Source of the DNA: Microcaldota archaeon
GTDB taxonomy: Archaea > Micrarchaeota > Micrarchaeia > Micrarchaeales > Micrarchaeaceae
DNA: 47,039 nt
Direction of reading: 5' to 3'
Assembly: GCA_021828155.1 (NCBI GenBank)
Contig: JAKAST010000004.1
Location: 1 to 47,039, forward strand
Shown: in pieces, positions 1 through 47,039 of the stretch
How the letters are laid out: the number at the start of each line of letters is the position of its first letter
How positions within the stretch are numbered: the stretch's first letter is position 1
Notes under the pieces: model-generated
The model's input: the letters and a program-made list of their open reading frames with translations, nothing else
What the model was told of the DNA's origin: nothing
The model's database searches: none
Translations under genes and position numbers: made by a program

Positions 1-17
1 TAATAACAGAGCTCAGC

Positions 18-1037
18 ATGAATTCAAGGATATCAGTGGGAGAGCTGGCACGTAGGCTCGGCATGAGGAGGGAAAAGACGCTGTACAGGATAAATCAGCT
101 CAGGAAGGTCTACAGGATAAAGTACACCATAGAGATGAAACCCGACACGTTCGGATTCTCGCGCTACTTAATTCTTGCACGCTTCCCCCATGGCAAGCCA
201 GACCAGGAGAGGCTCAGGGCGCTTCTCGAGAAGAACCCGAGGGTGCAGCTTGCTGCAGTTGCGGAGGGCGATTACAACCTGCTGATATACGTGCTTGCCG
301 AGAGCAACACAGCATTGGAAGACATGGTCTATGAGATAAGGTCCAGTTCAGTATTCGCATCATCTCCGGGCACATGGAACATCAGCTACCTTATAGAGCC
401 GTACGGCTGGTACATGCCCTTCAGGGACGAGTTCTTCACCCTTTTGAAGGAGCGCATCTGGCGCAGGAGCAGGGACTCGCCGAGAAGGCAGCACGGCCAG
501 CTCCTTCAGAGCGAGTATGCAGTGATGAGGGAGTTAAACAAGGACGCAAGCACCAGCTTCAGCGACATAGACAAGGAGTACGGCCTCAAGGAGGGCAACG
601 CCCGCTACACCTACGAAAGGCTTCTAGAAAGACAGACAATAAAGAGACCAACAATCACAATGGAGGGCCTGCCAATAAAATACCTCAAGTTTATCTACCT
701 AGTGCAGCGCAATATCCCAGCTTTCAACAGCACCAGAATTGAGTACCTCAAGAACATCACAAAAGAGCTCCAGTACCCAACAAACAGGTATGCATATGTT
801 GCAGACGCGTCTGCGCCCTATGGCATCGTGCTTGTAGCGCCTGTATTTCAAGAGCAGGACCCTTATATGCTGCAAAAGGAACTTTCGGAAATGAAAGGCA
901 TTAGAGTAATTGGAGCATCTATAACAAGGGTGCTTATAGGATATTTCGGCCTGAGAAAGTTCAAGATGGAAGAGTCATCAAGTTACAAAGTAATGATAAA
1001 ACTCACAGATAAGAAGACAACAGAAACCGCACAGTAA
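18..1037 (+). CDS. Lrp/AsnC-like winged-helix transcriptional regulator
   Basis: Probable DNA-binding regulator of 339 residues. The N-terminal 45 residues form a winged helix (SVGELARRLGMRREKTLYRI), followed by a ligand-sensing-like alpha/beta region (about 50-130) resembling the Lrp RAM fold. A second helix-turn-helix lies near residues 165-215 and a further alpha/beta segment follows. Two HTH/RAM-like halves in one chain are unusual for simple Lrp proteins, but duplicated architectures occur in archaea. The frame stays open to the left edge of the window, so a start upstream of the ATG at 18 cannot be excluded. Regulon and ligand are unknown. The 3' end faces the micro-ORF array with only 11 bp between. 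Confidence 0.7.
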   Translation: MNSRISVGELARRLGMRREKTLYRINQLRKVYRIKYTIEMKPDTFGFSRYLILARFPHGKPDQERLRALLEKNPRVQLAAVAEGDYNLLIYVLAESNTALEDMVYEIRSSSVFASSPGTWNISYLIEPYGWYMPFRDEFFTLLKERIWRRSRDSPRRQHGQLLQSEYAVMRELNKDASTSFSDIDKEYGLKEGNARYTYERLLERQTIKRPTITMEGLPIKYLKFIYLVQRNIPAFNSTRIEYLKNITKELQYPTNRYAYVADASAPYGIVLVAPVFQEQDPYMLQKELSEMKGIRVIGASITRVLIGYFGLRKFKMEESSSYKVMIKLTDKKTTETAQ

Positions 1038-1048
1038 ATGTCAGGAAT

Positions 1049-1075
1049 TCAGCCTCCTCCTCCACTTCCTCCCAT
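1049..1075 (-). CDS. Gly-rich micro-ORF, array member 4 (MGGSGGGG)
   Basis: Eight codons plus TGA encode MGGSGGGG. It has its own copy of the promoter cassette: BRE/TATA-like GAAATATATTTAAAGC, then a block nearly identical to that of member 1 through GGTGAAACAG to the ATG. The spacer from member 3 is 96 bp. The TGA lies 11 bp from the stop codon of the converging Lrp-like gene. Confidence 0.4.
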   Translation of the reverse strand: MGGSGGGG

Positions 1076-1105
1076 CTGTTTCACCAGTTACGCTTGTATG
1101 ATAAG

Positions 1106-1121
1106 CTTTAAATATATTTCT
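1106..1121 (-). promoter_or_regulatory. TATA/BRE-like promoter of micro-ORF member 4
   Basis: On the minus strand the sequence reads GAAATATATTTAAAGC. A purine-rich BRE-like element directly precedes a TTTAAA TATA box. The predicted start, about 25 bp downstream, falls at the GGTGA ribosome binding site. The equivalent box for member 1 lies at about 1343-1355 (GAAACGCGTTTAAAGC). The conserved spacing in both copies supports a real promoter. Confidence 0.5.
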
Positions 1122-1171
1122 AATCCAGCCATTCCCACTTCTGCTGCCCTTATGGTCTCTACTGCAACTAT

Positions 1172-1198
1172 TCAGCTTCCTCCTCCACTTCCACTCAT
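1172..1198 (-). CDS. Gly-rich micro-ORF, array member 3 (MSGSGGGS)
   Basis: Eight codons plus TGA encode MSGSGGGS, in the same frame as the other members. The upstream spacer (39 bp) ends in a GTGGGACA segment, so the ribosome binding site is weaker than the GGTGA of the other three. It is probably co-transcribed with members 1 and 2 if the array is expressed. Confidence 0.33.
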   Translation of the reverse strand: MSGSGGGS

Positions 1199-1237
1199 TG
1201 TCCCACTATTCAGTCTTAATCTATCAGTAGATACAAT

Positions 1238-1264
1238 TCAGCTTCCTCCTCCATTTCCTCCCAT
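1238..1264 (-). CDS. Gly-rich micro-ORF, array member 2 (MGGNGGGS)
   Basis: Eight codons plus TGA encode MGGNGGGS. GGTGA is five bases upstream of the ATG, in the 21-bp spacer after the TGA of member 1. No separate TATA box is visible, so it would be the second cistron of a transcript starting before member 1. Codons differ from the other copies at the fourth residue (Asn) while the Gly/Ser pattern and length are kept. Confidence 0.38.
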   Translation of the reverse strand: MGGNGGGS

Positions 1265-1285
1265 CTATTTCACCACTATGACTAT

Positions 1286-1312
1286 TCAGCCTCCTCCACT
1301 TTGTCCTCCCAT
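1286..1312 (-). CDS. Gly-rich micro-ORF, array member 1 (MGGQSGGG)
   Basis: Eight sense codons plus TGA on the minus strand encode MGGQSGGG. GGTGA sits five bases before the ATG. A TATA-like TTTAAA with an upstream purine-rich BRE-like GAAA lies about 35 bp before the ATG, which would start transcription close to the GGTGA. It is one of four same-length, same-frame micro-ORFs in this interval. Translation is inferred only from these signals. No family is known to me. Confidence 0.4.
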   Translation of the reverse strand: MGGQSGGG

Positions 1313-1421
1313 CTGTTTCACCAATTACGCTTGTATGGTAAGCTTTAAACGCGTTTCTTTACACCTGCTTCCTGACGTTCTGCAGCCCTGAGCCTTCCGG
1401 CATGCAGTCAAAATGGGGGTT

Positions 1422-1448
1422 GGAGCCTGCCTGTAGGGGGCAGGCTCC
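1422..1448 (-). terminator. Perfect 10-bp hairpin after the HTH gene
   Basis: GGAGCCTGCC and GGCAGGCTCC form a perfect 10-bp stem around a 7-base loop, five bases past the stop codon of the minus-strand HTH gene. No strong T-run follows, so termination is likely but not certain. It would separate the HTH gene from the micro-ORF array on the same strand. Confidence 0.5.
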
Positions 1449-1452
1449 GTCC

Positions 1453-1989
1453 TTACTGTGGGGGTGAAACAATTAGCAGGTTGGTCGCCTTGCCAGCATC
1501 ATATTTGTAATAGACCTTGTGGCCTAGCTGAAGGCGCTCTATGGCGCCCATCTTGTGAAGCCTGTTGAGCCTCGCGCTCGCCGCGTTGCGGCCGTTGTAG
1601 CCCATGCGCTTCCTTATATCGTCGGCGCAGGCCATGCTGTTCTGCGAGAGCTGTATAGCCTGCAGGATCTTTGCGTCGACGTTGCTGATCGGCAGCTCCT
1701 TTACCGGGTCCTTCGCTGCCTTGACCTCTGTTTCATCTTCCTCTTCAACTGGCTCGCTCACAACGTTCTCCACCCTTGCAAGCATCTCGGACATACTGCT
1801 GAGTAACATTGTTGTGCGCTTGTTCTCATCTATCATGTACTTAAGAAGCGTAAAGAGCTGCGAGCTGGTCTTGTCGCTGCTCTCCTTCTCGGCCATCAGG
1901 CTCTTCATGTTTTCGTTTATGGCAGAAAGGTCGGAGAGCTGGCGCTTTATCCTGGTGAGCTCCGCAACCGCAACTTTCCTTTTGTCCAT
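1453..1989 (-). CDS. Coiled-coil winged-helix regulator
   Basis: A 178-residue protein. The N-terminal half (about 8-75) is charged and heptad-like, so probably a coiled coil for oligomerisation. An acidic linker (about 80-92) follows, then a C-terminal winged helix (about 98-165) with the recognition region YNGRNAASARLNRLHKMGAI and a wing ending in KVYYKYD. It resembles MarR/ArsR-type HTH domains in general form but I cannot name a family. A GGTG ribosome binding site precedes the ATG. The leader contains two identical palindromes (2026-2055), so autoregulation is likely. The same-strand micro-ORF array lies immediately downstream. Confidence 0.65.
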   Translation of the reverse strand: MDKRKVAVAELTRIKRQLSDLSAINENMKSLMAEKESSDKTSSQLFTLLKYMIDENKRTTMLLSSMSEMLARVENVVSEPVEEEDETEVKAAKDPVKELPISNVDAKILQAIQLSQNSMACADDIRKRMGYNGRNAASARLNRLHKMGAIERLQLGHKVYYKYDAGKATNLLIVSPPQ

Positions 1990-2025
1990 CGCACCACGAG
2001 CCTGTCACGAAACAAATATGCACCT

Positions 2026-2055
2026 ATCATGATCCGCACATGTAAGAATCATGAT
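2026..2055. promoter_or_regulatory. Paired ATCATGAT palindromic operator
   Basis: Two identical 8-bp palindromes (2026-2033 and 2048-2055) have centres exactly 22 bp apart, about two helical turns. They lie between the predicted transcription start (about 2063) and the start codon of the minus-strand HTH gene. This is the geometry expected for two dimers of a repressor on one DNA face. Confidence 0.5.
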
Positions 2056-2083
2056 TGAGTCACGGTAAGTAAGTGAAAATACA

Positions 2084-2096
2084 CCTATAAAAAGCT
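2084..2096 (-). promoter_or_regulatory. TATA box of the HTH gene
   Basis: Minus strand CGAAAGCTTTTTATAGG: a BRE-like CGAAAG next to a TATA box. It predicts a start near 2063 and a leader of about 75 bases that contains both ATCATGAT operators. Confidence 0.45.
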
Positions 2097-2123
2097 TTCG
2101 CAGGCGCGCGCATAAGGGCGGAT

Positions 2124-2148
2124 TAGCGGAATGCCCGCTGTTCCGCTA
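2124..2148 (-). terminator. Hairpin downstream of nop5
   Basis: TAGCGGAA and TTCCGCTA form an 8-bp perfect stem with a 9-base loop, 17 bp beyond the nop5 stop codon. It is a likely transcript end for nop5, although no long T-run follows. Confidence 0.4.
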
Positions 2149-2165
2149 TTTCTACGACGACAGGC

Positions 2166-3080
2166 TTACCTGGCCTGCGTCCCGCGCCAATTCCTTTTGC
2201 CCGGGCCCCTGTTGAAATCGCGCCTCCCGCCGCGGGGCCTGTAGTAGCTCTGCTTGGGCTTTTCCCTCTGCGGAGCCTCGTCTATGCGCCTTATGCTCTC
2301 ATCGAGCTCCTTGAGCAGCTTGTCGGCTATCTGGTTCTTTGTGAAATAGTCTGCCTTAAGCGCTATGGCTATCTTACCCGCGTACGCCCTCGCATACCTG
2401 CCGCGCAGGTCGCGCCTGCCAGCATTGATCCTTGGCAGCTTGAACAGCACGCCGTACTTCGGGGGCTTGCTGCCGTACTTTATGTGCTTGAAGAGTGCCT
2501 TCTCCGCGCCGAGCAGCTGTATAGTGCTCGCGGGCATCATGGCCAGCCTCTCCATGGAGCCGGCCTTCGCGAGCAGCTCCGCGGCTATCTTCTCGTCGGT
2601 GAGTTTTGTGGTGTTTGGAAGCAGCCTCTCAGACGCCACCTTGAGATAGGCCTCGATGCTCTTCAGCGCTGCGCCCATGTCCTTGCACATGTGGGCGTAG
2701 CCTATGAGCGCCGCCTTCTCGTCGCCGTTCATCTGCCTGCCTATTGTCGCGGTGGCCTTCGAGTATATGCTATCAGCCCTCTCTTCGTCCTTTACTACGG
2801 CAAGTATGTTCTCTTTCGTGACAGATGACTTGTCGTTGAGTGCTATGGCCAGTTCTGCCAGCGAGTCTGGGTTGCTCATCCTGACCTCGGGGAAGTAAAT
2901 GCCATACCACTCAGTGAGCCGCTCATAAGCCAAGTTGTAGGACTTGCTGGTTTCCCTGTAGGCGTTGACGGCCTGCATGAGCGCGTATTCCTCGCTGGTG
3001 TAGGCGTTCTTTATGCCCTCTTTCGCGGCCTTGAGCATGCGCTCCCGAAGCTCGTCGATGTTTCTCCTCTCTGCCAACAT
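2166..3080 (-). CDS. nop5: Nop5/Nop58-family protein of box C/D sRNPs
   Basis: Scaffold protein that joins L7Ae-bound box C/D guide RNA to fibrillarin for rRNA/tRNA 2'-O-methylation. The Nop-domain signature is clear: GAEKALFKHIKYGSKPPKYG followed by VLFKLPRIN and a GRYARAYAGK stretch. The middle is helical (coiled-coil-like) and the tail (last 40 residues) is Arg/Gly/Tyr-rich, suited to RNA contact. I chose the ATG at 3080 (304 aa): GGGTG lies just upstream and a TATA box (3113-3123) places the transcript start downstream of the alternative ATG at 3110. Fibrillarin, often adjacent in archaea, is not in this window. Confidence 0.9.
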   Translation of the reverse strand: MLAERRNIDELRERMLKAAKEGIKNAYTSEEYALMQAVNAYRETSKSYNLAYERLTEWYGIYFPEVRMSNPDSLAELAIALNDKSSVTKENILAVVKDEERADSIYSKATATIGRQMNGDEKAALIGYAHMCKDMGAALKSIEAYLKVASERLLPNTTKLTDEKIAAELLAKAGSMERLAMMPASTIQLLGAEKALFKHIKYGSKPPKYGVLFKLPRINAGRRDLRGRYARAYAGKIAIALKADYFTKNQIADKLLKELDESIRRIDEAPQREKPKQSYYRPRGGRRDFNRGPGKRNWRGTQAR

Positions 3081-3232
3081 AACACCCAAGAATAGTAAGT
3101 ATGGCTGCAAACCTTAATAAATTGGTTGCGGTGGGCCGCCGAACTACAAGCGGGCAGCACCCGGTGCCAATGCCGCAATACAGCTGCAATCCTTTAATAT
3201 TGTTGCGGCAGATTCTATAGTGCGTGTTGCGC

Positions 3233-4732
3233 ATGGACATGGAGGAGCTTGTAGCGTTCGCAAAAAGGCGGGGCCTGTTCTGGCCCAGCGCCGAAATATA
3301 CGGCGGTGCGGCCGGCACCTACGACTACGGTGACGTTGGCGCACTGCTCAAGCGGAACTGGGAGAACGCATGGCTGGCGTACTTCGTCGACACCAATCCG
3401 GACTATCACCTGATAGAGGGCGCGGGCATACTGCCCGAGGCACCATTGGTATTCTCGGGCCATGCCGCGAAGTTCAATGACATTGTTGTAGAATGCTCAA
3501 AGTGCAATACCTTTTATAGGGCGGACATACTGCTCAGGGACTCCGGCGTGGCTGTGTCGGAAGGTGCGGGCCCGGCAGAGATAGACAAGGCGCTGAAGGA
3601 GCACCAGGTTAAGTGCCCCCACTGCAAGTCGACCGCCTGGATGCCGTCGAAGCCGTTCAACATGATGATGGACGTCGGCCTGGGTCCGGAGCGCTCAATA
3701 AAGGGCTACCTCAGGCCCGAGACTGCTCAATCCGCATACCTAAACTTCTTCAGGGAGTTCAACGTGCTGCGCAAGAGCCTGCCGCTCGGCCTTGCAATAA
3801 TAGGCAGGGCGTTCAGGAACGAGATATCGCCGCGGCAGGGGCTCTACAGGATGCGCGAGCTTGTGCAGGCGGAGCTGCAGATATTCTTCGACCCTGAGAT
3901 CTGGAAGGTGGACTTCAAGGGCATTTCAGGCAGGGAGGTGAGAGTGCGCTTATACGGGAAGACAGCCGACGAAACCATTACGCTCGGGGAGCTTGTCGAG
4001 AGGCATGGCATACCCGAGTTCTACGCCTACCACATGGGCTTGATAGACACGTTCTACAGGGACGTCATAGGCGTGCCCTCGGAAAAGCTGAGGTTCCTTG
4101 AGAAGGGCGGTAACGAGAAGGCGTTCTACAACAAGGTGCACATGGACATAGAGGTGTACGTGGAGAGCTGGGGCGGCTTCAGCGAGGTGGCAGGGCTGCA
4201 CTACAGGGGCGACTACGATCTGACCCAGCATTCGAAGGGCTCAAAGCAGGATCATTCTGTACTCGTGAACGGCAAGAAAGTTATGCCCAACGTGCTGGAG
4301 CTGAGCTTCGGCGTTGACAGGAACGTGTGGATGCTTGTCGACGTGTTCTACGCCAAGACTGATGGCAGGTCCGTGCTGCAGATAAAGCCGTTCCTGGCTC
4401 CGTTCAAGGCTGCAATCTTCTCCCTGCAGAAGGAGCCGGAGCTTGAGAAGGCTGTCGATGGTATATACAAGGAGCTGAGGCCGCATCTGAAGCTGTTCCT
4501 CGACCAGTCGGGCTCCATAGGCAGGAGATATGCTAGGATGGATGAGATAGGGACGCCGTTCTGCATAACTGTAGACTACGACACGGTGAACAAGGATTCG
4601 CCCGACTACGGCACGGTTACCGTGCGCTCCAGGGACGACAGGAAGCAGGTCAGGCTCAAGACCTCAGAGGTTCTAGATTACATAAAGAAAGCAACCTCAT
4701 TTGATCCATACGGCTTCTTCAGCTTCGGCTGA
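3233..4732 (+). CDS. glyS: Glycyl-tRNA synthetase (archaeal/eukaryotic alpha2 type)
   Basis: Class IIa synthetase charging tRNA-Gly. Visible are motif 2 (FRNEISPRQGLYRMRE), motif 3 (SFGVDRNVWMLV) and a likely zinc site made of CSKC and CPHC pairs in the catalytic-domain insertion. The C-terminal anticodon-binding domain ends in a normal fold. About 499 residues is somewhat short for the family. A TATA-like TTTAATAT at 3192-3199 implies a nearly leaderless message, which favours ATG 3233 over the in-frame GTG at 3224. The stop overlaps the next start by one base (TGATG), so ogg is probably translated from the same mRNA. Confidence 0.93.
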   Translation: MDMEELVAFAKRRGLFWPSAEIYGGAAGTYDYGDVGALLKRNWENAWLAYFVDTNPDYHLIEGAGILPEAPLVFSGHAAKFNDIVVECSKCNTFYRADILLRDSGVAVSEGAGPAEIDKALKEHQVKCPHCKSTAWMPSKPFNMMMDVGLGPERSIKGYLRPETAQSAYLNFFREFNVLRKSLPLGLAIIGRAFRNEISPRQGLYRMRELVQAELQIFFDPEIWKVDFKGISGREVRVRLYGKTADETITLGELVERHGIPEFYAYHMGLIDTFYRDVIGVPSEKLRFLEKGGNEKAFYNKVHMDIEVYVESWGGFSEVAGLHYRGDYDLTQHSKGSKQDHSVLVNGKKVMPNVLELSFGVDRNVWMLVDVFYAKTDGRSVLQIKPFLAPFKAAIFSLQKEPELEKAVDGIYKELRPHLKLFLDQSGSIGRRYARMDEIGTPFCITVDYDTVNKDSPDYGTVTVRSRDDRKQVRLKTSEVLDYIKKATSFDPYGFFSFG

Positions 4733-5649
4733 TGCCCATGCACGAAACTCTATCCGCAACAGGGATTGGCGTCTCTCTGTTCGACCTTAGGCACACCTTC
4801 GAGAGCGCCCAGCCTCTGACGTTCTATGCCGAATACAATGCGCAGAGCAACACGCTCACATACACGAGCGGCGCCCACATAATAAATGTCGGGGCGAGCG
4901 GAGGCGTAGAGAAGGGCACGTTGCTTGTCGTGAGCAAGGATCTCGGCTACTCCGTCGCGGAGGTAACGAGGCGCTTCCGGCTCAGTGACAACATGCGCAG
5001 CGTATACAAGCGCATATCAACTGACAGCTTCATGCGTGCCAGCATAGAGAGGTACAAGGGCATGCGCCTCACCCTTAACGATCCCTGGGAGACAACCCTG
5101 TGCTTCATAATATCGCAGTTCAACAACGTCAAGCGCATAGGGCTCATAACGAAGAACGTAGTGCGCACGTTCGGGCCTGCGATAAAGGGCGACAATGACA
5201 ATGTCATTGCCCATTCGTTCCCGGGCTCGGGAGATTTGGCGCACGCTACCATCAAGGAGCTCATGGCTTGCGGCGCCGGCTTCAGGGCGAAGTACATAAA
5301 GGAGGCCGCAGAGTACTGCACCAACAACCTGAGCCTGCAGGGCCTGCGCTCGAAGGGCCACGACGAGCTGAAGGAGGAACTTATGGGCATAAGCGGCGTA
5401 GGTGACAAGGTGGCCGACTGCATAGCGCTTTTCGGCTACGGCGACACCCGTGCATTCCCCGTAGACGTGTGGATGCAGAGGGCTATGGAGCGCATGTACT
5501 TCAAGGGCAAGAAGACCGGTGTAAGGAAGATCCATGAGTTCGCGGACAAGCGCTGGGGCGCATATTCGGGGTTCGCGCAGCAGTACATCTACCACTACGC
5601 GAGGAATGCGCGCATTGGAGTGGATGCCAAGCCGCGACTGGGCAAGTAA
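4732..5649 (+). CDS. ogg: 8-oxoguanine DNA glycosylase/AP lyase (Ogg1-like)
   Basis: Base-excision repair enzyme removing 8-oxoguanine and nicking the abasic site. It has the OGG-type N-terminal beta region and a helix-hairpin-helix-GPD core: GISGVGDKVADC carries the Schiff-base lysine (about K226) and AFPVDVW holds the catalytic aspartate (about D245). This layout matches eukaryotic-like OGG1/AlkA relatives rather than the short archaeal Ogg2/AGOG forms. At 305 residues it is full length. It starts on the last base of glyS, so the two genes are coupled, with no evident functional link. Confidence 0.88.
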   Translation: MPMHETLSATGIGVSLFDLRHTFESAQPLTFYAEYNAQSNTLTYTSGAHIINVGASGGVEKGTLLVVSKDLGYSVAEVTRRFRLSDNMRSVYKRISTDSFMRASIERYKGMRLTLNDPWETTLCFIISQFNNVKRIGLITKNVVRTFGPAIKGDNDNVIAHSFPGSGDLAHATIKELMACGAGFRAKYIKEAAEYCTNNLSLQGLRSKGHDELKEELMGISGVGDKVADCIALFGYGDTRAFPVDVWMQRAMERMYFKGKKTGVRKIHEFADKRWGAYSGFAQQYIYHYARNARIGVDAKPRLGK

Positions 5650-5689
5650 TAAATATCTTCGAGAGCCCTATCAACCTGGAGGGTGGGTC

Positions 5690-6754
5690 ATGCCTGGCAT
5701 AACCAAGCTGATGGGCCTTGCGGCTACAGCTCTGCAGAGCAACTTCTCGCAGCTCAAGAAGCCATACAAGCTGAACTTCGCCATCACGTACTGGTGCCAG
5801 AGCAGGTGCCTCTCGTGCAACATCTGGCAGTTCAAGCCCAAGGGCGAGCTAACCATCGATGAGATACGCGAGTTCGCCAGGAAGAACAGGTCATTCAGGT
5901 GGATAGAGCTCACCGGCGGCGAGCCGTTCCTCAGGCCTGATATAGTCGAGATAGCAAGGGCCTTCCACGAGACCTCCAAGGGTCTCTACGTAATGACAAT
6001 ACCGACCAATTCGCTCTGCAGCCATGAGATGGTGGTGAGGCGCGTCGAGGAAATCCTCAATCTCGGAATACCGCGGCTTGCAGTAACGGTGAGTCTGGAC
6101 GGCTACCGCGAGCTGCACGACAAGATACGCGGAGTGCCTGGCAACTACGACCGCGCCATAGAGATGTTCAAGCGCCTTAAGGAACTCTCCAGGCATCACA
6201 GGAACCTCTACGCGGTGTTCGGCTACACCATGAGCAAGTACAACCAGTGGCAGCTGGAGCGCACGTACACAGAGGTAAAGAAGGCCATACCATCAGTGAC
6301 GCGCAACGACTTCCACATAAACGTGGCGCAGACATCGTCGAACTACTACGGCAATTCCGAAATGAGCCTGGTGGCCGACAACGAGGCTACGGTGCGCGAA
6401 CTCTCGGCCTTCGTGTCGATGCGCAGGCGCGAGTTCGGCATTATAGGCATTGTGGAAAACGCATTCCTGCGCACGCTCCTCCAGTACCTCAAGACAGGCG
6501 AGATGCCGCTGAGGAGCCGCAGCTTGGATGCATCATTTTTCCTCGACAGTTACGGCAGCGTATTTCCGTCTATAATGTGGGACAGGAAGATAGCCAACCT
6601 GCGCGAGATAAACTACGACGTGTCGAGCGTCTGGCGCAGCGAGCTGGCCAACGAGGTGCGCAGGGACATAGCTGAAGGCAAGGAGCCCAAGCAGTGGACC
6701 GCGTGCGAGGCCTTCCAGTCATTGACAGGAAGGATCACAAGCCTGATAAGATAG
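5690..6754 (+). CDS. Radical SAM protein
   Basis: Iron-sulfur enzyme using S-adenosylmethionine to make a 5'-deoxyadenosyl radical. The cluster motif is C-x3-C-x2-C (CQSRCLSCNIW, near residue 40), followed by the SAM-binding ELTGGEPFLRPD segment and a TIM-barrel-like pattern (SLDGYRELHDKIRG). It lacks a clear cysteine-rich SPASM tail; one Cys remains near the C terminus. The closest general resemblance is to MoaA/PqqE-like group members. The substrate is unknown. Start chosen at ATG 5690 because GGAGGGTGG lies just upstream and a TATA-like TAATAAATAT sits at 5647-5656; the open frame further upstream overlaps ogg. Confidence 0.85.
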   Translation: MPGITKLMGLAATALQSNFSQLKKPYKLNFAITYWCQSRCLSCNIWQFKPKGELTIDEIREFARKNRSFRWIELTGGEPFLRPDIVEIARAFHETSKGLYVMTIPTNSLCSHEMVVRRVEEILNLGIPRLAVTVSLDGYRELHDKIRGVPGNYDRAIEMFKRLKELSRHHRNLYAVFGYTMSKYNQWQLERTYTEVKKAIPSVTRNDFHINVAQTSSNYYGNSEMSLVADNEATVRELSAFVSMRRREFGIIGIVENAFLRTLLQYLKTGEMPLRSRSLDASFFLDSYGSVFPSIMWDRKIANLREINYDVSSVWRSELANEVRRDIAEGKEPKQWTACEAFQSLTGRITSLIR

Positions 6755-6770
6755 CAGATAAAATAGCAGT

Positions 6771-6787
6771 GGCAGGCAGAGCCTGCC
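6771..6787 (+). terminator. GGCAGGC/GCCTGCC hairpin after the radical SAM gene
   Basis: A perfect 7-bp stem with a 3-base loop, 16 bp beyond the stop codon. The stem sequence resembles that of the hairpin at 1422-1448. It is a likely transcript end or RNA-stabilising element. Confidence 0.4.
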
Positions 6788-6799
6788 AATAAAGCAATT

Positions 6800-6847
6800 C
6801 CCGCATAGCAAAACAAAAAGCCAAGGCCTGTGATTGCTTGATGCGGG
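6800..6847. other. Long imperfect stem-loop between converging genes
   Basis: CCCGCAT pairs with ATGCGGG, and the adjoining AGCAA with TTGCT, with a two-base bulge. An inner GCC-AA-GGC hairpin is possible. It lies between the 3' ends of the radical SAM and DUF1059 genes. It could be a bidirectional terminator or a small structured RNA. No promoter is convincing. Confidence 0.35.
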
Positions 6848-6878
6848 CAACCTAATTTTCTATACTGCGTTTTTGCTC

Positions 6879-7061
6879 TTAGTCTGATTCGTCCTTTACG
6901 GCGGCCTCGATCTTGGCCATAGTCTCTTCGTCTATATGCTCCATGTTGTGCGCCGTTTTGGCGTGCTCCGCCACCTTCTGCATCAGCTCGTCCTCGCTGT
7001 CCGCCTTTGCCGTGAAGTCGCACTCAAGGCCTATGTCTCTGCATGCAAATGTCTTTGCCAT
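6879..7061 (-). CDS. DUF1059-family small protein
   Basis: A 60-residue protein that matches the DUF1059 pattern: N-terminal FACRDIGLECDF with two cysteines (positions 7 and 14), then an acidic helix EDELMQKVAEHAKTAHNM. The function of this family is not established; the paired cysteines and histidines suggest possible metal binding or redox chemistry, which is inference. GGTGA precedes the ATG and a TATA-like ACTTAAATT lies at about 7085-7094. Confidence 0.75.
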   Translation of the reverse strand: MAKTFACRDIGLECDFTAKADSEDELMQKVAEHAKTAHNMEHIDEETMAKIEAAVKDESD

Positions 7062-7155
7062 TAGTTTTCACCGTGCTGATTTGGAATTTAAGTCTTATTA
7101 GGGCTTGCATAGCTGGCGGGAATAAAAAGGTTACAAAGAGGTAATGAACTCAGAG

Positions 7156-7240
7156 TGCAGGGGGTGAGATTTGAACTCACGAACCCCTACGGGACCAGGC
7201 CCTGAACCTGGCGCATTTGGCCATGCTTTGCTACCCCTGC
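7156..7240 (-). tRNA. tRNA-Leu (CAG)
   Basis: A seven-base-pair acceptor stem (GCAGGGG/CCCCTGC), an anticodon loop with CAG between CCAGG and CCTGG, a long variable arm (class II) and a perfect T-arm with TTCAAAT. Discriminator A; CCA is not encoded. A minus-strand TATA box (CTTTTATATTTG, about 7264-7275) lies 25-35 bp upstream. Confidence 0.97.
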
Positions 7241-7320
7241 ATTGCAGTGTATTGTTGATGCAACAAATATAAAAGCTAACTGCCATTTTGTAAATTGCAT
7301 CGGCTCTGGGTGTGCTTTTC

Positions 7321-8640
7321 ATGGCCAAAAGCAAGGAGATAAGCGTTGCCGTGGCTATGGCCGTCGGACTTGGCGCAATAATAGGCGCCGGCATATTCGT
7401 GCTCAGCGGCACAGCCATAGCGCTGTCCGGCGCCTACTCGCTTATAGCCTTCGTGTTCGTCGGCATCGTGGCCTTGCTGGTGGCCTTCGAGCTCGGTGCG
7501 CTCGGAATGATCATGCCCCACGCAAAGGGCGCTGCGTATTCCTATGTTTATGGCGCATTCGGCAGCGAGATGGGGTTCATAACAGGCATAATGCTCTATT
7601 TCAGCTTCGCGACAGCGGTCAGCGCAGTAGCCCTGGGCTTCGGCTCATATTTAGGGAGCATGCTGGGCGTTGCGCAGCACACGTATGACATAATCTTCGC
7701 GATGGCGCTGATCCTGGTGCTCTCCATTGTCAACATATTCGGGATAAGGAAGGCAGCCAAGGCCGACTCGGTACTAGTCTCAATCAAGCTCAGCGTGCTA
7801 TCGGTGTTCATACTGTTCGCAGCGGTATTCCTGCTCCTACATCCACATGTACTCCAGACCAACTTTGTCACGCCGGTATCAGAGCAGGGCCTGGGCGCCA
7901 TCTTCGCAGCCAGCGTTGCAATATTCTTCGCGTACACAGGTTTCCAGACAATATCGACGTTCACCGACAGGGTGAAAGGCGGCCCTGGCAAGGCGGCCAA
8001 GGCCATAATACTTTCGGTAATCGTAAGCCTGGTGGTGTACGTGCTGGTAGACGCGGCGCTGATGTTCCTGGCTCCGGCAGGCTCCTACAGGATAGCTGCA
8101 GACCCGCTGGCCTTTGCACTGAAGAGCGCCTCGGCTCCGTTCTGGCTGTCCATTGTGGTTGACATAGGGGCGCTGATAGCTACTGCATCAGCCACTATTG
8201 CGATGATAATGGCGTCATCACGCACTGTGTACCAGATAAGCAAGGACAGCCTGCTTCCCGGCGTGTTGCGGAAGTACAATGCAAAGCGCGATGTGGCTCC
8301 CAACGGCGTAATAATTACGGCAGTTGTCGGGATAGTCATGCTTTTCTCGGGCAACATCTACATAATCGCAGCGATAAGCAACTTCGGCCTGCTTTTCGCG
8401 TACATCATGAGCAGCCTTGCTGCCATACAGCTCAAGCGTGTCCACGGCGACGCCCTGCGGCTCCCTGCGCATCCATATTTGCCATTGGTGACCATAGCAG
8501 TGCTGCTGGCCCTGATTGTCGGGATGCCCAAGGAAGCCCTCATACTCGGCTCTGCTATGATAATGGGCCTCATCGTGGTCTATTACTTCTTCAGGGTGTA
8601 TGAGAAAAAGAAAGTAATACGGATAAAGCTTTTCAAATAG
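7321..8640 (+). CDS. APC-superfamily amino acid permease
   Basis: Integral membrane transporter of 439 residues with about 12 hydrophobic segments. The first helix carries the APC substrate-binding glycine motif (GAIIGAGIFVLSG), typical of amino acid/cation symporters and exchangers; TM6 contains FFAYTGFQTI. The tail is short and basic. The specific amino acid cannot be told. Start set at ATG 7321, with GGGTG eight bases upstream, rather than the in-frame GTG at 7312. An auxotrophic, reduced archaeon would plausibly use it for amino acid uptake; that is inference. Confidence 0.88.
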   Translation: MAKSKEISVAVAMAVGLGAIIGAGIFVLSGTAIALSGAYSLIAFVFVGIVALLVAFELGALGMIMPHAKGAAYSYVYGAFGSEMGFITGIMLYFSFATAVSAVALGFGSYLGSMLGVAQHTYDIIFAMALILVLSIVNIFGIRKAAKADSVLVSIKLSVLSVFILFAAVFLLLHPHVLQTNFVTPVSEQGLGAIFAASVAIFFAYTGFQTISTFTDRVKGGPGKAAKAIILSVIVSLVVYVLVDAALMFLAPAGSYRIAADPLAFALKSASAPFWLSIVVDIGALIATASATIAMIMASSRTVYQISKDSLLPGVLRKYNAKRDVAPNGVIITAVVGIVMLFSGNIYIIAAISNFGLLFAYIMSSLAAIQLKRVHGDALRLPAHPYLPLVTIAVLLALIVGMPKEALILGSAMIMGLIVVYYFFRVYEKKKVIRIKLFK

Positions 8641-8679
8641 ATTAATGCAAATTAATGCAGCTTAATTTTGGTGCACCAG

Positions 8680-9849
8680 ATGCTGATCGGAATAATAGGC
8701 GCCCCGAATAAGGGCAAGAGCACGCTCTTCTCAGCCATAACTTTGCACGACGTGGCAATCGCCAACTATCCATTCACAACCGTAGACCCAAACAAGGGAG
8801 TAGCGTACGCTACTGCTACTTGCCCCGAGACAGAGCTTGGCCTGCACTGCAGGGCGAGAAACTCTATGTGCATAAATGGGGTGCGTATGCTGCCGATCAA
8901 CATCGTAGATGTTGCGGGGCTTGTGGAGGGCGCTCACGAGGGCAGGGGTATGGGCAACCAGTTCCTGAACGACCTCTCAACCGCTGATGCATTCCTGATA
9001 GTTGTTGACGCGAGCGGCAAGACCAGCAGTTCCGGCAATCCGTGCGACTCCTGCAATCCAATTGACGACGTCACAATGGTGAAGGACGAGCTGATAGAGT
9101 GGGTTGCCGGGATAATATCCAGCCACATGCGCGTCATCACGCACAGCGCCAACGGACTCGAGGCCCTAGAGAACGTGCTATCCGGGCTGAAGCTGCGCCG
9201 CGGCGACATAGAGCGCGCGGCCGCGAAGCGCTCCCTCCCGCTCGACAAGATAGAGTGGGACGAGGATGGCATACGCGCTTTCTCCGAGGAGCTGCTCTTC
9301 AGCACCAAGCGCGTGATGGTTGTGGCGAACAAGTATGACGAGCCCGGCGCAGAGCGGAACTTCGCAGAGCTCAAGAAGAACCTGGGCGAGGACGCCGAAT
9401 GGGCATCCGCAGCCATAGAGCTAGCGCTAAGGAAGGCCGCGCACCAGGGCGTGATAGCGTACGAGCCCGGCGCAACGGAGTTCAAACTGCTCAAGCCAGA
9501 TGTCTCGCAGGAGCAGAGGCGTGCCCTCGACTACATGGCAGACTTCATAAAGCCTGGAGGCACGAATGTCCAGAACATAATAAACAAGGCAGTGTTCGGG
9601 CTTCTGGACTGCATAGTCGTATACCCTGTAGAGGATGAGCACAAGTACACGGACCACTTCGGAAACGTGCTGCCTGATGCAATACTCGTGAAACGGGGCT
9701 CGACCGCCCAGGACCTCGCTGCAGCGATCCACACGGACCTGGCGCAGGGCATGCTGTATGCGATAGATGCTCGTACTAAGATGCGCCTGGCCAAGAACTA
9801 CGTGCTGAAGAACAACGACATTATAAAGATAGTGAGCACGGCTAAGTAA
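8680..9849 (+). CDS. YchF/Obg-related GTPase with TGS domain
   Basis: TRAFAC-class P-loop protein of 389 residues. G1 is GAPNKGKST, G3 is the DVAGLVEGAHEGRGMGNQFL stretch, and G4 is NKYD, so guanine specificity is plausible. A C-terminal TGS domain (about the last 65 residues) ends in NNDIIKIVS. This is the archaeal branch of the YchF/Obg family, associated with ribosomes or stress responses; the exact role is unknown. The ATG at 8680 is preferred because GGTG ends six bases before it; the in-frame TTG at 8668 lacks support. Confidence 0.88.
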   Translation: MLIGIIGAPNKGKSTLFSAITLHDVAIANYPFTTVDPNKGVAYATATCPETELGLHCRARNSMCINGVRMLPINIVDVAGLVEGAHEGRGMGNQFLNDLSTADAFLIVVDASGKTSSSGNPCDSCNPIDDVTMVKDELIEWVAGIISSHMRVITHSANGLEALENVLSGLKLRRGDIERAAAKRSLPLDKIEWDEDGIRAFSEELLFSTKRVMVVANKYDEPGAERNFAELKKNLGEDAEWASAAIELALRKAAHQGVIAYEPGATEFKLLKPDVSQEQRRALDYMADFIKPGGTNVQNIINKAVFGLLDCIVVYPVEDEHKYTDHFGNVLPDAILVKRGSTAQDLAAAIHTDLAQGMLYAIDARTKMRLAKNYVLKNNDIIKIVSTAK

Positions 9850-9860
9850 CCTATAAAAAC
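9849..9860 (+). promoter_or_regulatory. TATA box of secG/Sec61-beta gene
   Basis: ACCTATAAAAAC lies directly at the stop of the GTPase gene and about 30-35 bp before the Sec61-beta ATG, predicting a very short leader. Confidence 0.5.
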
Positions 9861-9887
9861 GTTCACTGATAAGAAAAGTTGATACAG

Positions 9888-10043
9888 ATGGCTTCTCTAT
9901 ACTCGCCCCAGTCTCAGGCCGGCGTGCTCAGCTTCTATGATGCGCCGTCTAAGGGGCCCAGGATGAACCCGAAGCTAGTCATCGCGGCAGTTGTGATAGT
10001 CGCAGTGATGATAATACTGATAAACCATCTGATATACTACTGA
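9888..10043 (+). CDS. Preprotein translocase subunit Sec61-beta (SecG)
   Basis: A 51-residue tail-anchored subunit of the SecYEbeta protein channel. The N-terminal half is cytosolic and shows the archaeal Sec61-beta pattern: AGVLSFYDAPSKGPRMNPK, followed by one hydrophobic helix (about residues 30-48, LVIAAVVIVAVMIILI). The order of a short polar stretch, FYD, GPRMNPK and a single membrane span is diagnostic for the family, and the length matches. It has its own TATA box just upstream. Other Sec genes are not in this window. Confidence 0.85.
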   Translation: MASLYSPQSQAGVLSFYDAPSKGPRMNPKLVIAAVVIVAVMIILINHLIYY

Positions 10044-10055
10044 GCGCGAGTCCGC

Positions 10056-10919
10056 TCACGCCTGCCTGAAAACGTCCTTCCTGACTTCTGTCACGTCCCC
10101 ATTCTCAGAAAGTATGTAGAGCACAGCCCTGACGCCGTCCTCATCAATGCCTACAGTGCGCGCTATGTCCGAAACACCAACGCTCTTCTTCTCTATTGCC
10201 TTAAGTATGCCAGGGCTGTTCTTGTTCAGGAAGCCCCTTGTGGCGATGTAGAAGCGGCGGTTGAATGCCCTCGTGCCTAGTACAAGTCCGCGGCGTATGC
10301 TGTCCTCCATCGCCAGCGAGACGTTCTGCGCCTCAGCCTCGGTCGGCACCACTATGAAGCCGTCGGTCTCGAGCTTTTTGATGTACTGCTCCGCGCCCTC
10401 GGCCGCGAGCTCGCTTGTTGGTTTGAACTGCACAGCAGCGCCTTTCTTCTGCTGTGCTTGCTGCGCTTCCGGCTTCTTCCTCATAAGGAACCTGTCGTAT
10501 ATGCGCTTGGGTATGCTGTACCTTGCAGTGGCGCCGGCCTTCGAGAACAGCTCTACGAAGCCCTCCTTCATAAGCTTCTGCAGGATCAGCTTCTCCTGCG
10601 CGCTGAGCAGGCCGTTCACTTTATCCTCAGTTCTGTCGTTATACCTTAGCGTATCGAGCTTCTTGAGCACTGCAAGCTCCTCAGGCGCGGGAATGCCGGC
10701 CTGGCGCTGCGGCAGAGCCTCTGCGGGCGCCTGCTGTTTCCTTGCGCCCCCTAGCTCAGTAAGCAGCTCGGTTATGTCGCTCTTCTTGGCCAGTATGTAG
10801 TACCTGTCGCGGTACTTGAAGAAGTCGACCTCGTCACCCTCCCTAAGGTCCAGGCCCTCCTGCACGTCTCTTGGTATGTAGACGATAAGCTTGTCCTTGC
10901 TGCGGTAGATCTTCGACAT
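10056..10919 (-). CDS. AbrB-like domain protein with winged-helix C-terminus
   Basis: A 287-residue protein. Residues 1-45 form an AbrB/SpoVT swapped-hairpin DNA-binding domain (DKLIVYIPRDVQEGLDLREG and DEVDFFKYRDRYYILAKK). A helical middle carries a short Ala/Gln-rich linker (about 55-75 and 150-165). The last 60 residues look like a small winged helix (SVGVSDIARTVGIDEDGVRAVLYIL). The combination suggests a transcription factor or nucleoid protein. I do not recognise a named family. GGTGG precedes the ATG. It is transcribed divergently from nnr, with a 48-bp shared promoter region. Confidence 0.6.
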   Translation of the reverse strand: MSKIYRSKDKLIVYIPRDVQEGLDLREGDEVDFFKYRDRYYILAKKSDITELLTELGGARKQQAPAEALPQRQAGIPAPEELAVLKKLDTLRYNDRTEDKVNGLLSAQEKLILQKLMKEGFVELFSKAGATARYSIPKRIYDRFLMRKKPEAQQAQQKKGAAVQFKPTSELAAEGAEQYIKKLETDGFIVVPTEAEAQNVSLAMEDSIRRGLVLGTRAFNRRFYIATRGFLNKNSPGILKAIEKKSVGVSDIARTVGIDEDGVRAVLYILSENGDVTEVRKDVFRQA

Positions 10920-10967
10920 TCCACCCCCATGTAAGCATTTTTAGTTGTGAGCTGCAAGAATAATATC

Positions 10968-12512
10968 ATGCAAAGCTTAAAAGGGTTTACAATATACACG
11001 AAGCCCAGTCTGACCGTCGAGGAATCATATGCCCTTTATGCTAATGCCGCTGCGCTTGGCGCGAGCCAGGAGCTGCTGGAAGAGAATGCCGGCTTTGCAG
11101 TCGCTTCAGCTCTTATGCGCAAACACCGTCAGGACCGCATGCTGTTCGTGTGTGGCACCGGCGGCAAGGGCTCTATAGGGCTATCGGCCGCAAGGCACGC
11201 CTTGATGCATGCCGAAGTCGAGGTAGTGCTGATAGGCCAGCCATCAGAAATCGAAAAAAAGTCCACGCGGCTTAACTACGACCTGCTCGACGATCTGCTC
11301 GATGTTCACATTATAACGCGGGACGACATCCAGGAGTTCAGGCGCCTAGTGAAACAGACCGATGTCATAATAGACTCGATAATGGGCGTAGGGATGAGGG
11401 GAAGGCTGTCATGGCTTGCTATTAATGCAATAAAGGTCATAAACAGTTCAGGCAAGTACATAGTATCTATAGACGTACCTAGCGGCATCAACGCAAATAC
11501 CGGCGCTAGGAACGTGACGGCCGTGGAGCCGGACCTCGTGCTTGTAATACACAAGATCAAGGTAGGAGTTGAGGAAAGCATCTCCTCGCGCTCCGTTACA
11601 GTCCTTGATGGATGGATTCCAGCTACGGCCGAGCTTTTCACCGGTCCTGGAGACGTCATGCTGGCTACCGAGCCGCGGTCGCTGCTTACTAACAAATATA
11701 GGAACGGCAGTGTGCTGATCATAGGAGGCAGTCCGGTGTTCAAGGGTGCCCCGGTTCTCAGCGCCTATAGCGCAGTGAACGCGCTTGCTGCCCTGCGCAC
11801 AGGTTCTGGCTACGTGACGCTGATAACCCCAAAGTCTGCAACGCCCTCGCTGCAATCAGTGCCAGCGGAACTGATCGTCAGGCCGATGTCATCGAATGCA
11901 CTGCAGTCCCAGGACATCGACACGATTAAGGACATAAAGCACGACGTGCTGCTATTCGGTTCCGGAATCGACATAAACCTGACCGATTACCGCACCCTTA
12001 AGGCGCTTCTCGAATACGAGAAGGGAGTCGGCCGGCCTGTTGTTGTGGATGGAACCGGCCTGAGGCTGCTCGCGAAATACAAGAATCTAATTACCAGCAA
12101 CATGGTGCTCACGCCACACGATGGTGAATTCAAGGCGCTGAGCGGCATAGATACGCAGGACGTTCCGCTCGAGAAGCGCCTGTCGGCCGCAATAGATTTC
12201 GCAAAAAACTACAGCTGCACGCTCGTCCTGAAGGGTCACGACACTGTGATAACCGACGGCAGGCTGCTGAAGATAAACAGGGCCAAGACGCCAGCGTTGG
12301 CGACGATGGGCTCAGGCGACGTGCTGGCTGGGATGATAGCAAGCTATTCAGCCCTGCACCCCAAGCTGATGGACAGTGCAGCTGCAGCCGTGTACATACA
12401 TTCGACCATAGGCGACATCCTGTATGCGAAGAAGGGCCTGCACATAATAGCCGACGACATAATAACAGAGCTACCTGGCGTTCTGCGGCAGTTTGACGTA
12501 ATAAAGCATTGA
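10968..12512 (+). CDS. nnr: Bifunctional NAD(P)HX epimerase/ADP-dependent NAD(P)HX dehydratase
   Basis: Repairs hydrated NADH/NADPH. The N-terminal YjeF_N domain (about 15-215) has EENAG, GTGGKGSIGL and the SIMGVGMRG region; it epimerises the S/R forms. The C-terminal ribokinase-like domain (about 225-505) has LTPHDGEFKAL and the MGSGDVLAGMIASY nucleotide motif of the dehydratase. About 514 residues is normal for the fusion. Start taken as ATG 10968; an in-frame GTG at 10947 is possible. The argS ATG follows the stop by 11 bp, so both are likely co-transcribed. Confidence 0.9.
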   Translation: MQSLKGFTIYTKPSLTVEESYALYANAAALGASQELLEENAGFAVASALMRKHRQDRMLFVCGTGGKGSIGLSAARHALMHAEVEVVLIGQPSEIEKKSTRLNYDLLDDLLDVHIITRDDIQEFRRLVKQTDVIIDSIMGVGMRGRLSWLAINAIKVINSSGKYIVSIDVPSGINANTGARNVTAVEPDLVLVIHKIKVGVEESISSRSVTVLDGWIPATAELFTGPGDVMLATEPRSLLTNKYRNGSVLIIGGSPVFKGAPVLSAYSAVNALAALRTGSGYVTLITPKSATPSLQSVPAELIVRPMSSNALQSQDIDTIKDIKHDVLLFGSGIDINLTDYRTLKALLEYEKGVGRPVVVDGTGLRLLAKYKNLITSNMVLTPHDGEFKALSGIDTQDVPLEKRLSAAIDFAKNYSCTLVLKGHDTVITDGRLLKINRAKTPALATMGSGDVLAGMIASYSALHPKLMDSAAAAVYIHSTIGDILYAKKGLHIIADDIITELPGVLRQFDVIKH

Positions 12513-12523
12513 GCGCTGACACC

Positions 12524-14407
12524 ATGAAATCCCCGTATGCAGAGGTCAGGAATGAAATAGCAATGTTGCTGGAGCGCGCGCTGAAAGACAGCAACTACAC
12601 ATGCGATGTACTCCCGACCATAGACTGGTCGAAGGGCTTCGGCGACATTACATCAACGTGTGCATTGAAGATAGCGAAGCAGATGTCGCTCAGCGCGGTT
12701 GACGTAGCTAACAGCATAGCCGCAAGGCTCCAGAAGGGGAATTACATAGAGAGTGTCACAACGGAGAACGGCTTCGTTAATATAAAGCTTAACAGGGACG
12801 CAGTAGCCGAGCTCTTGGTGTCAAAGGTGCTCGAGGAGCGCGACAGCTACGTGCGATCAGGCATCGGTACGGGGAAGCGCGCCATAAGCGAGTACATAAG
12901 CGCCAACCCTATACACCCGCTCCATGTCGGCCAGGCCAGGAGCGCGCTGCTTGGCGACGTAGTTTCGAACATATACGAAGCGTGTGGCTTTAGTGTGGAG
13001 CGCGAGAACTACATAGATGATCTGGGCCGTCAGGCGGCCGAGGTCGTATGGGGAAGCGCGCATCTGGACGTGCTTGGCATAGGCCCGCAGGTAAGCGAGA
13101 AGTACGACCACTACCTAGGCAAGATATACGTAGCAGTGAACGAGTACGCGAAGAGCCATGACATAGAGGGCGAGATAAACGACGTCATCATGCTGATGGA
13201 GCAGCCTGGCACGTACGAGTCTAAGTTCCTTAAGGAGATGGTCGAGCAGTTCATAAGTGCAGAGTATGCAACTGCGTTCAGTCTTGGCGTATACCAGGAC
13301 GTACTGGTATGGGAGAGCGAGATAGTGAGGAACAAGCTCTTCGAGAAGGCGATGGAGCTGCTCGAGGAGAAGAATGTGGCAAAGAAAGTGGCTGACGGAA
13401 AGTATGCCGGCTGCACGGTCATAGATTTCAACGATGTGCATGACCTTCCGCCAGAGTTCTCGAACCTCAAAGAGGACATGAAGGTGCTCGTCAGGAGCAA
13501 TGGCACGCCCAACTACGTTGCGAAGGACATAGCATTCCATCTCTGGAAATTCGGGCTGCTTCCGAATACTTTCAGGTACAAGGAGTTCATACACGCCCAG
13601 CCAAATGGCAAACCGCTTTATACAACAGCTGATGACGGCACCCCGATGGACTTCGGGAATGCGGACATAACCATGAATGCGATAGACGCGCGGCAGAGCT
13701 ACGAGCAATCGCTAGTGAAGCTGGCCCTCGAAGCCCTCGGATACCGCGATAAGGCGATGGGCTTCAGGCACCTCGCATATGGGGTAGTGGAGCTTGAGGG
13801 TTCTGTGGCGCTTGCCGGCAGGAAGGGCACGTGGTTGGGCTATACTGTTGATGACCTTGTGCGCGAGGCCCGTGAAAAGGCTATGACGCTGATAGGCACC
13901 AGGTTTCAGCTGAGCGACGAGGAGCGCGAAAGGATCGCAAAAGATGTAGCGCTTGCAGCCATACGATTCGAGTTCCTGAAGCTATCGCAGGAGAAGAAGC
14001 TTGTGTTCTCGTGGGAACGTGCCCTGAACTTCGAGGGTGCATCTGGCCCGTACTGCCAGTACATGTTCGCCCGCGCCTCGCGCATACTTGAGAGCGCAGG
14101 CTCTAGCACAGTCACGCGCGCTGCGCACATCTCGCTGTCGAGCGATGTGGAATTCAGCCTGGTCAAGCTTCTGATGCAGGCCCAGGATGTGCTGGAAAAG
14201 GCCTGCACCGAGACCAAGCCGAACATACTGATTGACTACATAACCGGCCTTGCAGCAGAGTTCGCGAAGTTCTACGAGCAGAAGCCGGTATTGAAGGCGG
14301 AATCGGCCCAGGAACGCGACTCCAGGTTGGCGTTGGTCAGCGCCTTCAAGCAGGTGATGGGCGGAATGCTGAAAGTATGCGGCATAACGCCAATAGAAAG
14401 GATGTAA
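12524..14407 (+). CDS. argS: Arginyl-tRNA synthetase
   Basis: Class Ia synthetase of 627 residues. An N-terminal Add-1-like domain (about 1-100) is followed by the HIGH-type motif NPIHPLHVGQARSA and a KMSKS-equivalent LAGRKGTWLGYTVDDLV, typical of archaeal ArgRS where the canonical lysine is replaced. The all-helical anticodon-binding domain closes with MLKVCGITPIERM, the normal ArgRS end. ATG 12524 is preferred to a TTG at 12509 that overlaps nnr. A tRNA-Arg gene follows 55 bp downstream under its own promoter. Confidence 0.94.
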   Translation: MKSPYAEVRNEIAMLLERALKDSNYTCDVLPTIDWSKGFGDITSTCALKIAKQMSLSAVDVANSIAARLQKGNYIESVTTENGFVNIKLNRDAVAELLVSKVLEERDSYVRSGIGTGKRAISEYISANPIHPLHVGQARSALLGDVVSNIYEACGFSVERENYIDDLGRQAAEVVWGSAHLDVLGIGPQVSEKYDHYLGKIYVAVNEYAKSHDIEGEINDVIMLMEQPGTYESKFLKEMVEQFISAEYATAFSLGVYQDVLVWESEIVRNKLFEKAMELLEEKNVAKKVADGKYAGCTVIDFNDVHDLPPEFSNLKEDMKVLVRSNGTPNYVAKDIAFHLWKFGLLPNTFRYKEFIHAQPNGKPLYTTADDGTPMDFGNADITMNAIDARQSYEQSLVKLALEALGYRDKAMGFRHLAYGVVELEGSVALAGRKGTWLGYTVDDLVREAREKAMTLIGTRFQLSDEERERIAKDVALAAIRFEFLKLSQEKKLVFSWERALNFEGASGPYCQYMFARASRILESAGSSTVTRAAHISLSSDVEFSLVKLLMQAQDVLEKACTETKPNILIDYITGLAAEFAKFYEQKPVLKAESAQERDSRLALVSAFKQVMGGMLKVCGITPIERM

Positions 14408-14423
14408 GCGCCTCGCAGCAAAA

Positions 14424-14434
14424 CTTTATAAAAG
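14424..14434 (+). promoter_or_regulatory. TATA box of tRNA-Arg
   Basis: CTTTATAAAAG, about 30 bp upstream of the tRNA 5' end, in the short gap after argS. Confidence 0.6.
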
Positions 14435-14462
14435 ACCGAGTGGAATTATTGTTTGCTTATGC

Positions 14463-14578
14463 GGGCCCGTAGCTCAGCTTGGACAGAGCGATGTCCTCCT
14501 AAGACAAAGGTCGCGGGTTCAAACTGGCCTAATGGCAATAGACTCGATCAGTAGGCTATGAAAATCCCGCCGGGCCCG
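14463..14578 (+). tRNA. tRNA-Arg (CCT) with an intron in the T-loop
   Basis: Acceptor GGGCCCG/CGGGCCC, D-arm GCTC/GAGC and anticodon loop CTCCTAA give anticodon CCT (reads AGG). Exon 1 is 14463-14523 and exon 2 is 14565-14578. Joining them restores a perfect T-arm: GCGGG, loop TTCAAAT, CCCGC. The mature RNA would be 75 nt, discriminator G, without CCA. The gene has no interruption at the usual position 37/38. Two more G-C pairs could extend the acceptor helix in the precursor. Confidence 0.93.
14524..14564 (+). other. 41-nt noncanonical tRNA intron with bulge-helix-bulge
   Basis: The precursor folds as stem GCGGG/CCCGC, a 3-nt bulge (AAT), a 4-bp central helix (TTCA/TGAA), a 3-nt bulge (AAC), and a 7-bp helix (TGGCCTA/TAGGCTA with one G-U). 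This is an exact bulge-helix-bulge. Cutting after the second base of each bulge removes 14524-14564. The position (T-loop, about 59/60) is noncanonical. Confidence 0.88.
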
Positions 14579-14597
14579 CTCAAGCGATGGTGGAACC

Positions 14598-15644
14598 ATG
14601 GAGAAGAGAACAAAGCAATCAAATGATCAGACAAAGGCCCAGAAGCAGGAGCCGGTTTTTCTGGTCAAGCCTGCATCGAGGCTCGGTGGGCTCGACTATC
14701 TGCACGTCTCGCTGATAGCGCTCGTTGTGATCCTGGTGGCGCTTGCATTCGTGCTCTCTAACTTCAGGGGCACAGTTGTATGCGCGTCTGGCGTGCTGAA
14801 CGGTACATGCGTCACGCCGGTGCACAATGCATCGCAGGTGCGCCTCGCAGCGGGGCGCGTGCTTGCGGCGTACTCTACGGTTAACTCCACGCTAGCGCTG
14901 CTGCCCTATTATTCATTCATAAACAGCTCTACAGTTTCCTACATCGCAAACCGCGGTGAATGGCTTGTAGTCATACCATACCTCGATCCGTTCACCAACG
15001 AAACATTTAACATGTCAATGCTGCTGTACGACTCAAACCTGACGCTCGCGCAGCCTTTCATCCAGACCATAGGGCCGCGGCTCTACTCGAACAACAGCGT
15101 AGTGGCTCCAGGAACAATAGAGTTGAGCGGCAAGAGCTACTGCTCATACACCCCGCCCATACCTGTCTACCTGATGGTGGACCTGTACGCGCCCGGCGCC
15201 GTGTCCAGCATAATGCAGGCGATAAACCTATCTAGGCTGAACAGCAAGGTCAACGTAAGCTACGACTTCCTGTTCTCATCTTACGCCATAAGCAAGTATA
15301 GAACATACGGCGTAAACACGACCCAGCTGCTAGGCGGCTACCTCGCCTGCGCCTCTGCGCAGCCCAAGTTCGGGCAGTTCATCGACAACCTGAGCACCGT
15401 ATACTCGGGCGAGCCTCTCAGCGCCGTGCTGCTGTCCCAGATCGCCAGCTCGTCAGGGCTAAACATATCGTCATTCAACCTCTGCATGGCGAACATAGCG
15501 CCGGCGCTGGTGCACCAGGCGCAGCTGGCCAGCTTCTACAACGTTACCGCAACCCCTAGCTACATAGTCAACTGCAAGTACTCTACCATACCGCAGAGGC
15601 TGAACAGCACTGTGGGCTATGCACTGAAGCAGCTTGGGTCATGA
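14598..15644 (+). CDS. Membrane-anchored DsbA/thioredoxin-fold protein without CxxC
   Basis: A 348-residue protein. A basic, polar N-terminus (1-33) is followed by one membrane helix (about 35-54) and a large outer domain with many N-x-S/T sequons. The C-terminal part resembles DsbA-like thioredoxin folds: YLMVDLYAPGAVSS occupies the place of the active-site strand and helix, and ATPSYIVNC matches the cis-proline loop. The usual CxxC is absent (APGA instead), although scattered cysteines remain. It may be a structural or substrate-binding pseudo-oxidoreductase. GGTGG precedes the ATG. The next gene starts 5 bp after its stop. Confidence 0.55.
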   Translation: MEKRTKQSNDQTKAQKQEPVFLVKPASRLGGLDYLHVSLIALVVILVALAFVLSNFRGTVVCASGVLNGTCVTPVHNASQVRLAAGRVLAAYSTVNSTLALLPYYSFINSSTVSYIANRGEWLVVIPYLDPFTNETFNMSMLLYDSNLTLAQPFIQTIGPRLYSNNSVVAPGTIELSGKSYCSYTPPIPVYLMVDLYAPGAVSSIMQAINLSRLNSKVNVSYDFLFSSYAISKYRTYGVNTTQLLGGYLACASAQPKFGQFIDNLSTVYSGEPLSAVLLSQIASSSGLNISSFNLCMANIAPALVHQAQLASFYNVTATPSYIVNCKYSTIPQRLNSTVGYALKQLGS

Positions 15645-15648
15645 TTTG

Positions 15649-16137
15649 ATGCATATAATAGTTGGGATAGATACCGGGAAGACCTCAGCTATCGCCTGCC
15701 TCGACCTGAACGGCAGGCTTGTGCACTCGGCACACATGGCCGATGCAGGCGTGAGCAGGCTTGTGAGCGCTATACAGGCGGTAGGCGTGCCTGACGTCAT
15801 TGCAACTGACAAGCCAGAATCTACAGGTCTGGTGATCAGGAAGGTCAATGCCGCATTCAATTCGGTGCTGTATGCGCCTAGGAAGAGCATACCCCTGAGC
15901 GAGAAAAAGATTGCAGCAAAAGAGAACAACATAAAGAACCCGCACGAGCGCGATGCGTATGTTGCAGCTATGGGTGCATACAACACATATGCCAACAAGC
16001 TCAAGCAGGCCGAGCGCGCTGCAAGGGAGCGAAACGTCGACGATATAGATGCGCTGAAGTCTAAGATCATACACAGGTACTCCATGGACGAAGCAGTGCG
16101 GAACAGGAAGGCGAACAGGCTACAGCGTAGCAATTAA
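15649..16137 (+). CDS. DUF460-type RNase H-like fold protein
   Basis: A 162-residue protein. It starts with IIVGIDTGKTSAIACLDLNG, the actin/RNase H-like first strand of the archaeal DUF460 family; a VPDVIATDKPES segment follows, then an SEKKIAAKENNIKNPHERDA stretch matching the family's acidic-residue region. Longer members carry a coiled-coil extension that is missing here. The C-terminus is helical and basic. Nuclease activity is possible from the fold but unproven. It follows the thioredoxin-fold gene with almost no spacing. Start ATG 15649 is preferred to an in-frame TTG at 15634. Confidence 0.65.
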   Translation: MHIIVGIDTGKTSAIACLDLNGRLVHSAHMADAGVSRLVSAIQAVGVPDVIATDKPESTGLVIRKVNAAFNSVLYAPRKSIPLSEKKIAAKENNIKNPHERDAYVAAMGAYNTYANKLKQAERAARERNVDDIDALKSKIIHRYSMDEAVRNRKANRLQRSN

Positions 16138-16184
16138 TTAAGACATTTGCATCCATTTAGTTCGGACCCCTTCACGGCGATATA

Positions 16185-16976
16185 TTGCAAAAGCTCAAGA
16201 GTAGGCCTGCCCAGAGATCTAGGTCGGACACGCTACGCGCCAGGCGCGTGCTCTCAAGGGTTAACCTGCTATCGATAAAATCGATGCTGTTCGCCATAGA
16301 CTATACCCTCAAGGCCGCACCAACGGTGTTCGTCAGGGAGAAGGAGAAAATTGAACGCGACAAGAGAAGGCTTGCACGACACGCGAAAGCGCTTCACACC
16401 CTGGCAGACAGCCACTATGCATCGCATCATGTCGATCCTTCAGAATCGTACAGGGCCATTCGCACCGGCATAACCGCATACGTCAGCCTGTTCTATGATG
16501 CGAATCCGTCGGAACTCGACCTCTACATAGCGGAATGCAAGGCGTCAGGCCCAGGCAAGAGGCTCAGGCCGGAGCAGAACATGCTGCTGATACCCGCCTT
16601 GATGGCCAGTAAAGGGAAGCCGAAGAGCTCAGCCATAGCCATGCTACTCTCCGGGGTTTACAGTAAGCCCTTCAAAGCCCTTTACGATTCCAGCAAGGCA
16701 TCATTGCACATGGAGTTCTTCAAGCGCTCCATAGCCATAGCTAACGCTCCGAGTGCTTCGCTGGACAGCTTCTCGCAGACGCTCGACAGAATGTCTGCTT
16801 TGATAAAGAGCATCGATGCGCAGGATATACGCCCTGAGGAAGATGATACGAGCAAAGAAGAGTTCATGGAGCAGCTGCTCAAGCTGAACGACGAGACTGG
16901 CGTAGACACATTAAGCCTTCTCGAGGAAAAACTCATGCCCTACGAATCTGTGAACAGGCGGGTTATGAGGAAGTGA
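16185..16976 (+). CDS. Uncharacterised basic helical protein
   Basis: I do not recognise this 263-residue product. It is mostly alpha-helical, basic at the N-terminus (many Arg/Lys in the first 60 residues) and acidic near residues 210-225 (DIRPEEDDTSKEEF). There is no membrane segment and no obvious catalytic motif. The start is uncertain: 16185 is TTG inside a TATA-like GATATATT (16179-16186), so the real start is probably downstream, at GTG 16248 or ATG 16284. The open frame and its codon use resemble those of its neighbours, so it is likely a real gene. Confidence 0.5.
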   Translation: MQKLKSRPAQRSRSDTLRARRVLSRVNLLSIKSMLFAIDYTLKAAPTVFVREKEKIERDKRRLARHAKALHTLADSHYASHHVDPSESYRAIRTGITAYVSLFYDANPSELDLYIAECKASGPGKRLRPEQNMLLIPALMASKGKPKSSAIAMLLSGVYSKPFKALYDSSKASLHMEFFKRSIAIANAPSASLDSFSQTLDRMSALIKSIDAQDIRPEEDDTSKEEFMEQLLKLNDETGVDTLSLLEEKLMPYESVNRRVMRK

Positions 16977-17025
16977 GGCACAGCTCCTCTATTTTAAATA
17001 TATTGTTGCAAAATACAAACGTGGA

Positions 17026-17100
17026 GCTCCTATCGTCTAGTCCGGTCAAGGACACGGCCCTCTCAAGGCTGAAACCCGAGTTCAAATCTCGGTGGGAGCA
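17026..17100 (+). tRNA. tRNA-Glu (CTC)
   Basis: Acceptor GCTCCTA/TGGGAGC, anticodon loop CTCTCAA giving CTC, T-arm CCGAG/CTCGG around TTCAAAT, discriminator A, no CCA. A TATA-like ATTTTAAATATATTG lies at about 16991-17005. Its last four bases are the start of the 13-bp direct repeat that bounds the AT-rich island. Confidence 0.96.
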
Positions 17101-17109
17101 TCGTCTGGC
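17097..17109 (+). repeat. Left att-like direct repeat
   Basis: AGCATCGTCTGGC, starting four bases inside the tRNA-Glu gene. Identical to 18839-18851. Confidence 0.65.
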
Positions 17110-17160
17110 GTGGAGCCTTTGATTAAAGTATTAAGTCAAAAAAAGAAGTGTTTAGAAAGG

Positions 17161-17182
17161 CGTTAAAAAGTTAATTTTAACG
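17161..17182 (-). terminator. AT-rich hairpin at island gene 3' end
   Basis: CGTTAAAA and TTTTAACG form an 8-bp stem with a 6-base loop, 16 bp past the stop of the 217-aa gene. Likely transcript end within the island. Confidence 0.4.
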
Positions 17183-17197
17183 TTTCGGTATCAGCAT

Positions 17198-17851
17198 TCA
17201 ATTTTGCATTTTATTTAACCGGAAATTATGACTAGGCATTTTAGGGGTGTTTTCTATTATCTCAGCTCCATTAAGCTCTTTATATTTCTTTGCTAGCTCT
17301 ATAGCATCTCTTTTTAGTACATTAAATATGGAAACCCATCTATCTAAGATTTGCTTATTGTTAAAATACCATCCATTCAATGGAATTTTTGCATTTCCCC
17401 CCATATCTATGTCATTTGGTGGCATTTCAACCTCATCAGGTAGCGCAAACAAGAAAGGAATCTTGTTTTCACTCTCTTCTATTGCTAAATAGCTTTTCTT
17501 TAAAAGTATCTTATTTATCTGATAATAGTCTTCTTTAAATATTGTCTTGGATGTAAAATAGTAAAGTAAGGGGTCGTAAAAATCTTCAAGTTGCTCCTCG
17601 ATGAATCTTCTTTCATCTCCTTTCTTTGCAATATAGTAGGTAATCAAGACTAAGAGAATAGTAGCTATCGCTAAAACTACGGTGCCATAAGCAATAGCTA
17701 ATTGTGGTGATGAATTAGTATAACTCACTATAGTCTTAGCCATAGTAATTATTATGAATATAAATACAACTACAACGATGGTTACAACCACTCCCTGAAT
17801 AATAGATTGCACCCCTGATTGTAATCTTGATCTTAAATTTTTTCTGTGCAT
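17198..17851 (-). CDS. Island membrane protein, 217 aa
   Basis: Not recognised. Two hydrophobic helices occupy about residues 18-40 and 48-73 (VVVTIVVVVFIFIIIT and a VLAIATILLVLITYYIA stretch). A soluble domain of about 140 residues follows, mixed charged/aromatic (YYFTSKTIFKEDYYQINK) and rich in Lys, Ile and Asn, unlike host proteins. It starts with a basic MHRKNLRSRL. Base composition marks it as foreign. It could be a virus/plasmid-type host-interaction or superinfection protein, but nothing in the sequence proves this. Confidence 0.6.
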   Translation of the reverse strand: MHRKNLRSRLQSGVQSIIQGVVVTIVVVVFIFIIITMAKTIVSYTNSSPQLAIAYGTVVLAIATILLVLITYYIAKKGDERRFIEEQLEDFYDPLLYYFTSKTIFKEDYYQINKILLKKSYLAIEESENKIPFLFALPDEVEMPPNDIDMGGNAKIPLNGWYFNNKQILDRWVSIFNVLKRDAIELAKKYKELNGAEIIENTPKMPSHNFRLNKMQN

Positions 17852-18147
17852 GAAATAATTTTAATAATTATAATACAAATACCTTTCCATTTTATGGAGT
17901 TATCCAATAATTCTGCTGATTCCTAAGGTTTTTAAGCCCTAGATTGCATATTGTTTTTGGCGACAATATGTAGACCTATATAGAGATTGTAGAACTTGTA
18001 ATCTAGTGTTGGTAAACAGGGAATGGGCTTCAGCATATTTGAAGGCAGTGATGAAGGTCTTAACCGACTTATCACAACATTTTAACATAATTCACATTTT
18101 CTGAGGTTTATTTGGGTTTCTTATATATCATATTTTCTATAGCAGCA
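17852..18147. other. Non-coding AT-rich stretch of the island
   Basis: No gene is visible. It contains an inverted repeat CATATTGT/ACAATATG (17947-17954 and 17963-17970) with an 8-base loop, and a smaller AGATT/AATCT repeat near 17985-18005. These may be operator or replication-protein binding sites of the element. Confidence 0.35.
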
Positions 18148-18501
18148 TTAGACCGTATAGATTAATAGTAAATAAAAGGTATACACTGCAACTGCCAAGA
18201 GCAACAGCCAAGATATACGAAAATAGACAATATTATATCTTTTCCGTTTGGAGCCAGTCCACCTAAACGCAGCTGATAGAATAAGCAGTATTGCGAATAT
18301 CAAACCTATCATACTAATATGCAGTTTGAATAAATATACCAAAGCATTTGCATTTTGAGTACTATTAATAGTTGTATTTTGAGTAAGTGTAATTCCACTA
18401 ACTATCAAAACCAGGGAAAAGAGGAAGACAACTATCGTAAAAAAATTACTGTAAAAGAGCCGATCTTCATCATTTTGAAATGGGTTAGATTGCTTTTTCA
18501 T
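18148..18501 (-). CDS. Island membrane protein, 117 aa
   Basis: Not recognised. Three hydrophobic segments are visible: about residues 19-39 (FFTIVVFLFSLVLIVSGI), 54-76 (a YLFKLHISMIGLIFAILLIL stretch) and 92-114. A short N-terminal polar tail, a loop with NTTINSTQN and a basic loop (TGSKRKR) connect them. It starts 2 bp after the stop of the 80-aa gene, so both form one transcription unit. AT-rich codons match the rest of the island. Confidence 0.55.
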   Translation of the reverse strand: MKKQSNPFQNDEDRLFYSNFFTIVVFLFSLVLIVSGITLTQNTTINSTQNANALVYLFKLHISMIGLIFAILLILSAAFRWTGSKRKRYNIVYFRISWLLLLAVAVYTFYLLLIYTV

Positions 18502-18503
18502 AT

Positions 18504-18746
18504 TCAGACACCAGTACCTTTAGTTTGTCTCTTCATTTTGCCCATTATTAGCTTTCTGACTTTGTTGTTTACAAACACTATATACAAAAGTGCTAATCCT
18601 ACTATTATACCTCCTATAATACCTGGCACTTGCCCTGCAAGAGATTTAGCAATAACGTATGTTGCATAAATCAATACAATTGATATAATTATTAACTTAA
18701 AATAAGAAATGACTAAATTAGTAAGAGCATCAGGGTTATTAGCCAT
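18504..18746 (-). CDS. Island membrane protein, 80 aa
   Basis: Not recognised. Two hydrophobic helices (about 14-34 and 40-60) are separated by a short KSLAGQVPG turn, with a basic C-terminus (KVRKLIMGKMKRQTKG). The small two-span form is common among archaeal virus proteins and holin-like or pilin-accessory proteins, but I cannot assign a role. It is first in a two-gene unit with the 117-aa protein. Confidence 0.55.
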   Translation of the reverse strand: MANNPDALTNLVISYFKLIIISIVLIYATYVIAKSLAGQVPGIIGGIIVGLALLYIVFVNNKVRKLIMGKMKRQTKGTGV

Positions 18747-18838
18747 ATATCCTATTTCTACAATTAAATTTAAATGTGTTTCTAAGTATTCCTTAAATCT
18801 GGAGATATGTTCAAAATGGTTTCTTTATATACAACCCC

Positions 18839-18851
18839 AGCATCGTCTGGC
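18839..18851 (+). repeat. Right att-like direct repeat
   Basis: AGCATCGTCTGGC, identical to 17097-17109. Its last base is also the last base of the stop codon of the phosphoesterase gene. Confidence 0.65.
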
Positions 18852-19300
18852 TAACCCTCAGACTTAAAGAACAGCCAGTTGTTTTTTGAGCCGCCAAATG
18901 ACGTCTTGATTAGCACGTACCTGCCCTTGAGCCTCCTGCCCTTCAGGTTGACCACGATCTTCTTTTCGCTTCTCTCCAGCGTATCGAACGTGCCCGTGTC
19001 CCAGATCTTGACTGTGCCAGCGCCGTAGTTGCCTTTAGGTATGGTGCCCTCCCACAGGCCGTAGAGGAGAGGGTGCGGCTCAACGCGCACTGCGAGCCTC
19101 TTCACTCCTTCTACATTCGGTGGCTCTTTAGGCAGCGCCCAGCTCTCGAGCACACCATCAAATTCGAGCCTGAGATCCCAGTGCAGCCTTGTTGCATGGT
19201 GTTCATGTACCATGTACAGCGGCCGCGGAAACTTCCTGCCGGCAAGCTTAGGAAGTATCTGGTCATAGAAGCTCCTGCCAGCGTTTTCATCTAAACTCAT
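18851..19300 (-). CDS. Stand-alone LigD-type DNA 3'-phosphoesterase
   Basis: A 149-residue protein equal to the PE domain of bacterial LigD, which trims 3'-phosphate and 3'-ribonucleotide ends before ligation in end joining. Signatures are YMVHEHHATRLHWDLRLE, with the metal-binding His/Asp cluster, LESWALPKEPP, and EGTIPKGNYGAGTVKIWD. Single-domain versions are known in archaea. Ku, ligase and LigD polymerase are not nearby, so its partners lie elsewhere if they exist. GGTGGC precedes the ATG. Its stop codon abuts the right repeat of the mini-island. Confidence 0.9.
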   Translation of the reverse strand: MSLDENAGRSFYDQILPKLAGRKFPRPLYMVHEHHATRLHWDLRLEFDGVLESWALPKEPPNVEGVKRLAVRVEPHPLLYGLWEGTIPKGNYGAGTVKIWDTGTFDTLERSEKKIVVNLKGRRLKGRYVLIKTSFGGSKNNWLFFKSEG

Positions 19301-19318
19301 ACTGCCACCGCATTGCGG

Positions 19319-20503
19319 CTACGTGCTGTCAATCATCCTCTTGTAGGCTTCGAGCACCCTGCCCATGCTTAACTCGTTGTCTATGAATATTGCCGCGTTT
19401 GCACCAATGTGCCGTGCCTGCTCTGCGTCTGAGTATAAGCTATAGAACTTGTCAGCGAAATCCTCTATGCTCGAATGATTGTACACCAGGCCGGTGCGGC
19501 CGTCGCTTACCAGTGTGGTCTTTGGGTTGTAGCTTATTACAGTATTTATCTTTTCATTTAGGAGCACGGGAAGACCGCATGCCATTGCCTCAAGTATTGA
19601 CCTGCCCATACCCTCCCAGTTGGATGTCGAAACCAGGAAGCCTGCGCTGTTGTACAGCTCCACAAGCCCCGGGCCGTTTTCCACGAAGCCCAGGAACGTT
19701 ATGTTCTTTTCAAGGCCGAGGCGCCTCGCTAGCTCCTTGTAATGCTGCTCATCAGGGCCTGTGCCGGCTATCCTGAGAAGCTCGGTCTTAGAGAGCTCCC
19801 TATGAAGCTCGACCACGCGCTTTATCCCCTTTATCAGGAAGCTCACGTTCTTCTGTGTCTCCTCAAGCCTGCCAACGTAGAGCGCGCCGCTGAATTTTTT
19901 CTTGGAGCCCAGCCTCTTGAATATCTCGTGCGGCGCCCTGGGCACGTACTCTATCTTGGTGGTGCGTGTAAAGAAGCGCTTAGCGTATGCCACCTCGTCG
20001 GCGTTTATTGCCACGTAGTATGTCAGCCATTTCCTCATCTTCCTGAACATGTGCAGCTCATAGGACTTGGAGAAGAAGTCCCTGACTGCCTTCCTTGCCC
20101 CTGCGCTGGTGCCGGAGCCTGTGAGCATCCTTTCAGATCTGCTAGGGTCGCTGAAGAGATGCCCTCCGTAAGCTACCAATCTCTTCGACGGCGAACGCGC
20201 ATAGTGGCCCATGACGTCCGCACGGTCCGTGTAAATGGTAGCTGCACTTCCATGCGCCCTTATGTACCTCTCTGCTGGCAGTACATCCCTTATAGAGTTC
20301 AGCAGCAGCACATCATACTCCCTTTTTGGCAGCTCCTTCTCAGTTACATACGATACGTCGTTGCCGAATTTGGAGAAATCGCCGAACGCGTCTACCCTGT
20401 AGTTATGGAAGCTCTTTAGGTACTCGTAGATGCTGTATGTGTCTTTGGCCGCTCCGCCAATTGTCTTGAACGAGCCGCTCTCCATCACGAGTACGTTCTT
20501 CAT
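19319..20503 (-). CDS. GT4-family glycosyltransferase
   Basis: A 394-residue GT-B enzyme that transfers a sugar from a nucleotide donor. The N-terminal Rossmann-like half begins MKNVLVMESGSFKTIGGAAK. The C-terminal donor-binding half contains YVGRLEETQKNVSFLIKGI, ELYNSAGFLVSTSNWEGMGR and SILEAMACGLPVLL, the E-x7-E signature of family GT4. It is probably involved in surface glycan or glycolipid synthesis; donor and acceptor are unknown. It begins only 17 bp after tRNA-Thr on the same strand, so the tRNA promoter may drive it. Confidence 0.85.
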   Translation of the reverse strand: MKNVLVMESGSFKTIGGAAKDTYSIYEYLKSFHNYRVDAFGDFSKFGNDVSYVTEKELPKREYDVLLLNSIRDVLPAERYIRAHGSAATIYTDRADVMGHYARSPSKRLVAYGGHLFSDPSRSERMLTGSGTSAGARKAVRDFFSKSYELHMFRKMRKWLTYYVAINADEVAYAKRFFTRTTKIEYVPRAPHEIFKRLGSKKKFSGALYVGRLEETQKNVSFLIKGIKRVVELHRELSKTELLRIAGTGPDEQHYKELARRLGLEKNITFLGFVENGPGLVELYNSAGFLVSTSNWEGMGRSILEAMACGLPVLLNEKINTVISYNPKTTLVSDGRTGLVYNHSSIEDFADKFYSLYSDAEQARHIGANAAIFIDNELSMGRVLEAYKRMIDST

Positions 20504-20520
20504 CTCAATCGCTTCGGAAG

Positions 20521-20592
20521 AGCCTCAGGAGGGATTTGAACCCTCGACTTCCAGTTTACAAGACTGGCACTCTACCACTGAGTTACTGAGGC
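20521..20592 (-). tRNA. tRNA-Thr (TGT)
   Basis: Acceptor GCCTCAG/CTGAGGC, anticodon loop CTTGTAA between CCAGT and ACTGG, T-arm GAGGG/CCCTC. Discriminator U73, as in archaeal tRNA-Thr. No CCA encoded. Confidence 0.96.
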
Positions 20593-20654
20593 GCTATACG
20601 CACAAATAATACTTCTAACATTTATTAAAATGCCTGTCGATACGCTCAGCGGCC

Positions 20655-21770
20655 CTAGTCCCTTACCATGAACTCGTCGAGCCTGTCCCTCATTCTCTCC
20701 CTTTCGCGCCTGTGCTTCTCCAGGAAGGCGTTTATGCGCTTCGCCAGATCTGCCTTGTGCTCCCCCGCCAGCATCGTGCCATTCCTCTCCGCCTCGAATA
20801 TAGCGTCAAGCTTTTTGTCGTCAGGTTCGAACATGTACCTGTAGTTCTGGCAGACGACGCACTTGTCAGGGTCGCCGCCGTGCTTCCTCTGCAGCTCCGC
20901 GGTTGCCTGCTGGCCCGTGAACATCTTGTTCACCTTCTTCCTCACTGCCTCTTCGTTATCGTGCAGGTATATTGTATCGGATTCGTTGCTTGCCGACATC
21001 TTCGAATCGCCGCTCACTCCTGGCAGAAACTTCGCCTCTATGCTTGCGGGCTTGTAGTAGCCGAGCTTGCCTATCACGTCCCTCGCTATCCTGAAGTGCA
21101 CATCCTGGTCAACAGCGAGCGGTATCAGGCAGGGCACGTTGTGGCCCTCCTCGACGCTCTTCAGGAACGCGGGAACGGCCTGCATGCTGGTGTAGAATAT
21201 CCAGCCTATGTTGGCCTCATTGGTCATGCCGAACGCGTCCTTCACCATTGAGAAGGTGACGCGCTTCGCGACGCGGGCCGCCTGCCTGTACATCGTCTTA
21301 GCGTACTCTGTGTCGAGGAATATCTTGGTCTTCTTAGGGTTGAACCCAAGCGCTGCTATGTTGAGCGCCGCATCGTACGATAGCCTGTGTGTTTCTTCGA
21401 GCGGCACGCCTCTGGAAAAGAATTTCTCCTCGTCCGGTATCTGTATGTAGGCCTCTGCGCCGAACTTCTCCTGGAGCCATTGCGTCAGTATGAAAGGTAC
21501 GAGGTGCCCTATTGTCATCGGCCCGGATGGGGCAATGCCCGTGTAAAGGTAGAACTTGTTGCCCTTCTCGTACTCGTCGAGAAGCCAGTCGAGCTCCCTA
21601 TGCGCGTAGTAGATGTGCCTGCGCAGCATGAAGTGCAGCTCGCCGGTGTGCTTCTTGATGCGCCTCTCCAGCTCGTCGTCAATGATCTTGAGTCCGAAGC
21701 GCTTGGCTAGCACATCGTAGTCTATCTTGCCCTCAACCTTGTAGGGCGTCACGCTGAAGTCGCCGGCCAT
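20655..21770 (-). CDS. trpS: Tryptophanyl-tRNA synthetase (archaeal/eukaryotic type)
   Basis: Class Ic synthetase of 371 residues. The HIGH-type motif is in APSGPMTIGHLVPF, and the KMSKS equivalent is SKMSASNESD. The N-terminal extension (RFGLKIIDDELERRIKKHTG) and the CVVCQNYRYMF zinc/cysteine segment near the C-terminus match archaeal TrpRS. The TATA-like GATAAAGC at about 21797-21804 lies a few bases from the left end of the TnpB element, so the insertion spared the core promoter but replaced whatever stood upstream. Confidence 0.93.
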   Translation of the reverse strand: MAGDFSVTPYKVEGKIDYDVLAKRFGLKIIDDELERRIKKHTGELHFMLRRHIYYAHRELDWLLDEYEKGNKFYLYTGIAPSGPMTIGHLVPFILTQWLQEKFGAEAYIQIPDEEKFFSRGVPLEETHRLSYDAALNIAALGFNPKKTKIFLDTEYAKTMYRQAARVAKRVTFSMVKDAFGMTNEANIGWIFYTSMQAVPAFLKSVEEGHNVPCLIPLAVDQDVHFRIARDVIGKLGYYKPASIEAKFLPGVSGDSKMSASNESDTIYLHDNEEAVRKKVNKMFTGQQATAELQRKHGGDPDKCVVCQNYRYMFEPDDKKLDAIFEAERNGTMLAGEHKADLAKRINAFLEKHRRERERMRDRLDEFMVRD

Positions 21771-21896
21771 CGAATCATTGATAGATGAGGCAGCAAAGCT
21801 TTATCAATGTGAGTGGGAAAACCCACACTCTTTAGAGGTGGGATGAGAGCGAACCGCAGAATAGAAATGTATATAAAATTTAATCGCATAGATAAC

Positions 21897-23090
21897 ATGG
21901 TCATCTTGAAAAAGACATACAGATATAGGGCGTATCCTTCGCAGTCACAGAAGTCGGCACTCAACCGCCAGATGTACCTATCGAAACAACTCTACAATCT
22001 CCTTCTTGAACAATCACAAAAGCACTTCAAGGAAACTGGAAAGACATTCACGAAATACGACATGAACAAATGGATAACAAAACTCAAGAAGAAGAATCTA
22101 GAATTCAACGAACTCTATTCGCAGGTCTGCCAGAACATCGCAGACCGGGTTTCAAAGGCATACCAGAACTTCTTCAGGAGAATAAAAGAAAGAAAACATG
22201 GAAAGAAAATCAAGGTCGGTTTTCCGAGATTCAAATCATACGTCTCTTCATTGACATACCCGCAATCTGGATTTAAACCAGAAAAGAAGAAGGTTTTCAT
22301 TTCAAAAATCGGAAGAATAAATTTCGTCAATCATAGGGACATGGAGGGAAAGATAAAAACAATGGCGATAAAACAGACAAAATCGCAGGAATGGTATATC
22401 ACGTTTTCGGCAGAAAATGAGGAAACACCACCGTTCTCGAACAATAAACCACAGGTAGGGATTGACTTGGGGCTCAAGGACTATGCAACCTTGTCGGACG
22501 GAACGAGGATTCCAAATCCAAGAATCTCGAATAAATCCATAGATAAACTGAAAATGATTCAGAGAAGGCTTTCAAATAAAAAGAAATCAGGCAAGAACAG
22601 AAGAAAAGCAAAGATAAAACTTGCGAGGATTTCAGAACACATCGCAAGGCAGCGGGACGACTTCCTTCACAAGACATCCCATCATCTCGTAAATTCATAC
22701 TCATTCATTGCATACGAGGAACTGAAGATTGCAAATATGATGAAGAATCATCATCTTGCAAGACAGATTACAGATGTTTCTTGGGGAAACTTCATCCAAT
22801 ACCTCTGCTACAAGGCTGAAAGTGCTGGTTGCAGGGTAGTCGGAGTGAATCCAAAGAACACCTCTAGAACGTGCAGTGATTGTGGAAATATACAGGATAT
22901 TGAATTGAGTGAACGGACATTTCTCTGTCAGAAATGCGGAATGTCAAAGGACAGAGATTTGAATGCCTCAATAAATATCCTGACTACCGCAGGACTTGCG
23001 GGAAGTAACGCCTCTGGAGACGTTGTAAGACCTCAACTACAGGAGGCAACCGTCGTTGAATCAGGAACTACACTTGGTGGTTCAAGATGA
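21897..23090 (+). CDS. tnpB: TnpB RNA-guided nuclease
   Basis: A 397-residue protein related to Cas12. An N-terminal OrfB_IS605 helical domain leads to a RuvC-like nuclease with D190 in VGIDLGLKDYATLSDG, E274 in IAYEELKIANM and an aspartate in KDRDLNASINI (about D352/D354). A four-cysteine zinc ribbon sits at C326, C329, C344 and C347. All catalytic residues appear intact and there is no frameshift. Known TnpB proteins use a guide RNA made from the 3' part of their own gene and the right end; the right-end hairpin fits. Start at ATG 21897 (MVILKKTYRYRAYP); the longer open frame runs through the left-end hairpin. Confidence 0.92.
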   Translation: MVILKKTYRYRAYPSQSQKSALNRQMYLSKQLYNLLLEQSQKHFKETGKTFTKYDMNKWITKLKKKNLEFNELYSQVCQNIADRVSKAYQNFFRRIKERKHGKKIKVGFPRFKSYVSSLTYPQSGFKPEKKKVFISKIGRINFVNHRDMEGKIKTMAIKQTKSQEWYITFSAENEETPPFSNNKPQVGIDLGLKDYATLSDGTRIPNPRISNKSIDKLKMIQRRLSNKKKSGKNRRKAKIKLARISEHIARQRDDFLHKTSHHLVNSYSFIAYEELKIANMMKNHHLARQITDVSWGNFIQYLCYKAESAGCRVVGVNPKNTSRTCSDCGNIQDIELSERTFLCQKCGMSKDRDLNASINILTTAGLAGSNASGDVVRPQLQEATVVESGTTLGGSR

Positions 23091-23115
23091 CCAATCAAAA
23101 AGCCACCATTAGAAG

Positions 23116-23135
23116 CCCACGACTTCAGTCGTGGG
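23116..23135 (+). ncRNA. Right-end hairpin, probable part of the TnpB guide RNA
   Basis: CCCACGACT and AGTCGTGGG form a 9-bp stem just before the element's 3' boundary. In characterised TnpB systems the guide RNA ends around such a right-end structure, with the guide taken from adjoining host DNA. Assignment by analogy. Confidence 0.45.
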
Positions 23136-23163
23136 AGGATGTCACTTGCTTCTGTGCAGGCGC

Positions 23164-23442
23164 TCAGCCCTCGTACTCGTTCGGAAGGGCCTTGAGATCG
23201 TCCGTCGTCTGGATCTCCCTTCCTTTGCCATCGATGGTATAAGCATAGAGCTTGCCCGGAACCTCGCCGCTTGTCTTTGCGTGGCTTCCGTCGCAGAATG
23301 GCTTGTGCCTGGACAGCCCGCAGGCGCAGAGGTGCACCTCATAGTTCAGGACCTTCTCGTCAGAGGCCAGCTTGTCGAAGCCCGGCAGCTCGCGCATCTT
23401 CAGCGCGAACGGATGGTTTCTGTCGTGTCTTATAACTCTCAT
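23164..23442 (-). CDS. CDGSH-type iron-sulfur protein
   Basis: A 92-residue protein with the signature C-x-C-x2-S-x3-P-x-C-D-G-x-x-H in CACGLSRHKPFCDGSH. This motif binds a 2Fe-2S cluster through three cysteines and one histidine, as in mitoNEET-like proteins. The role is electron transfer or cluster donation; the exact partner is unknown. One motif only. A TATA-like GTTTATAAG at about 23473-23481 predicts an almost leaderless message. Confidence 0.9.
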   Translation of the reverse strand: MRVIRHDRNHPFALKMRELPGFDKLASDEKVLNYEVHLCACGLSRHKPFCDGSHAKTSGEVPGKLYAYTIDGKGREIQTTDDLKALPNEYEG

Positions 23443-23515
23443 GCATATCTGGTTGTATAGCTTCGTAAATTCTTATAAACCAGAGCAAGCTTTTCTACGA
23501 CGCTGATAAAAGCGC

Positions 23516-23917
23516 TCAGTTGCCCCTGTCGGCCGTGCCGATCTTGCAGCTCTTCGGCTTGAGCTCGTCTATAACATACTTCAGCGCTAGCTCCGCGTTG
23601 CTCTTTGCGCCGCACGTGTAGATGTCTACTGTAGCATACATGCTCTCCGGCCATGTATGCAGCGCGATATGGCTCTCCTCAATTAGTGCTATCACAGAGA
23701 CACCGCCCTCAACGCCGTTGAGGCTGCTGAACTTCTTTGTAACGAGCTCCAAGATGTGCATGTTGCCAACTTGCGCCGCTTTTATCACTACGGTTGTGAG
23801 CCGGTCAAGGTTGGCAATGAGCCCGCTATCAATACCATACAGGTTCGCATAAACATGTTTACCTATTACCTTAGGTATCTGCTTTGTGGTTTGTACAGCA
23901 ACTTGGTTTTTTGGCAT
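23516..23917 (-). CDS. speH: S-adenosylmethionine decarboxylase proenzyme (SpeH type)
   Basis: Pyruvoyl enzyme of polyamine synthesis, 133 residues. The self-cleavage site is Glu81-Ser82 in EESHIALHTWPE, where Ser82 becomes the pyruvoyl group; YATVDIYTCG carries the conserved Cys. A closely related archaeal branch decarboxylates arginine instead, so substrate choice is not certain. Start chosen at 23917 (MPKNQVAVQT), with GGTGA seven bases upstream; the in-frame ATG at 23959 lacks such a site. No other polyamine gene is near. Confidence 0.9.
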   Translation of the reverse strand: MPKNQVAVQTTKQIPKVIGKHVYANLYGIDSGLIANLDRLTTVVIKAAQVGNMHILELVTKKFSSLNGVEGGVSVIALIEESHIALHTWPESMYATVDIYTCGAKSNAELALKYVIDELKPKSCKIGTADRGN

Positions 23918-24121
23918 CTCCTTTTCACCCGGGCGTTTGCCCGCGAATGATTCATGCATTTCATGATTATGCTTAAAAGCATATGCCCGCGTGCCATATA
24001 CAATAAATTTCGCGCCTCTGCCGCCATCGGTAGATATTTATTAGTTAGTGCGTCTAATGTAATGGTTAGCAGTGACTTGCGGCTCTCACAGCCTTTTACG
24101 TCCGCATTGATGGCGCTTTAC

Positions 24122-24274
24122 ATGGGGAAATTTCCGATAGCAGATGCTGCCCAATCCAAAGTCTGGATCTGCAGGCGGTGCAAGGCCAGGAACAAGGCCG
24201 GCAGCGATACGTGCCGCAAGTGCGGCTACCACGCTCTGAGGCCAAAGCGCAAGAATACGCGCGTGAAGAAATAA
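24122..24274 (+). CDS. rpl40e: 50S ribosomal protein eL40
   Basis: A 50-residue zinc-ribbon ribosomal protein. It begins MGKFPIADAAQSKVWICRRC, with CRRC and CRKC pairs for zinc and the GYHALRPKRKNTR ending typical of eL40. A TATA box near 24031-24042 (TAGATATTTATT) sits about 25 bp before an in-frame ATG at 24062. A leaderless start there would add 20 residues; I kept the conserved start. Confidence 0.9.
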   Translation: MGKFPIADAAQSKVWICRRCKARNKAGSDTCRKCGYHALRPKRKNTRVKK

Positions 24275-24306
24275 CGCTGAGTTTTCCATGAAACAGAGGT
24301 GCTAAT

Positions 24307-24528
24307 GTGGCTGATCTGAATCCGACCGAACAGCTTGTGATGAAGGCTCTGCAGGAGCTGGGCGCAACGAAGGACGCTTCGATAAAAACTGCAGACGACA
24401 TAACCAAGAAGTGCAACAGGCCAAAAGGGCTCGTCAACAATACATTGGTTGCACTGGTGCAGAAAGGCGTTATAAAGCGCGTCGCACGCGAGAAGGCCTC
24501 CGGCTACTACATACTAAGCGGGAAGTGA
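24307..24528 (+). CDS. Small winged-helix protein
   Basis: A 73-residue single-domain winged helix. LNPTEQLVMKALQELGA, a DITKKCNRPKGLVNNTLVAL recognition region and a wing ending in GYYILSGK are visible. It starts with GTG after a good GAGGTG ribosome binding site. It is probably a DNA-binding regulator or an RNA polymerase-linked HTH factor; no family name is clear to me. It is followed 4 bp later by the DUF2666-like gene, so the two likely share one transcript, perhaps with eL40. Confidence 0.65.
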   Translation: MADLNPTEQLVMKALQELGATKDASIKTADDITKKCNRPKGLVNNTLVALVQKGVIKRVAREKASGYYILSGK

Positions 24529-24532
24529 ATCC

Positions 24533-24994
24533 ATGGACGTTCCTGACGAATACATAGATTTCTCAGCCAAGTACAAAGACTGGATATCGATAAAGAAGCT
24601 GGCAATACGCCCTGATACCAAGCCAGAAGAAGTGGTTTTCCATTTGGCTGGCGTGCGCAGCACCATAGACGGTCGTATGTTCAAGCTTCTCGGCATAAAG
24701 ACCGATGTGCTTGATGCGTTTGCGGCAAGCAAGGCCTCCGGCATGCGTGCCGGCTACTCATCGCTGGGGCAGGCCCTGCAGCATGTCGACAGCGCAGAGG
24801 CCAAGAGAGCCGTTGAGGATGCTTGCGATAACAAGACGCTGGTTCCGTTTGCTAAGACCTATCTTCTCAACAGGCTCATAACCTCGCTGAAGCTCGATAC
24901 AAGCCTTAGCCAGCAGGCGATGTCAAAGGTGTTCCCATACCTGAAGCCGCCTAAGGCGCCAGGTCGCATGGGCAAACCAAAGGCGTCTGTCTAA
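24533..24994 (+). CDS. DUF2666-like protein
   Basis: A 153-residue helical protein. The segment IDFSAKYKDWISIKKLAIRPDTKPEEV and the following LAGVRSTIDGRMFKLLG resemble my memory of DUF2666, a small archaeal family of unknown function; this assignment is tentative. No catalytic motif or membrane helix is visible. The C-terminus is basic and proline-rich (LKPPKAPGRMGKPK). It forms a unit with the small winged-helix gene, which may hint at a regulatory context. Confidence 0.45.
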   Translation: MDVPDEYIDFSAKYKDWISIKKLAIRPDTKPEEVVFHLAGVRSTIDGRMFKLLGIKTDVLDAFAASKASGMRAGYSSLGQALQHVDSAEAKRAVEDACDNKTLVPFAKTYLLNRLITSLKLDTSLSQQAMSKVFPYLKPPKAPGRMGKPKASV

Positions 24995-25007
24995 CTTCTA
25001 CTGATTT

Positions 25008-26804
25008 CTAATACCTAGACCGTATCTCGGCCATATTGCTGCCGTCTGAGTATGCGCCCTCCCATGTGCCGTCGTCATTTCTCTTCCTTAGATAGAAGCC
25101 CTTTGGCAGACGGCCCGGATCTTCAAGTCTAAGCAAGCGCACGTCCTTCTCTATGAGGTCGCTGTTCTCGGTCTCCATCATGCGCCTTGCATCGCCCTTG
25201 AGCAGGTTGCTGTGGACCTCGGCATACTGCGCAGCATCAAGCGCTATGTCCTGTGCTCCGAACGTGACTATGACGTTGTCTTCGATCATCTTCCTGCTCG
25301 TTGCGGCAAGCTCTGCATAGAAAGCCTTTGCTATGAGCCCGCTGCCGTAGTAGGCCAGGATGAAATTCGTGCCGTTGCCGTGGAGCAGCTCGCTTGCCAG
25401 GGCGACGTGCGTAGAGCTGGCGTAAGCATTGCCAACCTCAGATGGCAGAACAAGCGCATTCCTTATGTTAAGGCCCTTTATGAAGGCCTCGAACTCCGGC
25501 CGCGGCACGCTTCTCTTCCTATTCGGGTCAGACAAGTCCGGTGCGTCCCTGAGCCGCTTGAGCCAGCTCCAGTAGGCGTTTATCTCCTTGTCGTTGGCTA
25601 TGTAAGCAACTATGTCTTCGTCCTTACCATTGAATGCCCTGAGCTTCTCTCTCATGATGTCTGTAAACTTCTTCCCGTCTATGGGGCTCTGCCCTATGTC
25701 CGGCCGGCTCTGTAACTCTTCGAACAGCTCCCTGTTGTACGTCTTCAGGTAGTGCTCGAAAAGGAAGCCCGCGAAGTATATAGCCTGCTTAGGGAAAGGC
25801 ACATGCCCTACAAACGCATCTATCTTTGCAATCAGGTCGCTGCCAGAATATGATGCGTACCTGGCCTCGAGGTCCTCGAGGGCCTCCGCCACGGCATATA
25901 CATAGCCTATCTCAGAAAACTTACCGTACACCTTCGGATTGTGGTTTCCGAACTTCGTGAAATCCGGGAACTGTATAGTGAACTTGCCGTAGCCTATGCT
26001 GTAATCTATGTTGAGCAGCCTTGGGTTCTTTGTTATCCAGTAGAGCGTGGCTGCGGCGCCTTGCGTTGCCTCCGCATTGGGCGCCCTTACGCTGTCATAT
26101 ACCGCGGTGTCGGTCGTGATTATAAGCGCCGACTCGTTCCTGCTGAATGTGTAGGCTGCGAGTATGCTCTCCAGCGCATTCGACATGGACAGCCCAGCGC
26201 CTGCGCATGCAAACGTTACCTGCTTGAGCTCGATGTGCCTCAGCATCTCAACATACGGTCTGTATTTATCTTCGTTCTCGTTGAGAAGCCTCGAGGTCGC
26301 CATTGCCAGCGCTATTACTGCCTCGGGCCTGCTGAAGTCGTCGTTGCTTTCTGTGGCGTAGTATATTGCGTTTATCGGCTCTGTGAAAAACTTTGCGCTG
26401 TCTTCCTTGCTGCCCGAGACATTCTTGATGAACTCGTATATAGAATTGGCCGCGAGCGTGACGTTGCCCTGCGAATAGGTGGGCAGGCGCGCCTTGTTTA
26501 CGCCTATGCCGTCGCGCGTCTTTCCGGGCGAGCTGTTCGTTACAACGTCCAGCACCTCGTTCGGCACGAAAGTATCGGGTGCTGTGACTACAATCTTGTC
26601 TACGCCTATTTTCGGCGCATGCTTTGCATCGATCGTGAGCTCCAGCACCTCCTTACCTTGCTGTGGTGCCATGCCTGATACGCGGGCCGTTACATTAGTG
26701 TGCGTTTCAGCAATGCGCATGCCATCTACGTGCATGACGTCAAGTCCCTCGACCTTGCCCGCTGAACTGTCATTCGCCGCCTTCATATCCTGAGTTGCCA
26801 TCAT
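25008..26804 (-). CDS. Hydroxymethylglutaryl-CoA synthase, enlarged
   Basis: Thiolase-fold enzyme of the mevalonate (isoprenoid lipid) pathway. The triad is present: Glu in YYATESNDD, the acyl-carrying Cys in TFACAGAGLSM, and His in FVGHVPFPKQ. The family segment GNAYASSTHVALASELLHG also fits. At about 598 residues it is longer than usual archaeal forms (about 350), with extra N-terminal (about 65 residues) and internal segments. Start at 26804 is chosen because a TATA-like CTATTAATG (about 26830-26840) lies inside the longer frame from 26861 and predicts a start near 26806. Confidence 0.75.
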   Translation of the reverse strand: MMATQDMKAANDSSAGKVEGLDVMHVDGMRIAETHTNVTARVSGMAPQQGKEVLELTIDAKHAPKIGVDKIVVTAPDTFVPNEVLDVVTNSSPGKTRDGIGVNKARLPTYSQGNVTLAANSIYEFIKNVSGSKEDSAKFFTEPINAIYYATESNDDFSRPEAVIALAMATSRLLNENEDKYRPYVEMLRHIELKQVTFACAGAGLSMSNALESILAAYTFSRNESALIITTDTAVYDSVRAPNAEATQGAAATLYWITKNPRLLNIDYSIGYGKFTIQFPDFTKFGNHNPKVYGKFSEIGYVYAVAEALEDLEARYASYSGSDLIAKIDAFVGHVPFPKQAIYFAGFLFEHYLKTYNRELFEELQSRPDIGQSPIDGKKFTDIMREKLRAFNGKDEDIVAYIANDKEINAYWSWLKRLRDAPDLSDPNRKRSVPRPEFEAFIKGLNIRNALVLPSEVGNAYASSTHVALASELLHGNGTNFILAYYGSGLIAKAFYAELAATSRKMIEDNVIVTFGAQDIALDAAQYAEVHSNLLKGDARRMMETENSDLIEKDVRLLRLEDPGRLPKGFYLRKRNDDGTWEGAYSDGSNMAEIRSRY

Positions 26805-26898
26805 GGAATCGCAAAGGGCTTGGATGCTAACATTAATAGACGACGAATTATGATTAGACAATTAGCGATTATATGCCAGCGCCCATGCAGACTAGTCT

Positions 26899-27066
26899 AC
26901 ATGAATGACCGCGGGTACGTGATGGCCAGCAAGTCAAACGCTACGCTCTAGTACAGCGGCCAATTGCCAGAAAATACTATGCGTTTCTGCTGAACCTTAC
27001 AGCAGGCAACTACCATGTGATTGTGCTGACTAGTTCCGGCATTGTGCAGGAAAACTCTGTGAAGTG
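26899..27066 (+). pseudogene. Possible remnant of a surface protein gene
   Basis: The plus strand gives a short broken reading frame ending NLTAGNYHVIVLTSSG..VQENSVK-stop, the kind of beta-strand text found at domain ends of archaeal surface proteins. No start codon or ribosome binding site supports it in frame, and a neighbouring frame holds a short ATG fragment. It looks like decayed coding DNA rather than a gene. The rest of 26862-27127 shows nothing I can name. Confidence 0.25.
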
Positions 27067-27127
27067 AAGCATACGAAGCTCTCGCATATGGCCGTCATGC
27101 ATATAATAATCAGATTCCCCCAAAGGG

Positions 27128-27153
27128 AAAAAAGAATGGTTTTCAAGCCATTC
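27128..27153 (-). terminator. Hairpin plus T-run after the 45-aa gene
   Basis: On the minus strand GAATGG and CCATTC form a stem with an 8-base loop, followed at once by TTTTTT. It starts at the stop codon of the 45-aa gene. Confidence 0.6.
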
Positions 27154-27289
27154 ATTTGGGATTTCTCAGAAATGGCTCAAGCCTTCCCAGATCCCATTTG
27201 CCTGTCTCTGCAGGCACACCCTCATTGCCTGGAATGTGTTCCTTGAGCAGCCCGGCCAGGCCCGGCTGCTTGTCCTTCGATTCATTCAT
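27152..27289 (-). CDS. Small 45-residue protein
   Basis: Not recognised. The product begins MNESKDKQPGLAGLLKEHIP and continues with a GNEGVPAETGKWDLGRLEPF segment, ending RNPK. It is soluble, charged and proline/glycine-rich. AGGTGA lies four bases before the ATG, a TATA-like CATAAATATG sits at about 27356-27365, and a hairpin with a T-run follows the stop. This full set of expression signals around a 46-codon frame supports a real gene. It lies alone between HMG-CoA synthase and tRNA-Gly. Confidence 0.6.
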   Translation of the reverse strand: MNESKDKQPGLAGLLKEHIPGNEGVPAETGKWDLGRLEPFLRNPK

Positions 27290-27385
27290 CTATTCACCTA
27301 AGCGTGAAATCGAAGGCGTGTCTGCTGATTTGGCTTGTGTGTATTAGTTCCGCGTACATATTTATGTTTTTGCGCTGGGAGAAAA

Positions 27386-27458
27386 TGCGACCTCCGGGAT
27401 TTGAACCCGGGTCGCTGCCTTGGCAAGGCAGTGTCCTACCAGGCTAGACTAAGATCGC
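27386..27458 (-). tRNA. tRNA-Gly (GCC)
   Basis: Acceptor GCGATCT/AGGTCGC, anticodon loop TTGCCAA between CTGCC and GGCAG, T-arm CCGGG/CCCGG with TTCAAAT, discriminator A, no CCA. Confidence 0.96.
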
Positions 27459-27549
27459 ATGCAAACTTTGACTGCAAAAAGCAGTATATATTATGCGTCG
27501 TCATTTTAAATCTTGCGCCGCGGTGCGAGAGCTCGTCCGCATTGCGCCT

Positions 27550-28005
27550 TCACTTATTCACTGGTTTGAAGAGGGGATCGGTCTTGAGAAGCAGCATCTG
27601 GCCCTCCCCAATTCTGAACGTGGTCGCAACAACCTCGTCTATGAATATCTCATTAGTGTATGGTGTACGGTTGTTCCCCACTGGCGGCTCGTCCCCCGCC
27701 ATGCGCAGCAGTTCGGCGTTCTTCACCACCATGCTAAACGCGTACCGATATCTGAGGAACGCGGTGTCAACTAAAGGCATAGTATTGAACACGTTTCCTA
27801 CGAGCTTGGGCCCCAACGCATAGCCTATGTAGGCGCTGCCCTTGATCGAGTAGTTCGGGTGCACTACGCTCTTGGTGTCAATCACACCTGATATCTGCTC
27901 TATCTCGGGCTTGCCTGACTCTCCGAGGCGAATCAGGTATTCCTCCTTGCCTGAATACGGCTTGTGGATTATTCGGCTGTTCGCAAATAGCATGCTTTTT
28001 GCCAT
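27550..28005 (-). CDS. Uncharacterised protein, 151 aa
   Basis: Not recognised. The sequence is predicted mixed alpha/beta, with no membrane helix or signal peptide. A conserved-looking centre is IDTKSVVHPNYSIKGSAYIG, then a YRYAFSMVVKNAELLRM helix and a strand-rich end. ATG 28005 is preferred to 28023 because a TATA box (CTATATATC, about 28036-28046) would start the transcript near 28015. It sits between tRNA-Gly and tRNA-Phe and has its own promoter. Confidence 0.5.
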   Translation of the reverse strand: MAKSMLFANSRIIHKPYSGKEEYLIRLGESGKPEIEQISGVIDTKSVVHPNYSIKGSAYIGYALGPKLVGNVFNTMPLVDTAFLRYRYAFSMVVKNAELLRMAGDEPPVGNNRTPYTNEIFIDEVVATTFRIGEGQMLLLKTDPLFKPVNK

Positions 28006-28109
28006 CGAAGCACTGCTTGGCACATGTGGGTGATAAGATATATAGAGCTTTTCTATATCCCAACATCATGCTTCCTGTTTGACAATGTTCATCGATAGCC
28101 AAAATGAAT

Positions 28110-28181
28110 TGCCGCTGGTCGGATTTGAACCGACGACATTCCGGTCTTCAGCCGGACGCTCTCCCACTGAGCTACAGCGGC
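28110..28181 (-). tRNA. tRNA-Phe (GAA)
   Basis: Acceptor GCCGCTG/CAGCGGC, anticodon loop CTGAAGA between TCCGG and CCGGA, T-arm GTCGG/CCGAC, discriminator A, no CCA. Confidence 0.96.
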
Positions 28182-28272
28182 ATAATGTGCTTCTATTATT
28201 TCTCGATTGTATTTTAATACTTGCCAATGCGTCATCTCACAATTAAAAGCCTTCCAATACAACTAGTAGTGA

Positions 28273-29835
28273 ATGGCAGATTGGACGGAGCTAGTCCCAT
28301 ACTCGGGGCTTGTAAACACCTCAGGTTTAGAGCCGCGGGCCTACCAGCTCAACATAATAAGGAGCGTGCTCTCTGGCAAGAACAGCCTGGTGGTACTGCC
28401 TACCGGCCTAGGCAAGACGCTCATTGCTGTATTCGCCATAGCCAAGGCCTTGTACGAAGGCAAGAAGGCCATAATCCTTGCACCAACCAAACCGCTGAGC
28501 GAGCAGCACTACAACTCGCTGCTCAGCCAGCTCAGGGTCGGCAGCGAGAGCATCCTGCTCCTCACAGGCGCCATAACCGGCGCGAAGCGCAAAGCATTGG
28601 AGGAACGTGCAATGGTAATAGCGGCTACGCCCCAGACCATAGCCAACGACCTTGCATCGGGACGCCTCTCGCTGGACGGCTTTGGCATTGTGGTGTTTGA
28701 CGAGTGCCACAAGGCGGTCGGCAGGTACGCATACACGTACGTCGCAAACGAGTGCAAGCTCAGAGGCGTGCAGTTGCTTGGCCTTACTGCCTCTCCAGGC
28801 AGCGACAGGAGGCGCATCGGTGCGCTCATCGAGACTTTCGGCATACAGAACATAGAGATACGCGGCTCGCTGGACGGCGACGTGGCACCGTACGTGATGG
28901 GCAAGTCAGTGTATACACAGTACGTCGACAAGAACCCCACGATAAACGGCATACTGATGCGCCTCAAGCCAGTCATAGACGAGCATATGATGCGGCTGCA
29001 CTCTATGGGGCTGAGCCCTTACACTGCGTTCGAGCGGATGCCCAAAGGCAGGCTCATAGAGATAGGCAGAAACATCGACAAGATACAGGCCAAGAACTAC
29101 AAGTTCGGCGCACTGCTGCACTACATATACGTGCTGCACCTCACGCACGCGTACGATTTGCTGGCTACAGAGGGCATATACCCGTTCCTGAGCTACATGG
29201 ATGCGCTGCAGGGCAGGGAGAAGAAGAGTAGGAGCGTCGAGGGTTTGCTGAAGAACCTTAATGTCGTCGAGGCCATAAGGCTGGCGCGCAGGGCGCAGAG
29301 TGCTGGTGAGGAGCACCCGAAGATGGCGAAGCTCATCGAGCTCATGGCCGGGCCGCTGAAGGGCAAGAGCGTAATAGTATTCGTGCAGTACCGCTCCACA
29401 ATAAAGCGGATTGCCGAGCTGCTTAACGCAAACGGCGTGAGCGCAAGGCCGTTCGTCGGCAAGAAGGAGGGCGTGACGCAGGAGCAGCAGAGCGGCGTGA
29501 TAAGCGATTTCCGATCCGGCGCATTCAGGGTGCTCGTCGCGACATCAATAGGCGAGGAGGGCCTTGACATACCAAGCGTCGACGGAGTGGTGTTCTACGA
29601 GCCGATACCGAGCGAGATAAGGAACATACAGCGGAAGGGCAGGGCCGGAAGGATAAGGTTCGGCGAAGTGATCATACTTGTCACGAGGGACACGAGGGAT
29701 GAGGCCTATCTGATGGTATCGCGCGTGCGGGAGAAGCGCATGGTGGAGCTCGTGTACCGCATAAAGGAGAGCATCGAAAAAGGAACTTATAGGTTTGCGG
29801 CAAAAGAAAAGCGGGGTCAGAAGAGGCTGTTGTGA
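28273..29835 (+). CDS. hef: Hef/FANCM-like superfamily 2 helicase
   Basis: DNA helicase that acts on stalled forks and branched DNA. Walker A is LPTGLGKT (K48), the DECH box is at 143-146 and TASPG is motif III. The insert after domain 1 (about 230-330) is the Hef-type helical thumb, and motifs IV-VI include VFVQYRS and QRKGRAGR. Euryarchaeal Hef also carries a C-terminal XPF nuclease and HhH domains, which are missing from this 520-residue form. Its stop overlaps the antiporter start by one base. hjc lies one gene further, fitting a recombination/repair setting. Confidence 0.88.
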   Translation: MADWTELVPYSGLVNTSGLEPRAYQLNIIRSVLSGKNSLVVLPTGLGKTLIAVFAIAKALYEGKKAIILAPTKPLSEQHYNSLLSQLRVGSESILLLTGAITGAKRKALEERAMVIAATPQTIANDLASGRLSLDGFGIVVFDECHKAVGRYAYTYVANECKLRGVQLLGLTASPGSDRRRIGALIETFGIQNIEIRGSLDGDVAPYVMGKSVYTQYVDKNPTINGILMRLKPVIDEHMMRLHSMGLSPYTAFERMPKGRLIEIGRNIDKIQAKNYKFGALLHYIYVLHLTHAYDLLATEGIYPFLSYMDALQGREKKSRSVEGLLKNLNVVEAIRLARRAQSAGEEHPKMAKLIELMAGPLKGKSVIVFVQYRSTIKRIAELLNANGVSARPFVGKKEGVTQEQQSGVISDFRSGAFRVLVATSIGEEGLDIPSVDGVVFYEPIPSEIRNIQRKGRAGRIRFGEVIILVTRDTRDEAYLMVSRVREKRMVELVYRIKESIEKGTYRFAAKEKRGQKRLL

Positions 29836-31133
29836 TGCTCAACGTAGACGTGCTGTTCGCGTTCCTCGCAGGCATAGTGTTCCTGGGGTTCATACTCAAC
29901 GCCCTGTTCGACAGGCTCAGGATCGCTAGCGTTGTGCCCCTCATGCTTATCGGCCTTCTCATCGGGCCAGTTTTCAGGGTCGTGAGCACTGGCCCAGGGA
30001 GCACCATTGCGCAGCTGACGCCTTACGTCACGGCCCTTGCGGTATCGTTCATACTGTTCGACGTTGGGTTGAACATGAGGTTCTCGCGCCTCAGGCGCGT
30101 CATAGTCACAGCTACAAAGTTCACATTCAGCCTGGAGATAGCGACAGGCTTGGTAGTGGCGCTGGGCGCATTTCTTGCGATGCACTTCGCTTTCGGGTGG
30201 TCGCTAGCCGAGTCGCTGATATTCGGGTTCGCCCTGTCCGGCCCGAGCGCAGTCATAGTGCCGACGCTGATGAAGCTCGTGAAGATGTCGGACGACATGA
30301 AGACCACGCTGCTGTACGAGAGCATATCTACCGACCTGCTGGAGCTGCTCGTCCCGATAATGCTGCTGCAAATAATCGTCAGCTCCAGCGCGGGACTCGG
30401 CGCGATCATCGGCGGCGCCCTTGCATCAATAGTGCTTGGCGCGCTCTTCGGTTTCGTATCTGCTGTTGTGTGGCTCTGGGTGCTGAACAGGTTCAGCAAG
30501 GTAAGCAGGAACTACAGCTGGATGCTCACGATAGCAATGGTGCTGGCAACGTACGGCATAGCCTCGCTGCTGGGCCTGAGCGGTGCCATAACAATATTCG
30601 TGTTCGGCCTGATATTTGGCAATCTGGGCTCGATGCGGCCTAAGGGCACCATAGCGCACGAGCCAACGTTCGCGGAGCGCTACCTCTCTATGCCCTACGA
30701 CATAGAGCACGTGCGCGAATACCAGCGCGAGATCGTGTTCTTCACGAGCACATTCTTCTTCGTGTACATAGGCATGCTGTTCGGCGCCTCGCAGCTGAAC
30801 GCCACGATAGTTGTCATGGCCCTGCTGCTCACCCTCGTATTCGTTCTGATGCGCATATTGTTCGCGCCTATGCTGAAGAGGTACATGCGCGGCAGCACCG
30901 TGCACAGCCCTGAGGGCTCCGTAGTGCACTACAACGTTGCCAGGGGGCTATCCCCCGCGATAGTCGCAACGCTGCCGCTCGCGTACGGCATAGTGATACC
31001 CTCGTTCCTCGACGCTATATTCCTGGTTATACTGGTAAGCAACATAGCTGCTACCGTGGGAATTTTCGCATTCTACAAGCCGGGCAACGCATCGCAACAG
31101 GGGCCCAAGCCCGAGCCCGCAGCTGTGCCGTAG
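29835..31133 (+). CDS. CPA2-family cation/proton antiporter
   Basis: Kef/NapA-like membrane antiporter, 432 residues, with about 12 transmembrane helices. The GFALSGPSAVIVPTLMKLVK stretch and the acidic ESISTDLLELL match the ion-binding unwound-helix region of CPA2 exchangers. There is no C-terminal TrkA_N nucleotide domain; the tail is short. It exchanges Na+ or K+ for H+ and would serve pH or ion homeostasis in the membrane. It is coupled to hef by a TGATG junction, apparently without functional relation. Confidence 0.85.
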   Translation: MLNVDVLFAFLAGIVFLGFILNALFDRLRIASVVPLMLIGLLIGPVFRVVSTGPGSTIAQLTPYVTALAVSFILFDVGLNMRFSRLRRVIVTATKFTFSLEIATGLVVALGAFLAMHFAFGWSLAESLIFGFALSGPSAVIVPTLMKLVKMSDDMKTTLLYESISTDLLELLVPIMLLQIIVSSSAGLGAIIGGALASIVLGALFGFVSAVVWLWVLNRFSKVSRNYSWMLTIAMVLATYGIASLLGLSGAITIFVFGLIFGNLGSMRPKGTIAHEPTFAERYLSMPYDIEHVREYQREIVFFTSTFFFVYIGMLFGASQLNATIVVMALLLTLVFVLMRILFAPMLKRYMRGSTVHSPEGSVVHYNVARGLSPAIVATLPLAYGIVIPSFLDAIFLVILVSNIAATVGIFAFYKPGNASQQGPKPEPAAVP

Positions 31134-31183
31134 CGCCTCGCAACATATTTATACAGCTCAGGGCATATCTTAGCGGCGAGCCG

Positions 31184-31618
31184 GTGCACAGGTATGTCAA
31201 GGGTGCGAGAAGCGAGCGCGAACTGCTGGATATATTTCACAGCAATGGCTATTCTGTGATGCGCTCAGCGGGCAGCGGCGTCAATGCTGTGAGCCCCGAC
31301 ATAATCGTGTTCAGGCAGCGCAGAGGCCTGGCGTTTGAGTGCAAGGCCTGGAACCGGACCAGCCTAGCCATAGAGGCTGATAAAGTCGAAGTGCTGCGCA
31401 AGTGGGAGCTCGACACAGGCATGGAGTTCTACATTGCATGGCGTATGAACGGCAAGGGATGGTTTTTCATAACGCTGCAGGAGCTCAACAAGGCGGGAAA
31501 GAACTACACGGTAACGCAAAGGAGCGCGTTATCAATAAACAGGCGCATCGAGCATCTCCTTGGTCCAGCTCAGACTGTGCCGCAGATCCGGCCCGCAGCA
31601 CAGGAAAATCGGCCATAG
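31184..31618 (+). CDS. hjc: Holliday junction resolvase Hjc
   Basis: Structure-specific nuclease that cuts four-way DNA junctions. The family pattern is clear: KGARSERELLDIF with the catalytic Glu, VMRSAGSG, PDIIVF with the metal-binding Asp, and FECKAW with the ExK motif. The basic core is followed by a slightly longer tail than usual (144 residues). The start is GTG 31184; a TATA-like CATATTTATAC at 31144-31154 predicts a short leader. It is placed between hef and dnaG, both fork-related. Confidence 0.92.
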   Translation: MHRYVKGARSERELLDIFHSNGYSVMRSAGSGVNAVSPDIIVFRQRRGLAFECKAWNRTSLAIEADKVEVLRKWELDTGMEFYIAWRMNGKGWFFITLQELNKAGKNYTVTQRSALSINRRIEHLLGPAQTVPQIRPAAQENRP

Positions 31619-31623
31619 GCAAT

Positions 31624-31869
31624 ACTTATATATCTATCCGGACCATATTCCTCTGTAATAATCAGCAAGTGTGTCTGAAGCAGTAGCTATGTAAGTGCTT
31701 AAAATGTGGCAAGGTGCAAAAATTCATCCTTATCGTCGTGTAGACGATGGCCCGTCTGGCGCCGTTCAGGCGCGCAGGTCAGGCCCTCAATGCCTCCCGG
31801 CAGCAGCGATGCTGCCTGTTTAAGCCATGTATAGCGCAGCTGATTCTGGCACACTGCAAGGGTGTCAAC
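31624..31869 (+). other. Long structured leader upstream of dnaG
   Basis: A TATA box (ACTTATATATC, 31624-31634) predicts a start near 31651, giving about 219 bases before dnaG. Three hairpins are visible: ATCGTC/GACGAT (31732-31748), GCGCC/GGCGC (31759-31773) and GGCAGCA/TGCTGCC (31799-31816) closed by a GCGA (GNRA) tetraloop. It may be a regulatory leader or a separate small RNA. A 39-codon frame from 31704 lacks a ribosome binding site. Confidence 0.4.
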
Positions 31870-33393
31870 ATGGCAAAATCATACATAGATATAGTCAAGT
31901 ATATGGTAGAGGCAAGGTTCGAGATTTCCGGCTCTGTAGAAAAGCCCGACATAATAGGAGCGGTCTTCGGCCAGACTGAGGGCCTTCTGGGCAGCGACCT
32001 TGACCTGCGCGAGCTGCAGAAGAACGGGAAGATAGGACGCATAGAGATCGAGGCCGGCAGCTCCGGCAACAGAACCTACGGCAAGTTGCTCCTTCCCTCT
32101 TCGCTCGGCAGGGTCGAGACATGCATACTTGCTGCTGCTATAGAGTCTGTCGACAGGGTTGGTCCGTTCGACACCTCATTCAAGATAGAGAAGATCGAGG
32201 ATACCAGGAGCGAGAAGCGCACGAAGGTCATAAACCGCGCCAAGGAGCTAGTCAAGAACCTTCTCGAGACCGTGCTGCCAGACAGCAGGGAGATAAGCGA
32301 TCTTGTCGAAGCCGAGGTCAAGTCTGACACGGTGGTGATGTACGGCCCAGACAAGCTGCCCGCCGGCCCGGACGTGGATAAGAGCGACGACATAGTGATA
32401 GTTGAGGGCAGGGCAGATGTTGTGAACCTGCTCAAGAACGACGTTACGAACTGCGTCTCAATAGGCGGCGCCACGGGCACTGTGCCGAAGAGTGTGGTCG
32501 ACCTGTGCAGCAAGAAGGAGGTTACCGTATTCCTCGACGGTGACAGGGGCGGCGACATAATACTGCGCAGCCTGACAAATGTCGCAGAGATAGACTTCGT
32601 GGCCAGAGCACCCGACGGCAAGGAGGTGGAGGAGCTGACGCGCAAGGAGATCATAAAGTCCCTGAGATCGAGGGTGCCGTACGAGCAGTCCCGCAACCAC
32701 GGCCAGGACAGGCAACAGGGCCAGGGGCAGCACTTCAGGAACGACCGCAATACGCGCTTCGAGCAGCAGCATCAGACGCAGCACCCTGAGATGAGGCAGA
32801 CGCAGCAGGCGCAATACAGTGAGCAGCAGCCTGCCAGGCCGACAAGTGCTGTGCAGCGGACGCAGCAGGAGCAGCGCCCCGCGCAGCAGGTATACGAGGG
32901 CGTACCAAGCCCTTCTGAAATATCCAACAGGATGGAGAGGCGCACACCGGAGCACGAGGAGCAGCGGGAACGGCAAGCACCGCAGCGCTTTCAGGGCTCA
33001 GGCTCTTTGGGCATAACGCGCATAGGTGCAGAAAGGCCTGAGACTGGTGCAGAGATCGAGCATGTCGACTTCGGCCCGAAGCCGCAGAATGCAAGTGTGC
33101 AGCCGAATCCAGCACACATCGCGGCGCTTAACGAGCTCAAGAACACGCTCAGGGGCAGGCTGTATTCAAAGGAGGGGGCTATGATTTCTGAAATACCAAT
33201 AAGAGAGCTGATGCAGGCCGTCCAGGACACGAAGGATGCATACTCTATAGTATTCGACGGCATAGTCACCCAGAGACTGATAGAGCTAGCGTACGCGAAC
33301 GGGGTGCGCGAGGTGTACGGCACAAGGGCAAGCCAGATATCCAAGAAGTACCCCGATCTTCTCATCTATACAGGCGAACGCGGCGCCCTCTGA
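31870..33393 (+). CDS. dnaG: Archaeal DnaG primase-like protein
   Basis: TOPRIM protein found in archaeal replication and as an exosome subunit. The N-terminal DnaG_N-like domain occupies 1-165. The TOPRIM core has E179 (IVEGRADV) and the DGD motif at 223-225 (FLDGDRGGD). Residues about 272-342 are a low-complexity Gln/Arg/His linker, unusually long. The C-terminal conserved domain (about 400-507) ends in a DLLIYTGERG-type motif. GGGTG five bases before ATG 31870 decides the start over an in-frame ATG at 31747. Total 507 residues, long for the family. Confidence 0.9.
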   Translation: MAKSYIDIVKYMVEARFEISGSVEKPDIIGAVFGQTEGLLGSDLDLRELQKNGKIGRIEIEAGSSGNRTYGKLLLPSSLGRVETCILAAAIESVDRVGPFDTSFKIEKIEDTRSEKRTKVINRAKELVKNLLETVLPDSREISDLVEAEVKSDTVVMYGPDKLPAGPDVDKSDDIVIVEGRADVVNLLKNDVTNCVSIGGATGTVPKSVVDLCSKKEVTVFLDGDRGGDIILRSLTNVAEIDFVARAPDGKEVEELTRKEIIKSLRSRVPYEQSRNHGQDRQQGQGQHFRNDRNTRFEQQHQTQHPEMRQTQQAQYSEQQPARPTSAVQRTQQEQRPAQQVYEGVPSPSEISNRMERRTPEHEEQRERQAPQRFQGSGSLGITRIGAERPETGAEIEHVDFGPKPQNASVQPNPAHIAALNELKNTLRGRLYSKEGAMISEIPIRELMQAVQDTKDAYSIVFDGIVTQRLIELAYANGVREVYGTRASQISKKYPDLLIYTGERGAL

Positions 33394-33438
33394 ACGCGCC
33401 AGCGCCGCTTTTACGCCGGGTAGCCTCCAGCACCGCAA

Positions 33439-33449
33439 CATTTATAAGC
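33439..33449 (+). promoter_or_regulatory. TATA box of the PadR-exporter operon
   Basis: CATTTATAAGC-like element about 25 bp before the tandem operators; the predicted start falls at about 33469, inside the operator region. Confidence 0.5.
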
Positions 33450-33456
33450 CAGAATG

Positions 33457-33486
33457 GTTTAATTTTAAACTAGTTTAATTTTAAAC
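33457..33486. promoter_or_regulatory. Tandem palindromic operator upstream of padR
   Basis: Two exact 14-bp copies (33457-33470 and 33473-33486) of GTTTAA-TT-TTAAAC, separated by TA. Each copy is a 6-bp inverted repeat, and the centres are 16 bp apart. They span the predicted transcription start, so binding would block the operon. PadR autoregulation through such repeats is known in the family. Confidence 0.7.
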
Positions 33487-33495
33487 CATGATATC

Positions 33496-33888
33496 ATGGC
33501 CTATGGGAAAACTAGAGGGGCACTCGGAATGCGCGATGGCCTGATGGGCAGGGGGTTCATGGGCAAGGGCCTCAGGCAGTTCGTGATAAAAGCCGTACTG
33601 CTCGTGAAGATCAGCCGCAAGCGCACCTATTCGTACGAATTGATGAAAGAGCTCCTAGTAACTGTGAAGGCGCGCCACATCGATACCGACATGCTTAAAC
33701 TGAAGAACGAGGTCTACAACTCGATCGCGTCACTGGAGCGGGCTGGCTTCATAAGGTCTTCAACAGATTCAAGCTGGGGCAAGACACGGAAATACTACGT
33801 GCTCACGCCTAAGGGCAGGAGCGCACTGCGCACGATGCGCAAGACTATACACGACACAGTAAGGGGCATGAGTCAGATACTCAGATAG
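33496..33888 (+). CDS. PadR-family transcriptional regulator
   Basis: A 130-residue winged-helix repressor. A Gly/Met/Arg-rich N-terminal tail (1-25) precedes the PadR domain: LVKISRKRTYSYELMKELL, a helix with VYNSIASLERAGFI and a wing KTRKYYVLTPKG. The C-terminal dimerisation helix is short. PadR proteins typically repress an adjacent multidrug ABC or MFS exporter and release DNA on ligand binding. Here it is the first gene of a four-gene unit with an ABC exporter, behind two operator copies. Confidence 0.85.
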   Translation: MAYGKTRGALGMRDGLMGRGFMGKGLRQFVIKAVLLVKISRKRTYSYELMKELLVTVKARHIDTDMLKLKNEVYNSIASLERAGFIRSSTDSSWGKTRKYYVLTPKGRSALRTMRKTIHDTVRGMSQILR

Positions 33889-33895
33889 CGATAGC

Positions 33896-34891
33896 ATGGC
33901 CAACATAGTAGAAATAAGCAGTGTTGTCAAGAAGTTCGGCGACTTTACTGCAGTGGACCATGTTTCGATATCGGTGAAAGAAGGCGAGATATACGGAATT
34001 CTTGGTCCGAACGGCGCCGGCAAGACCACCACCATAAACATGCTGCTCGGTATACTGCCCATAACATCAGGCGCTATACACATAGCTGGCCTTGACATAG
34101 CGAAGAACCCCGAAAAGGTGAAGCAGCTCATTGGCATGATGACCCAGGAGACTGTTGTTGAGACCGACCTCACGGCGAGGCAGAACCTTGAGATATTCGC
34201 TGCGCTGTACCATATAAGCGAACCGCTCAGAAGCAGGCGCGTGGCAGAGGCGCTGAAGGAAGCCGAGCTGGAGAAGTTTGCCGAAGTCAAGGCGGGCACG
34301 TTCTCGGGCGGCATGCAGCGCAGGCTTGAGCTCGTCAAGTCCATGATACAGGATCCCAAACTGCTGATACTGGACGAGCCCACCACCGGCCTGGACGTCC
34401 AGAACAGGCTCAGCATGTGGGAGCGCATACGCGCCCTGAACGCATCAGGCGTCACCATAATCCTGACTACGCAGTACCTAGAGGAGGCCGACGCGCTATG
34501 CGACCGCATAGCCATAATCGACCATGGGGTGGTAAAAGCTATAGGCACCCCATCCGAGCTCAAAAGCATGGTCAGCAAGGGCAACATACTAGAGATAACG
34601 TTGAAGCTTTCCGATGCGGAGAAGGCATACCGTGCGCTGAAGGGCAGACTCAAGATACCACTCGAAATCAGGGGCGACCGCATACTCGGCAGCCTGGAGA
34701 AGGCAGATTCAAGCGCCATAAGCAATGCCATCTCGATACTAGAGCGGGAACACATACAGCCCCTTGCGATAGGCACGCACCTGCCGACCATGAACGACGT
34801 ATTCGTAAAGCTCACCGGTTCGGCGCTGCGCGACACTACAGGCGAGCAGACGAGCAGCATGATAAAGATGAGGCACGGTATTCCGAGGTAG
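33896..34891 (+). CDS. ABC exporter ATP-binding protein (DrrA type)
   Basis: Cytoplasmic ATPase of an ABC-2 exporter, 331 residues. Walker A is GPNGAGKTT, the signature is FSGGMQRR, Walker B is LLILDEPTTGLD and the switch histidine is replaced by TTQYLEEAD, a Gln in the position seen in other drug-export ATPases. The C-terminal DUF4162-like extension (about 230-310) is typical of DrrA. It lies 7 bp after padR and 4 bp before the permease, so the complex is made from one mRNA. Confidence 0.92.
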   Translation: MANIVEISSVVKKFGDFTAVDHVSISVKEGEIYGILGPNGAGKTTTINMLLGILPITSGAIHIAGLDIAKNPEKVKQLIGMMTQETVVETDLTARQNLEIFAALYHISEPLRSRRVAEALKEAELEKFAEVKAGTFSGGMQRRLELVKSMIQDPKLLILDEPTTGLDVQNRLSMWERIRALNASGVTIILTTQYLEEADALCDRIAIIDHGVVKAIGTPSELKSMVSKGNILEITLKLSDAEKAYRALKGRLKIPLEIRGDRILGSLEKADSSAISNAISILEREHIQPLAIGTHLPTMNDVFVKLTGSALRDTTGEQTSSMIKMRHGIPR

Positions 34892-34895
34892 TTGC

Positions 34896-36020
34896 ATGAG
34901 CTTCCTGGGCGACACATTAACTCTCTACAAAAGGGAGATGCTGATATTCACTAGCAGGCTTAGGACAAACGTGATACGCTCAATAATGTTCCCGCTAATC
35001 CTGATACTGCTGCTCGGCAACATAGGCAACAGCTTCCAGCACGTGCCTATAGCTGTTGTGAACTACGCCAACAACCCCGCCGCAACATCTTTCATAAGCG
35101 CATTGCAGGCGCAGAACACGCTGTCTATCATAGATGTAGCGCCGCAGGACGTAGCCCTGGCCGACGTCGCAAACAACAACGCGGTGCTGGCCGTAGTGAT
35201 ACTGCCGGGCTTTCCTGGGCATCCTGGTGCCCCGCCGGCAATAGACCTGTACTACAGCAACACGCAGGTTACAGAATCGGAGACCGCCCTTCAGGCTGTC
35301 GAGTCAGTCGCATCATCTTATGGCGCCTCGATAAACGGCGATCCGCCTTCTGCCGTATCCCCCTCGCAGCTATCAAGCACATTCTCGCTGCTGCCCCTGG
35401 CAGGCGCCACGAGCACCTATAAGACATTCCTGATCGGAGGCATAATAATCATGGTAGCAGCATTCGGCGCGATGTTCGGCGGCGGAATGTCAATAATAAC
35501 AGACCGCTCGCTCGGCAACCTAAAGGCTTTCCTGATAACACCGATAAACAAGAATGCCATAGTGCTGAGCAAGATACTCTCCGGCACAACGCAGTCAATA
35601 TTCTCAGGATTCCTGGCCCTTGGCATAGGACTACTGGCCGGCGCTGGCGTTGCTATGGGCATAGTGGGCCTTGCATGGATAGTCCTGATAGTGCTGCTGC
35701 TCTCGCTTGGGTTCTCCGCGATGACCGTGGCTATAGCATCGAGGACCTCCAGGCCTGAGATATATGCGATATTCGCCCAGACAATAACCCTGCCCCTCTG
35801 GTTCCTTTCCGGGGCATTCTTCCCGACATCGTCGCTCCCATCATGGATATACCCGCTCAGCGTGGTCAATCCGCTCACATATGCAGCGAACGGCGTGCGC
35901 GACGTGATGATGGCGGGCGTGTACCCGCTAGCATCCGCAGCGCTGGACCTCTCGATAGTCGTGGCGTTCAGCCTTGTGATGATAATAATTGCATTCAGGA
36001 CTTTCAAGAGGACGATATAA
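34896..36020 (+). CDS. ABC-2 type permease
   Basis: Membrane subunit of the exporter, 374 residues. One N-terminal helix (about 28-47) is followed by a large extracytoplasmic domain (about 50-165) and five C-terminal helices, as in YhgE/DrrB-like ABC2_membrane_3 proteins. The ITDRSLGNLKAFLITPINK segment, between the second and third helices, is the coupling region. The substrate is unknown; neighbours suggest export of a toxic hydrophobic compound or of a surface component. Its stop TAA overlaps the next ATG (TAATG). Confidence 0.9.
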   Translation: MSFLGDTLTLYKREMLIFTSRLRTNVIRSIMFPLILILLLGNIGNSFQHVPIAVVNYANNPAATSFISALQAQNTLSIIDVAPQDVALADVANNNAVLAVVILPGFPGHPGAPPAIDLYYSNTQVTESETALQAVESVASSYGASINGDPPSAVSPSQLSSTFSLLPLAGATSTYKTFLIGGIIIMVAAFGAMFGGGMSIITDRSLGNLKAFLITPINKNAIVLSKILSGTTQSIFSGFLALGIGLLAGAGVAMGIVGLAWIVLIVLLLSLGFSAMTVAIASRTSRPEIYAIFAQTITLPLWFLSGAFFPTSSLPSWIYPLSVVNPLTYAANGVRDVMMAGVYPLASAALDLSIVVAFSLVMIIIAFRTFKRTI

Positions 36021-37684
36021 TGATCAGCAAAAAGATGAAAGGCGAGAAAATGAGATATGAAGCAATGGCAATTGGTATGGCGGCTCTTCTGCTGCTCTGG
36101 ACAGCTGGCGCGGCAAGCGCGCAGTCTGCAAGCTACGTTTCAGGTGCGCTGAGCCTCGCAAACCTTGTGGTGAGCCCTCAGCCAGTCGTAGCGGGTTCCA
36201 ACGTCACAGTGCAGTTCCAGCTCTACAACGACTATTCGAACTCGCTGCAGAACGTTAACCTTCAGCTTGAGGCCCAAAATCCAATAATAAATGTCTCACC
36301 ATCGCATACCTACATTACTGACAGCATAGGACAGGGGCTGTTCGGCAGCATAGGCTACAGCATATTCACGTACACGTTCCACATACCATCCTCGCTGCCC
36401 GCAGGCCTATACACTATAGATGTCATAGCGACATACGAATCCTCGGCTCCGTCGGCAACCGGCATAACGTCAAACAACGAGCCAGGCGAGTCCGAAATGC
36501 CTATATACATCTACGTCTACGGCACGCCTAGCATATCAGTTACAGCTACGCCCTCTCCGCAGATAACACCGGGCGCCACCTCGCTGCTCGCTTTGACTGT
36601 AGAGAACAGCGGCACGGACACCGCCAGGAACGTCAACATAACACTCCAAAGCCATGACGGGCTTGAGGTTGCAGGCTCGAGCAGGATAAGCCTCGGCTCC
36701 TTGGCGCAGGGAACCCCGGAACAGGCGAGCACCTCTGTATACGCGTTCGCCAACATAAGCGCTGGGATGCACTACCTGCCGCTCAGCATAACGTACTCCG
36801 CTCCGGACGGCATGCAGTACGTGCAGAACGTCAGCCTGCCCGTCAGCGTGACCGTGCCTGAACCTGACATTGTTATAAGCATGGCCGGCTCGGAACCTGA
36901 GCAGCTCTATGCAGGCTCCAACGCCAGCCTTACGCTTCTTGTGCAGAACATAGGCGACGGAACAGCCAAGAACGTGACCATCAATGTTGAGTCAGGCAGG
37001 TACCTGATAGCAGAGGGCGCCGCCTCGACATTCTTCATAGGCTCGCTGGCTCCAGGCGCAACAACTACTGAGAGCGCATTCGTAAGTGCAAACAGGACTT
37101 CTGGCAGCGCACCATACTACCTGCCGGTCAATGTCTCATACCAGAACGGCGATTACTCATCTAAGCAATCATCGATGCAGTACGTGCCTGTGAACATGCA
37201 GAACGCTGCGATATTCAACATAACCTCTGTGACAGATTCGCTTTCGCCCGGCGTTTCGTATGCGCCTGTGACCTTCACAGTAAGGAATACGGGCTCGGAG
37301 ACCGCGCAGTCACTCACGCTGAGCCTGCAGTCAATATATCCAATAACCGTGATAAACTCGAACAACTACGTTAATAATCTAGCTCCAGGGCAGGAGGCCA
37401 ATGTGACATTCTACGTCAGCGCAGACTCGCGCGGAAAGCCCGGCGAGTACCCTGTTACGATATATGAGCAGTGGCGCCAGCCGAACGGTGCCGCTAACCA
37501 GCAGTACTCCTCATCAAACGGCTATTATGTCACAGTTGGTTCGGGCTCCGGAACCAGCTCCAATGCTGTAGAATCTTATATCACATATGCAGTGGTCGCG
37601 GTCATAGTGATCATTGCGATAGCAATGGTGCTACGCCGCAGGCGTGCAGGCAAAGGTGCGAAGCCTAAGAAGGCGAAGGAGTAG
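36020..37684 (+). CDS. CARDB/NEW3-type surface protein of the exporter operon
   Basis: A 554-residue secreted membrane-anchored protein. A signal-like hydrophobic segment ends in GAASAQSA (about 15-36). Three or four repeated beta-sandwich units follow, each with an LSLGSLAQG- or NNLAPGQ-type turn and NVT/NIT sequons, as in CARDB/NEW3 (COG1361-like) domains. A single membrane helix (about 515-535) and a basic tail (RRRRAGKGAKPKKAKE) close it. Such proteins are often encoded with ABC-2 exporters in archaea and may act as an extracellular adaptor. One-base overlap with the permease. Confidence 0.8.
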   Translation: MISKKMKGEKMRYEAMAIGMAALLLLWTAGAASAQSASYVSGALSLANLVVSPQPVVAGSNVTVQFQLYNDYSNSLQNVNLQLEAQNPIINVSPSHTYITDSIGQGLFGSIGYSIFTYTFHIPSSLPAGLYTIDVIATYESSAPSATGITSNNEPGESEMPIYIYVYGTPSISVTATPSPQITPGATSLLALTVENSGTDTARNVNITLQSHDGLEVAGSSRISLGSLAQGTPEQASTSVYAFANISAGMHYLPLSITYSAPDGMQYVQNVSLPVSVTVPEPDIVISMAGSEPEQLYAGSNASLTLLVQNIGDGTAKNVTINVESGRYLIAEGAASTFFIGSLAPGATTTESAFVSANRTSGSAPYYLPVNVSYQNGDYSSKQSSMQYVPVNMQNAAIFNITSVTDSLSPGVSYAPVTFTVRNTGSETAQSLTLSLQSIYPITVINSNNYVNNLAPGQEANVTFYVSADSRGKPGEYPVTIYEQWRQPNGAANQQYSSSNGYYVTVGSGSGTSSNAVESYITYAVVAVIVIIAIAMVLRRRRAGKGAKPKKAKE

Positions 37685-37718
37685 CAGGAGTAGCGGGCCG
37701 TAGCAACTAAAGAGCCAA

Positions 37719-37736
37719 CGCCTGCTGCGCAGGGCG
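37719..37736 (+). terminator. Possible hairpin after the exporter operon
   Basis: CCTGC and GCAGG around a 3-base loop, with weak outer pairing, about 35 bp beyond the stop. Weak evidence; no T-run follows. Confidence 0.25.
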
Positions 37737-37884
37737 CTAGCAGTCAGTACTATCTGACACAAGTCTGTATCTAGAAATCAGATTGCAAGGCATTTGGCTG
37801 CCTCAAGCAGAATACCCGACTATGATGCCCAGCTCAGTCCATAAGTTTATAGACTTATAACCAAGGAATATATTGGGGATTGAA

Positions 37885-38808
37885 GTGAACGCAGGTGTGA
37901 TGAACCTATTGGACCCCGTGCTCAAGAAGTACAACGTGCCCGAGTGGCTGAAGCCGTACTTATACGAGTACGCGCGCAAGGACCCACTCAACGCGATCAA
38001 GCGCGCTACAAGCTTCATAGACGTGAAGAGGAAGAAGGGCGTGGTTACGAGCAGCTACATCAAGCTGCCCAACAACATCACCTTCAAGACCGAGAGCGTT
38101 GTGCACATACTGAGCCTCTTTTTCTACGGCGAGGAGGAGGCAGCCAAGATATCGAAGGAGTGGGCAGTGGGGCACGACATGCCAAGCAGAGATTATGCCG
38201 AGCAGTTCAGCGGCATGGTCGAGATGTACGAGAAGCATCTGCGCGCCATAAAGAATCTGCTAAGTGGGATGGGCTACAAGCCAACCGAACCCACCAATGA
38301 GGTGCGGGATGTATTCGCCTACATGCGCACCATAGAGGGCTGGCCGGAGCGTATGGTTGCTGCAAACATACTGCTCAAGCAGTCATACGGCGCAGCTTTC
38401 GGCTCCACATTCTACAAGACCTTCTACTTCGTGATGCCGGAGTTCATGCGCTCGTTCGGCAAGGTGTTCAATGATACGAACGACATAGCAGTTCGCGGCG
38501 CGGAGCTTGCCGCCGCAGCTGTCAAGTCAAAAGCTGTTCCCGACGCGCGCCTGGTGGAGCTTGCGGAGGGCATGCTCTCAAGGGTCGCGCGCTCCATAGA
38601 CGCTGAAATGCCGATGGCCACGGCCGCCGGCATAAGGAACGAGGCGGAGCTGCTGCGCAGGCTGGCGATAGCGTATCCGCTGCACACCCTTAAGGAGCTA
38701 GGCGTGGGCCTCGACATGGAAAAGGAAGAGCGTGCCATATCCGCGATGCTTGGCAAGCCCAGCGCATCCAAGCATGCAGCAAAGCGCAGCGCGCACGGCA
38801 AGGGTTAA
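37885..38808 (+). CDS. Uncharacterised helical (possibly ferritin-like) protein
   Basis: A 307-residue, mostly helical soluble protein that I cannot name. A helix with EMYEKHLRAIKNLL carries an E-x2-E-K-H pattern, and a later GWPERMVAANILLKQSYGAAFG segment resembles helices of ferritin-like diiron proteins, so a metal-binding four-helix bundle is conceivable but unproven. The C-terminus is basic. Starts are ambiguous: GTG 37885 with GGGGAT upstream is preferred to TTG 37873 or ATG 37900. A TATA-like AGTTTATAG lies at about 37842-37850. Confidence 0.5.
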   Translation: MNAGVMNLLDPVLKKYNVPEWLKPYLYEYARKDPLNAIKRATSFIDVKRKKGVVTSSYIKLPNNITFKTESVVHILSLFFYGEEEAAKISKEWAVGHDMPSRDYAEQFSGMVEMYEKHLRAIKNLLSGMGYKPTEPTNEVRDVFAYMRTIEGWPERMVAANILLKQSYGAAFGSTFYKTFYFVMPEFMRSFGKVFNDTNDIAVRGAELAAAAVKSKAVPDARLVELAEGMLSRVARSIDAEMPMATAAGIRNEAELLRRLAIAYPLHTLKELGVGLDMEKEERAISAMLGKPSASKHAAKRSAHGKG

Positions 38809-38869
38809 ATATGTTACCGCAAAATCCCTCTTGCAAACGCCTCAGAAGCAGAACTAAACGGGTGATACT

Positions 38870-39172
38870 ATGGACGAAAACACACAAATCGCAGGAACGC
38901 AGGAAAAGGAAAGCATCGTGTACATAGGCAAGAAGCCGGCAATGAACTACGTGCTCGCGGTGGTGACGCAGTTCAACAGCGGGGTACCAACCGTAACTAT
39001 AAAGGCGCGCGGGAACGCGATCTCAAGGGCTGTCGACGTCAAAGAGATAGTCATAAACAAGTTCCTTCCCAACGTGAAGGAGCGCGGCATAACGACATCG
39101 TCCGAGGAGCTGACTAACGAGGACGGCACCAGGTCGAAGGTGAGCGCCATACAGATAGTCCTCTCAAAGTGA
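38870..39172 (+). CDS. albA: Alba chromatin/RNA-binding protein
   Basis: A small basic archaeal chromatin protein that also binds RNA, about 100 residues. The signature [17 protein letters not shown] includes the DNA-contacting lysines, and [16 protein letters not shown] forms the central helix. An extra N-terminal stretch (first 14 residues, acidic/polar) is lineage-specific. ATG 38870 is preceded by GGGTGAT. A TATA-like GGTTAAATATG lies at about 38803-38813, inside the end of the previous gene. Confidence 0.93.
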
Positions 39173-39191
39173 AAGTACATTTTTCTTTTCG

Positions 39192-39227
39192 GCATCGGCC
39201 TGTGCGCCGATGCAGGCAAGTTTTTAA
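39192..39227 (+). terminator. Perfect 8-bp hairpin plus T-run after alba
   Basis: GCATCGGC and GCCGATGC (39192-39199, 39206-39213) with a 6-base loop, followed by GTTTTT. A T-rich stretch also lies just before it. The following T-run overlaps the TATA-like region of aspS. Confidence 0.6.
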
Positions 39228-39266
39228 TATGGAGCTACTTATTAGATTCCAGGCGCTCCAACGCCA

Positions 39267-40565
39267 ATGATCCTCATGATGCGCACAAACTTCGTAGGGG
39301 AGCTGAACAGCACCATGGACGGCAAGGAGGTTACTCTGGCCGGCTGGGTCCATGAGGTGCGCGAGCTCGGCAAACTCACATTTCTTCTTCTGAGGGATAG
39401 CACCGGCATAGCACAGGTAATAGCGAAGAGGGGCGAAACGGACGAGGCGCTCATCAAGCGCATGTCGCTGCCCAAAGAGAGCGTGATAGTTGTGAGGGGC
39501 ACTGTGCGCGCGAGCAAGGAGGCGCGCGCGGGCTTTGAGATAGTGCCGAATAGCATAGAGAACGTGAACCCGCTTTCGGCCGGCATACCGTTCGAGGTTA
39601 CCGGCAAGGTGCCCGCAGAGCTTGACGTGCGCCTTAACAACCGGCACATAGACCTCAGGCGCATACCAACTGCCTCTGTGTTCAGGATAGAGTCCACAAT
39701 ACTGTCTGCATTCAGGGACACATTCATTGGCAAGGGCTTCACAGAGATACGCACCCCATCCATAGTGGCGGAGGCAACGGAAGGTGGCACGGACCTGTTC
39801 CCGGTGCAGTACTTCGAGAGCAAGGCATACCTGGCGCAGTCGCCGCAGCTCTACAAGCAGCTCGCCATCATAGGCGGGTTAGACCACGTCTTCATAGTGA
39901 CGCCGGTCTTCAGGGCCGAGAAGTCCAATGACGTCTACCACCTTAACGAATCAACGCAGATGGATATAGAGGTCAGCTTCGCTGACCACAACGATGTAAT
40001 AGCATTGCTGGGCGAAACCGCGGTCAACATGGTCAAGTCGGTAATCGCAAAGAACAAGAAAGAGCTGGACAACCTTGGGGTGAAGCTGCAGGTTCCGAAG
40101 CCCATAACTATAACGTATACCGATGCGGTCGACAGGCTTAGCTCGTCAGGCCACACGATAAAGCCCGGAGAAGATTTCACGCGCGAGCACGAGCGCGCAA
40201 TAGGCGAGCTTTTCGGCGAGGCGGTCATAGTGAAGGAGTACCCGACTGCACTGCGCGCATTCTACTCCAGGCCAAACGACGATAACCCAGAGCTGTCGAA
40301 CAGCTTCGACCTGATATACAAGGGCATGGAGGTGTGCAGCGGCGCGCAGAGGATCCACACGCCTGAGATGCTCATTGCTGCAATAAAGCGCAAGGGCCTC
40401 GACCCAAAGGGCTTCGAGTTCTACATAAACGCCTTCAGGTGCGGGGCACCGCCACATGCTGGCTGGAGCATAGGGCTCGAGCGCATGGCGATGCAGATAA
40501 CTGGCTCGCAGAACATACGCGAGGCCTCGATGTTCCCGAGGGACAGGAAGAGGCTCACGCCATGA
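39267..40565 (+). CDS. aspS: Aspartyl-tRNA synthetase
   Basis: Class IIb synthetase of 432 residues. An N-terminal OB-fold anticodon domain (LAGWVHEVRELGKLTFLLLR) leads to the catalytic core, with motif 2 FRAEKSNDVYHLNEST and motif 3 GWSIGLERMAMQITG; it ends with the family's FPRDRKRLTP. Whether it is Asp-specific or also charges tRNA-Asn cannot be read safely by eye. A TATA-like GTTTTTAATATGG (about 39219-39231) precedes it. Its last 11 bases overlap the end of aIF2-gamma on the other strand. Confidence 0.94.
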   Translation: MILMMRTNFVGELNSTMDGKEVTLAGWVHEVRELGKLTFLLLRDSTGIAQVIAKRGETDEALIKRMSLPKESVIVVRGTVRASKEARAGFEIVPNSIENVNPLSAGIPFEVTGKVPAELDVRLNNRHIDLRRIPTASVFRIESTILSAFRDTFIGKGFTEIRTPSIVAEATEGGTDLFPVQYFESKAYLAQSPQLYKQLAIIGGLDHVFIVTPVFRAEKSNDVYHLNESTQMDIEVSFADHNDVIALLGETAVNMVKSVIAKNKKELDNLGVKLQVPKPITITYTDAVDRLSSSGHTIKPGEDFTREHERAIGELFGEAVIVKEYPTALRAFYSRPNDDNPELSNSFDLIYKGMEVCSGAQRIHTPEMLIAAIKRKGLDPKGFEFYINAFRCGAPPHAGWSIGLERMAMQITGSQNIREASMFPRDRKRLTP

Positions 40566-41769
40566 TTCCGTAGCCGGTAAGGCGCCATCTCTGCGCCACG
40601 CTTCTCATTACAGCTATCTTTATCCCTTTCTCTGCGCATATTGGGTGGCGCAGCTCGAGCTTCAGCACATTCTTCTTCGCCTGCACTACGTAGCCCACGA
40701 CCGTCAGCGTGCCCACGCTTAGTATTACCGGCTCGTTGTCCGCAAAGCTTCTCTCCGGTATGTCCTTCCTGTTAAGCGTGTTGTAGGTCATGCCCATCGA
40801 GCTCACAACCTCAGGCAGCTTGCCCCTGCGCCCCACAACGTTGCCGACAAGGCCGTCAGCCTTCGTTATCGAGGGATCCATCTCCGTCGAGAGGCCTATC
40901 AGGCCGCCCGGGCCGGCTTCCACAAGCTCCTCTGTGCCGTTGCTTATAGCGTCTACCTTTGTTATGATGGGCTTGTAGACCTCGCGCTTATGTGCGCTGC
41001 TCTTCATGCCCGGCCTTATCTCTATCTCATCGCCCCTCTTTAGCATGCCCCTAACCAACGTGCCACCAATGACGCCGCCCTTGAGCGATCCGATCCTTGC
41101 GCCGGGCTTGTTGACGTCGAACGACCTCGCTATGTACATGAACGGATCCGCATTAGGATCGTGCTTCGGCACCGGCAGCTTGGTTATCATCTCAAGCAGC
41201 ACGTCCACGTTTATGCCCTGGTTTGTCATCACTGGTATGATGGGCGCGTTCTCTATCACGCTGCCCTTGATGAAGTCCTTTATCTGCTTGTAGTGCGCCA
41301 GGGCAGCCTCTTTGCCAACTATGTCGACCTTGCTCTGTATTATTATCGTGTCCTTTACGCCGAGCAGGTTTATGACCATAAGGTGCTCGCGCGTCTGCTG
41401 CATAGGGCAGGGCTCGTTTGCGGCTATTACGAACAGTATAGCGTTTATTATGTTCGCGCCAGCTATGGCCGTAGCCATAAGCGTCTCGTGGCCCGGCGCG
41501 TCGAGTATGGATATGCGCATTACCGGCTTGGCCTCGCCCCCGCACTCGCCGCATTTGTCACCAGTGGTATAGGCCTCGGGGCCGTTGCACTTCTCGCACT
41601 TCCTTATTATGGTGTCGGCGTAGCCCAGCTTTATAGTCATGTTTCGCTTCAGGCTCTCGCTGTGCCTGTCGGTCCAGACGTTCGTCAGCGCCCTCACGAG
41701 CGACGTCTTGCCGTGGTCTATGTGCCCCAGCGTGCCTATGTTGAGCACGCTCTGCTTGAATCCTTCCAT
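40555..41769 (-). CDS. Translation initiation factor aIF2 subunit gamma
   Basis: GTPase core of the aIF2 complex that delivers initiator tRNA-Met to the ribosome, about 404 residues. G1 is GHIDHGKTS, G3 is DAPGHE and G4 is QSKVD. The knuckle CEKC...CGEC binds zinc, as in archaeal members, and two beta-barrels follow. ATG 41769 gives the usual N-terminal length. An in-frame GTG at 41799 overlaps the eS6 stop by four bases (GTGA) and is a plausible coupled start. It is the last gene of the cdc48-rps6e unit. Confidence 0.92.
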   Translation of the reverse strand: MEGFKQSVLNIGTLGHIDHGKTSLVRALTNVWTDRHSESLKRNMTIKLGYADTIIRKCEKCNGPEAYTTGDKCGECGGEAKPVMRISILDAPGHETLMATAIAGANIINAILFVIAANEPCPMQQTREHLMVINLLGVKDTIIIQSKVDIVGKEAALAHYKQIKDFIKGSVIENAPIIPVMTNQGINVDVLLEMITKLPVPKHDPNADPFMYIARSFDVNKPGARIGSLKGGVIGGTLVRGMLKRGDEIEIRPGMKSSAHKREVYKPIITKVDAISNGTEELVEAGPGGLIGLSTEMDPSITKADGLVGNVVGRRGKLPEVVSSMGMTYNTLNRKDIPERSFADNEPVILSVGTLTVVGYVVQAKKNVLKLELRHPICAEKGIKIAVMRSVAQRWRLTGYGIMA

Positions 41770-41795
41770 GAGCGAAATCAGCCTGCTTCTTTGCC

Positions 41796-42215
41796 TCACT
41801 GCTTTGCCTCCTGCGCACTGCCGGCCGCTTTATCCTTGGCGGGCTTCTCCTTCTTCGGCAGTACCTCGTCTATGCTCTTCGCGCCGTACTCCACTATTAC
41901 GGCATTGACCTGCTCAGTGTTCTCGCTTACCGTCGAGCCCGCAACGGTCCTGCGTATCCGTACGCCCTTGTTGCGTCCCGAGCTGCCGGCCGGCCTGAGC
42001 ATTCCCCTCTTCCCCGAACCCTGGAGCGCCGCATCCATCGGGAAGCCGCTCTTGTCCGAGCCTCCGGTTATCTGCAGTTTGTAGCCGCTCAGGCCTATAA
42101 CTGCGCCGTCCACTGCGTCGCCTATCCTGCGGTTCAGAAGCAATGGCTTCATATCCTCGGCTATCTCTGCCTGCGCGCTCCTCCCAGTCTTCTTGTCGGA
42201 ATATACGATCTTCAA
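41796..42215 (-). CDS. rps6e: 30S ribosomal protein eS6
   Basis: A 139-residue small-subunit protein. The eS6 fold starts MKIVYSDKKTGRSAQ and includes the ITGGSDKSGFPMDAALQGSG signature and a basic RKGVRIRRT-like segment (RNKGVRIRRTVAG). A lysine/alanine-rich tail of about 25 residues follows. It lies 8 bp after cdc48 and overlaps or abuts aIF2-gamma; eS6 next to aIF2-gamma is a common archaeal order. Confidence 0.93.
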   Translation of the reverse strand: MKIVYSDKKTGRSAQAEIAEDMKPLLLNRRIGDAVDGAVIGLSGYKLQITGGSDKSGFPMDAALQGSGKRGMLRPAGSSGRNKGVRIRRTVAGSTVSENTEQVNAVIVEYGAKSIDEVLPKKEKPAKDKAAGSAQEAKQ

Positions 42216-42223
42216 ATACCCAC

Positions 42224-44398
42224 CTACCTATACATGTTTTCCGGTTCTTCCTTGAAGCGCCGTATGCGATCGGCCAGCTCCTTCGGCACTGCCGGCCTTA
42301 CCTCACCAAGCGCATAATCGAAGTCTGCCTTCGTTACCTCGACCTTCTTTATGTCGTTGTCTATGTTGCTGCGTATAGCGTTCATGCCCGCCTCTCTGGC
42401 CAGGTTCTCCAGCTCCGCGCCGGTGTAGCCGTCAGTTGCCTTCGCGAGCTCCTCGAGATTGACGTCCTTTGCCAGAGGCATGCGCTTCGTGTGCACCTTC
42501 AGTATGGCTAGCCTCATGCGCGCATCCGGCATCGGTATCTCTATTATCTTGTCGAACCTGCCTGGCCTGAGCAGCGCCGGGTCTATTATGTCGGGCCTGT
42601 TTGTTGCAGCTATGACTATTACGTTCTTGAGCTCCTGCAGCCCGTCCATCTCGGTCAGCAGCGTGTCAACTACGCGCTCCGAGACCAGCGAGTCACCTGA
42701 ATCGCTGCCGCGCGCAAACGCCACGGAATCTATCTCATCTATGAATATTATGCACGGCGAGGCCATCTTGGCCTTCCTGAACACCTCGCGCACGGCCTTC
42801 TCGCTCTCCCCGACATACTTGCTCAGGAACTCCGGCCCCTTTATGGATATGAAATTGGACTCTCGCTCTGTCGCGACCGCCTTGGCAAGCAGCGTTTTGC
42901 CGGTGCCAGGCGCACCCACTAGCAGTACGCCCCTTATCGGCCTTATCCCTATGTGCTCGAATGTCTCCGGCCTCTTTATGGGCAGCTCCACGGCCTCCTT
43001 GAGCTGCTCCTTTATCTCGTCAAGGCCTCCAACGTCGTCCCAGTGCACGTTGGGCCGCTCAACGAACACCTCCCTGAGGGCGCTCGGCTGTATGCTGTTG
43101 AACGCCTCGAGGAAGTCGTTCTTCGTAACCTCAAGACTCATGAGCAGCTCGTTCGGTACCGAGCGCTTGTCTATTATCTTAGGCAGTATGCGCCTGAGCG
43201 TAGACATTGCGGCCTCTCTGGCCAGCGAGGTTATGTCAGCGCCGGTGTAGCCATGCGTCATGTCCGCAAGCTCCTCTATGTTAACGTCCTTCGCGAGCGG
43301 CATGTTCCTGGTGTGTATCTGTATGATCTCCTTCCTGGAGTTGCGGTCAGGCACTCCTATCTCTATCTCCCTGTCGAACCTGCCCGGACGCCTGAGCGCC
43401 GGGTCTATGGCATTGGGCCTGTTGGTCGCGCCTATAACTATTACCTGGCCGCGGGAGTTCATCCCGTCCATGAGTGCTAGCAATTGCGAGACCATGCGGC
43501 GCTCCACCTCGTTGGTTGCCTCTTCGCGCTTCGGCGCTATGGCGTCTATCTCGTCCATGAAGATTATGGTAGGCGCCTTCTCCTTGGCTTCCTCGAACAT
43601 GCCCCTGAGGCGCTCCTCGCTCTCGCCCACGAACTTGCTTACGAGCTCTGGGCCTGATATGTCTATGAAATTGGCGTCGCTCTCGTTAGCGACCGCCTTT
43701 GCAAGCAGCGTCTTGCCGGTGCCAGGTGCACCGTAGAGCAGCACTCCCTTCGGCGGCTCTATGCCCAGCCTCTCGAAGAGCTCTGGGTAGCGTATCGGCA
43801 GCTCCACCATCTCACGTATCTTCTGTATCTCGGTCTTCAGGCCCCCAATGTCCTCGTAGTGCACCTCGCCTATCCTGACGAGCGACTCCGATACCGGCTC
43901 GGTCTTAACTACTACCTCTGTGCCCGGCGTTACCCTGACAACGCCGTGGGGCACGACCTGCGCGACCACGAAGTTGAAGACGTAGCCGAACATTGGCACA
44001 GGCACGACATCGCCCTTCACCAGCGGCTTGTTCTCTAGCTTGCCCTTGGCGTAGCTCGCGAAATCCGGGCTTATGGGTGTGCGTTGGTTCTGTGGGGGCG
44101 CGAGTATTATGCGCTCCGCCTCGCTGACCGTGGCCTTTGTAACGAACGTCTTGTCGCCAATGCCCACGCCGACGTTCTGCCTTATGTAGCCGTCTATGCG
44201 TATGAAGTCAAGCCCTTCGTCCTGCTGGTGGGCCTGCCATACCACGGCCGCGGTGCTCCTGCGCTTGCCCTTTATCTCGATTATGTCGCCCGATATAACG
44301 CCGAGCAGCTTCCTGGCCTTGGAGTCTATTCTGGCTATGCCTCTGCCATCATCAGTAACAAGTGCTCCAGCGACTGTCAGCTCTATGCCATTAACCAT
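42224..44398 (-). CDS. cdc48: CDC48/VAT-type AAA+ ATPase
   Basis: Hexameric unfoldase of 724 residues that extracts and unfolds proteins. The N-terminal double-psi barrel plus CDC48_2 domain (1-180) is followed by two AAA modules, each with Walker A GAPGTGKT and Walker B ([20 protein letters not shown]) and arginine fingers in RRPGRFD/LRPGRFD. The C-terminus is a short helical tail. A TATA-like AGGTATAAAAGGC (about 44467-44479) predicts a leader of about 50 bases. It heads the operon with eS6 and aIF2-gamma. Confidence 0.95.
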
Positions 44399-44537
44399 CG
44401 GAAACGCCTACAACGCACGGCACCCCAGCGGAATGCACATGCCATCACTCTATTATCCGTAATAGCCTTTTATACCTTATTATTCTTTGCCTGGCACTCC
44501 CTGGGCTCCGCACGGGCCCGGGAGAAAAAGGATTCCT

Positions 44538-44560
44538 AAAATAAATAAAAAAAACACACA
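44538..44560 (-). terminator. T-rich terminator after the acidic microprotein
   Basis: On the minus strand a run of eight T followed by ATTTATTTT lies about 30 bp past the stop codon. Archaeal termination often uses such U-tracts. Confidence 0.5.
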
Positions 44561-44585
44561 CGCTGCCTTGGACAGCTAGGAAATG

Positions 44586-44690
44586 TCAGGAGTCGTCGCC
44601 GTCCCCGTCCATGCCGTCGTCATCGTCGTCGTCTATTTCCTCGTCGTCGTCATCGTCGTCTTCGTCCTTATCGTCGTCTATCTTAGCCAT
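44586..44690 (-). CDS. 34-residue Asp-rich microprotein
   Basis: Begins MAKIDDDKDE and then contains two runs of six aspartates; 20 of 34 residues are Asp and three are Glu, against two Lys. GGTGA lies five bases before the ATG, a TATA box (ACTTTTATATG, about 44740-44750) predicts a leader of about 28 bases, and a T-rich terminator follows. The product would be intrinsically disordered and strongly anionic. It might bind cations or basic proteins (ribosomal proteins, Alba), which is inference. No family recognised. Confidence 0.6.
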   Translation of the reverse strand: MAKIDDDKDEDDDDDDEEIDDDDDDGMDGDGDDS

Positions 44691-44784
44691 TCGTATCACC
44701 CTGCCTTTGGCTGGATAACTCTTTCTATACAGGTAGAAACATATAAAAGTTTATCGCAAAGGTTCGCCTTGCCGACGGCTCAAA

Positions 44785-45035
44785 ACATTTATAAACCTTT
44801 AAGTCGAATACGTTCTGCCGCCTAGGGGGCAATAGACGCCAATGGCGCCTTCCGACGGCATTTATAGATAGAGATAAATATCTGAATGACGGCAATCTGA
44901 AACGAAAGTCCTATTGCTGGCCGCACGCATTGCGACTCAGTCCGGACCGGTCTCCGATGGTAGGTCGAGACTGATTGTTCCGGAGGCAAGGCTAGAAGCA
45001 AAGCATTGGAAAACATTGCGCTAAAAAGTGATACA
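44785..45035 (+). other. Structured leader or small RNA upstream of aEF1A
   Basis: No gene is visible. TATA-like boxes lie at 44785-44797 (CATTTATAAACC) and 44859-44868. Pairings include TGCCG/CGGCA (44816-44860) enclosing CGCC-AAT-GGCG, and TCCGGA/TCCGGA (44941-44984) enclosing GTCTC/GAGAC. Even the second promoter leaves a leader of about 145 bases, long for an archaeal gene. Confidence 0.4.
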
Positions 45036-46316
45036 ATGGCAGAAAAACCACACCTTAATCTGATCTTCATAGGGCACGTGGACCACGGAAAGTCCACTAC
45101 TGTAGGGCGCCTGCTCTACGAGACCGGCGTGATAACGCAGAGAGACATAGACAGGTACAAGGAGATAACGCAGCAGCTCAACAGGCCCACATTCGAGTTT
45201 GCGTTTGTCATGGACCAGCTCAAGGAGGAGCGCGAGCGCGGCATAACCATAGACATCATGCACAGGGACTTCAATACCCCTAAGTACTACTTTACAATAA
45301 TAGATGCTCCCGGCCACAGGGACTTCGTCAAGAACATGATAACTGGCGCTAGCCAGGCCGATGCAGCGGTGCTGGTTGTCAGCGCTGCCGACGGCCCGCA
45401 GGCGCAGACGAGGGAGCACGCGATACTTGCTAACGTACTCGGAATAGGCCAGCTCATAATAGGCATAAACAAGATGGATGCAGCAAACTACGACCAGGCG
45501 AAGTACGAGGCAGCGGCCAAGGCCGTCAAGGACCTGCTCAAGAGCCTCGGCTACAAGAACGTCGATGCAATGAAGGTTGTACCGTACTCCGCGCTTCAGG
45601 GCGACAACATAGCCAAGAAGAGCGACAAGATGGCATGGTACAACGGCCCTACGCTTCTTGAGGCCCTGGACACGCTTACAGTGCCGGCAAAGCCGACTGA
45701 CAAGCCGCTGAGGCTGCCAATCCAGGACGTCTACAGCATATCAGGCTTCGGAACCGTGCCCGTCGGCAGGGTCGAGACTGGAGTCATCAAGCCAGGCGAC
45801 CAGGTCGTGATCATGCCAGGCGGCGTCAGGACCGAGGTCAAGAGCATAGAGATGCACCACCAGCAGCTGCAGAAGGCTGAACCTGGTGACAACATAGGCT
45901 TCAACATCAAGGGCGTGGAGAAGAAGGACATAAAGCGCGGCGACGTGGTCGGCCCGACGAGCAATCCGCCGACAGTTGCGTCTGAATTCACTGCACAGAT
46001 AATAGTGCTCCACCACCAGAACGTCATAGCGAAGGGCTACACCCCGGTGTTCCACATCCACACGGCGCAGCTCGCGTGCACCATCTCAGACATACTCGAG
46101 AAGAAGGACCCCAAGACCGGCCAGACGCTCGAGAAGAATCCCGAGACGATCAAGACTGGCGACATAGCCATCGTGAAGATAAAGCCGACGAAGAACATCT
46201 GCGTGGAGAAGTTCAGCGACTTCCCGCCTCTCGGCAGGTTCGCGATAAGGGACATGGGCGAGACTGTCGGCGCAGGCGTGATACTTGATGTCACGCCCGC
46301 GGTGCAGGCGAAGTGA
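45036..46316 (+). CDS. tuf: Translation elongation factor aEF1A
   Basis: GTPase that delivers aminoacyl-tRNA to the ribosome, 426 residues. G1 is [10 protein letters not shown]3 DAPGHRD and G4 NKMD; the effector segment [10 protein letters not shown] is intact. Domains 2 and 3 are complete, ending in [18 protein letters not shown] lies just before ATG 45036, which matches the family N-terminus ([18 protein letters not shown]); an in-frame start at 45006 is not supported. uS10 follows 18 bp later, the usual archaeal pairing. Confidence 0.96.
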
Positions 46317-46334
46317 AACTGGTAGAGTGATGGC

Positions 46335-46643
46335 GTGGCAGGCATAGCAGTTATAAAGCTCTCGAGCATATCGCAGAAGGACGCGGATTCGGTAATGCAG
46401 CAGATAAAGTCTATAGCAACCGCGTCGAGCGTCAAGTTCTCCGGGCCCGTGCCGTTGCCAACCAAGCACATCAGCCACACCACCAGGAAGGCGCCAGGCG
46501 CGGACGGCAGCCACACGTACGAGAAATGGGAGCTCAGGGTGTACAAGCGCCTCATACAGCTTTATGCCAACGACCAGGCGCTCAGGCAGGTGATGCGCAT
46601 ACCTGTGCCTGACACAGTGCAGATAGAGATAAGCCTGAGCTGA
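46335..46643 (+). CDS. rps10: 30S ribosomal protein uS10
   Basis: A 102-residue small-subunit head protein. The PVPLPTKHISHTTRKAPGAD region and the YEKWELRVYKRLIQLYA helix are diagnostic of uS10, and the C-terminus VPDTVQIEISL is typical. The start is GTG 46335 after GTGATG. It is co-transcribed with aEF1A, and a T-rich stretch ends the unit. Confidence 0.96.
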   Translation: MAGIAVIKLSSISQKDADSVMQQIKSIATASSVKFSGPVPLPTKHISHTTRKAPGADGSHTYEKWELRVYKRLIQLYANDQALRQVMRIPVPDTVQIEISLS

Positions 46644-46651
46644 ATAGCGCT

Positions 46652-46705
46652 TCTTTGCCATTTTCTTTTTCTTCTTTTTCTTTTCATACATTTTCTTTTC
46701 ATACA
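46652..46705 (+). terminator. Long T-rich tract after uS10
   Basis: About 50 bases made mostly of T with C interruptions, beginning about 10 bp after the stop codon. This is the U-tract type of archaeal terminator; no hairpin is needed. Confidence 0.6.
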
Positions 46706-46780
46706 AATCCGGGACGCAAACTCCTTTATATAGAAAAGAACAGAAAAAAGTAGCAAAAGTCAATGCCACGGTGGTATATC

Positions 46781-47039
46781 ATGCCTACGCTTAATGAGGT
46801 CGTAGAGGCGCTGAAGCAGTGCAAGGATCCCGAACTCGACGCCAACATAGTTGATCTTGGGCTCATCTACGGGATAAAAATGACTGACGCCGGTGTCAAG
46901 GTCACAATGACCATGACCTCTGCAATGTGCCCGGTAACGTCACTCATACTTGCTGATGCGCAGCTCAGGCTCGAGGCCGTTCCTGGAATAGGGAAGGTGG
47001 AGCTGGAGCTTGTCTGGGACCCGATGTGGAGCCCTGATA
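46781..47039 (+). CDS. MIP18/DUF59-family protein, 3' truncated by the window
   Basis: The visible 86 residues begin MPTLNEVVEALKQCKDPELD and include NIVDLGLIYGI and the TMTSAMCPVTSLI loop with the conserved Cys, which define the DUF59/MIP18 (PaaD/SufT-like) fold. Members help mature iron-sulfur proteins. The final stop is beyond the window. GGTGG precedes ATG 46781; an in-frame ATG at 46763 is possible. A TATA-like CTTTATATAG lies at about 46725-46734. Confidence 0.85.
   Translation, partial: MPTLNEVVEALKQCKDPELDANIVDLGLIYGIKMTDAGVKVTMTMTSAMCPVTSLILADAQLRLEAVPGIGKVELELVWDPMWSPD

Follow-up and report, generated by a model that had tools for sequence, protein, structure and literature searches.

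The four micro-ORFs and the convergent regulator gene

The window analyzed here is a 47,039-nt stretch of contig JAKAST010000004.1 from a Micrarchaeota genome (G000; 590 kb, 85% complete). Between positions 1049 and 1312, its minus strand carries four micro-ORFs of 27 nt each (ATG, seven codons, and TGA), which encode MGGQSGGG (unit 1, 1286–1312), MGGNGGGS (unit 2, 1238–1264), MSGSGGGS (unit 3, 1172–1198), and MGGSGGGG (unit 4, 1049–1075), with start spacings of 48, 66, and 123 bp. A first-pass annotation had reported these Gly-rich frames, and we reproduced their coordinates and spacings exactly. It had also placed GGTGA five bases ahead of three of the start codons, as we found for units 1, 2, and 4 (minus strand, 1318–1322, 1270–1274, and 1081–1085, respectively); the exception is the unit starting at 1198, which has a weak Shine–Dalgarno (SD) sequence, GTGGG, at 1206–1202. 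Elsewhere in the window, no Gly-rich micro-ORF was found on either strand.

Two TTTAAA boxes on the minus strand lie at the position seen throughout the family described below, one at 1344–1349 in the promoter of unit 1, which probably serves units 2 and 3 as well, and the other at 1107–1112 in a separate promoter of unit 4. Units 1 and 4 have a near-identical promoter and leader in common (TTTAAAGCTTAYCATACAAGCGTAAYTGGTGAAACAG), so the earlier statement that the spacers diverge does not hold for all of them. Apart from these units, the leader finds its best match in the same genome at C4:1061, in the start region of an ordinary gene (97 aa), indicating that the array is built like the gene starts of this organism. 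The array RNA is purine-rich and unstructured; a structured RNA or known sRNA was rejected, as folding was no better than in shuffled sequences (z = +1.1) and the array had no Rfam match.

Unit 4 ends 11 bp from the stop codon of a convergent gene on the plus strand (3–1037), the 3′ part (344 codons) of a tandem Lrp/AsnC-type regulator gene whose start is missing at the contig end. In G001, a genome of the same genus, seven units occupy the syntenic place directly downstream of a regulator gene whose full-length product is 78% identical to that of the window. These units encode MGGAGGGG, MGGSGGGS, MSGSGGGG, MGGSGGGG, MGGAGGGS, MGGNGGG, and MSGSGGGS, the last being the unit 3 peptide. They end in TAA or TAG rather than TGA, many of their codons are synonymous, and their spacers differ from those of the window. 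The first-pass annotation had made its interpretation depend on start and stop codons being kept in related genomes, and both are kept, while the type of stop and the third codon positions change. It had also proposed a search for the unit in related genomes; the exact unit pattern, which matches unit 2 as well, gave 11 matches in 148 genomes, every one within such an array, and a reversed control pattern gave none. The common reading frame that it had pointed out is present in the window but is not a conserved trait. Because the G001 spacings (46, 59, 55, 55, 47, and 55 bp) do not keep the units in frame, we regard it as incidental and dropped it as evidence.

The same comparison bears on a plus-strand ORF at 1038–1391 (117 aa, Pro-rich repeats), which begins right after the regulator stop and stays open across the whole array, so that the minus-strand units might be the shadow of a real gene. 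This ORF is not conserved: the G001 array has stop codons in all three antisense frames and unit spacings that are not multiples of three, and the promoter and SD lie on the minus strand. We rejected it as a highly improbable gene.

Two further loci record changes in such cassettes. In a third genome of the genus (G002), the 178-aa neighbor gene of the window is present at a contig end (L012, G002:C13) without array or regulator, indicating that the cassette was gained or lost. In another genus, the middle copy of a three-copy array (L053, G118:C5:40884–41019) has a broken frame, indicating that single array copies can decay. Within the window itself, a glycyl-tRNA synthetase gene (3224–4732) lies ~2 kb from the Gly-peptide array, and such genes flank regulators in a few other genomes (a cluster of four); the proximity is probably a coincidence, because the array of G001 has no such gene beside it. 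A CGT-rich tandem repeat array with periods of 3, 18, 24, and 27 occupies 44592–44678.

Genes of the regulator family span ~450 codons and lie on the strand opposite to the micro-ORFs, tail to tail. Pfam detected an AsnC-type winged helix (PF13404; E = 5e-9, 36.2 bits, cut-off 27), while the RAM model alone scored 15 bits, under its cut-off of 25. When the relative L065 was modeled with AlphaFold2 (pLDDT 87.7), an N-terminal beta domain preceded two consecutive wHTH+RAM units, and neither Pfam scan nor fold revealed a TPR domain. With an AsnC-type wHTH and modeled RAM domains, the adjacent protein belongs to the Lrp/AsnC superfamily, and DNA binding is predicted. The top PDB match in a fold search was the tandem Lrp-like fusion NirDL (4ch7/4czc; TM (target) 0.64), followed by many Lrp/AsnC regulators. 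Taken at face value, the top match would make the protein a siroheme decarboxylase (NirDL)-type enzyme, with the peptides as substrates or cofactor carriers. We consider this very unlikely, given an identity of about 10%, a score of 12.8 bits for the NirDL sequence family (PF22451, NirdL-like_HTH; cut-off 27) where HTH_AsnC-type exceeds its cut-off, the extra N-terminal domain, and the many paralogs per genome.

The regulator family, with several paralogs per genome, was present in 138 genomes of a 295-genome phylum sample (E ≤ 1e-20). It is nearly confined to one order, where most listed genomes of its two families are positive; elsewhere in the class, only two of the genomes listed carry it. 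A contig scan with the single G001 protein gave no matches, whereas an alignment of relatives used as the query did find the family. No relatives occurred in viral contigs or phage records, and a virus or phage origin was rejected.

Linkage of micro-ORFs to regulators across the family

We gathered ~105 distinct regulator-family genes by protein similarity alone, blind to micro-ORFs. Within 1 kb past their stop codons, the opposite strand contained 63 Gly-rich, SD-preceded micro-ORFs; the same strand had one, the 5′ flanks had none, and shuffles predicted 0.05. A composition-blind rule (GGTG, 2–7 nt, ATG, 4–20 codons, and a stop, at most 130 bp from the regulator stop) found an opposite-strand micro-ORF in 50 of 103 regulator genes, and 48% of the encoded residues were Gly. 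The controls gave 1/103 on the same strand, 0/95 in the 5′ flanks (both strands), and on average 2.1 in shuffled sequences. When we instead required 30% Gly within 220 bp of the regulator stop, with no SD needed, 64 of 102 genes had a micro-ORF on the opposite strand; the same strand gave 0/102, the 5′ flanks gave 2/90 and 3/90, and shuffles gave 3.2. The corresponding p-values (Fisher p = 2e-17 for the composition-blind rule and about 4e-26 for the Gly-rich rule) overstate independence because the ~105 genes are related, though most pairs share <40% identity. About a third of the regulators had no detected Gly-rich micro-ORF within 220 bp; some may have been missed for weak SDs.

These controls also address chance. 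In a GGA-rich region, starts and stops might arise by accident within a low-complexity GGA repeat, but this reading is contradicted by the absence of micro-ORFs from control flanks and shuffles and by their retention in relatives with changed stops, which makes an accidental origin extremely improbable.

The anatomy seen in the window recurs across the family. A TTTAAA or TTTATAAA box lies 35–60 nt 5′ of the start codon, both in single units and in the lead unit of arrays, the GGTGA-type SD is general, and the gap between the nearest micro-ORF end and the regulator stop codon is usually 2–60 bp. The five units of G047 form a compact polycistron, and G041 has several units with separate promoters. 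In G032, plus-strand micro-ORFs on C1 encode MGGSQ (277938–277955), MGGAGGH (648554–648577), and MKGGPNGGR (748208–748237). A T-run terminator after the micro-ORFs was not enriched (20 seen, 27.7 expected in shuffles), and this claim was dropped. The array in the window is thus one case of an order-wide pairing of micro-ORFs and regulators in Micrarchaeota. The link to the neighboring regulator gene, found here, was absent from the first-pass annotation, whose suggested family of regulatory octapeptides is supported in the form of a family of 5–20-codon genes beside one regulator family.

The 5′ side of the regulators showed features of its own. There, 53 of 90 regulators (e.g., L024 3238–3570) have a divergent gene that encodes a stand-alone RAM-like protein (~100 aa; weak Pfam AsnC_trans_reg match); it occurred in no other flank position. 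At 23 loci, 5′ mini-proteins of 35–50 aa have a common ending like RPVKVVRISENSWQIVYADE (e.g., L024 3116–3241, L043, and L091). A divergent operon 5′ of the regulators (e.g., L064, L066, L091, L026, and L097) has a conserved promoter (TTTATAAAAGC..CATAATATTAATCAAG), and its leader, aligned across loci, is a candidate structured RNA whose G-rich and C-rich ends (GCCAGGGGGTCGGG .. CCTCCTGGCTTCCCACC) are complementary.

Selection and codon use in the micro-ORFs

The substitution pattern, in which a synonymous excess had been proposed as support for coding, showed that excess: between nearest micro-ORF pairs, 49 of 100 single-change codons were synonymous, compared with a neutral expectation of 28% (0.283; p = 1e-5). 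The stop codon differed in 9 of 50 such pairs. Together with the retained starts and stops and the changing stop type and third positions, this supports the peptide-level constraint that had been considered from the window alone. Alignment of orthologous flanks showed a conserved promoter, SD, and MGG start, variable C-terminal codons (AGGC, SDGQ, AGGH, SGD, and NDGGK), and unrelated sequence past the micro-ORF stop. Peptide similarity tracked regulator similarity (Mantel-type rho 0.34, 0/2000 permutations), a co-divergence that may reflect shared descent alone. Among the 71 nearest peptides, only two pairs were identical, both from regulators at least 88% identical.

Codon choice added a second signal. 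The share of GGA among Gly codons was 69% for micro-ORFs, 28% for the regulators, and 22% for other genes, which indicates that nucleotide-level selection acts on the micro-ORFs as well. An early-codon preference for GGA was rejected as the source of this bias, as GGA made up 3 of 14 Gly codons at positions 2–10 of ordinary genes (few data).

This bias underlies the main rival to a peptide function, namely that the translated RNA matters rather than its product. GGAGGA-rich mini-messages might act on ribosomes, for example, by anti-Shine–Dalgarno pairing, or antisense to the regulator 3′ end, with the ORF retained for ribosome loading. Besides the GGA share, the tail-to-tail placement and the purine-rich, unstructured array RNA would suit such a role. 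It is at odds with the synonymous excess, with longer family members that carry non-Gly residues (MFGPEDEDDHGG.., MPDPKDED.., and MDPGRGSTG), with the 31% of micro-ORF Gly codons that are GGC, GGT, or GGG, and with a peptide that varies by regulator. We consider an RNA- or ribosome-level function unlikely, even as the strongest competitor.

A proposed peptide-ligand switch and its known counterparts

That the micro-ORFs are real, dedicated genes, in all likelihood translated, is well supported by these comparisons. The micro-ORFs, their promoters and ribosome-binding sites, the linkage to regulators, the coding selection, and the peptide/regulator co-divergence are computational observations; from them, we infer that the peptide accumulates and what it controls, and from position and co-divergence, that it binds the regulator. 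Because RAM domains sense small ligands, every regulator is accompanied by a peptide of its own, and the two genes travel together, we propose that the leaderless product of a micro-gene is the private intracellular ligand of the adjacent tandem-Lrp regulator, a proposal to which we give an even chance.

The proposed module would have two parts, a beta domain–(wHTH+RAM)×2 regulator and one or more convergent micro-genes on the opposite strand. Each micro-gene or small cluster, with its own archaeal promoter and ribosome-binding site, would yield a leaderless Gly-rich peptide of 5–20 residues. Made inside the cell, the peptide would bind the RAM (ligand) domains of the neighboring regulator and alter its DNA binding. 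Every regulator would thereby have a feedback or threshold switch of its own. In a bacterial in vitro system, ribosomes could translate ORFs of about 2–8 codons over and over without being released (PMC6495379), and the short ORF length may persist through such translation; extra array copies would increase the peptide dose. Several points count against the ligand proposal. Peptides so rich in Gly are poorly suited to specific binding, no Gly-rich micro-ORF was detected within 220 bp for about a third of the regulators, the GGA share (69% vs. 28%) speaks for nucleotide-level selection too, and one G118 array copy (L053) has a broken frame.

Alternatively, the peptide might be exported, sensed by neighbors or re-imported, and read by the regulator in the manner of Rap-Phr, Alo, or arbitrium. 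A genome has many paralogous cassettes, each pairing a receptor with a separate adjacent peptide gene as in Paenibacillus Alo (PMC7425212), which would fit such an extracellular signal, as would the conserved peptide start with variable C-terminal residues. However, none of the peptides (5–20 aa, hydrophilic, and Gly-rich) has a secretion leader, no conserved exporter was found next to the cassette, and the OppA-type binding protein PF00496 was detected in 0 of 41 relatives, compared with 11 of 14 control genomes. The lack of a leader and of an OppA-type protein leads us to favor an intracellular ligand over a secreted signal, which appears decidedly unlikely; the secreted peptides considered in the first-pass annotation are thus unsupported.

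Genes of 5–9 codons escape standard annotation. A micro-gene family backed by synteny, selection, promoters, and regulator linkage makes its members listable and testable, and provides natural material for studying the lower size limit of a functional gene. We put at about evens the broader picture of order-wide archaeal peptide-receptor switches built on genes of 5–20 codons, often arrayed, with many pairs in each tiny symbiont genome. If it is true, peptide signaling would gain a new class, with genes among the smallest protein-coding ones known. If the peptides are ligands, DPANN archaea would hold a peptide-receptor repertoire of an undescribed kind, bearing on the self-regulation of reduced symbionts and possibly on their dealings with hosts.

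No paper describing such micro-genes was found in the literature searched, whose coverage mostly excludes subscription journals. The regulator resembles Lrp/AsnC (feast/famine) and stand-alone RAM proteins in its wHTH + RAM fold and HTH_AsnC-type Pfam match, but here two wHTH+RAM units and an N-terminal domain form one ~450-aa chain coupled to micropeptide genes. Siroheme decarboxylase NirDL, the top PDB match, has a comparable tandem Lrp-like fold, but its sequence match is under the cut-off, and the protein here is linked to micropeptide genes. Sponge RNAs of the CsrB/RsmZ type carry repeated GGA motifs. The arrays likewise repeat GGA motifs in one transcript, but each repeat is a complete ORF with an SD and changing stops, and the RNA is unstructured and without an Rfam match. 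Like the micro-genes, the microcin C gene mccA (seven codons, MRTGNAN) is a dedicated gene of roughly this size, preceded by a strong Shine–Dalgarno sequence, and seven codons is a length that favors repeated translation (PMC6495379). The likeness is in gene size only, as the micro-genes here are Gly-rich, arrayed, and regulator-linked, and no MccB-like, ThiF/E1-type, or other modifying enzyme was a recurrent neighbor in ~100 cassettes (clusters judged by eye, not all Pfam-scanned).

The closest counterpart in working is the RRNPPA family (Rap-Phr, PlcR-PapR, AimR-AimP arbitrium, and Paenibacillus Alo), although the module is not a member. Both combine a cytosolic regulator with a short adjacent gene, in many paralogous pairs per genome and with a peptide that depends on the receptor (PMC7425212, PMC12700828). 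An adjacent short peptide gene was present here in 64/102 cases, though on the opposite strand. The module differs from RRNPPA in having no OppA-type importer (PF00496 absent in 41 relatives), a tandem Lrp/AsnC receptor without TPR, and archaeal peptide genes of 5–20 codons that are leaderless, convergent on the opposite strand, and often arrayed.
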